This document shows, one piece after another, positions 1-46,749 of a stretch of 46,749 nt of DNA (the stretch's first letter is position 1; each line of letters opens with the position of its first letter). This stretch comes from an uncultured Psychroflexus sp. GTDB taxonomy: Bacteria > Bacteroidota > Bacteroidia > Flavobacteriales > Flavobacteriaceae. The position numbers were made by a program, and so were the translations under genes. Location: positions 1 through 46,749 of the forward strand of contig CAJXLO010000008.1 in assembly GCA_913056525.1 (NCBI GenBank). The letters are read 5' to 3'. The notes beneath the pieces were generated by a model. It was not told the DNA's origin. It did no database searches and worked only from the letters and a program-made list of their open reading frames with translations.

Positions 1-2
1 GC

Positions 3-1076
3 GTTGGCACATCCATCGAATTGATCGCTAAAAACACCAGTAATGATGAGTTTGAGCACGTCATCATCAATGGCGCACCAAAGGCTGATATTCCGCTCGC
101 TGATCATCAATTCAAAATCTACCATCTAAAACTAGATAGGGATATTAAACCCATCAAAGACTTGCAATTAATTTTTCAACTGATCAAAATCTGCAGAAAA
201 GAAAAACCGGATATCATTCACGCGCATTCGGCCAAAGGAGGCATCATTGGCAAACTAGCAGCATGGAAAACAAAAACACCGTGTTTACATACGCCACAAG
301 CCTATTCCTATTTAAGCACATCAAGCGCATTAAAGCAGTTGGTCTATAAAAAAATCGAGCAGTCGTTAAAAATCGCACCTCATAAAATTTTAGCTTCCTC
401 AAAATCAGAAGCTACAAGAGCCATCAATGATCTCAAATATTCTAAAAACAGCGTCATCACCTTTCCTAATGCCATCAATCCTATAGAAAAGATTCCTGAC
501 CTAAGCACTGAGAAAAAATGGCCAGACGAATACATTTGCACTGTTGGCAGGCCATCTTATCAAAAAAATATTGAGTTGATGATCGATATTATTGATGAGT
601 TGAAAAAGGAAAAGCCAGACATTCATCTGGTCATTATGGGCGTTGGCTCCTATTCGCCAAATACGAGATCAGTCACGCAAAAAATCAGCAAGCTGGGATT
701 AGAAAAAAATGTTACCATGCTCAAATGGACTTCGCGAGAAGACATTTTTCATATTATAAAACATGCAAAACTTTACCTGTCAACTGCTCGATATGAAGGT
801 TTACCTTATGCGGTAATTGAAGCTTTGGCTTTAGGAAAAGCTCTTGTTTTAAGCGACGCCGATGGAAATCGCGATCTGGTAGATGACGGCAAGAATGGTT
901 TTCTTATTTTTGCCGATAAAATTGAAATTTATAAGCAACGAATCACTGAATTACTCAACTATAAAGAGAAGCGATTAGCCTTTGAACAACATTCAAAAAT
1001 GCTTTTCGACCAGTATTTTAATATTCAGCATACCATTAAAAACTTAGAAACCATTTATAAAACCGAATCTTTATGA
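3..1076 (+). CDS. Glycosyltransferase family 4, 5' end cut by window
   Basis: A GT-B glycosyltransferase that would transfer a sugar from a nucleotide donor to a growing exopolysaccharide or lipid-linked oligosaccharide. The reading frame is open to the left edge, so the N-terminus lies outside the window; the TTG at 21 is not a credible start. Visible marks are the acceptor-side stretch DIIHAHSAKGG, the donor-domain opening GRPSYQKN, and the GT4 E-x7-E signature in EGLPYAVIEAL followed by a NRDLVDDGKNGFLI loop. It overlaps the next gene by four bases (ATGA), so the two are probably translationally coupled. The downstream genes place it in a polysaccharide operon. Donor and acceptor cannot be told from the sequence. 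Confidence 0.88.
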   Translation, partial: VGTSIELIAKNTSNDEFEHVIINGAPKADIPLADHQFKIYHLKLDRDIKPIKDLQLIFQLIKICRKEKPDIIHAHSAKGGIIGKLAAWKTKTPCLHTPQAYSYLSTSSALKQLVYKKIEQSLKIAPHKILASSKSEATRAINDLKYSKNSVITFPNAINPIEKIPDLSTEKKWPDEYICTVGRPSYQKNIELMIDIIDELKKEKPDIHLVIMGVGSYSPNTRSVTQKISKLGLEKNVTMLKWTSREDIFHIIKHAKLYLSTARYEGLPYAVIEALALGKALVLSDADGNRDLVDDGKNGFLIFADKIEIYKQRITELLNYKEKRLAFEQHSKMLFDQYFNIQHTIKNLETIYKTESL

Positions 1077-2374
1077 AAATTACTGTTGTAGGAACCGGCT
1101 ACGTTGGTCTGGTTACAGGAACTTGTCTGGCAGAAACCGGCAACGACGTGCTTTGTGTAGATATTGATAAAAACAAAGTAGAAGCGATGAAAAACGGGAA
1201 AGTTCCCATTTATGAGCCGCATTTAGACAGTCTGTTTGAGCGTAATATCGAAGCCGGAAGACTAAATTTCACCACTGAGCTATCAGAAGGATTACCTTTT
1301 GGCGAGGTGATTTTTCTAGCCTTGCCTACACCAGAAGATGAAGATGGCTCTGCAGACCTTTCCTACGTTCTGGGCGTAGCTGAGGAAATAGGCAAGCAGA
1401 TTAAAGATTATAAAGTAATCGTAGATAAAAGTACCGTACCAGTAGGCACAGCCGATAAAGTGAAGGCGACCATAGCCAAATTTACTGATGTTGAGTTTGA
1501 CGTCGTCTCTAATCCGGAATTCCTGCGCGAGGGTTTTGCCGTTGATGACTTCCTTAAACCGGAACGGATCATCATTGGAGCAAGTAGCGAAAAAGCAGCC
1601 GATATTATGAACCGGCTTTATAAGCCCTTCGTCAGAAGTGGTAATCCTATTATCATGATGGACGAAAAATCAGCGGAATTAACGAAATATGCCGCAAACT
1701 CTTTTTTGGCGACCAAGATCACTTTCATGAACGAGATCGCTAATTATTGCGAGAAGATCGATGCCAATGTTGATAAAGTAAGAATGGGCATGGGAACCGA
1801 TACCAGAATAGGTAAACGGTTCTTGTTCCCGGGAATAGGTTACGGCGGATCTTGCTTTCCTAAAGATGTAAAAGCGCTTCATAAGTCTGGTAACGAAGTT
1901 GATTTCAGCTTTAGGATCTTGGACGCGGTCGTCGATATCAATGAACAACAAAAGACCATCTTGTTCCCAAAGATGAAGAACTATTTTCAGGGAGATTTGA
2001 GCGGCAAGAAGATCGCCCTCTGGGGATTAGCGTTCAAGCCAGAGACCGACGATATCAGAGAAGCACCGGCACTTTACATGATCGAAAAACTAGTAGAAGC
2101 AGGCGCAGAAATTACGGCTTTTGATCCTGAGGCCATGGACAACGTACAGAGGAAAATAGGCGATAAGATAAATTATGTGGAAGATATGTATGCGGCCACT
2201 AAAAATGCAGATGCACTATTGATCTGTACAGAGTGGTCCATATTCAGAACGCCGGATTACGACCTGTTAAAAAAGAACATGAACAATAATGTGATCTTTG
2301 ATGGCAGGAACCTTTACGAAGTCAACGAGGTTAATAAAGAAGGGTTCGCCTATTATTCCATAGGAAGAAAATAA
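1073..2374 (+). CDS. ugd: UDP-glucose 6-dehydrogenase
   Basis: Oxidises UDP-glucose to UDP-glucuronate with two NAD+ in the cytoplasm, feeding polysaccharide synthesis. The N-terminal Rossmann motif GTGYVGLVTGTCLAE, the substrate stretch NPEFLREGFAVDDF near residue 147 and the catalytic cysteine Cys261 in GYGGSCFPKD are all present. The 433-residue length fits the UDP-glucose/GDP-mannose dehydrogenase family with its three domains (NAD-binding, dimer helix, UDP-binding). ATG overlaps the upstream stop by four bases, and UDP-xylose synthase follows after four bases, so UDP-glucuronate is probably passed on to UDP-xylose. No key residue appears missing. Confidence 0.96.
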   Translation: MKITVVGTGYVGLVTGTCLAETGNDVLCVDIDKNKVEAMKNGKVPIYEPHLDSLFERNIEAGRLNFTTELSEGLPFGEVIFLALPTPEDEDGSADLSYVLGVAEEIGKQIKDYKVIVDKSTVPVGTADKVKATIAKFTDVEFDVVSNPEFLREGFAVDDFLKPERIIIGASSEKAADIMNRLYKPFVRSGNPIIMMDEKSAELTKYAANSFLATKITFMNEIANYCEKIDANVDKVRMGMGTDTRIGKRFLFPGIGYGGSCFPKDVKALHKSGNEVDFSFRILDAVVDINEQQKTILFPKMKNYFQGDLSGKKIALWGLAFKPETDDIREAPALYMIEKLVEAGAEITAFDPEAMDNVQRKIGDKINYVEDMYAATKNADALLICTEWSIFRTPDYDLLKKNMNNNVIFDGRNLYEVNEVNKEGFAYYSIGRK

Positions 2375-2378
2375 GTAG

Positions 2379-3368
2379 ATGAAGAAAAAGATATTAATCA
2401 CCGGAGCAGCAGGATTCTTAGGCTCGCATCTATGTGACAGGTTCCTGGTAGAAGGCTATCATGTGATCGGTATGGACAATTTGATCACTGGAGATCTGAA
2501 GAACATCGATCATTTGATGAAAAGAGCGGATTTTGAGTTCTATCATCATGACGTCTCCAAGTTCGTTCATGTTCCCGGAAAGTTAGATTACATCTTACAC
2601 TTTGCCTCTCCGGCAAGTCCGATAGATTACTTGAAAATTCCTATTCAAACCTTAAAAGTAGGGTCATTAGGAACCCATAATCTTTTAGGCCTGGCCAAAG
2701 CAAAGAATGCCAGAATATTGATCGCATCCACTTCGGAAGTATATGGCGACCCATTAGTTCATCCACAAAAGGAAAGCTATTATGGCAATGTCAACACCAT
2801 AGGACCACGCGGTGTTTACGATGAAGCAAAAAGGTTCCAGGAGTCGATCACCATGGCCTACAACCGGTTCCATGGTCTGGAAACCCGTATCGTAAGAATA
2901 TTCAATACCTATGGTCCCAGAATGCGACTGAACGATGGTCGTGTTATTCCGGCTTTTTTAGGACAAGCCCTGCGAGGCGAGGATATTACTGTTTTTGGTG
3001 ACGGCTCACAAACGCGTTCCTTCTGTTATGTAGATGATCAGGTAGAAGGCATCTATCAACTGTTGTTCAGTGATTACGATCTACCGGTAAACATCGGAAA
3101 TCCACATGAGATCAGTATACTCGATTTTGCGAATGAGATCATCAAGTTAACGGGTACTGACCAGAAGATCGTTCATCAACCACTTCCTAAAGATGACCCT
3201 TTACAGCGTCAGCCTGATATTTCAACAGCCAGGGAAAAATTAGGCTGGGAGCCTCAAACCCACAGGGAAGAAGGCATGAAGATAACATTCGACTATTTTA
3301 AAGGTTTAACACAAGAAGAACTTCATAAAAGCGAACATAAGGACTTTAGTCAACATATCGTAAAATAG
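2379..3368 (+). CDS. UDP-glucuronate decarboxylase (UDP-xylose synthase)
   Basis: Decarboxylates UDP-glucuronate to UDP-xylose through a 4-keto intermediate. An extended short-chain dehydrogenase: NAD-binding TGAAGFLGS at residues 8-16, catalytic YxxxK as Tyr147/Lys151 in YDEAKR, and the signature [10 protein letters not shown] with an arginine-rich substrate pocket ([10 protein letters not shown]). The 329-residue length matches stand-alone bacterial UXS enzymes, which lack the N-terminal membrane anchor of animal forms. It lies directly after UDP-glucose dehydrogenase, the preceding step of the same pathway, so this operon probably adds xylose, or another UDP-glucuronate-derived sugar, to a surface glycan. 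A dTDP-glucose 4,6-dehydratase is a less likely reading. Confidence 0.94.
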
Positions 3369-3371
3369 CCT

Positions 3372-4730
3372 ATGTCACCCCAGCGATTTCGCTATTCCGG
3401 TTACCTAAGACCTATCACTTATATTTTTGATATAAGTGTTTTTAGCATTCTAGCGTTGCAGTTTGACCTTAAACCGGTTGATTGGGGCTATTTTCTAGGT
3501 TTTCATATTATGGCCTGGGGCATTCTATCTATAAAGTCTGGATTTTACGAAGTTTATAGGATCACTAAAGTAGTAAGGATAATTTCGCTTATCATATTAC
3601 AAGCGGTGATCTTTACGCTTATTGTCTTCTTTTATTTTCATTTGTTCATAAACGAACAATACTCATCTCAAAAACTATTCTTTTATCTTGCGCAGGTATT
3701 TTTGCTCATTTCCATGTTCAAACTTGGAATTTACTTCCTACTTAAAAAATATCGACGGTTCACAGGAAGTAATTTCAGAAAGATAATAATTGTAGGTAAC
3801 AGCCCGACAACAAGGCAACTTAAAGCATTCGCTCACAATGCACCAGAATATGGTTATGAGATGAAAGCGCATTTTGAGATCGATGATAATGATCAGGAAT
3901 TTTATTTAGACCATATCATAGACTACAGCTTACAACATAAGATAGATGAGATATATTGCTCAGTTTCCAGTCTAAGCAATCAAACCATCAACGACCTGAT
4001 AGACTTTGCTGATAATAATTTGAAGACCATAAAGTTCATACCTGACAATAAAGACCTTTATGCAAAACAACTGACCATAGATTATTATGGCTATCTACCC
4101 ATATTGTCACTTAGAAGAATACCTGTAGATGACCCTTTAAACAGGTTGATGAAAAGGTCTTTTGATCTTATCATGTCATCTTTGGTCGTTGTTCTGTTAC
4201 TATCATGGTTAACCCCTTTATTAGGCTTGCTCATCAGAATCGAATCTAAAGGACCTATTTTTTTCAAGCAAAAAAGGAATGGCCTGGGATATAAAGAGTT
4301 CTACTGCTATAAGTTCAGGTCAATGCGTCCTAATAGTGCTAAAGCCAATGAATGGGTAAAGCCTAATGATGCTCGTGTAACTAAGATAGGAAAGTTTATC
4401 AGAAAAACCAGCATTGACGAGTTGCCCCAATTTTTTAATGTTTTTCTGGGTGAAATGTCAGTGGTAGGACCGCGACCACATCCGGTAAGTCACACGGAAA
4501 TGTTTGTAGGCAAGATCGATAAGTTCATGGTACGCCACCTAGTAAAACCCGGAATAACCGGTCTCGCCCAAGTAAGCGGTTTTCGCGGAGAGGTAGAGAC
4601 TGACCATGATATCATCAATCGGGTAAAGTATGATATCTTCTATATAGAGAACTGGTCTATTCTGCTGGATATCAAGATCGTTATCCAGACGATATTCAAA
4701 GCCGTTGAAGGTGATAAAAAGGCTTATTGA
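3372..4730 (+). CDS. Polyprenyl-phosphate sugar-1-phosphate transferase (WcaJ/WbaP type)
   Basis: Starts a repeat unit by moving a hexose-1-phosphate from a UDP-sugar to undecaprenyl phosphate at the inner membrane. The N-terminal third holds several hydrophobic helices. A middle CoA-binding-like Rossmann piece (RKIIIVGNSPTTRQL, about residue 137) follows, and the C-terminal bacterial sugar-transferase domain shows KRSFDLIMSS, the YKFRSMR motif, SIDELPQFFNV, SVVGPRPHP and KPGITGLAQVSGFRGE. All expected blocks are present and the 452-residue length is normal for two-domain members. It starts three bases after the UXS stop and its TGA shares one base with the next ATG, so it belongs to the same operon. 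Whether it transfers glucose or galactose is not decidable. Confidence 0.94.
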   Translation: MSPQRFRYSGYLRPITYIFDISVFSILALQFDLKPVDWGYFLGFHIMAWGILSIKSGFYEVYRITKVVRIISLIILQAVIFTLIVFFYFHLFINEQYSSQKLFFYLAQVFLLISMFKLGIYFLLKKYRRFTGSNFRKIIIVGNSPTTRQLKAFAHNAPEYGYEMKAHFEIDDNDQEFYLDHIIDYSLQHKIDEIYCSVSSLSNQTINDLIDFADNNLKTIKFIPDNKDLYAKQLTIDYYGYLPILSLRRIPVDDPLNRLMKRSFDLIMSSLVVVLLLSWLTPLLGLLIRIESKGPIFFKQKRNGLGYKEFYCYKFRSMRPNSAKANEWVKPNDARVTKIGKFIRKTSIDELPQFFNVFLGEMSVVGPRPHPVSHTEMFVGKIDKFMVRHLVKPGITGLAQVSGFRGEVETDHDIINRVKYDIFYIENWSILLDIKIVIQTIFKAVEGDKKAY

Positions 4731-5482
4731 TGAAAGATTTAGTTTCAATTATAACGCCTACTTATAACTCTGCTGATTTTATAGAAGAAACGATCAAGTC
4801 TGTCCAAAATCAAACCTATGACAACTGGGAAATGCTAATAACTGATGACTGTTCTACTGATAATACTGTTGATGTCGTTAAAAAAATAGCTAATAAAGAC
4901 CAGCGAGTAAAACTCTTTAAGCTAGATAAAAATTCAGGTTCTGCGGTGGCTCGTAATAATTCTATAGAAAAAGCGTCTGGTAGATTCCATGCATTTCTAG
5001 ATGCGGATGATATCTGGTTTGATCATCACTTAAAAGACTCGATTAAAGCAATTAACGATCACAAAACGCCATTTGTTTTTGCTTCATACAAGCGCTCTAA
5101 TGAAAAACTTGAATTCGTCTATTCAGATTTTATCGTACCAACAAGGGTAAATTATCATGATATTTTAAAGTCCAATTCGATTTCCTGCTTGACAGCTTTT
5201 GTCGATGTAGCAACCTTAGGCAAAGAAAGAATGCCTTTGATCAGGAAACGGCAAGATATGGGTTTATGGCTTAAATATTTAAAAAAATCGAAGTTTGCTG
5301 TAGGAATTAAAAGCGTTCATGCCATCTATAGAATAAGGGAAGACTCACTTTCCAGGGATAAAAAGAAATTGATCAAATACCAATGGACATTTTACCGAAA
5401 GATTGAAGGCTTGAACGTTGTCAAAAGCCTATATTATTTATTTTGGTGGATGTATTTGGGTTATAAAAAATATAAGTCTTAG
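4730..5482 (+). CDS. Glycosyltransferase family 2
   Basis: A cytoplasmic or membrane-associated GT-A enzyme, probably adding one sugar to the lipid-linked glycan begun by the upstream sugar transferase. The opening VSIITPTYNSADFIEETIKS, the DDCSTDNT loop and the DxD-type metal site in FLDADDIWF are visible, and the C-terminus ends in a hydrophobic, lysine-rich segment that may touch the membrane. I take ATG 4730 as the start: it shares its first base with the upstream TGA (TGATG), whereas a TTG at 4727 would add only one residue. Its stop codon interlocks with that of the convergent gene (four-base overlap at 5479-5482). Confidence 0.92.
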   Translation: MKDLVSIITPTYNSADFIEETIKSVQNQTYDNWEMLITDDCSTDNTVDVVKKIANKDQRVKLFKLDKNSGSAVARNNSIEKASGRFHAFLDADDIWFDHHLKDSIKAINDHKTPFVFASYKRSNEKLEFVYSDFIVPTRVNYHDILKSNSISCLTAFVDVATLGKERMPLIRKRQDMGLWLKYLKKSKFAVGIKSVHAIYRIREDSLSRDKKKLIKYQWTFYRKIEGLNVVKSLYYLFWWMYLGYKKYKS

Positions 5483-6798
5483 TTAGTATCTAACTGTGAT
5501 ATAAACTGTTTCAACTTGCCACTTTTTGAGCGTTCAAGTTTTTCTTGTCGTTTATAGTTAATATTTAATCCAGGCTCTAGATAATCTTCAATTGCTTGTG
5601 TAATTTTCGACTTTTCTTGTTCATTTAGCGCATGATCTGCTACATATTCAACCCTGAATTCTTCTTTTGTGGTTTGAATAACTTTGATCTCTTTAACTGC
5701 TCCGCTATCCTCAATAAGTGATTTTGTTACATAGTAAAAGGTAAGCGCTGGAACTCGCTTGCCACTAGGTAAAAAAGCAAATTGATTGGTTCTGCCTATT
5801 AGCTTTTTCAACTTTGGATTACCATTTTTTGAAGATTCATCGATTATTCCTACGTCTCCAATTTTGTACCTAATAAAAGGATGTCCATAATTGTATAATC
5901 CGGTTATAACCAGATGACCTTCCTCACCGTCAGGTACCGGTTGATCATCATCATCCACAACCTCAGTGTAAAGTGTTTTATCGTTTAATAGCCAGTCGCC
6001 CTCAGTATCCTCAAAAGCGATAATGTCTAATTCGCTGGCTCCATATTCGTTGATCACCGGAACGCCAATATATTCTTCAATAACTTTACGATCAGTTGGG
6101 AATAGCATTTCTGATGTCGTGATGCAAAATTTTAACGAGGGACAAATGCTTGTCAACTTTAGATTTTTTGACTGTAAGTGCTTAGCTAGCATAGCGATCG
6201 AACTTGTATAGCCATTAATGTAGTCAAATTTTTTACGTTTATAAAAATCGATCATCTCATCAAGTTTATGATCAGAAAGATCAAAAACGTCAAACCGATA
6301 TCGATGAGCAAAAAAGTCCTTAGCTCGCTCAGTTAACCTTGGTTTGAGGTCTTTAGGCAAACCGTAATATCGGGCTTCCAGGGACTTTCCAAGGGTCAAT
6401 CCATAAGTAGAATAAAGCCAGATGATATGCGACCATGTCAATGCATGCGCATACTTGTCCTTAGCGAAAATAAAAGGATTCCCGCTGGACCCTGATGTTT
6501 TATTTACAAACAGATCGCTTGTCTTATAATGCTTACTTATCCTTTTTTCCAAAGGTTTTTGCAAGTCCTGTTTTGTCATCACGGGAACATCTTCCCAATG
6601 CTGAGGTTTTTTTTTACCCACAAGTTGATGATAATCCGGTGTATTCCTTAAATGATGTTTAAATATTTCCCACTTCCGCTTTTCATTGAATTCAGTTCTA
6701 TTTTTATTGTCCAGCTGAAGGAGGATCCGCTGGAAGTCCGCTTCGGCCCGCTTTATAGGAAACCCTTTCATCGATAAGATCCTGCGAAATAAATTCAC
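5479..6798 (-). CDS. CapK / phenylacetate-CoA ligase-like adenylate-forming enzyme
   Basis: An ANL-superfamily enzyme expected to activate a carboxylate as an acyl-adenylate. Visible motifs: P-loop NKTSGSSGNPF, YGASELDII (A5), HPFIRYKIGDVG (A7) and the C-terminal RSKSGKLKQ carrying the catalytic lysine, so it looks active. Members beside capsule or exopolysaccharide genes are often called CapK; their substrate is usually unknown. The 5' end is uncertain: the frame opens at TTG 6837, GTG 6798 gives an N-terminus resembling relatives (NLFRRILSMKGFPI), and ATG 6771 is the first ATG. It converges on the GT2 gene with a four-base stop overlap and lies back-to-back with purD. A role in acylating the polysaccharide is inference from position only. 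Confidence 0.82.
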   Translation of the reverse strand: MNLFRRILSMKGFPIKRAEADFQRILLQLDNKNRTEFNEKRKWEIFKHHLRNTPDYHQLVGKKKPQHWEDVPVMTKQDLQKPLEKRISKHYKTSDLFVNKTSGSSGNPFIFAKDKYAHALTWSHIIWLYSTYGLTLGKSLEARYYGLPKDLKPRLTERAKDFFAHRYRFDVFDLSDHKLDEMIDFYKRKKFDYINGYTSSIAMLAKHLQSKNLKLTSICPSLKFCITTSEMLFPTDRKVIEEYIGVPVINEYGASELDIIAFEDTEGDWLLNDKTLYTEVVDDDDQPVPDGEEGHLVITGLYNYGHPFIRYKIGDVGIIDESSKNGNPKLKKLIGRTNQFAFLPSGKRVPALTFYYVTKSLIEDSGAVKEIKVIQTTKEEFRVEYVADHALNEQEKSKITQAIEDYLEPGLNINYKRQEKLERSKSGKLKQFISQLDTN

Positions 6799-6838
6799 GC
6801 TTTTCTTAGATTGATTAGCCACGCAAGTTACAAACAAT

Positions 6839-6846
6839 TACTTTTG
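6839..6846 (+). promoter_or_regulatory. Promoter -7 box for purD
   Basis: TACTTTTG matches the Bacteroidota -7 consensus TAnnTTTG and lies 19 bases before the purD ATG. No TTG at ideal -33 spacing is visible (nearest is 25 bases upstream). The box lies at the 5' edge of the oppositely oriented CapK-like gene. Confidence 0.6.
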
Positions 6847-6865
6847 TAGCATTAAAATTGCCATT

Positions 6866-8164
6866 ATGAAAGTATTGATCCTTGGCGGCGGCGGTCGCGA
6901 ACATGCAATGGCCTGGAGCGCCATGAAAAGCAAACATTGCGAAGAACTTTTCGTTGCTCCTGGCAATGCAGGAACAGATCGTATAGCAAAGAATGTACCG
7001 ATCGCTCCAACGGAATTCTTGCAAATAAAAGAGTTCGTGGAAAAAGAAAACATTAAAATGATCATCGTAGGTCCAGAAGCTCCGCTGGTAGCCGGTATCA
7101 AAGATTTCTTCATTGATGCTGGTCTAAATGATGTCCACATCATCGGACCTTCAAAGGGCGCGGCCATGTTAGAAGGGAGCAAGGATCTTGCCAAGCGTTT
7201 CATGCAGGAAAATGATATCCCAACGGCAGCCCATGCTACGTTTACTGCTAATTCCGTTGATGAAGGAAAAGATTTTCTCAACACCTTAAGTTCTCCTTAT
7301 GTGCTCAAGGCGGATGGTCTCGCCGGCGGAAAAGGCGTTTTAATAATAGATGATATCGATGAAGCTAAAAACCAATTAGACGAAATGCTACTGCATCAAA
7401 AGTTCGGCAAAGCAGCGGATCAGGTGGTCATTGAAGAATTCCTGAACGGAACTGAGGTCAGTATTTTCGTCTTGACCGATGGTGATCATTATAAGATACT
7501 TCCTACGGCAAAGGACTACAAAAGGATCGGCGATGACGATAAAGGACTGAACACTGGTGGAATGGGAGCGATATCACCTAATCTTCTGGCTGATGAGAAG
7601 TTCATAGAAAAAGTGGAAGATAAGATCATCCGGCCTACATTGAACGGATTAAAGAAAAAGCAATACGATTATAAGGGTTTTCTATTCCTGGGATTGATGA
7701 TCGTGGAAGATGAACCCTTTGTCATTGAATACAATGTAAGATTAGGTGACCCTGAAACACAAGCCATCCTTCCAAGGGTCCAGAACGACCTTTTGGTCAT
7801 GTTACAAAAAACCGCCCAGGGTAAATTAAACGAGATCGACCTTACTATAAAAAAGGAATTTGCTGCTACGATAGTACTTGCATCTAATGGATATCCGGGA
7901 AGCTATGAAAAGGGAAGAAGGATCACAGGATTAGATAAGGCTGGTAAAGAAAGCATTGTGCTTCACGCTGGAACAAGGTCATCTGCTGAAAAGATATTAA
8001 CATCCGGCGGTCGAGTTTTGACCGTAACTCATTTATCGAGCCAGCTTAAGGACGCGATTAGAAAAAGCTATGGAAGTGCTGAGCATATTAATTTTTCAGG
8101 CAAGTATAACCGAACGGATATCGGTAAGGATATGATAAGCTATATGAGGAAAAAAGAAATTTAG
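6866..8164 (+). CDS. purD: Phosphoribosylamine-glycine ligase
   Basis: Second step of de novo purine synthesis: ATP-dependent joining of 5-phosphoribosylamine and glycine to GAR in the cytoplasm. The N-terminal GGGGREHAMAW motif is diagnostic. The ATP-grasp region follows, with SPYVLKADGLAGGKGV, the NTGGMGAISP loop and the metal-binding EYNVRLGDPETQAILPR. The 432-residue length is typical. It is monocistronic here with its own -7 box. The stop codon interlocks with that of the small convergent gene (four-base overlap), leaving no room for a separate terminator. Confidence 0.98.
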   Translation: MKVLILGGGGREHAMAWSAMKSKHCEELFVAPGNAGTDRIAKNVPIAPTEFLQIKEFVEKENIKMIIVGPEAPLVAGIKDFFIDAGLNDVHIIGPSKGAAMLEGSKDLAKRFMQENDIPTAAHATFTANSVDEGKDFLNTLSSPYVLKADGLAGGKGVLIIDDIDEAKNQLDEMLLHQKFGKAADQVVIEEFLNGTEVSIFVLTDGDHYKILPTAKDYKRIGDDDKGLNTGGMGAISPNLLADEKFIEKVEDKIIRPTLNGLKKKQYDYKGFLFLGLMIVEDEPFVIEYNVRLGDPETQAILPRVQNDLLVMLQKTAQGKLNEIDLTIKKEFAATIVLASNGYPGSYEKGRRITGLDKAGKESIVLHAGTRSSAEKILTSGGRVLTVTHLSSQLKDAIRKSYGSAEHINFSGKYNRTDIGKDMISYMRKKEI

Positions 8165-8376
8165 ATATATTGATTTCCTTCGTCTTCCGTGTTCTCGTCA
8201 AACTTTTTGAGCTCTTTCATCCAATAGGCGAACGCGATGATACCGATACCTAAGAATAAAAAGTTCAATCCATTAGCCGCTAACCAGGAATCGTCCTGTA
8301 TCTCTCGCAATAGGTCTAAAGGAAGGAAAAGATACTCTTCAAAAATGTGTTCTATTCCTCTAAAAAATTCTGTCAT
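8161..8376 (-). CDS. DUF6341-type small single-pass membrane protein
   Basis: A 71-residue protein of a small family restricted to Bacteroidota, which I recognise as DUF6341-like. It has an amphipathic N-terminus rich in Phe and Glu, a hydrophobic segment at about residues 36-52 (NGLNFLFLGIGIIAFAYW), then the highly charged tail MKELKKFDENTEDEG. Function unknown. In databases some relatives carry the name uracil phosphoribosyltransferase, apparently from a neighbouring gene; nothing in this sequence supports that activity. It shares a four-base stop overlap with purD and is divergent from the DUF6427 gene, with its own promoter. Confidence 0.8.
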   Translation of the reverse strand: MTEFFRGIEHIFEEYLFLPLDLLREIQDDSWLAANGLNFLFLGIGIIAFAYWMKELKKFDENTEDEGNQYI

Positions 8377-8402
8377 TATTAATGATGCAAATAGTTATAT
8401 TG

Positions 8403-8432
8403 CAAAAATAATAAATTAAAGCATGCTTTCAA
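8403..8432 (-). promoter_or_regulatory. Promoter for the DUF6341 gene
   Basis: On the minus strand TTG (8432-8430), 19 bases, then TATTTTTG (8410-8403): a full Bacteroidota-type promoter. It overlaps the first codons of the divergent DUF6427 gene. Confidence 0.65.
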
Positions 8433-9358
8433 GATTTTTTAGCAAATCTCAACCCATTGTTTTTGTAGTTTTAGCTTTATATTTATTCGGAGGTTTCCTT
8501 TTAGCCTTTTTACATGACCGTTCAACACCCATCAACCTATTGTTGATCGGTAAAAAAACAGGTATCTATCTACTTTTGGTACTGATCTTATTGCTGATCA
8601 ATTTTATTTGTAAGCGCAACAAGATCGATCATCAGAATAGTTATGCCATTCTTTTTTTTACAATATTATCACTGAACTATCCGCAAGGCCTTATCGGTTT
8701 TGAACCTGTATTCGTAGCGATGTTGTCCTTGTTGTTCATGCGTAGAGTATTAAATCTAAAAAACCACCACGGACATAAGAAGAAAATTTTCGAAGCATCT
8801 TTTTTTCTCTATTTCATCGTTTTGCTCCAACCTGCGCTAACACCTTTGATCATTGTACTTTATGCTGGGATCGCCACTTATAGCTATGGTGATGTGAAGA
8901 ACTTTCTCGTTCCATTAGTAGCTTTTTTTTCAGCGTTCATGTTATGTCAAATTTATACACGGATCCTTAATGATGAATGGTTCTATCTTTTAAGCTTTTT
9001 CGATCAGATCAACCTGCGTTTTTCCTTCTATGATACAAACCGACTTAGAACAGGGTTCTTTATGACCGTGCTGTTTACTTTGTACATGACCATCATGGTG
9101 CTTAAGGATATGGGACAAACGAACGTCCAGCGAAGGTCCATGTTGCGATTGATAAGTTTCTCTGGTCTAATGATCTTGGCAAGCGCGCTATTCCTTGGTG
9201 GTCAGGATGGCGATATACTTTTTACTTATCATGCTGTGATCGCATTACAGGCCGGAAACATTTTGAAATTCAAGAAGAAATGGGTCAATGAGGCTATCAT
9301 CCTCTTTTTTGCGTTCAGTGGAGCTTTTACCTGGTTCTCGGGACTCGTGAACGTCTAA
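8423..9358 (+). CDS. DUF6427-type polytopic membrane protein
   Basis: A 311-residue integral membrane protein of unknown function, resembling the flavobacterial DUF6427 family. Around eight or nine hydrophobic helices separated by short charged loops cover nearly the whole length; there is no signal peptide beyond the first helix and no catalytic motif. The organisation recalls multi-pass glycosyltransferase-like or O-antigen-ligase-like folds, but no motif confirms that. It is divergent from the DUF6341 gene, a pairing seen beside purD or upp in relatives, suggesting a conserved but uncharacterised membrane function. It is followed at 30 bases by the DUF4254 gene, which has its own -7 box. 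Confidence 0.8.
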   Translation: MLSRFFSKSQPIVFVVLALYLFGGFLLAFLHDRSTPINLLLIGKKTGIYLLLVLILLLINFICKRNKIDHQNSYAILFFTILSLNYPQGLIGFEPVFVAMLSLLFMRRVLNLKNHHGHKKKIFEASFFLYFIVLLQPALTPLIIVLYAGIATYSYGDVKNFLVPLVAFFSAFMLCQIYTRILNDEWFYLLSFFDQINLRFSFYDTNRLRTGFFMTVLFTLYMTIMVLKDMGQTNVQRRSMLRLISFSGLMILASALFLGGQDGDILFTYHAVIALQAGNILKFKKKWVNEAIILFFAFSGAFTWFSGLVNV

Positions 9359-9365
9359 ATTCTAA

Positions 9366-9373
9366 TATATTTG
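9366..9373 (+). promoter_or_regulatory. Promoter -7 box for the DUF4254 gene
   Basis: TATATTTG matches TAnnTTTG and lies 14 bases before the ATG. No -33 TTG at good spacing. Confidence 0.5.
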
Positions 9374-9387
9374 TAAAAAAACCTACT

Positions 9388-9996
9388 ATGACCGCAGATC
9401 AGGCCGTTTCCATATTTGAACAAGCGATAAAGGACTATCATATCAAAGATTCCGTGGACCAGGAGTTTCAGAACCCTTACAATAAGGATACACAGCTTAT
9501 TGAACATCTGTTATATAGGAAATGCTGGATCGATACCGTGCAATGGCATTACGAAGACCTCATCAGGGACCCAAATATTTCCCCGGAAGATGCTTTAGTG
9601 CTCAAAAGAAAGATCGATGCATCCAATCAGGACAGGACCGATACCGTTGAATATATAGACAGTTATTTTCTAAACAAGTACAAAGATGTTCAGGTCAAAC
9701 CCAATGCCACCATTAATACGGAATCTCCCGCATGGGGAATTGACCGTTTGTCCATTCTCTGTTTGAAGATCTATCACATGCAAGAAGAAACTGAAAGGAC
9801 TGATGCCAGCGATGACCATAGAAAGAAATGTCAGGAAAAATTAAATGTGCTATTAGAACAGCAAAAAGATCTTTCTACAGCCATTGACCAACTCCTGAAA
9901 GCTATTGCAAATGGAGAGAAATACATGAAGGTCTATAAACAAATGAAAATGTACAATGATGATGAGATGAACCCTGTGCTAAGGAGCAAGGCCTGA
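9388..9996 (+). CDS. DUF4254 domain protein
   Basis: A 202-residue soluble, mostly helical protein matching the DUF4254 family, common in Bacteroidota and always of unknown function. Recognisable stretches are EHLLYRKCWIDTVQWHYEDL near the centre of the first half and SPAWGIDRLSILCLKIYHM in the second. There is no signal peptide or membrane segment. It starts the unit with the GT9 glycosyltransferase two bases downstream. DUF4254-GT9 adjacency is recurrent in this phylum, so a role in handling surface glycolipids alongside the GT9 enzyme is a reasonable inference, not a demonstrated function. Confidence 0.85.
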   Translation: MTADQAVSIFEQAIKDYHIKDSVDQEFQNPYNKDTQLIEHLLYRKCWIDTVQWHYEDLIRDPNISPEDALVLKRKIDASNQDRTDTVEYIDSYFLNKYKDVQVKPNATINTESPAWGIDRLSILCLKIYHMQEETERTDASDDHRKKCQEKLNVLLEQQKDLSTAIDQLLKAIANGEKYMKVYKQMKMYNDDEMNPVLRSKA

Positions 9997-9998
9997 TC

Positions 9999-11021
9999 AT
10001 GTCCGAAAAGATCATCATTTTAAGATTTTCAGCACTTGGCGATGTTGCCATGCTCGTCCCTGTAATGCGATTGGTCAAGCAACAATATCCGGATATCCGG
10101 TTAAAGGTCTATACTAAAAAACCTTTTCATCAAATCTTTGAACTTGCTGATATACAAGCAGAAGGTGTCGACCTTAAAAGTGAATACAAAGGGATTTTCG
10201 GTCTTCGCCAATTGGCCAAAGAGATCGATGAATGGGATCCAGCGATCGTATTGGATATGCATGCTGTGCTAAGGACCTTTATCTTAAATGCGTTCTGCAG
10301 GACAAAATTCTACCGATTACATAAAGCCAGAAAGGAAAAAGCGGCCATGATCAAATCAAGGCAAAGACCGGAAAATGCTTTGCTTAGTATGCATGAACGT
10401 TACGCCCAAGTTCTTGATAAAGCTGGTATCAAGGTGGACTTCAAGGAAAAGTGCTCGCCGATATCTATAAAGCATCTACCGCAATTGCCCTTTGAATTCA
10501 ACGATTCATCTCTGCCTTTCATAGGGATCGCACCATTTTCAGCGCATTCATCCAAAGAATATCCCATCGATAAGATGAGAAAGGTCATTCAGCAGATATT
10601 GGACGAAAAGTCCGTGAACATCCTTTTATTCGGTGGTGGAACCAGGGAAACGGAAGAACTTGATGCACTCGCAGGCAAATTTGATAATGTTCATTCCACA
10701 GCTGGAAAATTGAACCTAAAGGACCAGGTCAAATGGATGGGCCAATTAGCGCTCATGCTTTCTATGGATTCCGGTAATGGTCATTTGGCCGCTATGATGG
10801 GCGTAAGGGTTATCACAATATGGGGAGCAACACATCCTTATCTGGGATTTCAGCCTTTTGGCCAAAAAGCAGAAGACCAGCTATTGCCTGATGCAACAAT
10901 CTATCCAAAGATACCGGTAAGCGTCTATGGAAAAATAAATGATACTTTTTATAAAAACGCAATCCAATCGATCGATGCAAAGCAGATCGCAGACAAAGTG
11001 ATAAGTGCGCTAAAGGATTAA
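9999..11021 (+). CDS. Glycosyltransferase family 9 (heptosyltransferase-like)
   Basis: A GT-B fold enzyme of the ADP-heptose:LPS heptosyltransferase family, acting on lipid A-core or a related glycolipid at the cytoplasmic face. Visible: N-terminal ILRFSALGDVAML, central FAPFSAHSSKEYPIDKM (phosphate and substrate loop), LFGGGTRE, and the C-terminal SMDSGNGHLAAMMGVRVITIWGATHP in two adjoining blocks, typical of GT9. The 340-residue length is normal. Translation is probably coupled to DUF4254 (two-base gap). The stop overlaps that of convergent cysH by four bases. The sugar may not be heptose, since many Bacteroidota GT9 proteins are untested. Confidence 0.9.
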   Translation: MSEKIIILRFSALGDVAMLVPVMRLVKQQYPDIRLKVYTKKPFHQIFELADIQAEGVDLKSEYKGIFGLRQLAKEIDEWDPAIVLDMHAVLRTFILNAFCRTKFYRLHKARKEKAAMIKSRQRPENALLSMHERYAQVLDKAGIKVDFKEKCSPISIKHLPQLPFEFNDSSLPFIGIAPFSAHSSKEYPIDKMRKVIQQILDEKSVNILLFGGGTRETEELDALAGKFDNVHSTAGKLNLKDQVKWMGQLALMLSMDSGNGHLAAMMGVRVITIWGATHPYLGFQPFGQKAEDQLLPDATIYPKIPVSVYGKINDTFYKNAIQSIDAKQIADKVISALKD

Positions 11022-11740
11022 CTGTTGTTGGTCCTGGTCAAATGAAGGCCACATTCCTTCTTGCTTTCTTCCCACCACCACCTGCCGGCGCGGTAATCTT
11101 CTCCAGGTTTTATGGCCCTTGTACAAGGTTTACAACCTATGCTCACAAAACCTTTTTCATGCAATTTGTTGACCGGTATCTGATGTTCCTCGATAAAATT
11201 TTCCAGATAATCGCGTTGCCAGTTGATAAGTGGATTATATTTGATGACCTTAAAATTGGCATCATATTCAAAAGTAGGCAATTGCTTCCTAAACTCTGAT
11301 TGATCGCCCATCAACCCAGTAATCCAGATAATATTACCTTTTAAGGCACGCTGAAGTGGCTCTACTTTTCTGATATGGCAGCATTCTTTCCTGTTCTCAA
11401 CTGACCTGTAAAAGCTGTTCGGCCCTTTTTTATTGACCATGGCCTCTACTTTATCCTGATCTGGAAAATAGATGTCTATCTGTTTTCCATAGCGTTCTCT
11501 GGTCTCGTCCATCACATCATAGGTTTCCTGGAAAAGCCTTCCGGTATCTAATGTAAATGTCTTTACGGGTAATCTCTCATTGAAGATAATGTGAGATAAG
11601 GCCTGGTCTTCTTTTCCAAAGGAAGTTGAAAAGCAGACCTTTTCTGGGAACCTGGCACATAAATGCCTAACGGTATTTGCTATATTTAAATGAGCGGTTT
11701 CTTCTTCTATCGCCTTAAGTCGCTCTTTAAAGTTTTCCAT
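11018..11740 (-). CDS. cysH: Adenylyl-sulfate / phosphoadenylyl-sulfate reductase
   Basis: Reduces activated sulfate (APS or PAPS) to sulfite in assimilatory sulfur metabolism. The PP-loop-like SFGKEDQALSH and FTLDTGRLF motifs are present. Two cysteine pairs, KECCHIRK and SIGCKPCTRA, are the [4Fe-4S] ligands that mark the APS-type (plant and Gram-positive-like) reductase, and the conserved arginine- and glutamate-rich tail ends in KECGLHLTR with the redox-active cysteine. I choose ATG 11740; an upstream in-frame TTG at 11755 adds only five residues. It is monocistronic here, convergent with the GT9 gene (four-base stop overlap), and lies downstream of sod with a terminator between. Confidence 0.93.
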   Translation of the reverse strand: MENFKERLKAIEEETAHLNIANTVRHLCARFPEKVCFSTSFGKEDQALSHIIFNERLPVKTFTLDTGRLFQETYDVMDETRERYGKQIDIYFPDQDKVEAMVNKKGPNSFYRSVENRKECCHIRKVEPLQRALKGNIIWITGLMGDQSEFRKQLPTFEYDANFKVIKYNPLINWQRDYLENFIEEHQIPVNKLHEKGFVSIGCKPCTRAIKPGEDYRAGRWWWEESKKECGLHLTRTNNS

Positions 11741-11815
11741 GTTGATATTGTTCAACTACTACTTAATAAGTGAACTTACAAATATAAAAAAATTAGATGT
11801 ATAATATGTTCAAAT

Positions 11816-11850
11816 AAAAAAAGCTGTCTTCGATGGAATCAAGACAGCTT
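11816..11850 (-). terminator. Intrinsic terminator of the sod transcript
   Basis: Perfect 10-bp inverted repeat AAGCTGTCTT / AAGACAGCTT (11821-11830 and 11841-11850) with a 10-base loop. On the minus strand it is followed by a T run, as expected at the end of the sod gene. Confidence 0.88.
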
Positions 11851-11872
11851 TATTAATAATTAAGGCCTGGAA

Positions 11873-12481
11873 TTATTTATGGGCCTTATAAAGTTCATTC
11901 ACTTTATCCCAATTGATCACATTAAAGAATGCGGCGATGTAATCTGGTCTTTTGTTCTGATATTTTAGATAGTAAGCATGTTCCCAAACATCCAGTGCCA
12001 GGACAGGCTCACCTGCTGCGCTGACGAACGGCATTAATGGGTTGTCCTGATTAGGAGTAGAGCTGATCTCCAGTTTGCCACCATTGTGAACGGTTAGCCA
12101 GGCCCAACCGGAGCCAAACCTGCCAGCTGCCGCTTTGGAGAACTGGTCTTTGAAATCCTCATAAGAACCAAAGTGCTTATCTATTGCCTCTGCGATTTCT
12201 CCGTTGGGTTTGCCGCCACCTTCTGGTCCCATGACTTCCCAGAACAATTTGTGGTTGTAAAATCCGCCACCGTTGTTCCTGACAGCAGTGTTCGTCGGGT
12301 CAAGCTCAGTAAGAATATCTTCTATTGATTTTTTCTCTTCCGGTGTACCCTCAATAGCGGCATTTAATTTTTTTGTGTATCCCGCATGATGCTTGCCATG
12401 ATGTATTTCCATCGTCTGTGCATCTATATGCGGTTCTAATGCATCCTTAGCGTAAGGTAAATCTGGTAGTTCAAAAGCCAT
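11873..12481 (-). CDS. sodA: Superoxide dismutase, Mn/Fe type
   Basis: Converts superoxide to oxygen and peroxide in the cytoplasm. All four metal ligands are visible: His27, His77, Asp164 and His168 (DVWEHAYY). The second-shell pattern, glycines before His77 (NNGGGFYNH) and Gln145 in NQDNPL, is that of Mn-type or cambialistic enzymes rather than strict Fe-SOD, so the symbol is a best guess. The 202-residue length is typical, with no signal peptide. It has its own promoter (12505-12535) and terminator, so it is monocistronic. Confidence 0.95.
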
Positions 12482-12504
12482 AATTTATATTTTTTTGATT
12501 TTAG

Positions 12505-12535
12505 CAAATATAACAATACAGAATTTCTTTAACAA
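12505..12535 (-). promoter_or_regulatory. Promoter of sod
   Basis: Minus strand: TTG (12535-12533), 20 bases, TATATTTG (12512-12505), 23 bases before the ATG. One of the clearest Bacteroidota-type promoters in the window. Confidence 0.72.
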
Positions 12536-12615
12536 TTCTGGATCGTTATAAAAAGCTTAAAAGAAAATTTTCTCCTCTATTATAAAATCGTATTTTTAGC
12601 AGAGATTATTATCTT

Positions 12616-15600
12616 ATGAGCGCATTCAAGATCTATAATGCTTCCGCAGGCTCGGGTAAGACCTATCAGATCGCCTACCTATTTGAAAAAAAACTGTTAA
12701 GCGATCCGTCACCCTTTGCCTTTCAGGAGATCATGGCCATCACTTTCACGAACAAAGCGGTCCATGAGATGAAAGAACGCATCTTAGACGACCTTAGGTC
12801 TTTTACAAGAAATGACCCTGATGATAAAGCAATCGAAAAAAGGGCAAAACTTGCTAAAGAACTTGGATTTTCCATCGAAGAAGTACAAAACAGGTCTCGA
12901 AAGATCCTTATTAATATCCTTGATAATTATGCAGGATATCAGGTGACCACCATTGACAGCCTGACCCACAGGATCGTCAGGACATTTGCGCGAGACCTTC
13001 ACTTCGATGTGAACTTTGATATAGAACTCGAGGTGAATGACATCTTTGAAGAAGCCGTTGAGGCTGTGATTGAAGAAGTGAAAACCGATGCTCCTATTAA
13101 AGATATAATTTCAGAATATATCGAATATCAATCCGAAGAAGGAAAGTCCTGGAATATCAAGGGCAAATTGATCGACCTGGCCAAGTTGCTGATCGATGAA
13201 AACCACGATAAAGCCCTACAAACAATAAGCAATTTCTCTACATCCGATATCTTAGCCTTAAAAAAAGAACTGAAGCAAAAGCATGAAACTATAAAACTTA
13301 AAATACAAGATAAAGCTGACGCGTTTTTCACTTTATTAGAAACAAATGAACTTTCACCAGAGAACTTTACCGGCAAATACTTGCCTAAGTTCATGGACAA
13401 GAGAAGAAAAGGGGAGCTTGAACTTAAAACCATTCCTACCTATATCGATCAAATCGAAGAAAAAGAACCGTATAATTCAAAAGAAAAGCCTGAGATAAAA
13501 GCAAGGATGGATGCCATAAAGCCTGATTATGTGCCGATCGTCCGGGATATACTACAGCTCAACCTTGATGTCCTATTCTACGACAAGATCTTAGCTCAGC
13601 TCTCACAAGTCGCGCTCCTTCAAGTAATATACGATCACACGGAAAGGATAAAAGAAGCCCGCAATTGTTTGTTCATCAACGATTTTAACAAAAGGATCAA
13701 TGAAGAGATCAGGAAGCAGCCGGCGCCGTTCATTTACGAGAGGTTAGGCGAAAAGTTCAATGATTTCTTTATCGATGAATTCCAGGACACTTCGCTTTTG
13801 CAGTGGGAAAACCTGATCCCGCTCATAGAGAATGCGCTAAGCCGTTCAAAGGATGGCAACCCTGGTTCATTGACCCTGGTAGGTGATGTGAAGCAATCCA
13901 TTTACGCCTGGCGCGGTGGTGATCCCGATATTTTCTTACAAATGATAAAAGGGTGGTCACCGTTCCCGATATCAGGGAAGAACATTCCCCTGAAGAATAA
14001 TTATCGTAGCAATAAAGATATCGTGGAGTTCAATAATGAACTGTTCATCTACCTTTCCAGACGTCAACCCTATCAAAAGGTGCACGACATATATGCGCAT
14101 GTAGCACAATGCCCTAAAAAACAAGACAGCGGTTATATTGAGATCGATATGGAACATCATAAAGATGAACGACCTTATCCTGAGATGGTGCTGGAAAAGA
14201 TCAATTTCATCTCAGAAAAGGAAAAGGATAACCAACAGTTTAAAAGGTCCGATATCTGCGTACTGGTAAGGTCCAACAAAGAGAGCCAGGCTATAGCGGA
14301 ATTGCTGGAAGAAAGGAACATATCGGTCATTACCGCAACTGACCTACTGATACATAAGGATACCAGCGTGCAATTGATCTATCATTTCTTAAGATGTTTG
14401 TTCATGGACGGAAAGGATGAGGACAAGCTCACCGTATTGGAGAATTATATGGTGTTGAAGTATAATGAAAGTATAGGTTTGGACAGTATCAGGCAAATGC
14501 TTTTTTCCAATAAAGAAGACTTTATTTCCCGTTTCAATAGTTTCTTCAATACTCAGATAGAACCAGAAAGAATGTATCGATATTCCCTTATGCAACAAGT
14601 AGAATATCTGGTGCAGGAATTAGGCTTAGAAGATGGAGCCAATATTTATCTTAATGCATTCCTGGAAGAAGTTCACACCTATAATAATAAGGAAAACGCA
14701 GATGCCCGAGGATTTCAAAGCTATTGGGAAAGGCATAAGGAAGACCGAAGCGTATCTACATCTACATTGGAGGATTCCGTAAACTTGATGACCATACATA
14801 AAAGTAAAGGGCTTGAATTTCCTTACATCATCATTCCGGGTCTGGACGATAGTTTAGATGATATTACCAAAAAGAAATATTGGCAGGAGATACCGGATAC
14901 TGAATCTGAAATACCTTTTTCCCTGATAAGTAAACCCGGGAAAATGCTAATGGAAAACGATCGTTCCAAAGAGAACATCAAGAACCTAAAACAGGATAGC
15001 GTACTTGAGAACCTGAACTTGCTTTATGTCTCTTGTACCAGAGCATCAAAAGGATTGTTCCTGCTTAGCGAAAAACCTAAAAGTTCAAAAAAAGGGTCAA
15101 TGAATATGAACGGACTATTGCTTGATTTCGTAAAAGAAAAACAGTTCGCTCAATCAGAACACGATGTTTTTTACGCGGGCGAATGGCCGGATATTACAAC
15201 AAGATCAGAGGAAGAATTCACTTCAGCGCCATTTGCTGTCAGGCTGAGGTCAAATATTGAGCAATTGGAAAAAAGGATGGTCTTAAAGGCGAACCTGGAT
15301 GATCAGGAGCTGAAAAAAGGAGAATTGCTCCATGAACTTATGGGTTTTGTCCATGTTCAGAATGACCTACCTAAAGCCATTGATCGACTGGAAAAGAAAA
15401 AGCAAATTCCGGGTCCATTGAAAAATGAACTGCGTTCCGCCATGGAAAGTATCATCAAGCATGATGACCTAAAAGACTATTTTACTGAGAACTGGACCGT
15501 ATATAACGAGAAAGATATCAGCTATAGTGATCAGATCATTAGGCCGGACAGGATCTGCATCAAAAAGGACGAAGCGGTCATCATTGACTATAAGACGGGT

Positions 15601-15726
15601 GTGCAAAGAGAAGAACATCATCAACAGATCAAAAAATATGCCAGTGCTGTGGAAGCTATGGGCTACCGAACAATCGGAAGTTTCCTGATCTACGTAAATG
15701 AAGGAATAGCCGTAAAGAATGTGTAA
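12616..15726 (+). CDS. AddA-like UvrD/RecB-family helicase-nuclease
   Basis: An ATP-dependent DNA helicase with a C-terminal nuclease, expected to process double-strand ends for RecA-mediated repair. Walker A NASAGSGKTYQIA lies at the N-terminus, followed by AITFTNKAVHEMK (motif Ia), DEFQDTSLLQW (motif II), VGDVKQSIYAWRGGDPDIF (motif III), IHKSKGLEFPYIIIPG (motif V) and LLYVSCTRASKGLF (motif VI). A PD-(D/E)XK nuclease core sits near the end in RPDRICIKKDEAVIIDYKTG. The 1036 residues are in range for AddA/RecB. The likely partner is the AddB-like nuclease at 18481, separated from it by kbl and ompA. A near-consensus -7 box (TATTTTTA) lies about 20 bases upstream of the ATG. Confidence 0.9.
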   Translation: MSAFKIYNASAGSGKTYQIAYLFEKKLLSDPSPFAFQEIMAITFTNKAVHEMKERILDDLRSFTRNDPDDKAIEKRAKLAKELGFSIEEVQNRSRKILINILDNYAGYQVTTIDSLTHRIVRTFARDLHFDVNFDIELEVNDIFEEAVEAVIEEVKTDAPIKDIISEYIEYQSEEGKSWNIKGKLIDLAKLLIDENHDKALQTISNFSTSDILALKKELKQKHETIKLKIQDKADAFFTLLETNELSPENFTGKYLPKFMDKRRKGELELKTIPTYIDQIEEKEPYNSKEKPEIKARMDAIKPDYVPIVRDILQLNLDVLFYDKILAQLSQVALLQVIYDHTERIKEARNCLFINDFNKRINEEIRKQPAPFIYERLGEKFNDFFIDEFQDTSLLQWENLIPLIENALSRSKDGNPGSLTLVGDVKQSIYAWRGGDPDIFLQMIKGWSPFPISGKNIPLKNNYRSNKDIVEFNNELFIYLSRRQPYQKVHDIYAHVAQCPKKQDSGYIEIDMEHHKDERPYPEMVLEKINFISEKEKDNQQFKRSDICVLVRSNKESQAIAELLEERNISVITATDLLIHKDTSVQLIYHFLRCLFMDGKDEDKLTVLENYMVLKYNESIGLDSIRQMLFSNKEDFISRFNSFFNTQIEPERMYRYSLMQQVEYLVQELGLEDGANIYLNAFLEEVHTYNNKENADARGFQSYWERHKEDRSVSTSTLEDSVNLMTIHKSKGLEFPYIIIPGLDDSLDDITKKKYWQEIPDTESEIPFSLISKPGKMLMENDRSKENIKNLKQDSVLENLNLLYVSCTRASKGLFLLSEKPKSSKKGSMNMNGLLLDFVKEKQFAQSEHDVFYAGEWPDITTRSEEEFTSAPFAVRLRSNIEQLEKRMVLKANLDDQELKKGELLHELMGFVHVQNDLPKAIDRLEKKKQIPGPLKNELRSAMESIIKHDDLKDYFTENWTVYNEKDISYSDQIIRPDRICIKKDEAVIIDYKTGVQREEHHQQIKKYASAVEAMGYRTIGSFLIYVNEGIAVKNV

Positions 15727-15731
15727 ATTTG
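15724..15731 (+). promoter_or_regulatory. Promoter -7 box for kbl
   Basis: TAAATTTG overlaps the stop codon of the AddA-like gene and lies 14 bases before the kbl ATG; no clear -33 TTG. Confidence 0.5.
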
Positions 15732-15745
15732 TAAAAAAATAAAGC

Positions 15746-16942
15746 ATGTATTCAGAAAAATTCAAAAACCAACTTTCTACTGAGCTCAAGTCCATAGAAG
15801 ATGAGGGTCTTTTTAAGAAAGAACGTATAATCACCTCTCCGCAAGGACCAGAAATAAGCCTGGATAACGGTAAAAAAGTGCTCAACTTCTGCGCAAACAA
15901 TTATCTGGGCCTATCATCTCATCCAGAAGTTGTACAAGCCGCTAAAGATGCGCTAGACGAATACGGTTTTGGGATGTCAAGCGTGAGGTTCATCTGTGGA
16001 ACACAAGATATTCATAAAGCTTTAGAAGCCAGAATATCCCAATTCTATCAGATGGAAGACACTATTTTATATGCCGCTTGTTTTGACGCGAATGCAGGCG
16101 TTTTTGAACCGCTGCTCACAAAAGAGGATGCGATAATATCGGATTCGCTCAATCATGCATCAATCATCGATGGTGTAAGATTGTGTAAAGCTGCAAGGTT
16201 CAGATATGCGAATGGCGACATGCAAGACCTGGAAGAACAACTGAAAGCTGCAGATAAGAACGGAGCCAGGAATAAGCTTATCGTAACGGATGGAGTCTTT
16301 TCCATGGACGGATTAGTAGCACCGCTGGATAAGATATGCGACCTGGCAGATAAGTATGAAGCACTCGTGATGATCGATGAATGTCATGCTACTGGATTCA
16401 TAGGGGAAAAGGGCATAGGAACGCCGGAAGAAAAAGGCGTGCTAGACCGAGTAGATATCGTCACAGGAACTCTGGGGAAATCCCTGGGCGGAGCTATGGG
16501 CGGATATACCACGGCTAAAAAAGAGATCATTGAGCTGCTAAGGCAACGTTCCAGACCTTACTTGTTCTCTAACTCACTCGCACCAAACATAGTAGCGGCT
16601 ACACTTAAGGTCTTTGACCTAATAGAGAACGATACTTCTTTAAGGGATAAGGTCCATGAAAACACGCTTTACTTTAAGAAAGGACTTAAAGATGCTGGTT
16701 TTGACATCATCGATGGAGAATCAGCCATTGTTCCGGTCATGCTTTATGATGCTAAGTTAGCCCAGAAAATGGCGGCAGAGCTCCTGGAGGAGAATATTTA
16801 TGTCATCGGGTTTTTCTATCCGGTGGTGCCCAAGGGAAAGGCCAGGATAAGAGTGCAGTTATCAGCGGCCCACCAGAAAGAACACCTCGATAAGGCGATA
16901 GAAGCTTTCAAAAAAATAGGCAAAAAATTAGATGTTCTATAA
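15746..16942 (+). CDS. kbl: Glycine C-acetyltransferase (2-amino-3-ketobutyrate CoA ligase)
   Basis: A PLP enzyme that cleaves 2-amino-3-ketobutyrate with CoA to glycine and acetyl-CoA, the second step of threonine catabolism. This is an alpha-oxoamine synthase fold: [15 protein letters not shown] near residue 45, the DECHATGF active-site block, and the PLP-binding Lys245 in [16 protein letters not shown]. The 398-residue length is exact for Kbl, and the N-terminal pattern favours Kbl over BioF or serine palmitoyltransferase. No threonine dehydrogenase gene is adjacent. A -7 box overlaps the upstream stop codon, so it may be transcribed on its own. Confidence 0.94.
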
Positions 16943-16982
16943 CTTTTTTTCATTAAGGCTTACTATATCCCTCAAAAAAAAT

Positions 16983-16990
16983 TATTTTTG
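16983..16990 (+). promoter_or_regulatory. Promoter -7 box for the OmpA-family gene
   Basis: TATTTTTG matches TAnnTTTG in an A-rich stretch, 18 bases before ATG 17009. Confidence 0.55.
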
Positions 16991-17008
16991 TAAATTATTA
17001 ACAGACAA

Positions 17009-18418
17009 ATGATAAATATGAAATTTATTTCAAGAATCCTAACCGTTGCTTTGATGATGTTGTTCATCAGTAATGTTCAAGCACAGGACAAACAAAACCC
17101 ATGGAGCGTTTTTATTGGAGCTAATGCCGTTGATTTTTATCCAACAGGCAATGGAACTGGCGAGATAGACACCTGGACTGATAGCGCATTTGGAGGTCTA
17201 TTTCAAACTGAAAGGTGGAACTATGTGTCCTCAGTTTCTCAGTTGAGTATAGGAAGATATATGGGTAAAGGGTTTAGTGCTAAAGCAGATTTCGCCTTAT
17301 CCCGGATAGAGCAGATAGGCTCCATTGGACTTCCTTCTGAGGTGAACGGAGTGAACCTTCCAAACGATGCAAGCTTTATAACTATTGATACTGACATAAT
17401 CTACAACTTTAAAGAGGCGTTCAACTCACCATGGTTCGACCCTTATTTTGGCGTTGGTGCAGGATATTATTTTCTTGACGAAGATGGTGCACTCACTGCA
17501 AACGTTACAGGCGGATTGAACTTGTGGTTCACCGATAACATCGCCCTGACCATAGAATCCACCTATAAAAACGCCTTTGATGATAATGAACTTGATTATT
17601 TCCAGCACAGTGGTGGTGTTACGATAGCATTTGGCGGGACTGACACCGATGGCGATGGTATCTATGATAAGAACGATGAATGTGTGGACGTAAAAGGCCT
17701 TGAAGAGTTCAATGGATGCCCTGATAGTGATGGTGACGGCATTATCGACAAAAAGGATAATTGTCCTAATGTAGCTGGATCCGCTGAATTCGATGGTTGC
17801 CCTGATAGTGATGGTGATGGTGTCGCAGACCCTAACGACAGCTGCCCCGATAAAGCCGGAGAAAAAGAATTTGATGGTTGCCCAGACAGCGACAATGATG
17901 GCATAGCCGATCCTAATGATGACTGTCCGGATGAACAAGGTCCTGAAGCGAATAACGGATGCCCATGGCCGGATAGCGATGGTGACGGTGTTGTTGATAA
18001 AGATGACCAATGCCCGGAAACTGCTGGTATAGAAGATAATTATGGTTGTCCTAAACTAACGGAAGAAAAACAAAAAGAGCTTAACGAATATGCGAAGACC
18101 ATTAATTTCAATACCGGTAACAGCTCTATCACATCTGATTCTGAAGAAGCGCTAAAAGCTATCTTAGCCATATTAGAAGAATACCCGAACGCTAAGTTCA
18201 CAGTAGAAGGTCATACCGATAGCGTTGGAAGGGCTTCTTACAACAAAAAGCTTTCTGATGAAAGAGCTGCAAGCGTAATGGAGTACCTCACTTCTAACGG
18301 AGTCGATGAAAGTAGGTTAGAATCAAAAGGTTTTGGCGAAGAGCAACCTACGGCAGATAACTCGACCGCAGAAGGAAGAGCCAAGAACAGAAGAGTGGAG
18401 ATCAATTTGAAAAAGTAA
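17009..18418 (+). CDS. OmpA-family outer-membrane protein with thrombospondin type 3 repeats
   Basis: An outer-membrane beta-barrel anchored to peptidoglycan. A signal peptide ([16 protein letters not shown], cleavage likely after VQA) precedes an eight-strand-type barrel at about residues 27-205. Then come five calcium-binding TSP3 repeats with DxDxDG cores (about residues 212-347), and a C-terminal OmpA domain with [19 protein letters not shown] and the peptidoglycan-binding block [13 protein letters not shown]...RAKNRRVEI. The start is either ATG 17009 or ATG 17018; the second gives a cleaner signal peptide. It has its own promoter and a strong terminator, so it is monocistronic. It probably has a structural role in linking the envelope layers. 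Confidence 0.94.
17642..18050 (+). repeat. DNA encoding five tandem TSP3 repeats
   Basis: Five imperfect coding repeats of about 78-87 bases, each encoding a D-S/T-D-x-D-G calcium loop and ending in a GCP motif. Divergent at the DNA level. This is protein-coding repetition, not a CRISPR or satellite. Confidence 0.85.
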
Positions 18419-18442
18419 TTCCACTCTTTTCTAATTATATTT

Positions 18443-18476
18443 GAGCGTTCAGTATTTTTGCTGAACGCTTTTTTTA
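18443..18476 (+). terminator. Intrinsic terminator after the OmpA-family gene
   Basis: AGCGTTCAG / CTGAACGCT stem (18444-18452 and 18461-18469), 8-base loop, followed by a T run. It lies directly before the next ATG at 18481. Confidence 0.9.
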
Positions 18477-18480
18477 TTCT

Positions 18481-21192
18481 ATGCAGACCTTCCTTCAACA
18501 TATTAGTGAACAGCTGATCAAGAACAACATCTCAGAACGGGATAAGATCATCTTTCCTAACAAGAGAAGTGCGAGCTTATGTAAGAACGTTTATGTAGCT
18601 AAGATCTCTAATACAGCGTTCTTACCTGAGTTCATGACCATAGAAGACCTGATATGTAAGTTCAGTGGTTTAAACATCCATGATCCTCTTACATTGAAGT
18701 TCACATTATGGGAACATTATCAGGCGATCTACCCTGATAAAGAAACTACAGACCAGGTTTTTTCATGGGCGGACCAACTGATCGCAGACTTTAGCGAAAT
18801 AGACCGCAATCTTATAGATGAAAAGGAAGTGCTGGGCTACCTAAAGGCCATCAAAGAAATTGAACACTGGTCAAAAACAGACCAACCGACAGATATGGTC
18901 CGCGACTACCTGGATTTCTGGAACAAACTTCCGGAATTATACGACAGTTACACAAAAGAGCTATTGCAAAATGGCAAGGTATATCAAGGTCTAGCTTACA
19001 GAAAGGCCGTTGAATACCTTTCAGATAATGTGGACGAAATAGAAGATGCGATCTATTTCGTCGGTTTTAACGCATTGAACCAAGCGGAAGAAGCCTTGTT
19101 CCAAATCCTATTAGAGAACAACAAAGGTCAAGCCTTTTGGGATGTTGATGCCTATTATCTGGAAAATAAACATAGTGCATCCTATTTTATACGGCAATAT
19201 CAACAACAATGGAAAGTCCTACAAAACAAGTCACATAAGATCCGTCCCAGCACCTGGTCTTTCTCAAATGATAAAAAATTTTCGGTCTACAGCTGTCAGG
19301 GAAACGTGCAGCAAGCAAAGTCAGTAGGGGAGATCGTTGATATGCTCGATGATGATGAGGTAAAGGAAACGGCTATTTTGTTGGGAGATGAGTCTATTTT
19401 AGAAAGTTTGATGTTCTCTATCCCTAAAAGAGTGGAAAACATCAATATCACTATGGGACTTCCAATTATAAGGACAAGTGTTGGCGCATTCTTCATAAAT
19501 TATATCAAACTTTGTAAATCAGACCAGCCAACTCTTTTCCATAAGGATATTCATCAGCTTTTAGAAAGTAGCTTCTTATTGCAGATGTTCCCTAAAGACC
19601 TAAGAACAGTGAAGGAACATCTGGAAAAGGAACAGTACTTCTTTCTGGATGAAAATGAACTTAGAACGGTCAGTAATAGTGTTTCATCTGAATTCAGAGA
19701 GATTCTCCTTCAGCTTTTTACGGACATTCCTGATGATACGGCTCAACTTGATAGTAAGTTACAACATCTCGCTGGAACGTTATTATCCAGGGTTGATGAT
19801 ATGTTCTTAGCTACACTCTTGGGCAAGGTGAAATTTGTGAGCGAGAGCCTCAGGGAACATTTAGAAGCCCATCATTCCGAATTAAGCTTGAACGGATATT
19901 TGAACCTGTTCAGGGAAATGATCGGTCAGGAGCAGGTAGACCTTCGTGGTGAGAAGGATAGCGGTCTACAGATAATGGGACTCCTTGAATCCAGATGTCT
20001 TGATTTTAAGAATCTTATCATTACTTCTGTAAATGAAGGTGTGCTTCCACAAGGGAAAACCGCCAGCAGTTTTATACCCTTTGACTTGAAAAAACATTAT
20101 CGATTGCCAACTTATCAGGAAAAGGATAAGGTTTACAGTTATCACTTTTTCAGGATATTACAACGTGCTTCAAACATCCACCTCTTGTATGATCAGCAGT
20201 CCAGTAAATTAAGTTTTGCGGAAGAAAGCAGGTTCATCAAAATATTGGAAGAATATCAGCTGGAACAGCATAAGTTTCTTCGTTATAATGTAAAAGTTGA
20301 TGTTGAGCCTAAACGAAGACCTGAAAAAGTTCAGAAAACCTCAGCAATACAGGAGTCACTTAAGCACTGGATGACCCAAAAAGGAGTATCTGCCTCAGCC
20401 CTGAACACCTACATTAGGAATCCTTATTTGTTCTATCAAAAGTACGTCCTTGGCGTGAAAGAGGAAAAAACATCCAGTGACCTGGAATCTGCCGATATAT
20501 TCGGTACAGTTGTCCATGATACATTGGAAAAGCTCTATTTTCAATTACCTACTGGTCAGAAGATCACGGCTGACCATATAAAACATTTAAAGTCCATCAA
20601 AAACCAGCTCATCGAAGATAGCATACTTGAGGAATGTGGGAACAATGCCTTTGATAAAGGAAGTAATATTCTGGGTTTAGAAGCGATCAATAAACAGATA
20701 GCCCTTTTCTTACATGAAGAATTAGATCTGGTGGATAACAATGATCTCCAATTATTGGGTATCGAAGACGATGACAGTACCTGCGAACTACGAACCGATA
20801 TGTTCGATCAGCCCATAAAGCTGTATGGGAAGATCGACAGGTTGGACCAGCTGAACGGCACAAAACGTATAATCGATTATAAGACTGGTGCGAGCAAAAA
20901 GTTAAATGTTCATGACCTTGACACCCTCATCAGGGATGAAAACAAATCCCACGCTTTCCAAACCTTGTTCTATAGTCTTTTAAAGCAGGAAAAATTTGAT
21001 ACAGCTGAAAATTGGCAAGCCGGCAATATTTATCTCAAGGAAAAAGATAAAACTTTTAAAGCATTAAGGGTCAACGGGGAGAATATTTTGTGCAATGATA
21101 TCATAGAACAGTTTAAAGCTGTCCTACTTCAATTACTAAATGAAATATACAGCCTTGAAGTTCCATTTGATACAAAAGAAGCTTATCTATGA
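18481..21192 (+). CDS. AddB-like PD-(D/E)XK nuclease family protein
   Basis: The presumed partner of the AddA-like helicase in double-strand-break end processing. The 903-residue protein opens with IIFPNKRSASLCKNVYVAK, where true AddB proteins carry a Walker A loop. The middle shows the degenerate helicase-like block GLLESRCLDFKNLIITSVNEG (first part) and QGKTASSFIPFDLKKHYRLP. The C-terminal nuclease contains the GTVVHDTLEKLYF helix and the catalytic core KLYGKIDRLDQLNGTKRIID followed by YKTG. The iron-sulfur cysteine usual before this domain in AddB is replaced (NTYIRNPYLFYQK), so a cluster is unlikely. It overlaps recJ by four bases. Confidence 0.85.
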   Translation: MQTFLQHISEQLIKNNISERDKIIFPNKRSASLCKNVYVAKISNTAFLPEFMTIEDLICKFSGLNIHDPLTLKFTLWEHYQAIYPDKETTDQVFSWADQLIADFSEIDRNLIDEKEVLGYLKAIKEIEHWSKTDQPTDMVRDYLDFWNKLPELYDSYTKELLQNGKVYQGLAYRKAVEYLSDNVDEIEDAIYFVGFNALNQAEEALFQILLENNKGQAFWDVDAYYLENKHSASYFIRQYQQQWKVLQNKSHKIRPSTWSFSNDKKFSVYSCQGNVQQAKSVGEIVDMLDDDEVKETAILLGDESILESLMFSIPKRVENINITMGLPIIRTSVGAFFINYIKLCKSDQPTLFHKDIHQLLESSFLLQMFPKDLRTVKEHLEKEQYFFLDENELRTVSNSVSSEFREILLQLFTDIPDDTAQLDSKLQHLAGTLLSRVDDMFLATLLGKVKFVSESLREHLEAHHSELSLNGYLNLFREMIGQEQVDLRGEKDSGLQIMGLLESRCLDFKNLIITSVNEGVLPQGKTASSFIPFDLKKHYRLPTYQEKDKVYSYHFFRILQRASNIHLLYDQQSSKLSFAEESRFIKILEEYQLEQHKFLRYNVKVDVEPKRRPEKVQKTSAIQESLKHWMTQKGVSASALNTYIRNPYLFYQKYVLGVKEEKTSSDLESADIFGTVVHDTLEKLYFQLPTGQKITADHIKHLKSIKNQLIEDSILEECGNNAFDKGSNILGLEAINKQIALFLHEELDLVDNNDLQLLGIEDDDSTCELRTDMFDQPIKLYGKIDRLDQLNGTKRIIDYKTGASKKLNVHDLDTLIRDENKSHAFQTLFYSLLKQEKFDTAENWQAGNIYLKEKDKTFKALRVNGENILCNDIIEQFKAVLLQLLNEIYSLEVPFDTKEAYL

Positions 21193-22883
21193 AATGGCAG
21201 CGTAAACAAAGACCGGATACGCACTCCGTCCATCATCTTCAGGATGTTCTGGGTGTAAGTAGACCCATAGCTGAACTCTTAGCCCAGAGAGGAATTAATA
21301 ACTATGATGAGGCCAAGTCCTTCTTTAGACCTAGCTTAAACGAACTCCATGATCCGTTCCTGTTGAAGGACATGGATAAAGCTACAGACCGCATCCTTCA
21401 GGCTGTCGATAAAAAGGAGAACATCATGATCTATGGCGATTATGATGTGGATGGAACGACCAGTGTAGCTCTATTGATAGATTATCTGAGGAATTTTACC
21501 GATCGAACAATGCCTTATATTCCCGATCGATATAAGGAAGGCTATGGTCTATCGTATGACGGTCTGGATACTGCGTATCAAAAGGGTGTTTCCCTGATCA
21601 TCTGTTTGGACTGCGGAATTAAAGCGGTTGATAAAGTAGCTTATGCGAAGGAAAGGAATATTGATATGATCATCTGTGATCATCACTTACCGAATGAGAA
21701 AGTACCAAATGCTCTTGCCGTTATCGACCCTAAACAAAAGGATTGTCCTTATCCCTACAAAGAACTCTGCGGTTGCGGTATCGGTTTTAAATTGATATCT
21801 GCGATCGATAAGCTAAAAGGCAATACCATTGAAATCGCAAGTTATCTTGATCTCGTAGCCATCGCCATTGGCGCTGACATCGTACCAATAGATGGTGAAA
21901 ACAGGATCCTGGCCTATCATGGCTTAAAGAAGATCAATGATGGAGCCCGAGCTGGTATCCAGGCGATGATGGACCTTTCTAAAAAAAAGTACTTTACGAT
22001 AACCGATGTGGTGTTCATCCTGGGTCCCAGGATAAATGCAGCTGGTAGAATGCGACATGGATCACACGCGGTAGAACTATTGACCCAGAAGAAGATCAAT
22101 ACAGCTACGGATATTTCTAAGGAACTAGAGGTTTTCAATAGCGACAGGAAGCAGGCCGATAAGACCATTACCGCCGAGGCCAAACTACAAATAGAGGAAA
22201 ATCAAGAGGAAGATGCAGCAACGACAGTAGTTTATGATGAGAACTGGCATAAAGGGGTGATAGGTATCGTGGCATCAAGACTTATTGAGACCTATTACAG
22301 GCCTACGTTGGTATTTACCAAGAGCGGAGACCATTTAGCAGCTTCAGCCAGGTCGGTCAGAGGTTTTGACATCTATGAAGCTATTGAAGCTTGTAGCGAA
22401 CATCTGGTCCAGTTCGGCGGCCATAAATATGCTGCTGGTCTCACACTTAGGGAAGATCAGTATCAGGGGTTCAAAAAATCCTTTGAGGAACAAGTTGCCA
22501 GTACGATCCCGGATGAATGCAAAGAACCACAACTCATTTATGACCTGGAACTAAGCTTAGATGATGTAAGTCCTAAGTTCTTGAGGATCCTGGAACAGTT
22601 CGCACCTTTTGGACCTGCCAATCTAAAACCGGTCTTTCGCTTTGACAGGTTGAAGGATACTGGTTATGCAAAGCAAGTAGGAAAGGAAGGTGACCATCTT
22701 AAATGTCACTTGTTTCAACATAAGGATGGCAACAGATTTGATGCTATTGGCTTTGGACTTGGTCATCAATCAAATGTTCTAACAAAACATCCAGTTGATG
22801 TCGTTGCTAGTATTGAAGAGAATGAATGGAACGGTGTGATCAAAACACAACTAAACCTCAAATCATTAAGAAAATCATATTGA
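21189..22883 (+). CDS. recJ: Single-stranded-DNA-specific exonuclease RecJ
   Basis: A 5'-3' single-strand DNA exonuclease in recombination and mismatch repair. DHH-family motifs are all visible: IYGDYDVDGTTS (motif I), ICLDCGIKAVD, the namesake CDHHLPNEKVPNALAVIDPK block, and the DHHA1 region with HAVELLTQKK... and SARSVRGFDIYEAIEA. A C-terminal OB-like segment follows. The 564-residue length is standard. It overlaps the AddB-like stop by four bases (ATGA), so the end-processing nuclease and RecJ are translationally coupled, which supports a shared repair role. Confidence 0.95.
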   Translation: MKWQRKQRPDTHSVHHLQDVLGVSRPIAELLAQRGINNYDEAKSFFRPSLNELHDPFLLKDMDKATDRILQAVDKKENIMIYGDYDVDGTTSVALLIDYLRNFTDRTMPYIPDRYKEGYGLSYDGLDTAYQKGVSLIICLDCGIKAVDKVAYAKERNIDMIICDHHLPNEKVPNALAVIDPKQKDCPYPYKELCGCGIGFKLISAIDKLKGNTIEIASYLDLVAIAIGADIVPIDGENRILAYHGLKKINDGARAGIQAMMDLSKKKYFTITDVVFILGPRINAAGRMRHGSHAVELLTQKKINTATDISKELEVFNSDRKQADKTITAEAKLQIEENQEEDAATTVVYDENWHKGVIGIVASRLIETYYRPTLVFTKSGDHLAASARSVRGFDIYEAIEACSEHLVQFGGHKYAAGLTLREDQYQGFKKSFEEQVASTIPDECKEPQLIYDLELSLDDVSPKFLRILEQFAPFGPANLKPVFRFDRLKDTGYAKQVGKEGDHLKCHLFQHKDGNRFDAIGFGLGHQSNVLTKHPVDVVASIEENEWNGVIKTQLNLKSLRKSY

Positions 22884-22908
22884 ACAGCTAACCAATGGCT
22901 TAATTTTG
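22880..22908 (+). promoter_or_regulatory. Promoter of the LysE-family gene
   Basis: TTG (22880-22882, overlapping the recJ stop), 18 bases, TAATTTTG (22901-22908). Only 9 bases separate the box from the ATG, so the leader would be very short. Confidence 0.68.
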
Positions 22909-22917
22909 TAGTGACTC

Positions 22918-23604
22918 ATGGCTCAAGATATATTTACAGCTATTCCAGTAGGCATTCTATTATCCTTCATGTTAGGTCCGGTTTTTTTTGTCTTGTTAGA
23001 AACCGCAGCGATGAAAGGAGTTAGAGCCGCCTTAGCTTTTGATGCCGGTGTGATACTGGCGGATATGGTATTCCTCTTAGTGGCTTATTTTGGCACGAAC
23101 CAGTTACTGGAGAAGATCAAAGATGAACCGGCACTTTTCATTTTTGGCGGGACCATCCTGGGGATCTATTCTGTAATATCCTTCCTGAAGGTTAGGAGAA
23201 CCCAGTACAGAAAATCCACATATACGATACAAAAACTTAAAGGAGCAGCCTACTTTGAAATTGGCATAAAAGGTTTTTTGCTCAATTTTATTAATATAGG
23301 CGTGCTGGGTTTTTGGTTAGCCGTCATCATCATCTTTGGTCCTGCACTGGACATGGAACCGCAACGACTCAGCGTGTTCTTTGCCACCATTCTTATCACC
23401 TACCTGATGATGGACATCCTGAAAATGCTGGCCGCAAAAAGGTTGAACAACAAATTGACGCCTACCCGTGTCGCGCTTTCTAAGAAGATCATCGCTATCA
23501 TTATGATGGTCTTCTCCGTAGTTTTGATATTTAAAGGGATATTTCCGGGGAACTCTAACATCGAGAAAAGAATGGAGGAGAAGATCGAAAAATATACACC
23601 CTAA
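22918..23604 (+). CDS. LysE/RhtB-family amino-acid exporter
   Basis: A 228-residue inner-membrane translocator with about six hydrophobic helices. The N-terminus AIPVGILLSFMLGPVFFVLL carries the family hallmark, a GPVF-like turn in the first helix, and the following TAAMKGVRAALAFDAGVILAD is also typical of LysE/RhtB. The C-terminus is basic and probably cytoplasmic (EKRMEEKIEKYTP). Substrates in the family are amino acids or related metabolites; the actual one is unknown. A full promoter overlaps the recJ end. It is convergent with the GT-C gene, with a 34-base gap lacking an obvious terminator. Confidence 0.88.
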   Translation: MAQDIFTAIPVGILLSFMLGPVFFVLLETAAMKGVRAALAFDAGVILADMVFLLVAYFGTNQLLEKIKDEPALFIFGGTILGIYSVISFLKVRRTQYRKSTYTIQKLKGAAYFEIGIKGFLLNFINIGVLGFWLAVIIIFGPALDMEPQRLSVFFATILITYLMMDILKMLAAKRLNNKLTPTRVALSKKIIAIIMMVFSVVLIFKGIFPGNSNIEKRMEEKIEKYTP

Positions 23605-23638
23605 AAAGCTATCCCAGGATGTGATATTATATTTCATT

Positions 23639-25003
23639 TCATCGTTTCCATCTGAACGCTCCAGGATGTTCATAAAGTAAGAGCATCGATAAAAAAAACA
23701 GTGCATATTCCGCAAGCAACCAGGAAGAGCTCTCTTGAAAACCATCTGTTTCGTAAGCGTGGTAACTAAAGAAGATGCTCAATGACCAGACAATGACCGG
23801 AAAAGAATATCGGCTAAAGATACTTAAAGCAAGTGGCAGAATAAGATACCAGGGATGAACGGTCGTAGCGAGAAGAAAATAAATGATAAAAGCCAGCAGC
23901 ATGGCATTGATCTGGGATTTCCTATTTGCGGTAGATTTAAGCGCAAGATAGATCAAAAAAATCATGCTCAAGGCAGCAAGACCTTTCCCAAAATAAGCGA
24001 TCATATTGTATCCAGAAACCTGATAGCCAATCCACCTAAAAACATAGTAGAGGCTCGCATTGAACTCAAATCTATTGAACCACAAGCCTATTGTCCGTAG
24101 ATATTGATCCGCGTTAGAGAGGTCCATGAAACACAAAAACCCAGCTAATGTTACTCCGATCGAGATTGAGCTTATCGTTAAAATGTCTTTTTGCAAGAAT
24201 GCTTTGAATTGGAACTTTCGGTGTCCTTTGACCATGAATGGAAGCAATAAAAGGGGGAGCAATTTCGTTGCGATGGATAATCCAATGAAAACACCGCTTA
24301 ATATATTCCTTTGCTTTAACCAAAAGAACATACCTACTAAAAGGAAAGCTACCATTAGTGGTTCCATGTGAAGATTGCCCATTCCTTCCACAATAATTAA
24401 AGGATTCAATAGATATAAGAAAACCCGGCTTTTATCCATTCTCAGGTGTTCTAGAATTAGAACGGCCATCCTGTAGCTTAAAAGGTCGGCCGAGAGGATG
24501 ATCGCTTTTAAGCAAAGTATGCTTCCAAAGAAAGTATCAGGTGACACCCAGGCGGCTATGACATAGAAAAACTGGCTCACCGGCGGGTAGTTCGATCGGT
24601 TCGAAGCGCTGAGTTCTGTTAACTTTGGATAAAGTTCATCGGCCATGCCAAAAGGAAGTTCGGCCTTTTGCATAAGCATATCTGGTGATGTGATATAAGG
24701 GTTTATCCCATTGATCATCAAACGTCCATCCCAAATAAACCTGTAGATGTCCTGTGATAGTTCCGGTATAGCAAAAAAGAACATCAGCCTGAAGCCGATA
24801 CTCAGCCCTAAAAGTATTTTGTGCTTTGAACTGAAATTGATATAAATAGCGACAAAACTGATGAAAGCCAGTATGTAATGGATAATGAGTTTATGAAAAT
24901 CCGTTTGACCTATTTTATAAGCGATCTGGAAATAGGCGTAAAGCCCAATGCTAACAAGAATGACCAAATGAATGATACCGTAGCTTTTTTTGACCCTGGC
25001 CAT
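23639..25003 (-). CDS. GT-C polyprenyl-phosphate-sugar-dependent glycosyltransferase (mannosyltransferase-like)
   Basis: A 454-residue polytopic protein with about twelve hydrophobic helices. The first extracytoplasmic loop carries DIYRFIWDGRLMINGINPY, resembling the catalytic-acid loop of GT87/DUF2029-type mannosyltransferases, followed by NYPPVSQFFY; a late TTVHPWYLI motif is also typical. Such enzymes use polyprenyl-phosphate sugars on the periplasmic face. It starts one base inside the cellulose-synthase-like stop (TAATG), which itself follows the DPM1-like gene, so the three form an operon in which the DPM1-like enzyme could make the donor. The product is unknown; relatives have been labelled as carotenoid- or lipid-associated mannosyltransferases. 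Confidence 0.82.
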   Translation of the reverse strand: MARVKKSYGIIHLVILVSIGLYAYFQIAYKIGQTDFHKLIIHYILAFISFVAIYINFSSKHKILLGLSIGFRLMFFFAIPELSQDIYRFIWDGRLMINGINPYITSPDMLMQKAELPFGMADELYPKLTELSASNRSNYPPVSQFFYVIAAWVSPDTFFGSILCLKAIILSADLLSYRMAVLILEHLRMDKSRVFLYLLNPLIIVEGMGNLHMEPLMVAFLLVGMFFWLKQRNILSGVFIGLSIATKLLPLLLLPFMVKGHRKFQFKAFLQKDILTISSISIGVTLAGFLCFMDLSNADQYLRTIGLWFNRFEFNASLYYVFRWIGYQVSGYNMIAYFGKGLAALSMIFLIYLALKSTANRKSQINAMLLAFIIYFLLATTVHPWYLILPLALSIFSRYSFPVIVWSLSIFFSYHAYETDGFQESSSWLLAEYALFFLSMLLLYEHPGAFRWKR

Positions 25004-26481
25004 TACCTACCGGTGGTTTGGAATAGAGACCTTAAACTGACAAACCCGAAACCGAAGAATAGCATCAAATGGAAAAAGAACAATCCGAAATCATCTACCA
25101 GAAAAGCCGTATAAAGTGCAAAACCAAAGTAAAGGAAAAGCATGAGCTCCAGGAATTGGACTATGTTCACTTGTGGAGTCACGTATTTGTTGGATTTTGA
25201 AGCATTGTTCACCTTGCCTATGTTGAACTTTGGGGTTCTCACGAATCCAGATCGTTTACCCAGGTGACCTTCCAGGATGGCGATGGAATTGTGTAATGAA
25301 AAACCCATAGCCACAGAGAAGAACGCCAGGAACATCCCGATAAAATTAAAAAAGTCCTTAAGGCGTTTACCGTGAACGCGCGCATAACTGGTCCAATAGC
25401 AAATTAGGAAAATGAAAGTGCTAACCACGAAACCCGCCAGCACATAAAAAACATATTTTAGCTCTGGATGATCGGCCTTGATGAACAAGATAGGCACGCT
25501 TAGCAATGCGATGATCAGGATGATAAGGAACATACTGCTGTTCAGCAAATGAAAAAAGGCGTGGAACTTGGTCTTCCAGCTGATTCCTTTCGTGCGGACC
25601 AATTTACTGAAGTTCTTCCTAAAGTTCTCAGCAGCTCCTTTGTTCCAACGGAATTGTTGGGACCTTGCAGCACTCAGTACAGCTGGTATTTCTGCCGGAG
25701 CTTCTATATGTGGAACGTACTTGAAGTTCCATTTTTTCATTTGGGCACGATAGCTCAGGTCCAGGTCTTCAGTTAAGGTGTCGCCATGCCAATTTCCAGC
25801 GTCCATGATACATTCTCTTCTCCAGATGCCTGCGGTACCGTTAAAATTGATGAAATGGTCTGAGCGGTTCCTTCCTAATTGTTCGATAATAAAATGGAAA
25901 TCAAGGGCAAAGGCCTGTATCCTGGTCAGTAAGGAATGATCACGGTTCAAATGTGTCCATCTTGTCTGTACCACGCCGGTCTGCTTATCAGTAAAATAGG
26001 GCAATGCTTTTTTTAGCCAATCCTTAGGCGGTAGGAAATCCGCATCGAATATGGCGATGTAGTCTCCTTTTGCGCTGGGCAGCCAATGTTTTAAAGCTCC
26101 GGCCTTGTAATCTTTCCTGACCGACCGACGCAATACCTTGATATTGACACCATTTTCATAATGCTTTTCCACCAGTTGGTCGATGAGCTGTTTGCTTTCA
26201 TCGGTAGAGTCGTCCAGTATTTGAACCTCTAGCTTATCAGCTGGATAATCGAGTGCGGCGACCCTATCGATCAAACGGCCGATCACGTACTTCTCATTAT
26301 ATATCGGTAATTGAATGGTTACCATGGGAACTTGCGAGGGATCGTTCCATTCGATATATTTCTTATCTTCAGGAAGGTCTTTTTTCTTAAGGTAAGTGAT
26401 AAGCAGGTCAAGTTGAATGATGCTATACAAGAACACCATTAAAAGAGCTAAACCGTAAATGACCACAATTGTTATCGCCAT
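25003..26481 (-). CDS. Cellulose-synthase-like processive GT2
   Basis: A 492-residue membrane glycosyltransferase. An N-terminal helix is followed by a cytoplasmic GT-A domain with the full processive set: VTIQLPIYNEKYV, ILDDSTDES, IFDADFLPP (DxD), LTEDLDLSYRAQMKKW (TED) and QQFRWNKGAAENF (QxxRW). Four or five C-terminal helices follow. No PilZ domain and no BcsB-like partner are present, so true cellulose synthesis is unlikely; single-copy members in Bacteroidota probably make a glucan- or mannan-like chain or a glycolipid head group. It lies three bases after the DPM1-like gene and overlaps the GT-C gene by one base. Confidence 0.9.
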   Translation of the reverse strand: MAITIVVIYGLALLMVFLYSIIQLDLLITYLKKKDLPEDKKYIEWNDPSQVPMVTIQLPIYNEKYVIGRLIDRVAALDYPADKLEVQILDDSTDESKQLIDQLVEKHYENGVNIKVLRRSVRKDYKAGALKHWLPSAKGDYIAIFDADFLPPKDWLKKALPYFTDKQTGVVQTRWTHLNRDHSLLTRIQAFALDFHFIIEQLGRNRSDHFINFNGTAGIWRRECIMDAGNWHGDTLTEDLDLSYRAQMKKWNFKYVPHIEAPAEIPAVLSAARSQQFRWNKGAAENFRKNFSKLVRTKGISWKTKFHAFFHLLNSSMFLIILIIALLSVPILFIKADHPELKYVFYVLAGFVVSTFIFLICYWTSYARVHGKRLKDFFNFIGMFLAFFSVAMGFSLHNSIAILEGHLGKRSGFVRTPKFNIGKVNNASKSNKYVTPQVNIVQFLELMLFLYFGFALYTAFLVDDFGLFFFHLMLFFGFGFVSLRSLFQTTGR

Positions 26482-26484
26482 AGT

Positions 26485-27201
26485 CTAAAATGCATATTTA
26501 AGAATCCATGTCAATATCTTAACGCCCGCAAAGATAGCACCTTTCAGCGTCCCTGAAACTTTGGACACGCCTATTCTGTTCCTGTAATGTACTGGTATTT
26601 CCTCACATCTTAAGTTCTTCTTCAGTGCTTTTAGTTGCATTTCCACCGTCCAACCGTAGGTTTTATCCTGCATATCCAGATCGTTTAATCTTTCCAGCTT
26701 TATCACACGGAACGGACCCAGGTCAGTAAAGGGAGATCTGGGGAAGATGAGCTTCATCAATCGGGTGGCTAGCGTGTTCCCGAATACCTGAGGAAAGGTC
26801 ATAGCACCTTTTTCCCTTAGTTCTTTTACTCTTGCCCCTATGACCAGATCCGCCTTTTGCTGATAAATGGGCTCCACCAGTTTTTCCATTTCCTGAGGAT
26901 GGTCACTATGGTCGCCATCCATGAATACAATGATATCAGGCGGTACTTGCTTCCGGTTACAGTAAGTTATTCCTTTTAAACAAGCATGACCGTAACCAGG
27001 TCTTGATTCTTTCAAGACGGTAGCTCCGGCAGCTTTTGCATTGTAAGAAGTTCGGTCTGTAGAAGCATTGTCCACCACGATGACCTCGCTCACCTCATCC
27101 GGGACCTCATTAACTACCTTAGCAATGGCCTGATCTTCGTTAAAAGCCGGAATGATGACATTTACCTGAGGTAAATCATTTTCCTTCCCTTCTTCCTGCA
27201 T
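26485..27201 (-). CDS. Polyprenyl-phosphate glycosyltransferase, DPM1-like GT2
   Basis: Expected to transfer a sugar (often mannose or glucose) from a nucleotide donor to polyprenyl phosphate on the cytoplasmic side. Motifs: VNVIIPAFNEDQAIAKVVNE, VVDNASTDRT, the metal site IVFMDGDHSDHP, and the C-terminal ELPVHYRNRIG-like block (EIPVHYRNRIGVSKVSG). A weakly hydrophobic C-terminal helix may bind the membrane. At 238 residues it lacks the extra helices of the GtrB type. It is the first gene of the minus-strand trio with the cellulose-synthase-like and GT-C enzymes, and is likely the donor-forming step. Confidence 0.88.
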   Translation of the reverse strand: MQEEGKENDLPQVNVIIPAFNEDQAIAKVVNEVPDEVSEVIVVDNASTDRTSYNAKAAGATVLKESRPGYGHACLKGITYCNRKQVPPDIIVFMDGDHSDHPQEMEKLVEPIYQQKADLVIGARVKELREKGAMTFPQVFGNTLATRLMKLIFPRSPFTDLGPFRVIKLERLNDLDMQDKTYGWTVEMQLKALKKNLRCEEIPVHYRNRIGVSKVSGTLKGAIFAGVKILTWILKYAF

Positions 27202-27258
27202 CTTATCTTATTGATTTATTGCATCCGCTGGAAGTTTGACGATAACATTTCGCGTTAC

Positions 27259-28605
27259 TTACTGATCGATGTGATTTCCTTTGAGCTTTCTATGTATCCT
27301 CACAGCTTCGCCATCGGTCAGCGATGCTACGAAAGAGCAACAATCGATCAGCCAGTCTTCTGTGCTTTCATCCTGATAGTTCAGGTCTTTTAGGAAAGTG
27401 CGGGCAATGAGCTTATCAAAGTTGGTAGACTTGCCATGGTTGATCCGCTCGATCGCGTGCGTGAATGAATCAAGGAGCTCGTTCAATATTTGATATCCGG
27501 CTATTTCTTTTTGAGTGACATCGCGGCTCTGGTAAATATGCTTTACGCTATAGTCAATGATCTCATCAATGGCTGGAGAATAGCCTGAAGCTTTGAGCAA
27601 AGGTTTGTCCATCTCTCCGGTCATGATCTTTTTTTCATTATGGATGAACTGCTGTTTTGCTTCATCGATCAAAGCATTGATGCTAAGTGCTCTTAAATAG
27701 CTTAATCGCTCGTTCTTACGTGAAAGTTGATTGTAGATATTCCAGTCGAACTTGTCCTTTATGAACGGATTCAAGAGTTCTATGCTCTTATCTTCATCTA
27801 TCCATCCCAGGTTCGTGGCATCTTCCAGATCGATGATGGTATAGCAAATATCATCAGCTGCTTCTACCAGATAGGCGAGTGGATGTCTGTAATAGCGGTC
27901 TTGCCGTCTATCTATCGGGTTGAGGCCTAGATAATGGACCAGCTCATCGAATTCTTGCTTTTGTTGGGTAAAGAAGCTAAATTTTTTATCGGCTACGTGA
28001 TTAGAAGGCCTTTTCGGGAGCGAAGGCTTAGGATATTTCAGGAACGCACCCAGGGTAGCGAATGTCGTTCTTAAGGGCATTCCTAATGCATTTCTGTCTA
28101 CTAACAGCTTAAAACCGTTCGCGTTGCCTTCAAAATCTATCAGGTCTTGGTATACTTCTTTGGGGAGTTTATCTTTAAACCTGCTTCCTTTCCCGTAGAG
28201 GAAATATTCGCCGATGGCCTTTTCGCCAGAATGTCCAAAAGGTGGGTTCCCTATGTCATGTGCCAGACAAGCCGCTGCGATGATCGCTCCGAAATCCGCG
28301 ATGTTGTAAGCATGCTGATGCGCTAACTGCGGATGCTGTTGTAATATCTGATGACCTATACTTCTTCCCAGACTACGACCTACGACAGAGGTCTCTAAAC
28401 TATGGGTCAATCTTGTATGAACAAAATCTGTCTTAGAAAGGGGTATCACTTGAGTCTTGTCCTGTAATCGCCTGAATGCGTTAGAAAAGACAATACGGTC
28501 ATAATCTACTTCAAATGCCGATCGGGTAGGGTCATCTTCTTTGCGCAATCTTTTCTTGGTGTCGCCTAATTTGTTTAGCGACAAAAGCTTTTCCCAGTTT
28601 TGCAT
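27259..28605 (-). CDS. dgt: Deoxyguanosinetriphosphate triphosphohydrolase-like protein
   Basis: An HD-domain hydrolase converting dNTPs (classically dGTP) to the nucleoside and triphosphate, acting in dNTP-pool control. The HD residues are visible: FVHTRLTHSLETSVVGRSLG and CLAHDIGNPPFGHSGEKAI, followed further on by HPLAYLVEAADDICYTIIDLED. The N-terminal RRLQDKTQVIPL is also typical. The 448-residue length matches dGTPase rather than the shorter YfbR. It is separated from the GT trio by 57 bases. Flavobacterial enzymes of this type may hydrolyse several dNTPs; preference cannot be read here. Confidence 0.92.
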   Translation of the reverse strand: MQNWEKLLSLNKLGDTKKRLRKEDDPTRSAFEVDYDRIVFSNAFRRLQDKTQVIPLSKTDFVHTRLTHSLETSVVGRSLGRSIGHQILQQHPQLAHQHAYNIADFGAIIAAACLAHDIGNPPFGHSGEKAIGEYFLYGKGSRFKDKLPKEVYQDLIDFEGNANGFKLLVDRNALGMPLRTTFATLGAFLKYPKPSLPKRPSNHVADKKFSFFTQQKQEFDELVHYLGLNPIDRRQDRYYRHPLAYLVEAADDICYTIIDLEDATNLGWIDEDKSIELLNPFIKDKFDWNIYNQLSRKNERLSYLRALSINALIDEAKQQFIHNEKKIMTGEMDKPLLKASGYSPAIDEIIDYSVKHIYQSRDVTQKEIAGYQILNELLDSFTHAIERINHGKSTNFDKLIARTFLKDLNYQDESTEDWLIDCCSFVASLTDGEAVRIHRKLKGNHIDQ

Positions 28606-29137
28606 TGTTCTTTAAAGCTATTTTTAAAAGTTTAAATATAGTATTTTACTTAGGAAACTAATGTGTCTTTTTTTGATGCCTGACGCGTGGTCCGATACTT
28701 CCCAGGCTCGACATACTGTATTCGTGCTGATGCCGATACGGAGTTGTTCATGATACCTTTACTGCTGAAAAGAATTTATCGACCGGAAATGAAAGTGCAA
28801 TTTTAGGCATTTCGCACTTACCCCGATACGTTTGCTCTACGATAAGACCTTTATTTCATTATATCAGATTATATTGGCACACCCTAAAAGCACGAAAAAA
28901 GCAAGGTGTGATGTAGATGATCTTTTTCTTTCAATGCGAGGGAAACGCTATGATGGTCTTCATTATTAGACCTGGTTTATCGATTTGAGGGAAATTGCTA
29001 TTTATTGGTCAGGCTGCTTCGGTATGTTATAGAATGCTTTTTAAGGATACAGGATTAACATTCCTTTAAATTCCCATGGATTTTAACGATCTAAAGTAAG
29101 CGGTTTTTATATTTTTGAATTCAAATTAGAACATATT
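28606..29137. other. 532-base gene-free stretch between dgt and bioB
   Basis: Divergent promoter region plus about 450 bases without a convincing ORF or RNA gene. It holds the bioB -7 box and, on the minus strand just upstream of dgt, a near-consensus TATATTTA. Two imperfect copies of a GAGGGAAA-x2-GCTAT motif occur near 28938 and 28987. No riboswitch or BirA-like operator was recognised. Confidence 0.5.
29110..29117 (+). promoter_or_regulatory. Promoter -7 box for bioB
   Basis: TATTTTTG matches TAnnTTTG, 20 bases before the bioB ATG; no -33 TTG at ideal spacing. Confidence 0.55.
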
Positions 29138-30241
29138 ATGGCAACAAGACATGATTGGACCAAGGAAGAGATCTTAGCGATATATGACAAACCCTTAATG
29201 GAACTGATGTACGAGGCGGCGACCGTTCACCGGCAACATCATGACCCGAACAAAGTCCAGGTTTCTACATTATTATCTATCAAGACCGGCGGATGTCCTG
29301 AGGATTGCGGTTATTGTCCACAGGCTGCGCGTTATCATACGGACATAGAGGAGAACGACCTGATGAGCGTACCACAGGTAAAAGCACAGGCCCTACGAGC
29401 CAAGGCATCGGGAAGCTCTCGTGTTTGTATGGGCTCAGCCTGGCGGAACGTTAAGGATGGAGAAGAGTTCGATCAGGTATTGGAAATGGTCAGGACCATC
29501 AATAAACTGGATATGGAAGTGTGCTGTACACTGGGAATGGTCACGGAGAACCAGGCCAAACGACTGGCAGAGGCTGGACTTTATGCCTATAATCATAATC
29601 TGGACTCTTCTGAAGAATACTACGAAAAAGTGATCTCCACGAGAGGTTATCAAGATCGATTGGATACGCTGGACAATGTTAGAAAGTCCAATGTCACGGT
29701 CTGTAGTGGCGGTATCATAGGCATGGGCGAGAAAAAGGAAGACCGCGCAGGGATGCTGGTCGCCTTATCAACTTTAACACCACAGCCGGAATCCGTTCCT
29801 ATCAATGCTTTAGTTCCCGTTGAAGGAACACCTATGGAAGATCAGGAACTGGTATCGATATGGGAAATGTTACGCATGATCGCCACCACGCGTATTGTGA
29901 TGCCAGAAACACAGGTCAGATTATCAGCTGGAAGGACGAACATGTCCCAGGAAGGGCAAGCGATGTGTTTCTTTGCAGGTGCGAACTCCATATTTGCCGG
30001 CGACAAGTTGCTAACCACGCCTAATCCGGATGTGAACGAAGATATGGAACTTTTCAAAGAACTGGGACTTAAGCCTCAGCAACCCTTTGAACAACACGAA
30101 CAACCTAAGACCGTAGAAGCTGAGGATGCTCAGGTGAAGCCACTTGGCGAGAAGCCAAAATGGTCAAGACCCAAGCATACCATAGAAAAGAACCTGGAAG
30201 CCAAGGAAAAGGCTAAAGAAGCCAAAAAAGCCAAAGCTTAG
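29138..30241 (+). CDS. bioB: Biotin synthase
   Basis: A radical-SAM enzyme inserting sulfur into dethiobiotin, the last step of biotin synthesis. The radical-SAM CxxxCxxC is Cys53, Cys57 and Cys60 in GGCPEDCGYCPQAARYH; later blocks include VCMGSAWRNV, YNHNLDSSEEYYEKV (arsenic- and SAM-binding region) and SAGRTNMSQEGQAMCFFAGANS. The core is complete. The C-terminus runs about 40 residues past the usual end as a lysine-, alanine- and glutamate-rich tail (KAKEAKKAKA at the very end), likely disordered. No other bio gene is adjacent; a JmjC-like cupin gene follows after 12 bases and is probably cotranscribed. Confidence 0.96.
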   Translation: MATRHDWTKEEILAIYDKPLMELMYEAATVHRQHHDPNKVQVSTLLSIKTGGCPEDCGYCPQAARYHTDIEENDLMSVPQVKAQALRAKASGSSRVCMGSAWRNVKDGEEFDQVLEMVRTINKLDMEVCCTLGMVTENQAKRLAEAGLYAYNHNLDSSEEYYEKVISTRGYQDRLDTLDNVRKSNVTVCSGGIIGMGEKKEDRAGMLVALSTLTPQPESVPINALVPVEGTPMEDQELVSIWEMLRMIATTRIVMPETQVRLSAGRTNMSQEGQAMCFFAGANSIFAGDKLLTTPNPDVNEDMELFKELGLKPQQPFEQHEQPKTVEAEDAQVKPLGEKPKWSRPKHTIEKNLEAKEKAKEAKKAKA

Positions 30242-30253
30242 TTTCCTTTAGGG

Positions 30254-31138
30254 ATGAGCTTTTTTCATTTCGACACCAAAACCGTAGATCGTGTAGATAG
30301 GATCAGCAAGGCGGATTTTCACACTGCATATTATCAGCGCCAGCTTCCACTGGTCATCAAGGACTGGTCAAAACATTGGCCAGCTCACGAGAAGTGGACC
30401 TTTGATTATTTCAAGGAAAAGGCCGGCCAACTGGAAGTCCCGCTCTATGATAACAGAAAGGTCACGGCAAGGTATAGCTATAACGAGCCGCATCATCATA
30501 TGAGCTTAAGGGAATACCTAAAAGTCCTTGAGCAAGAGCCAACGAACTACAGGATATTCCTTTTCAATCTGATGAAGGAAGTTCCATCATTGAAGGCAGA
30601 TTATGATCATCCGGATGACCTTGGTGTCAAATTCCTTGAAAAGCTACCTTTTTTGTTCTTTGGAGGTGCTCAGTCCAGTGTGCTAATGCATTATGATATC
30701 GATTTTGCCAACATCTTCCATGTACATTTTAAGGGAAAGAAGCATTGCTTGCTTTTTCCGCCTTCTGAAACTGCTCACCTGTACAAATTGCCGAATTCGT
30801 TAAAGACCCATGAGGCGGTAGATTTCCTCAATCCGGACCTTGAAAGGTTTCCCGCTTTGAAGCGGGCTAAAGGGTTTGAAGTTGAGCTCAAGCCCGGTGA
30901 AACGCTCTATATGCCGGAAGGTTACTGGCATTTCATGCACTATGAGACTGCTGGATTCTCCATGAGCCTTCGTGCTTTACCTCGATCAGTCTTCAGGTTA
31001 GCTCAGGCCGCATACAATATCGCTATCATGCGCTATACAGAAACATTAATGCGTAAATTGATAGGTGAACAATGGATAGATTGGCAGAAACGAAAAGCGA
31101 TAGAAAGAACTGAGAAGAACTTAAATAGGCATCAATGA
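30254..31138 (+). CDS. JmjC/cupin_8-type Fe(II)/2-oxoglutarate oxygenase-like protein
   Basis: A 294-residue cupin-like protein of the JmjC hydroxylase type. The iron triad is visible as His146-x-Asp148 (LMHYDIDFANIF) and distal His226 (PEGYWHFMHYE), with a Lys in FKGKKHCLLFPP that could bind 2-oxoglutarate. The N-terminus LPLVIKDWSKHWPAHEKW matches the cupin_8 family opening. In characterised relatives the reaction is hydroxylation of a protein or tRNA side chain; no substrate can be assigned here. A purine-rich TAGGGATG context may serve as a weak ribosome site. Its position 12 bases after bioB suggests a joint transcript. Confidence 0.85.
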   Translation: MSFFHFDTKTVDRVDRISKADFHTAYYQRQLPLVIKDWSKHWPAHEKWTFDYFKEKAGQLEVPLYDNRKVTARYSYNEPHHHMSLREYLKVLEQEPTNYRIFLFNLMKEVPSLKADYDHPDDLGVKFLEKLPFLFFGGAQSSVLMHYDIDFANIFHVHFKGKKHCLLFPPSETAHLYKLPNSLKTHEAVDFLNPDLERFPALKRAKGFEVELKPGETLYMPEGYWHFMHYETAGFSMSLRALPRSVFRLAQAAYNIAIMRYTETLMRKLIGEQWIDWQKRKAIERTEKNLNRHQ

Positions 31139-31179
31139 AGAGGCATCGGCTCTATTGATCCTGAGCATTTCTCTAGCCT

Positions 31180-31653
31180 TCATTCCCACTCTTGTAAGGC
31201 ATCCATGATCAGGCTGAACTCATAGCCCTTGCTTTGTAAGCTTCGTATTACTTTTTGTTTAAGCTTTAACCCTGGTTTATTTTTACCACTGAGCTTTTTA
31301 CCCATCAGGTCGTGAATGGTCTGACGGTAATCTTTATCCTTTATGACGGACATGTTCCTATCTATGAGCTTTTCGGGGATATCCTTTTGCTTAAGGTGGT
31401 ATTTGATCTTCTGTTTGCCCCATTGTTTGTAGTAGAACTTGCCTCTAATAAAGCTTTCCACGAACCTTTCTTCATTCAGGAAATCGTGGCGTATCAATTC
31501 CTGGATGATATATGCCTTTGCTTCTTCCTGCATGCCCATTTTCTCTATTTTTTCTTCTACTTCCCTATGACATCGGTCCTGATAGACACAATAGTTCATC
31601 GCTTTTTGTAAGGCTTCCTGAACGCTAAGGTATTTGGGATCTAATGTAGACAT
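31180..31653 (-). CDS. recX: Regulatory protein RecX
   Basis: A small three-helix-repeat protein that binds RecA filaments and limits their activity. The N-terminal block YLSVQEALQKAMNYCVYQDR followed by CHREVEEKI and the later HDFLNEERFVESFIRGKFYYKQWGKQKI (two adjoining blocks) match the tandem RecX repeats; the C-terminal half has a third, weaker repeat. 157 residues is normal. The recA gene is not in the window. The only good -7 box ends five bases before the ATG, so the mRNA may be leaderless, or nearly so. It is convergent with the cupin gene across a 41-base gap. Confidence 0.93.
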   Translation of the reverse strand: MSTLDPKYLSVQEALQKAMNYCVYQDRCHREVEEKIEKMGMQEEAKAYIIQELIRHDFLNEERFVESFIRGKFYYKQWGKQKIKYHLKQKDIPEKLIDRNMSVIKDKDYRQTIHDLMGKKLSGKNKPGLKLKQKVIRSLQSKGYEFSLIMDALQEWE

Positions 31654-31658
31654 GGTTA

Positions 31659-31666
31659 CAAAAGTA
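31659..31666 (-). promoter_or_regulatory. Promoter -7 box for recX, very close to the ATG
   Basis: Minus-strand TACTTTTG at 31666-31659 matches TAnnTTTG and ends five bases before the ATG at 31653, predicting transcription starting at or next to the start codon. Confidence 0.5.
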
Positions 31667-32562
31667 GCTATGAAATTTTGAATTATAGATTTAAGATTTT
31701 AAAGTATTGTTGTTCGATTAAAAATTCATAAAAACCATGCTTTGTAGTTATAATAAGTGATCTGAGATCTTAATTTTATAATACCTTGCTATGGTAAGAG
31801 ATTGATAGAGCGCTAGTAAATTGCTTCTTTAATATTTATATAAATGGTAATGAGATATTGAAATCTTTCTAAAGCCTCATATCTTAGTCGGACACGACTA
31901 ATTTTAAAGTATAAAATTAGAGATATTTACGCAAAAGATAAGCCTGTACTTTGTTTAGCGGAGTTGTTGTGTGTCATGGAGTTTTTTTTTAATGAAGGAT
32001 ACACCATACACTAAGTATACTGGAGCTATAGAGGAGTTTCATTTGAGCTATGTAGGAGGTAGGAGTTTGAACGATGAACGATCAAACTTCTCTAAATAGC
32101 AGTGAGCTTTTTTGATAATGGAAATCTAGTTATACAATGAAGTCCATTGGTACTGACGGATTCAATAAAGGATCTTAAAACAAGTCTGTTTGAGAACGGC
32201 ATCAAGAATCAGTTAATGCCTAACTATAATTTGAATCCTAATTTAAAAAAATAACGCAAAAAGTGCGAAATCATAAGCTTTTCTTTTGATCATTGACATA
32301 TTCTAACCTACAACCTCCTAAAGGGTTCACTTACTCATTGTATGAACTTTCACAATGGAATGAAAATTAGTTTCTTAGAAAAGGTTTCGAATGATAAAAC
32401 ATTGATTGTCATAAAATTATACAAATATTATGATACAATTCCACACGGATCGTTAAAAACTTGTTGAAAACAATCTACCTTAGCTTGTAGAAACATGCGG
32501 GTTTATTTTACATATTTGTTTGTCCCGATTCAAACAATGAAACCCTTTAAAATCAAGATAAA
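31667..32562. other. About 900-base gene-free stretch between recX and nrdB
   Basis: The longest gene-free stretch in the window. No ORF with recognisable family features or typical length. It contains two abutting perfect hairpins, TAGTCG-GACA-CGACTA (31885-31900) and CTAATTTTA-AAGTA-TAAAATTAG (31898-31920), which share three bases, and a 9-bp hairpin with one G-T pair at 32062-32090 (GGAGTTTGA / TCAAACTTC). No NrdR-box pair was recognised by eye. It may hold the nrdBA control region, an unannotated small RNA, or the remains of a lost gene. Confidence 0.5.
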
Positions 32563-33543
32563 ATGACGCAAGAAGAACCTATTTTAAAAGAGAACAAAGA
32601 CAGATTTGTCGTTTTCCCTATCCAGCACCACGACCTTTGGGAATGGTATAAAAAACAAGAAGCCAGTTTCTGGACGGCAGAAGAGATAGACCTACATCAA
32701 GATCCGGTCCACTGGCGCGAGAAGCTCAATGATGATGAACGCTACTTTATAAAACACATTCTGGCATTTTTCGCTGCTTCTGATGGTATCGTCAATGAAA
32801 ACCTGGCAGAGAACTTTGTGAACGAAGTTCAGTACACAGAGGCGAAGTTCTTTTATGGCTTTCAGATCATGATGGAGAACATCCATTCAGAAACCTATTC
32901 TTTGCTCATAGATACTTATGTGGATGAAGAAAAAGAGAAAGATAAATTGTTCAAGGCCATAGAAAATTTCCCTGCCATTAAGAAAAAAGCGGATTGGGCA
33001 CTGAAATGGATAGAGAGTCCAAGCTTTGCGGAAAGGTTGATCGCTTTCGCCGCTGTGGAAGGTATTTTCTTCTCAGGTGCCTTTTGCTCGATCTTCTGGT
33101 TGAAAAAACGTGGACTAATGCCAGGACTAACTTTTTCTAACGAATTGATATCAAGGGATGAAGGATTGCATTGCGATTATGCGGTACATCTACACAACAA
33201 TCATATCGTGAACCAAGTATCCCAGAAGCGTATTAAGGAGATCATCGTGGATGCATTGAACATTGAAAGAGAGTTCATCACGGAATCACTACCGGTCAAC
33301 TTAATAGGTATGAACTCAAAACTGATGACCCAATACCTCGAGTTCGTCACAGATAGATTGCTCGTAGAACTCGGTTGTGAAAAAGAGTATGGAGCCACCA
33401 ATCCATTTGATTTCATGGACATGATCAACCTTCAGGGTAAGACCAACTTCTTTGAGAAAAGAGTAGGTGAATATCAAAAGGCCGGCGTTATGAACGAGGA
33501 AAAAGAAAAAGACAAGAGCATCAGCTTTGATGAAGACTTTTAA
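32563..33543 (+). CDS. nrdB: Class I ribonucleotide reductase small subunit, eukaryote-like
   Basis: The metal/radical subunit of ribonucleotide reductase. Ligands and radical site are visible: Glu105 and His108 with the expected radical tyrosine Tyr112 in [17 protein letters not shown], and later [12 protein letters not shown]. The stretch [20 protein letters not shown] and the C-terminal tail [15 protein letters not shown]...SFDEDF closely resemble animal R2 proteins, so this belongs to the NrdBe-type subgroup. There is no N-terminal ATP-cone, unlike some flavobacterial NrdBi proteins. It lies upstream of nrdA (beta before alpha) with a 96-base gap. Confidence 0.96.
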
Positions 33544-33639
33544 ATAGGTAAATGAACGGACTATGAAAATAGATCACCCTTTGCTGGACCAAGCAAAAAT
33601 AAACTAAGGACTAAACTCAATTTTTAAAAATAAAAGAAT

Positions 33640-36075
33640 ATGTATGTTATAAAAAGGAACGGGAGCAAAGAACCGGTGATGTTCGATAAGATAACCGCGA
33701 GGATCCGTAAGTTATGTTACGGTCTGAACGAACTGGTAGAGCCTACTAAAGTTGCCATGCGCGTGATCGAAGGTCTCTATGACGGTGTCACCACTAGCGA
33801 ACTTGACAATCTCGCGGCTGAGATAGCCGCCACGATGACGGTCACACATCCAGATTATGCTCATCTCGCAGCCAGGATATCCGTCTCAAATCTCCACAAG
33901 AACACTAAGAAGAACTTCAGCGATGTGATGAAGGACCTTCATGAATATGTGAACCCAAGGACGAATGAAAAAGCACCGCTTCTTTCAGATGAGGTTTATC
34001 AGGTGATCCAGGATAATAAAGAACTCTTAGATTCCAGGATCATTTACAGCCGTGACTTTAACTATGATTACTTTGGCTTCAAGACCCTGGAACGTTCCTA
34101 TCTCCTAAAACTAGATGGTGAGATCGCTGAGCGACCGCAGCACATGTTGATGCGGGTTTCAATCGGGATTCATATCGATGACCTGGATGCGGCATTGGAA
34201 ACCTATGAGCTGATGTCCAAGAAGTATTTCACTCACGCAACACCAACCTTGTTTAATTCAGGCACGCCTAAGCCCCAAATGTCATCTTGCTTTCTATTGA
34301 CCATGCAGGAAGATAGCATTGATGGTATTTATGATACGCTCAAGCAGACCGCTAAGATATCCCAGTCCGCTGGAGGTATAGGTTTATCTACGCACAACAT
34401 TAGAGCTACCGGCTCATATATCGCCGGGACGAACGGAACCTCCAATGGTATCGTTCCTATGATGCGCGTCTATAACGATACGGCCCGATATGTGGATCAG
34501 GGTGGTGGCAAAAGGAAAGGCTCTTTTGCAATATACCTGGAACCCTGGCACGCGGATGTCTTTAGCTTTCTGGACCTTAAAAAGAACCATGGAGCAGAGG
34601 AACTTCGTGCCCGAGACCTTTTCTATGCCATGTGGATACCAGACCTCTTCATGAAACGCGTTGAAGCAGACGCTGAATGGACGTTGATGTGTCCTAATGA
34701 ATGTCCAGACCTTTATAACACGCATGGAGATGAATTTGAAGAGCTCTATGAAAAATATGAAAAAGAAGGCAAGGGAAGGAAGACCATTAGAGCACGTGAG
34801 CTCTGGGAAAAGATCATAGAGTCACAAATAGAGACCGGAACACCTTATATGCTTTATAAGGACTCTGCAAACAGGAAGTCCAACCAGAAAAACCTGGGTA
34901 CGATCAGGTCCTCCAACTTGTGTACTGAGATATTAGAATATACAAGCCCGGATGAGGTCGCTGTATGTAACCTGGCTTCCATAGCTTTACCTAAGTTCGT
35001 AAAAGATGGCAAGTTCGATCACAAAGAACTCTATAAGATTACCAAAAGGGTTATTAAGAACCTCAATAAAGTGATCGATCGCAATTATTATCCGGTAAAG
35101 GAGGCCGAAAATTCCAACAAGCGTCATCGTCCCGTTGGATTAGGCGTTCAAGGCCTGGCCGATGCGTTCATCATGATGCGATTGCCCTTCACATCCGATG
35201 AAGCCAAAAAGCTTAACCAGGAGATTTTTGAAACCCTTTATTATGCGGCGGTCACCGCTTCCATGGAGCTCGCTAAGAAGGAAGGCACTTATTCCTCTTA
35301 CGAAGGGTCGCCTATAAGTCAGGGAGAATTCCAGTACAATCTTTGGGGTTTAACTGAAGAAGACCTTAGTGGACGCTGGGACTGGGAGAAGTTACGCAAA
35401 AGCGTGAAAGAGAACGGTGTAAGGAATTCCCTGTTATTAGCTCCTATGCCAACAGCTTCCACATCCCAGATATTAGGAAATAATGAGGCTTTTGAGCCTT
35501 ATACCTCGAACATCTATACCAGAAGAGTATTATCTGGAGAGTTCATCGTTGTCAACAAGCACTTGCTGAAAGACCTTGTTGAACTAGGCCTTTGGACTGA
35601 AGATGTAAAAAATGAGATCATGCGAGCTAACGGTTCGATACAAGGGATTGATGACATACCGGACGACATCAAAGAGCTGTATAGAACCGTTTGGGAACTT
35701 TCTATGAAAGATATCATCGATATGTCTCGTCAAAGAGGATATTTTATCGATCAATCACAATCGCTTAATCTGTTCATGGAAGGAGCCACTTTTGCCAAGC
35801 TAACATCCATGCACTTCTATGCCTGGAAAAGCGGCTTGAAGACCGGAATGTACTATTTAAGAACGAAATCGGCGGTTGATGCTATCAAGTTCACTCTGAA
35901 CAATGAAAAGAAGAAGCAACCGGCAAGTTCAGCGAAAAGTACGAAAGCCCCTCAACAACCAGCACAGCAACCTGTATCTCCGGATTCTTCCATGTCTAAG
36001 GAAGAAATGCAAGCCCTGATCAAACAATCCAGAGAAGCCTCAGATGATGATGATTGTCTCATGTGCGGATCATAG
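33640..36075 (+). CDS. nrdA: Class I ribonucleotide reductase large subunit, eukaryote-like
   Basis: Catalytic subunit reducing ribonucleoside diphosphates. An N-terminal ATP-cone ([20 protein letters not shown], residues 1-20 and on to about 95) senses ATP/dATP. The active site shows [33 protein letters not shown] (the N-x-C-x-E catalytic set) and [16 protein letters not shown] for radical transfer. The C-terminus ends in DDDCLMCGS, the redox-shuttle CxxC, nearly identical to that of human RRM1. A Pro/Gln/Ser-rich linker of about 40 residues precedes this tail. At 811 residues with continuous motifs, there is no intein. It is followed by a strong terminator. Confidence 0.97.
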
Positions 36076-36105
36076 TTTACATTAACGATCTTTCTGTGGT
36101 TTGTC

Positions 36106-36134
36106 AAACTCGCCTTTCAGGAGGCGAGTTTTTC
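36106..36134 (+). terminator. Intrinsic terminator after nrdA
   Basis: AAACTCGCCT / AGGCGAGTTT perfect 10-bp stem (36106-36115 and 36122-36131), 6-base loop, followed by a T tract. Confidence 0.9.
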
Positions 36135-36266
36135 ATTTTATAGTTTATGAACGAAGCGAAAATGCTTATTTCTTCCCACCTATCAGCAACCTGATCTCAA
36201 TTTCATTTTATGGAACACTGTTCAAAACACTCAAAATCCTTATCTTGCACGACTTAAATAGCTACA

Positions 36267-37328
36267 ATGAGCAAAGTTAAGATTACAGGCGTTGGAAGTT
36301 ATATTCCGGAGGTCGTAAAGAAGAATAGCGACTTCATGGACAATGAGTTCTATAATGAAGATAGGACAGCTTTTACTCACGATAATGAAGTGATCATAGA
36401 AAAGTTCAAGGCCATCACCGGAATCGAGGAAAGAAGATATGTCACCGACGAAATGAGCGTATCTGATATCGCCTATCTATCTTCTGAAAAAGCTATTGAA
36501 GATGCGGGTATCGATAAGAACGATCTGGATTATATTATCATAGCTCATAACTTTGGTGATGTCCGTAGCGACCGTCAGCAAACCGACATCTTACCAAGCA
36601 TAGGCTCTCGTGTAAAGAACAAATTAAAGATAACTAACCCTAACTGTGTCGCCTATGATATGGTATTTGGTTGTCCGGGCTGGATAGAAAGTTGCATACA
36701 GGCAAATGCTTTCATCCGATCAGGAATTGCCAAAAAATGTCTTGTTGTAGGTTCAGAGACCTTGTCCAGGGTCGTTGACCCGCATGATCGTGATAGTATG
36801 ATCTATTCTGACGGTGCTGGTGCAACGATACTTGAAGCGTCTGAGGATGAAGGCGGTATCCTGGCTCATCAATCAGCCACCTATGCACAAGATGAAGCTT
36901 TTTATATCTATTTTGGTGAATCTTTCCTACCTGAAAGAGAGACCAATAACGGCTACATTAAGATGCACGGAAGAAAGATCTATAATTTTGCTCTTTCACA
37001 TGTTCCACAAGCTATGAGCGAATGTTTAGCCCAAACAGACAAGACCATTGATGATGTGAAGAAAATATTCATCCATCAAGCCAATGAAAAAATGGACGAA
37101 GCCATTATCCAGCGTTTCTATAAAATGAACGACCGTAAAGCACCAAAGACGATCATGCCTATGAGCATTAAAACACTTGGCAATTCCAGTGTGGCTACCA
37201 TCCCTACCTTATACGATCTATTTTTACAAGGAGAATTTGATCACGAAGAACTTCAAAAAGGCGATGTAATCATGTTTGCCAGCGTAGGAGCCGGCATGAA
37301 TATTAATGCGATCGTCTATCAAATATAA
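36267..37328 (+). CDS. 3-oxoacyl-ACP synthase III family protein (FabH-like)
   Basis: A thiolase-fold condensing enzyme, expected to join an acyl-CoA (or acyl-ACP) to an extender. The catalytic triad is intact: Cys136 in VFGCPGWIES, His270 in FIHQANEKMD and Asn306 in LGNSSVATIPT. The N-terminus KITGVGSYIPEVVKKNSDF is typical, but an insertion around residues 25-45 (EFYNEDRTAFTHDNE) and the 353-residue length set it apart from housekeeping FabH (about 320-335). It heads a tight operon with a methyltransferase-like gene (5-base gap) and a GT2 gene, suggesting specialised lipid or secondary-metabolite synthesis rather than fatty-acid initiation. Confidence 0.88.
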   Translation: MSKVKITGVGSYIPEVVKKNSDFMDNEFYNEDRTAFTHDNEVIIEKFKAITGIEERRYVTDEMSVSDIAYLSSEKAIEDAGIDKNDLDYIIIAHNFGDVRSDRQQTDILPSIGSRVKNKLKITNPNCVAYDMVFGCPGWIESCIQANAFIRSGIAKKCLVVGSETLSRVVDPHDRDSMIYSDGAGATILEASEDEGGILAHQSATYAQDEAFYIYFGESFLPERETNNGYIKMHGRKIYNFALSHVPQAMSECLAQTDKTIDDVKKIFIHQANEKMDEAIIQRFYKMNDRKAPKTIMPMSIKTLGNSSVATIPTLYDLFLQGEFDHEELQKGDVIMFASVGAGMNINAIVYQI

Positions 37329-37333
37329 GCCTT

Positions 37334-37852
37334 ATGTATGAAGGCCAATATCCTTATAAACGCTATTATAGAACACTCCAATTCTTACAAGAGGTCGAGC
37401 CACCACCAAAGTCCATCTTAGACCTTGGCGTAGAAAACCCGTTTACCGGCATACTCAGGAAGGAAGGTTATGAAGTAGAGAACACCCAAGGCGAAGACCT
37501 GGATGTAGATTTTTCAAACGTACGATCTTCTGATGCTGAAATCGTTACCGCATTTGAGATATTTGAACACTTAGTGGCTCCGTTCAATGTACTTCGGCAG
37601 ATAAAGGCTAATAGATTAGTAGCAAGTATACCTTTAAGACTATGGTTTTCCTCTGCCTATCGTAACACGAAAGATCCTTGGGACAATCATTATCATGAGT
37701 TTGAAGATTGGCAATTTGATTGGTTACTGGAAAAAGCTGGCTGGAAAATTATCAAAACTGATAAATGGGCAAACCCAGTGAAAAAGGTTGGGATCAGGCC
37801 TGTTTTGCGCTACTTCACACCGCGCTATTATATTGTTCATGCGGTAAAGTAA
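37334..37852 (+). CDS. Methyltransferase-like protein with degenerate SAM loop
   Basis: A 172-residue protein resembling a shortened class I SAM methyltransferase. The motif I region reads SILDLGVENPFTGILRKEG, where a G-x-G loop is expected, so SAM binding is questionable. Motif II-like EDLDVDF, the AEIVTAFEIFEHLVAPFNVL block and SIPLRLW then follow in the normal order, ending with a helix-rich HYHEFEDWQFDWLLEKAGW. It lies between the KASIII and GT2 genes with gaps of 5 and 8 bases. It may be an inactive structural partner, an atypical methyltransferase, or an enzyme using another ligand. Confidence 0.75.
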   Translation: MYEGQYPYKRYYRTLQFLQEVEPPPKSILDLGVENPFTGILRKEGYEVENTQGEDLDVDFSNVRSSDAEIVTAFEIFEHLVAPFNVLRQIKANRLVASIPLRLWFSSAYRNTKDPWDNHYHEFEDWQFDWLLEKAGWKIIKTDKWANPVKKVGIRPVLRYFTPRYYIVHAVK

Positions 37853-37860
37853 TAAAGATA

Positions 37861-38718
37861 ATGTTAGATGTAGTTATCATCATCCCGGCGCATAATGAGG
37901 AAAAGTTCATAAAAAAGACCCTGAATTCTCTGTTAGGACAAACCTATCTCCCAGCAAGAATTATTGTAGTTGATGATCATTCTACTGATCGAACCGCGGA
38001 TATTGTTCAAGAATTGGCGGAACGTCATTCCATCATTAATCTGATCAATAGGCGATCTAAAGCAAATAGTCTTCCTGGAGCTAAAGTGATCAATGCCTTT
38101 TATGATGGACTTGCTACTGTTGAGGGTCATTATGATGTTATTTGCAAGTTCGACGCTGACCTTGTGTTCCCAGTCAATTATCTCCGTACACTTGTTGATG
38201 CTTTTCAACAAGAAGTTGATTTGGGAATGATAGGTGGTGTCTGCACGATCTATCAAAACGATACATGGAAAGTTGAAGGATTGACCAATTTAGATCATAT
38301 CAGGGGCGCGATCAAAGCCTATAGAAGACCTTGTTTTGAACAGATAGGCGGTCTTAAAAGAGCCATGGGTTGGGATACAATAGATGAGCTACTGGCCAGA
38401 TATCATGGCTGGCAAGTTAAAGTAAAAAAAGAGTTAAAGGTCAAACACCTTAAACCAACTGGCAAAAATTACAGCCGAAAATTACCTTTACAATTCGGGG
38501 TATCGGTATTTAAAATGAGGTACGGTTTCTTCATAGGTTTATTGGCTATAAGTAAATTGGCTTTCAGAAAAAAAAGCCTTTATTTTTTTATTCTAGGCTG
38601 TCTGGGTTTTTTAAAGGCCTTAATGTTAGGTGAGAGCAAATTAGTAACCAAAGACGAAGGACTTTTTATCCGTCAATACCGGATGCGAAACATCAAAAGA
38701 CGTTTTTTGTTAACCTGA
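37861..38718 (+). CDS. Glycosyltransferase family 2
   Basis: A 285-residue GT-A enzyme: VVIIIPAHNEEKFIKKTLNS, VVDDHSTDRTADIV, the metal site CKFDADLVFP and a catalytic-base region in MGWDTIDELLARYHGW. Two hydrophobic stretches near residues 205-250 may associate with the membrane. I choose ATG 37861: the in-frame extension back to 37765 lies inside the methyltransferase-like gene and does not resemble the family. It is the last gene of the three-gene operon with KASIII and is followed by about 150 bases before the tRNA-Cys duplication. A 7-bp hairpin without T run lies at 38803-38822. Confidence 0.9.
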   Translation: MLDVVIIIPAHNEEKFIKKTLNSLLGQTYLPARIIVVDDHSTDRTADIVQELAERHSIINLINRRSKANSLPGAKVINAFYDGLATVEGHYDVICKFDADLVFPVNYLRTLVDAFQQEVDLGMIGGVCTIYQNDTWKVEGLTNLDHIRGAIKAYRRPCFEQIGGLKRAMGWDTIDELLARYHGWQVKVKKELKVKHLKPTGKNYSRKLPLQFGVSVFKMRYGFFIGLLAISKLAFRKKSLYFFILGCLGFLKALMLGESKLVTKDEGLFIRQYRMRNIKRRFLLT

Positions 38719-38941
38719 CGGGATCAGCATTCTCATTAAATCCGTAGCATCCAATTCTGAACCTAACTTTAGTTCTCTTAGTTGAAAATCGATAAGTAAT
38801 CATTGAAGGTCCTGGCCTTCAACACAAATCAAATAAAGACTAAAGAATTCAATATTAAGCGATTGTTGGCAAAGATGTCGGCAAAAGAAACTAAATAAAA
38901 ACCCTAAAGAACTGTATATCAATTAAATAAGGTTTGCTTGT

Positions 38942-38992
38942 TGAGGTGCCGAGCGTCCCGACGCATCGGGAGAACCGCTGTAGAGGGTTTTT
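38942..38992 (-). pseudogene. tRNA-Cys 3'-half pseudogene with a 16-bp palindrome in the T-loop
   Basis: Matches the tRNA-Cys gene from the acceptor 3' strand to about the anticodon loop, then diverges. In the T arm, five bases of the intact gene are replaced by TCCCGACGCATCGGGA (38956-38971), a palindromic hairpin (TCCCGA / TCGGGA, CGCA loop on the plus strand). It lacks the 5' half, so it cannot make a tRNA. Confidence 0.8.
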
Positions 38993-39029
38993 TTAGGATT
39001 ATCGGCAAAGATGTCGGCAAAGTTTATCA

Positions 39030-39072
39030 AATAAAAAACCCTAAAAAACTTATTATCAGTTAATTAGGGTTT
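39030..39072 (-). terminator. Intrinsic terminator of tRNA-Cys
   Basis: AAACCCTAA / TTAGGGTTT perfect 9-bp inverted repeat (39036-39044 and 39064-39072) with a 19-base loop; on the minus strand it is followed by a T run. A less perfect version lies in the duplicated copy. Confidence 0.7.
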
Positions 39073-39080
39073 GCTTATTG

Positions 39081-39151
39081 AGGTGCCGAGCGGATTCGAA
39101 CCGCTGTAGATGGTTTTGCAGACCACTGCCTAGCCACTCGGCCACGGCACC
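39081..39151 (-). tRNA. tRNA-Cys (anticodon GCA)
   Basis: Full cloverleaf on the minus strand: acceptor GGTGCCG / CGGCACC with discriminator T, D arm GCC...GGC, anticodon stem-loop GTGGT-CTGCAAA-ACCAT with anticodon GCA, T arm AGCGG-TTCGAAT-CCGCT. About 71 bases; CCA is not encoded. It lies 43 bases downstream of folB in the same orientation. Confidence 0.96.
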
Positions 39152-39194
39152 TTTTATAGTGCAAAAGTAGTAATATTCTATTTAAATCAATGGA

Positions 39195-39551
39195 TTATCT
39201 GTTTTTTGTGAGTTCTATGGTAACCGCTTTGCAGTCAGCGTTCAGCGGTGGGTTAAGTTTTGAAACGCTTACCGTAGTTTCGTTCACGGCTGGAAGCTCA
39301 TCAAAAATCCGCTGATTGATACGTTCAGCAACATGTTCCAATAGTTTTGAACGCTCTGCCATTTCTTCTTTGATAATTTTAGTAAGGTGAACGTAATCTA
39401 CTGTATCAGCTAGACTATCACTGTGAGCTGATGCTGATAAATCTGCCTCAACAACCATGTCTACGCGATAATCGCTACCTATCTTTGCTTCTTCTTCCAG
39501 ACAACCATGATAAGCATAGAGTCGTATGTTATTTAATCGTACTTTTCCCAT
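39195..39551 (-). CDS. folB: Dihydroneopterin aldolase
   Basis: Cleaves 7,8-dihydroneopterin to 6-hydroxymethyl-dihydropterin and glycolaldehyde in folate synthesis. A 118-residue tunnel-fold protein: KVRLNNIRLYAYHGCLEEEA with the catalytic region at YHGCLEEE, VDYVHLTKIIKEEM, and the C-terminal KLNPPLNADCKAVTIELTK with the conserved lysine. Length and order match FolB. A -7 box lies 15 bases upstream. It is followed by tRNA-Cys on the same strand, possibly one transcript. Confidence 0.94.
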   Translation of the reverse strand: MGKVRLNNIRLYAYHGCLEEEAKIGSDYRVDMVVEADLSASAHSDSLADTVDYVHLTKIIKEEMAERSKLLEHVAERINQRIFDELPAVNETTVSVSKLNPPLNADCKAVTIELTKNR

Positions 39552-39566
39552 GATTTAATTCTATGA

Positions 39567-39574
39567 CAAAAATA
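39567..39574 (-). promoter_or_regulatory. Promoter -7 box for folB
   Basis: Minus-strand TATTTTTG (39574-39567), 15 bases before the folB ATG. No -33 TTG is visible. Confidence 0.55.
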
Positions 39575-39578
39575 ATTA

Positions 39579-39608
39579 ATAAAAAAACCGCCTTGATGAT
39601 AAGACGAT
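39579..39608 (-). terminator. Terminator at the end of the decayed secreted-protein gene
   Basis: On the minus strand ATCGTCTT / AAGGCGGT (8 pairs, two of them G-U) with an ATCATC loop, then six T. It fits the 3' end of the upstream pseudogene and insulates folB. Confidence 0.65.
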
Positions 39609-39632
39609 TTTTTAGGAATAGTTTGTCAAAAT

Positions 39633-40609
39633 TTATTGAATAGTAACCTCAGCTTGATCGAAAATTAAAATTAATCTGAACACTATTTGCTCAAATACCA
39701 GCTATTTTTGGAGATATTAAAATATAATCTTCAGCAGGATTAGCACCAATTCTTAAAAAGTAGGATTGAGAACTTGATTGTCCTCCAAAACCAGAGACAA
39801 AAGTAGCTCCTGAACCTGAGTTTATGAATCTCCAACAATCCGGGTTATTAGCATTTCTTTGAGAACCTGTAGCTGAATTATCAAAATTTTCTGAAAATGG
39901 AACTGACGATGCAGAACATGAAGTTATAAAACTATCCACATTTGACCCGTTGCTCTCTTCATTGCTGTTGCAAAGATTTCTTACATATGCATCATATGCC
40001 TGATTTGAAGTTAAGTTAGTTGTTATAACTGAACTTGGCTTGATGCGGATAGCAAAGTAAGGGTCAAAAGTAGATCAATATTAGTTTAAAAACTATTAAA
40101 AATAGATGATTAGATATTTTTTGCATCAACTGCGTTGAAAGGAGCATTTACATCATTAATTTCTAATATTCAATCACCGTTTACATTACAATTAAAATAT
40201 TTTGAAATAAAATTTCCCCCTTTTGGTTGATAAATCCCGTTGAAAGGTCCTAACACATCAGTAGTATCATTAGTATTATCGGTAAAAGTTGTATTGTTGT
40301 AATTATTGGAAAAGCCACCATCGTTTATAGATAATTCTAATGAAGTTCCATATGGCGATATAAGCTTTAATTTCAATTCACTATTAAAAGGATGTGACAT
40401 ATCAATATTTACATTATCTAAAACATAATTTTGAACTATATTACCACCTAAATTTACATTTGCCCTACTTTTATAACATGAGTTCCATCTATCGTAGCGC
40501 CAGAATTATCGCCTACAAAAGTTAATTGTGAAAGCAATGCATAACTGTAGAACAATATCATAAGGGTAAATAAAAGAAATATTGGACGCCTCGTATATGT
40601 ATATTTTAC
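39633..40609 (-). pseudogene. Decayed secreted protein: signal peptide, P-domain, FN3-like and choice-of-anchor-J-like pieces
   Basis: Read on the minus strand. From 40609, VKYTYTRRPIFLLFTLMILF is a good signal peptide but starts at GTA, not a start codon. A frame change follows near 40468, then a proprotein-convertase P-domain-like stretch (NIDMSHPFNSELKLKLISPY, later NDGGFSNNYNNTTF). This stops at TGA (40172-40170) exactly where the P-domain Trp is expected (VNGD-stop-ILEINDV). After more stops, TFDPYFAIRIKPSSV and YDAYVRNLCNSNEES (FN3-like) lead into SFITSCSASSVPFSENFD and NPDCWRFINSG, typical of choice-of-anchor-J domains in secreted Bacteroidota proteins. The frame ends mid-domain at TGA 39691. 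A last tail, LILIFDQAEVTIQ then stop at 39633, lies in another frame. The gene is clearly dead and internally deleted. Confidence 0.78.
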
Positions 40610-40889
40610 TCAAATAAAAAAACACTTTTTCTTATTGATCAAGATCTTCACCGCAAGCGTGGATGGATTTACAGACGGTTCCTTTTTATTTACCAGTGTT
40701 CAGGTGCCACCTTTTATACCCCGAACATTCATCTACGGCTCAGCCCATATTTGCTCTAGAACCTATCATTATTTATTGACTTTATAGATAGTAAGATTTA
40801 GTTTACAATTAGTTAAATTCTCTTTACATTCGTACTTAACTATTGTATAATAGAATGGTCAAAAAACATTCTAAACCTGAAGATGGTCC
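40610..40889. other. 280-base gene-free stretch upstream of the LytTR regulator
   Basis: No gene seen. It must hold the promoter of the regulator-kinase pair. The AT-rich last 100 bases include TTAGTTTACAATTAGTTAAA, two spaced TTAGTT-like motifs that could be LytTR-type direct repeats, and CTATTGTATAATAG, a short palindrome. Both are weak by-eye candidates for autoregulation. Confidence 0.35.
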
Positions 40890-41588
40890 ATGCTAACATG
40901 TATATTAGTAGATGATGAGGTCAAGTCCATAAAAAGCCTCGAATGGGAACTAGAAAAGTTCAATGAAGATATTCAGATAAAAAACACCTTTACAGATACC
41001 GAACAAGCCAGAGACTATTTGAGCGAGCATGAGGTGGATTTCATCTTCCTGGACATAGAAATGCCTAAAATAGATGGGTTTGAGTTCCTGGAGCATTTTG
41101 AACACAGGGATTTTGACGTAATCTTCGTTACGGCCTATGATCAATATGCGATCAAGGCCATCAAGGCACAGGCTTTTGATTATCTGCTCAAGCCGGTAGA
41201 GCATGATGAACTAAAAGTGCTGATCGATAAAATGCTATCTAAGAAAGAAAAAGAGCAGATCGACCAAAACCTGAACAATAAGATCCAAGTCGCTATCGAC
41301 CAAAATATCAGATTGATCGACCCGGAAGGCATCATTTACTGTCAAAGCGATGGCAACTATTGTCATATATATCTCAAGAAAGGGGAAAGTCACCTGATAT
41401 CCAAGAAGCTCAAGTACATGGAAGAAAAGTTGGAAAAATACCCGTTCATGCGCGTTCATAATTCGTATATCATCAACCTGAACGAAGTGCGCGAGATCAA
41501 CAAGAAGGATTCCATTATCATCCTGAACGACGGAACGAGCATACCTATTTCCCGATCCAAGAAGGATAAGTTGTTCAACTTGCTTTAG
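40890..41588 (+). CDS. LytTR-family response regulator
   Basis: A 232-residue cytoplasmic transcription regulator. The receiver domain has the acidic pair DDEVKS at residues 8-13 and the phosphoacceptor Asp55 in FIFLDIEMPKIDGFEF; FVTAYDQYAIKA (switch Thr) and LLKPVEHDEL (Lys) follow. The C-terminal LytTR DNA-binding domain covers about residues 135-232, with IYCQSDGNYCHIY and FMRVHNSYIINLNEV. It precedes the sensor kinase by eight bases and is surely its partner. LytTR proteins bind paired direct repeats; targets are not visible. Confidence 0.95.
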   Translation: MLTCILVDDEVKSIKSLEWELEKFNEDIQIKNTFTDTEQARDYLSEHEVDFIFLDIEMPKIDGFEFLEHFEHRDFDVIFVTAYDQYAIKAIKAQAFDYLLKPVEHDELKVLIDKMLSKKEKEQIDQNLNNKIQVAIDQNIRLIDPEGIIYCQSDGNYCHIYLKKGESHLISKKLKYMEEKLEKYPFMRVHNSYIINLNEVREINKKDSIIILNDGTSIPISRSKKDKLFNLL

Positions 41589-41596
41589 CTTCTAAT

Positions 41597-43060
41597 ATGG
41601 AATTCGTATTACAATATTTCTTGTGGCATGTAGCATCAACAAGTCTTTTTATCATCGGCACCTATAGTTTTGCCGTTTGGTTTCGCATTAGACAAAGCTC
41701 ATTCCTTTTCTACACGATCTTCAGTTACCTGCTATTAGGTTATATGGTCTTAAGGAGTCCTTATCTTTCTGAAAGTTTTTTCCAATTATTGAGGAATTCT
41801 GACCTGAACGTATTCTTTTGGTTGATCCAAGTCTTTTATAATGGTATTTATTTCTATTTTTTCTTAAGCTTTTTAGATGTTAAAAAGTATCTACCCAGCT
41901 TATACCGTTTTATTAAACGATCTATTCCCATTATTATCTTTTCTGGGCTCGTATTGGCATTGATCACCCTTTTTTTCCTGAACCATTATGTGTTCAGGTC
42001 GATCTTTATCTATGGATTCTCTCCAGTGTTCACGATACTAAGCATTTTCGTCCTGATCAGATTATGGGCTATTCCGGGAAAGCTCAAGTACTTCTTCTTT
42101 ATAGGGAGTACCACCTACCTCTTAGGTGCCTTGATATCTCTAGTCCTATCCGTTCTGGGTCTGCAATATGATATTACTTTTTTTATAGCTCCTATTTGCA
42201 TTTACTATATAGGTCTGTTCATAGAACAAATTTTCTTTGGTCTATGTCTTTCTCTTAAAGTCCAACTCATCAATGATGAAAGGGTCCATTTGTCCAGACA
42301 GAACGAGGAAATGAACAAGAACATGAACATCAAACTAAGAAGTGAACTGGAGAAAAGGGAAAAAGAGATCCGTAATTTCGAAAAAGAGATACAGGAAGCT
42401 CGTTTGGAAAAGCTAAAGGTGAACTACGATAAAAAGATCAACGAGCTTAAACTTCACAGCTTGAGGAGCCAGATGAACCCTCATTTTATCTTCAATGCAC
42501 TGAATTCGATAAAATCTGCTTTGATCGAGAACGATCAGTACAAGGCGATCGACTATCTCTCCAAATTTTCCTCATTACTTCGTAAAGTGCTGGAAAGTAG
42601 CAAGAACGAACTTATTACTTTAGATGAAGAGCTGCAGATCATAAAAAAATACGTTCAGGTAGAGAACTCCAGGTTTGATCATGATATTGATCTACGGATT
42701 CAAAAAATGGACAAGCGTATATTACAAATGAAGTTCCCACCGCTTATTCTTCAGCCTATCGTTGAAAATGCTATCTGGCACGGACTCGTACCTTTAGATA
42801 AGGAAATGGAGAAAAAAATAGAGGTCCATTATGATGACAACAGCGAACAACTGATCATAGAGGATAACGGCATTGGCCTGGATAAAGCAAGGCAAAATCG
42901 ACAAAAAAAGAGCAGGAAGAGCAATTCTCTAGGAATCGATAATATTAAAGAACGACTTATCTATTTTAACAAGGAATTTGGTATGAACTTTTCGTTCGTC
43001 TTGAGTCAGAAAACCTCATCTCCCGGAACTAGAGCGATATTGCGTTTTAAAGGGAACTAG
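41597..43060 (+). CDS. LytS-type sensor histidine kinase
   Basis: A 487-residue membrane kinase of the His_kinase/HATPase_c group that phosphorylates the LytTR regulator upstream. About seven hydrophobic helices fill residues 1-215 with no large periplasmic domain (a 7TM-like sensor). A charged coiled-coil runs from about 235 to 290, then the phosphoacceptor His296 in RSQMNPHFIFNALNSIKSA. The HATPase_c domain shows PPLILQPIVENAIWHGLVP (N box), IEDNGIGLDKA (G1) and SLGIDNIKERL (G2). The signal is unknown. Its stop codon interlocks with that of greA (CTAG at 43057-43060). Confidence 0.94.
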   Translation: MEFVLQYFLWHVASTSLFIIGTYSFAVWFRIRQSSFLFYTIFSYLLLGYMVLRSPYLSESFFQLLRNSDLNVFFWLIQVFYNGIYFYFFLSFLDVKKYLPSLYRFIKRSIPIIIFSGLVLALITLFFLNHYVFRSIFIYGFSPVFTILSIFVLIRLWAIPGKLKYFFFIGSTTYLLGALISLVLSVLGLQYDITFFIAPICIYYIGLFIEQIFFGLCLSLKVQLINDERVHLSRQNEEMNKNMNIKLRSELEKREKEIRNFEKEIQEARLEKLKVNYDKKINELKLHSLRSQMNPHFIFNALNSIKSALIENDQYKAIDYLSKFSSLLRKVLESSKNELITLDEELQIIKKYVQVENSRFDHDIDLRIQKMDKRILQMKFPPLILQPIVENAIWHGLVPLDKEMEKKIEVHYDDNSEQLIIEDNGIGLDKARQNRQKKSRKSNSLGIDNIKERLIYFNKEFGMNFSFVLSQKTSSPGTRAILRFKGN

Positions 43061-43533
43061 TCTCGCGATATTTCCAAAACCGTAAATTCTAAGGTTCCGT
43101 TAGGTACTTTTATCTCCGCTTTTTCGCCTTCTTTTTTACCTAACAGTCCTTTACCGATCGGGGAATCGACGGATATTTTTCCCGCTTTAAGATCAGCTTC
43201 GCTCTGTGCGACAAGCTTATAACTGAATGTCTTTTTATTCTTATTGTTCTTGAGCTTTACATTGCTGTGAATAAGCACCTTGGAAGTGTCTAATTGGGAC
43301 TCATCGATTACACGGGCATTAGCAACGGTTTCTTCCAGTTTAGCGATCTTCATTTCCAGCATTCCCTGCGCTTCCTTAGCCGCATCATATTCCGCATTTT
43401 CACTTAGATCGCCTTTATCTCTGGCATCAGCGATGGCCTGAGAGGCTTTAGGCCTTTCTACATCTCTTAGATGGTCAAGCTCATCTCTTAGTTTTTTTAA
43501 TCCTTCTTCTGTATAATAAGAAACATTGCTCAT
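43057..43533 (-). CDS. greA: Transcription elongation factor GreA
   Basis: Binds the RNA polymerase secondary channel and stimulates cleavage of backtracked RNA. A coiled-coil N-terminal domain with YYTEEGLKKLRDELDHLR and DARDKGDLSENAEYDAAKE, where the acidic tip DLSENAEYD is the catalytic loop; the C-terminal FKBP-like domain contains ISVDSPIGKGLLGKKEGE. The length of 158-159 residues is standard. Two consecutive ATG codons exist (43536 and 43533); the second matches relatives. A promoter at 43593-43622 and a terminator-like hairpin in the leader suggest attenuation. The stop interlocks with that of the kinase gene. Confidence 0.97.
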   Translation of the reverse strand: MSNVSYYTEEGLKKLRDELDHLRDVERPKASQAIADARDKGDLSENAEYDAAKEAQGMLEMKIAKLEETVANARVIDESQLDTSKVLIHSNVKLKNNKNKKTFSYKLVAQSEADLKAGKISVDSPIGKGLLGKKEGEKAEIKVPNGTLEFTVLEISRD

Positions 43534-43561
43534 CATGTTTTATTTTAAATTTGACAAAATA

Positions 43562-43589
43562 AAAGAATCCCGTTTTCACGAGATTCTTT
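43562..43589 (-). promoter_or_regulatory. Terminator-like hairpin in the greA leader
   Basis: Minus-strand RNA would form an 11-bp stem AAAGAAUCUCG / CGGGAUUCUUU with a UGAAAA loop and one G-U pair, followed by UAUUUUGU. The same repeat read on the plus strand has a C-A mismatch instead of the G-U pair, which favours a role in greA RNA. It lies between the predicted promoter and the ATG. Confidence 0.68.
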
Positions 43590-43592
43590 GTA

Positions 43593-43622
43593 CAAATATA
43601 GTAAATTTGAACGTTATATCAA
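43593..43622 (-). promoter_or_regulatory. Promoter of greA
   Basis: Minus strand TTG (43622-43620), 19 bases, TATATTTG (43600-43593). Transcription would begin at or just inside the first bases of the leader hairpin. Confidence 0.7.
43602..43609 (+). promoter_or_regulatory. Possible -7 box for the Rieske-like lipoprotein gene
   Basis: TAAATTTG, 31 bases before ATG 43641, back-to-back with the greA -7 box. No -33 TTG at good spacing. Confidence 0.4.
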
Positions 43623-43640
43623 CGATTTGATCATCCAGTT

Positions 43641-44078
43641 ATGCAAAAATACACTTATTACTTGCTGATTATTAGCTCCCTGCTCATGTTTTCGTCTTGT
43701 TCTGATGATGACAACAACTTTAATAATCCGTTCCTGGCCAATGTTTCGGTCAATTTCACAGCAGACCTTAGCTTACCACAGTATAATCCATTGAACTTTG
43801 CGGGCAATGCTGTTTATCAACCTAATGTAGGAAATGCCGGCGTGATCATCGTGAATACCGGCAGTCAATTCCTTGCATGGGATGCCGCCGACCCTAACTT
43901 ACCACCAGAACCTTGTACAACCCTACAGGTCGATGGCCTGGAAGCGGTCTCTACTTGTGACGAGCCGAACAGATATAGCCTGGTAACCGGTCAACCTACA
44001 GAAACGGAAGGGCTGGAATATACCTTGCTCAATTATCGAGTAACGGAAGGTAATGGTGTTCTTCAGGTTACGAATTAA
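43641..44078 (+). CDS. Lipoprotein with Rieske-like fold lacking iron-sulfur ligands
   Basis: A 145-residue exported lipoprotein: signal peptide then lipobox MFSSC with lipidated Cys20, followed by SDDDNN, an acidic stretch like the Bacteroidota surface-export signal. The rest resembles small flavobacterial Rieske-fold lipoproteins: GVIIVNTGSQFLAWDAADPN, then CTTLQVDGLEAVSTCDEPNR and YSLVTGQPTE. The CxH...CxxH iron ligands of true Rieske proteins are absent (no His near the two Cys), so the fold may be structural or bind something else; a disulfide between the cysteines is possible. Its stop interlocks with that of the PNP gene. Confidence 0.72.
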   Translation: MQKYTYYLLIISSLLMFSSCSDDDNNFNNPFLANVSVNFTADLSLPQYNPLNFAGNAVYQPNVGNAGVIIVNTGSQFLAWDAADPNLPPEPCTTLQVDGLEAVSTCDEPNRYSLVTGQPTETEGLEYTLLNYRVTEGNGVLQVTN

Positions 44079-44893
44079 ACTTCAAGATCCTTGATAAGCG
44101 ACTTGAACAGCTGTACCATTTCCGGCTCCGCTTTTTCTGCCATTTGAATGATCTCCTGGACATTTATCGGTCGCAGATCATCGGGATCACATTCATCAGT
44201 CAATACCGATACAGCAATCACCGGCAGTTTTAAATGGTTAGCAACGATCACCTCAGGAACCGTGCTCATACCCACGGCGTCTGCTCCTATCGTCTTTAAA
44301 TATCGATATTCTGCCCTGGTTTCCAATTGCGGACCGATCACAGCGGCATAAACGCCTTGATGCAAACAAATCCCTTTTTCCCTGGCTATCTTGATGATCT
44401 TGTTGGCCATTTTCTCATCATAAGGAGCGCTCATATCTACAAATCGCTCACCAAACTTTGAAACGCCTTTGAACGCCAGTGGAGATCCGCCCTGAAGGTT
44501 GATATGATCATCGATCAGCATCAATTCCCCTTTTTTAAAGTCCAGGTTTACCGCTCCGGATGCGTTAGATATCAGTAATTTCTTGATACCTAATTGATGC
44601 ATGATACGAATAGGATAGGTGACATCCTGAAAATCATAACCTTCATATAAGTGGAACCTTCCTTGCATGATCACCACTTTCTTGTGCTGGAACTTGCCGT
44701 AGATCAGTTTGCCCTTATGGAATTCCACCGTCGCCGTGGGAAAATTAGGAATGTGATTATAGCTCGCTTCATATAGAATATCTACGTCATCCAGTAGTTT
44801 GCCTAGTCCGGTGCCAAGCACGATACCGACTTCCGGTGCTTCAAAACCTTTACTTTTTAAATAAGCTGTTGTTTGTTCTATAAAATTCATCAT
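44075..44893 (-). CDS. Purine-nucleoside phosphorylase (trimeric type)
   Basis: Phosphorolytic cleavage of inosine or guanosine to base and ribose-1-phosphate. Motifs of the trimeric PNP family: VGIVLGTGLGKL (phosphate loop), MQGRFHLYEGYDFQDVTYPI, LLISNASGAVNLDFKKGELM, GPQLETRAEYRYLKTIGADA and VGMSTVPEVIVANHL, with base-binding Glu and Asn residues in place. The length of 271-272 residues is typical. It starts one base after the TIGR04282 gene and is surely cotranscribed. Beside that gene and a rhodanese, it may act on an arsenic-containing adenosine in arsenosugar synthesis, besides general salvage. Confidence 0.94.
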   Translation of the reverse strand: MMNFIEQTTAYLKSKGFEAPEVGIVLGTGLGKLLDDVDILYEASYNHIPNFPTATVEFHKGKLIYGKFQHKKVVIMQGRFHLYEGYDFQDVTYPIRIMHQLGIKKLLISNASGAVNLDFKKGELMLIDDHINLQGGSPLAFKGVSKFGERFVDMSAPYDEKMANKIIKIAREKGICLHQGVYAAVIGPQLETRAEYRYLKTIGADAVGMSTVPEVIVANHLKLPVIAVSVLTDECDPDDLRPINVQEIIQMAEKAEPEMVQLFKSLIKDLEV

Positions 44894-44894
44894 T

Positions 44895-45497
44895 CTACTT
44901 TATAATATAGCTTAATTCCTTGATTTGCTTAAGGTCCTCGATCGTGTCGACGTCCATTTTTTCTTGCAACAAAGCTACATTTTCTGGCGGTAAATCCCGT
45001 AAAGTTTCTTTTAAGACTGATGCGGTACTCCAGGATTTATTTTGAAATATTTGAGGCTGATATTGCGTCATCCCGATCAAATAATAACCGCCATCATTCG
45101 CCGGACCAAAGCAATAAGGGTTTTTTTTCAGCTGATCAAATCCGGCTTGAATATCATTAGCATTTAAATCATAAATATCTGTGCCGATACCGATAATATG
45201 CTGATAACCATTTGCAAAAGCCTGATGAAAAGCATGACCCATTTTTTCTCCCAGATCGCCTTCTGTTTGCAATTTCTTTTCCAGCCGATCATGTTGCCAA
45301 TCATCGTCATAATCGATAAAATGCGAATAATGCACTTCAATATCAACTGCTAATTGCCTAATTTCCTGATGGATATGACCTAACAAAAATTCATAGATCG
45401 CAAGGGCTTTCTCATCACCTATTGCTTTTGCTAAACGCGTTTTGACCTTTCCTTTAATCGGGTTTTTAGCAAAGATGATAAGGAGTTGCTTGGGCAT
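44895..45497 (-). CDS. TIGR04282-family (arsenosugar-type) glycosyltransferase
   Basis: A 200-residue DUF2064/TIGR04282 protein with a nucleotidyl- or glycosyltransferase-like GT-A fold. Signatures: IIFAKNPIKGKVKTRLAKAI at the N-terminus, the central GDLGEKMGHAFHQAF and GIGTDIYDLNANDI (usually GxDxP; here YDL), then GPANDGGYYLIGM and MDVDTIEDL. The family is tied by genome context to arsenosugar synthesis with a radical-SAM protein (ArsS), a methyltransferase and a nucleoside phosphorylase. Here PNP follows after one base and a rhodanese lies 0.75 kb upstream, so the same cluster is likely. Activity is not demonstrated by sequence. Confidence 0.88.
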   Translation of the reverse strand: MPKQLLIIFAKNPIKGKVKTRLAKAIGDEKALAIYEFLLGHIHQEIRQLAVDIEVHYSHFIDYDDDWQHDRLEKKLQTEGDLGEKMGHAFHQAFANGYQHIIGIGTDIYDLNANDIQAGFDQLKKNPYCFGPANDGGYYLIGMTQYQPQIFQNKSWSTASVLKETLRDLPPENVALLQEKMDVDTIEDLKQIKELSYIIK

Positions 45498-45567
45498 GTA
45501 TTGATTTTGAAATTATTGGTTGATGATCTATTTAAATGCTTCAAAATTAAAAAATGTAGAACAAATC

Positions 45568-45583
45568 TTATATTTAAATATAA
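45568..45583. promoter_or_regulatory. 16-bp palindrome, candidate operator of the toxin-antitoxin genes
   Basis: TTATATTTAAATATAA is a perfect 16-bp palindrome overlapping the expected -33 region, ending five bases before the -7 box at 45589. Its position fits autoregulation by the antitoxin; the AT-rich context makes a chance match possible. Confidence 0.5.
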
Positions 45584-45588
45584 TTATA

Positions 45589-45596
45589 TAAATTTG
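45589..45596 (+). promoter_or_regulatory. Promoter -7 box for the toxin-antitoxin genes
   Basis: TAAATTTG matches TAnnTTTG, 14 bases before the antitoxin ATG. Confidence 0.55.
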
Positions 45597-45610
45597 AATA
45601 AATTGATATT

Positions 45611-45820
45611 ATGACTGATATACAATTGTTTACTAAATTATCTAAGTTACCTTCTCATTTAAAGATTGAAGTATCTGAATTTATAGAATTCTTAGATCAT
45701 AAATCTAAACACCAAAAAGAAAAACATGTCAAAAGATCACCCGGAAAAGCTAAGGGAATGATCAAGATGAAAGAAAATTTTGATGAGCCAATGAAAGGAT
45801 TTCAAGATTACATAAAATGA
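45611..45820 (+). CDS. DUF2281-type antitoxin (VapB-like)
   Basis: A 69-residue antitoxin. The N-terminal half (LFTKLSKLPSHLKIEVSEFI, then EFLDHKSK) is the DUF2281 helix pair; the C-terminal half is basic then acidic (SPGKAKGMIKMKENFDEP), likely disordered until it binds the toxin. It overlaps the PIN toxin by four bases (ATGA), the classic antitoxin-first order. Codon use is far more AT-rich than the flanking minus-strand genes, which suggests horizontal gain. A palindrome and -7 box lie just upstream. Confidence 0.87.
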   Translation: MTDIQLFTKLSKLPSHLKIEVSEFIEFLDHKSKHQKEKHVKRSPGKAKGMIKMKENFDEPMKGFQDYIK

Positions 45821-46206
45821 ATTTTTTAGTAGATACTCATGCATTAATATGGTTCATTACAGATAATAATAAACTTCCTATTCAAACTAAAAAAATTATT
45901 GAAAGCAGTGAAAATAATTGCTTTGTTAGTATTGCCTCATTTTGGGAAATTGGTATTAAATACTCAATTGGAAGGCTTGAATTAAATGCCAACCTTAAAG
46001 ATATTTTCTCTATTATAGAAGAAACTGGTTTTGACATATTACCTATCACAACATCACATATACTGAAGAATTCTGAACTAGAATTTTTTCATCAAGATCC
46101 ATTTGATAGAATTATTATTGCTCAGTCTATTGTTGAAAAGATAGAAATAATATCTAAAGATAAAGCATTTTCTAATTATGATGTTTCCTTAGTTTGGAAA
46201 GTCTAA
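45817..46206 (+). CDS. PIN-domain toxin (VapC-like)
   Basis: A 129-residue PIN ribonuclease, usually cutting tRNA or rRNA. The acidic metal-binding residues are Asp6 (FLVDTHALIW), Glu44 (SIASFWEIGIK), Asp94 and Asp97 (HQDPFDRIIIAQ), with Asp115 in ISKDKAFSNYDV, so the active site is intact. It is coupled to the antitoxin by a four-base overlap. The strong AT bias contrasts with the neighbouring PNP and TIGR04282 genes. It converges on the rhodanese gene across 37 bases and sits inside what is otherwise a minus-strand metabolic cluster. Confidence 0.91.
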   Translation: MNFLVDTHALIWFITDNNKLPIQTKKIIESSENNCFVSIASFWEIGIKYSIGRLELNANLKDIFSIIEETGFDILPITTSHILKNSELEFFHQDPFDRIIIAQSIVEKIEIISKDKAFSNYDVSLVWKV

Positions 46207-46243
46207 ACATTAGGATGTAACATGAATTGCCTCTTTTATTCAC

Positions 46244-46741
46244 TCAATAAACCACTTCACCCCTTTTCAAAAACCGGCTCCATTTCTCATTAAAGCCATG
46301 AATGCGATTTGTTTCCTGTTCATTTTCATTAACAACTTTATGAGCTTCATTGAACCACTTAAAGATACCGCCGCGTAAGTTCTTGATGTTATTGAATCCG
46401 GCGGCTTTGAGTTGTTCGCCTATTTTCTCAGAACGTACGCCAATAGAGCAATATACGATGATTGGCAAGTCTTTATCCAACTGATCTTCATATCGCTCAA
46501 GCTCAAAATCTTCATAACCAACAAACAGCGCATTTTCGATAGAACTTACCTCAAACTCTTCTTTGCTCCGCGTATCTAAGAGCTGTATGTTTTGATCAGT
46601 TGATATCAGTTTGGCCAACTCATCAGTTGAGATGTATTCAATACTACCATCAGCATATTCGTCTAAAGCCTTTTCTATTTCATTTTGTGCTTGCATAAGC
46701 ATGGTGTTTACAAGTAAAAATATCAGTATTAATGGTTTCAT
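46244..46741 (-). CDS. Exported single-domain rhodanese-like protein
   Basis: A 165-residue protein with an N-terminal signal peptide (MKPLILIFLLVNTMLMQAQ) and one rhodanese domain: ISTDELAKLI, IQLLDTRSKEEFEVSSIENA, the catalytic loop IVYCSIGVRSEKI with Cys98, and FNNIKNLRGGIFKW. The C-terminus carries an extra HGFNEKWSRFLKRGEVVY segment seen in relatives beside arsenosugar genes. It probably acts in the periplasm as a sulfurtransferase or oxyanion-binding protein. The start ATG lies eight bases from the window end, so upstream partners are not visible. Confidence 0.9.
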   Translation of the reverse strand: MKPLILIFLLVNTMLMQAQNEIEKALDEYADGSIEYISTDELAKLISTDQNIQLLDTRSKEEFEVSSIENALFVGYEDFELERYEDQLDKDLPIIVYCSIGVRSEKIGEQLKAAGFNNIKNLRGGIFKWFNEAHKVVNENEQETNRIHGFNEKWSRFLKRGEVVY

Positions 46742-46749
46742 TTTTCTTT

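Follow-up and report, generated by a model that had tools for sequence, protein, structure and literature searches.

A probable nuclease-less derivative of tRNA-targeting GIY-YIG elements beside tRNA-Cys in Psychroflexus, and the family of hairpin-tagged tRNA copies to which it belongs

Introduction

Integrative elements at the 3' ends of tRNA genes rebuild a functional tRNA and leave a partial tRNA copy at their far end, and the palindromic elements of Rickettsia are known from protein genes. REP sequences are described as short dispersed palindromes with a conserved tetranucleotide foot, GTAG or CGTC, and are accompanied by REP-associated tyrosine transposases (PMC3733652, PMC6006769). The SegB protein of phage T6 is described as a free-standing GIY-YIG homing nuclease that cuts inside tRNA genes, prefers the sequence RAWTSGAAC and is needed for the tandem amplification of a tRNA segment, a process aided by homologous recombination; in the main text of that paper the terms 'palindrom', 'hairpin' and 'T-loop' do not occur (PMC13096335).

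Here we describe a displaced, truncated copy of tRNA-Cys in 46,749 nucleotides of DNA from an uncultured Psychroflexus sp. of the Flavobacteriaceae (the whole of this stretch is called the window below), and we follow its arrangement through related genomes. The copy in the window is, taken alone, a relic of low interest; the family that it reveals is what is of real interest.

Results

The intact tRNA-Cys gene of the window (anticodon GCA; 39080..39151, minus strand) was called by ARAGORN and matches Rfam RF00005 with 63.2 bits. Upstream of it an entry in the ORF list (39195..39551, minus strand), which is folB-like to judge by its sequence, has tblastn matches beside tRNA-Cys in relatives and served as the landmark for the orthologous locus. 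Directly 3' of the tRNA a terminator-like stretch is recognisable by eye (39033..39072, minus strand), followed by a spacer between units (38992..39032) which holds a copy of the 18-mer GGCAAAGATGTCGGCAAA (39004..39021) and in which a six-frame profile search detects no nuclease remnant. Then, offset by 137 bp downstream on the same strand, comes a truncated tRNA-Cys 3' half that runs from the 3' side of the anticodon stem to the 3' end (38943..38991, minus strand), with a diverged copy of the terminator-like stretch (38896..38935, minus strand) and the distal copy of the 18-mer (38868..38885), the end of the duplicated unit. The first-pass annotation had proposed just these parts, a broken second half with its own terminator and a shared 18-mer, and alignment bears it out: BLAST within the window pairs the intact and displaced units at 78% over 133 columns (E 1.4e-20), and the 18-mer, which is part of the duplicated unit, occurs at only two places in the genome (assembly 80% complete), both in the window.

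Also correct was the claim that a palindrome stands for exactly five T-loop bases. GTTC is kept, and GAATC, which follows it in the intact gene, is replaced by the 16-bp palindrome TCCCGATGCGTCGGGA, so that the hairpin TCCCGACGCATCGGGA lies directly after GTTC (38956..38971, by sequence and alignment). Folded as single-stranded DNA, it forms a 6-bp stem on a 4-bp stem (z -2.0; 11 of 200 shuffles as good). Uniqueness of the palindrome in the genome had been named as an argument against a mobile repeat, and the exact form, matched on both strands because it is near-palindromic, does occur at one place only in the window and in its genome (assembly 80% complete), but the looser core CCCGA-N0-8-TCGGG is found at seven places against one for a control. 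The genome has two further hairpin-bearing truncated tRNA copies, of tRNA-Phe at C47 and of tRNA-Met at C10. The displaced tRNA-Phe half (G000:C47:14289-14429) lies near a contig end, and the terminator stretch beside it is a 91% match to that of tRNA-Cys (39034-39087); contig G000:C40 breaks off where the intact tRNA-Phe has its 3' end, and repeats of this sort may be the reason.

Profile searches in six frames of 38701-39200 gave no GIY-YIG signal (best 2.4 bits, E 0.3), so the unit in the window would be a relic or a non-autonomous unit, and a search of the genome with the Phe-type nuclease described below found nothing at 1e-12. A peptide AKMSAK, readable by eye on the plus strand at both 18-mers, had been suggested as the possible end of a lost gene; we dropped it as a protein end because it has no profile signal and lies on the strand opposite to the nuclease genes, and GLSAKMSAKFIK as a GIY-YIG end was set aside on the same two grounds.

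Searched against 60 related genomes, the window region finds the tRNAs themselves and gives short matches to its hairpin part, some of them in tandem. Behind one tRNA-Ala, for instance, stand seven units of about 91 bp; each of them reads as a tRNA-Ala 3' end with a hairpin for the T-loop and a terminator, and the same arrangement stands at Cys, Phe, Asn, Met, Leu, Pro, Arg, Val, Asp and other tRNAs. The pattern GTTCYCCCGAN2-8TCGGG, some places of which lie away from tRNAs, is present in 19 of the 60 genomes (17 of the 27 in the window's genus, its own included) and its reversed control in none of the 60; phylum-wide the strict pattern is rare, with three of 296 genomes, all from the window's family and one of them the window's own. 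Within the genus (27 genomes) the palindrome recurs at 246 places and its reversed control at 7, tRNA and other places being counted together. To that extent the notion of a recurring palindrome has held. Its placement is not random: most copies have it at the same fixed position of the T-loop.

A scan of named genomes, in which tRNAs were sought within 800 bp, gave 164 hits on at least 120 stretches. Among the matches listed, 116 of the 164 hits have a same-strand tRNA 5' of them (at most 800 bp away), 4 have one 3' and 44 have none, and no hit has an opposite-strand tRNA alone. Some of the 44, again among the matches listed, lie at contig ends; others are probably chance hits in unrelated phyla or belong to a separate leader-like family of the Bacteroidales. 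Counted by locus, 96 in the matches listed have tRNA evidence (80 of them in Flavobacteriaceae) and 26 do not, two loci standing in both groups. A survey by tRNA flanks only, at loci mostly chosen by the hairpin, places T-loop GTTC-hairpin copies beside 22 tRNA species, mainly in Flavobacteriaceae, and at least 18 of these species were matched in the named-genome scan. For 216 tRNAs this survey returned 160 copies, 155 of them with a T-loop insert of 14-27 nt (exactly 16 nt in 125), the others being two with a T-loop of normal length, one 11-nt match on the opposite strand and two that overlap annotated tRNAs.

Two genomes that were not chosen by the hairpin (G025 and G003) were surveyed by eye from their tRNAs outwards, with matches to the last 12 tRNA bases, a procedure blind to copies diverged there, such as the decayed tRNA-Cys copy of G003 that was found at the orthologous locus. 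Partial copies exist for 9 of 37 and 2 of 32 tRNAs, respectively, and every copy that keeps the 5' side of the T-arm, 11 in G025 and 6 in G003, has a palindrome for the T-loop, three of the 11 in G025 being imperfect or decayed and one of these 11 copies lying 5' of its tRNA. The nine further copies, which lack the 5' side of the T-arm, are eight tRNA-Lys or tRNA-Ile fragments and one tRNA-Met fragment; tRNA-Lys and tRNA-Ile 3'-end copies in G025 abut a larger imperfect inverted repeat (L302, L283). At the level of sequence, the anatomy and recurrence of the hairpin-tagged copies are well supported. Among the papers listed by searches of the open-access literature, none describes them in its title or the start of its abstract.

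In many relatives a gene for a GIY-YIG protein of about 93 amino acids lies between or beside the intact and the broken tRNA. The units measure about 83-490 bp, any recognised product in them is this protein, and three proteins of related elements match PF01541 only (8e-16, 6e-13 and 7e-17). At tRNA-Phe the commonest intact order is tRNA, terminator, GIY-YIG gene, a truncated tRNA copy close behind the stop, and terminator, and the gene mostly starts 34-61 bp after the tRNA; at L064 (same genus, tRNA-Phe) two near-identical tandem units of 370 bp consist of gene, stop, TCCCTGGTTC-hairpin-CTGGAGGCACC and terminator. The units of another array have their nuclease gene internally deleted with both ends kept, a form from which hairpin-only units could naturally arise. 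In all 42 nuclease/hairpin pairs among the matches listed the gene is on the same strand as the tRNA copy, and in 29 of these 42 the nuclease profile match ends 7-21 nt before GGTTC.

From the second tRNA 3' end downstream of the intact gene the first-pass annotation had proposed the scar of a tyrosine-integrase element in tRNA-Cys, and the rebuilt tRNA with its partial copy is indeed a likeness to the integrative elements of tRNA ends. The intervening DNA of several relatives, however, holds by reading no recognised gene or GIY-YIG only, no integrase stands in the loci read through, and units of less than 0.5 kb, tandem arrays and a hairpin in the partial copy all set the family apart; T-loop palindromes and tandem arrays of one tRNA end are not expected of tyrosine-integrase scars. 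The duplicated end may well be a scar left by a family of elements that make use of tRNA-Cys, and an integrase as its author is scarcely credible.

Loci picked blind to the hairpin tell the same story from the side of the protein. These were the best 30 by nuclease protein alone, from 397 genomes of the family, 57 with a match at 1e-12. By eye, 26 of the best 30 have a palindrome-interrupted truncated tRNA copy near a nuclease gene, in most of them right behind its stop; those at L347, L357 and L366 (the last doubtful) are decayed and those at L356 and L376 imperfect, and the four without a displaced copy are L355, L369, L375 and L361, which stops at a contig end. All 14 copy-bearing loci at tRNA-Phe have the palindrome in the T-loop after GTTC (with GCTC for GTTC in two of the four copies at L359). 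At the ten copy-bearing tRNA-Asn loci it lies in the anticodon or variable region (seven), the D-loop (one) or the T-arm region (two), at two protein-picked tRNA-Met loci in the anticodon loop and in the T-arm (one each), and some displaced Asn and Met copies have an intact T-loop with the palindrome elsewhere. With the Phe copies all tagged in the T-loop and the Asn and Met copies mostly at other sites, where the palindrome lies appears to depend on the nuclease/tRNA lineage and not to be a matter of chance. A nuclease tree, built from a short alignment of few columns with labels assigned by script, needs 5 changes for its 27 Phe-labelled rows against a shuffled mean of 23.8, with none of 500 shuffles as low, and the Cys-linked nuclease genes fall in this Phe group; the Met, Ala(ggc), Ser and Val labels are clustered no more than in shuffles. 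The Phe-type nuclease protein has no match in phage and plasmid collections at 1e-5, and viral contigs gave one hit, without a tRNA.

These results also bear on a plainer account, in which the tRNA 3' end was simply duplicated in tandem on the spot and then mutated. The window alone needs nothing more, yet replacement of the T-loop recurs at 22 tRNA species and is linked to a nuclease, and the named-genome scan, the flank-only survey and the hairpin-blind loci all contradict such an account, which makes it very improbable. The orthologous tRNA-Cys site, tabulated in 23 genomes of the genus with folB as the landmark where there was enough sequence (G001 and G013 are short on one side), is occupied by a nuclease gene in four (G010, G017, G024, G026) and by a hairpin half only in four others (G000, which is the window's genome, G007, G012 and a decayed one in G003; two of these cases by reading the sequence), and 15 have neither in the stretch covered. 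Sister strains with a local duplication and nothing else had been named as what would speak against an element, and with a nuclease-gene element in four of the 23 genomes there is more than that here. Gene-bearing loci have the order hairpin-tagged copy, gene, intact tRNA-Cys, the copy being seen in three of the four and, in G026, on another contig. A nuclease gene is thus present at the target locus and absent from it in some relatives, as in homing elements. In G024 the tRNA copy beside folB reads GGTGTCG and the intact one GGTCTCG, as in G017, a difference that suggests replacement of the local tRNA by one that came with the element. The large gap between folB and tRNA-Cys in G018 has another ORF inside and no hairpin copy.

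The outer pair of the hairpin, left free in the search pattern, covaries (C-G 83, T-A 74, T-G 4, C-A 3). Copies picked out through their tRNA flanks or through the nuclease have compensatory variants of the inner stem: CACCGA-AGCT-TCGGTG (at tRNA-Met in the window's own genome), CTCCGA-AGCT-TCGGAG and TCCCCAA-AGCC-TTGGGGA. Hairpin identity compared within genomes and within tRNA species shows no clear difference (13.7, 13.2 and 13.1 of 16). A covarying stem, co-orientation with the tRNA and, in the arrays read, units that each have their own terminator-like stretch would suit functional trailer or decoy RNAs, with a hairpin for the T-loop so that tRNA-processing enzymes ignore them. In the loci read, however, a terminator-like stretch stands between the functional tRNA and its displaced copy, the copies at Asn and Met can keep an intact T-loop, the 15 unoccupied genomes of the 23 show no copy at tRNA-Cys, and in 10 loci Rfam (E up to 0.1) reports tRNA only above threshold, with four matches below gathering scores. 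A role as functional RNA is, on this evidence, improbable.

A GTTC foot is present in 218 of 275 distinct palindromes, in a collection whose loci were for the most part picked by a pattern that contains GTTC, and the other 57 have no GTTC foot on either side and no common foot. A palindrome follows the nuclease gene in 10 of 29 cases against 2.5% of control windows, a comparison confounded by terminators and, in some loci, by the choice of another gene copy, to which we give no weight. The idea that the palindrome inserts into hairpin loops of any kind was unsupported by folding energies with shuffled flanks, and a run-length test of such a preference was weak (9 of 52 against a mean of 2.2 and a maximum of 9).

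The palindrome family is not confined to T-loops. At L220 (Flavobacterium pectinovorum; minus strand, about 3580-3690 and 4090-4150) tRNA-Ala copies have their whole anticodon arm replaced by a palindrome of 16-17 nt, and one of them has its T-loop replaced as well. The displaced tRNA-Phe copies at L212 (Flavobacterium sp. 11; 1158-1230 and 1547-1620) have a palindrome both in the terminator loop and in the T-loop, and the terminator of the intact tRNA-Phe has none. The tRNA-Met arrays of L137 (G009, minus strand, 560-1560) and L150 (G012) have TACGCCCGAGGCGTA or TCCGCCTNAGGCGGA in the variable region, and only some units have a T-loop hairpin too. L138 (G026) shows a palindrome nested in a palindrome, an identical 27-nt insert standing in its Val(tac) and Val(gac) halves. 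At L142, L140 and L124 (G025, G021) the GGTTC-hairpin lies within a longer dispersed repeat away from tRNAs. Loci of the Bacteroidales (L192, L250, L186, L210, L165, L177) have a conserved leader-like stretch of another kind, GAAACC(C)ACATG...CATG(T)GG(G)TTC-TCCCGATAAATCGGGA-CA(G/A)GC. It likewise stands away from tRNAs, and in the five loci scanned it has no Rfam match except a distant one to tRNA. At L107/L151 (G010, tRNA-Arg) a GIY-YIG gene ends inside the 5' end of tRNA-Arg, and the C-terminus of the preceding GIY-YIG copy runs via a tRNA 5' piece into a palindrome peptide, YLPAGRQG.

One may ask, then, whether an independent mobile palindrome of REP or Rickettsia type inserts wherever it does least harm, with displaced tRNA copies as tolerant landing pads and the linkage to the nuclease secondary. 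Members outside tRNA copies, the 57 of 275 distinct palindromes without a GTTC foot, the replacement of an anticodon arm or a terminator loop and the nesting at L138 are all in its favour. Short dispersed palindromes with a tetranucleotide foot, here GTTC, recall REP sequences, and a GIY-YIG C-terminus that passes into YLPAGRQG recalls the palindromes inside genes of Rickettsia; unlike REP sequences, however, the palindromes are tied to displaced tRNA copies and a GIY-YIG gene and have a foot other than GTAG or CGTC, and unlike the Rickettsia elements they tag tRNA loops. Moreover, random landing would leave many copies untouched and scatter the positions, whereas the 17 T-arm-bearing copies of the tRNA-first survey and the 26 protein-picked ones all have a palindrome, decayed ones included, tRNA-Phe has it at a fixed base, and a general preference for hairpin loops is unsupported. 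We regard an independent mobile palindrome as unlikely, although it is the strongest of the competing accounts.

Discussion

Several features liken the family to SegB: a GIY-YIG nuclease next to tRNAs, tandem tRNA arrays and a presumed target, the T-loop, whose reverse complement is the preferred motif of SegB. RAWTSGAAC becomes GTTCSAWTY, and the hairpin replaces exactly the SAWTY half. The SegB motif fits 64 of 100 tRNAs with T-loop-hairpin copies against 25 of 69 tRNAs of two genomes (Fisher p 5e-4), in a comparison that is uncorrected for relatedness, uses unmatched genomes and has GTTC built into most of its searches; the other 36 of the 100 do not fit it. Unlike the phage system, the family resides in bacterial chromosomes, its protein is a lone one of about 93 amino acids, a truncated second copy of the tRNA stands behind the gene, and a palindrome occupies the presumed cut site. 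The GIY-YIG catalytic domain is present in the elements of relatives and absent from the copy in the window.

We think it probable that 38868-39151 is a nuclease-less derivative of a tRNA-targeting homing-type element of the GIY-YIG kind. The observations behind this reading are the anatomy of the units and their recurrence, covariation of the hairpin, co-orientation with the tRNA, linkage to the nuclease, and presence or absence at orthologous sites. The nuclease would cut the tRNA gene at a loop motif, which for Cys would be the T-loop GTTC-GAATC, and repair from an element-bearing template would insert the gene together with enough tRNA sequence for one working tRNA. The displaced tRNA piece would have its cut site replaced by the palindromic hairpin, and we propose that it would therefore no longer be a target. 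Repair of breaks between units could then give rise to tandem arrays, and loss of the nuclease gene to short hairpin-tagged units such as the one in the window. Cutting, homing or other movement, and the hairpin as a dead site are what we infer from comparing sequences. Since the rebuilt functional tRNA still has the sequence that is presumed to be cut, immunity would take more than a dead displaced copy.

More tentatively, and as a possibility that we would put well short of probable, the family could be a distinct class of minimal mobile element on tRNA genes. A lone GIY-YIG domain would recognise the loop, and the hairpin would be a working part, an end or a donor or immunity site, that is written into the loop at insertion. 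Such an exchange of loop for hairpin might take place on single-stranded DNA, and short hairpin-only units, that of the window among them, might be moved in trans, much as MITEs are.

If the favoured reading is true, the Flavobacteriaceae would have a counterpart on bacterial chromosomes to phage SegB, namely very small selfish nucleases that live off tRNA genes without disabling them and mark them with a structured tag. This would explain the odd truncated tRNAs and the arrays of tRNA ends in this family. It would also give a comparative handle on the cut sites of GIY-YIG nucleases, and it would raise a question that experiments can address, namely by what route precisely the presumed cut site is exchanged for a palindrome.
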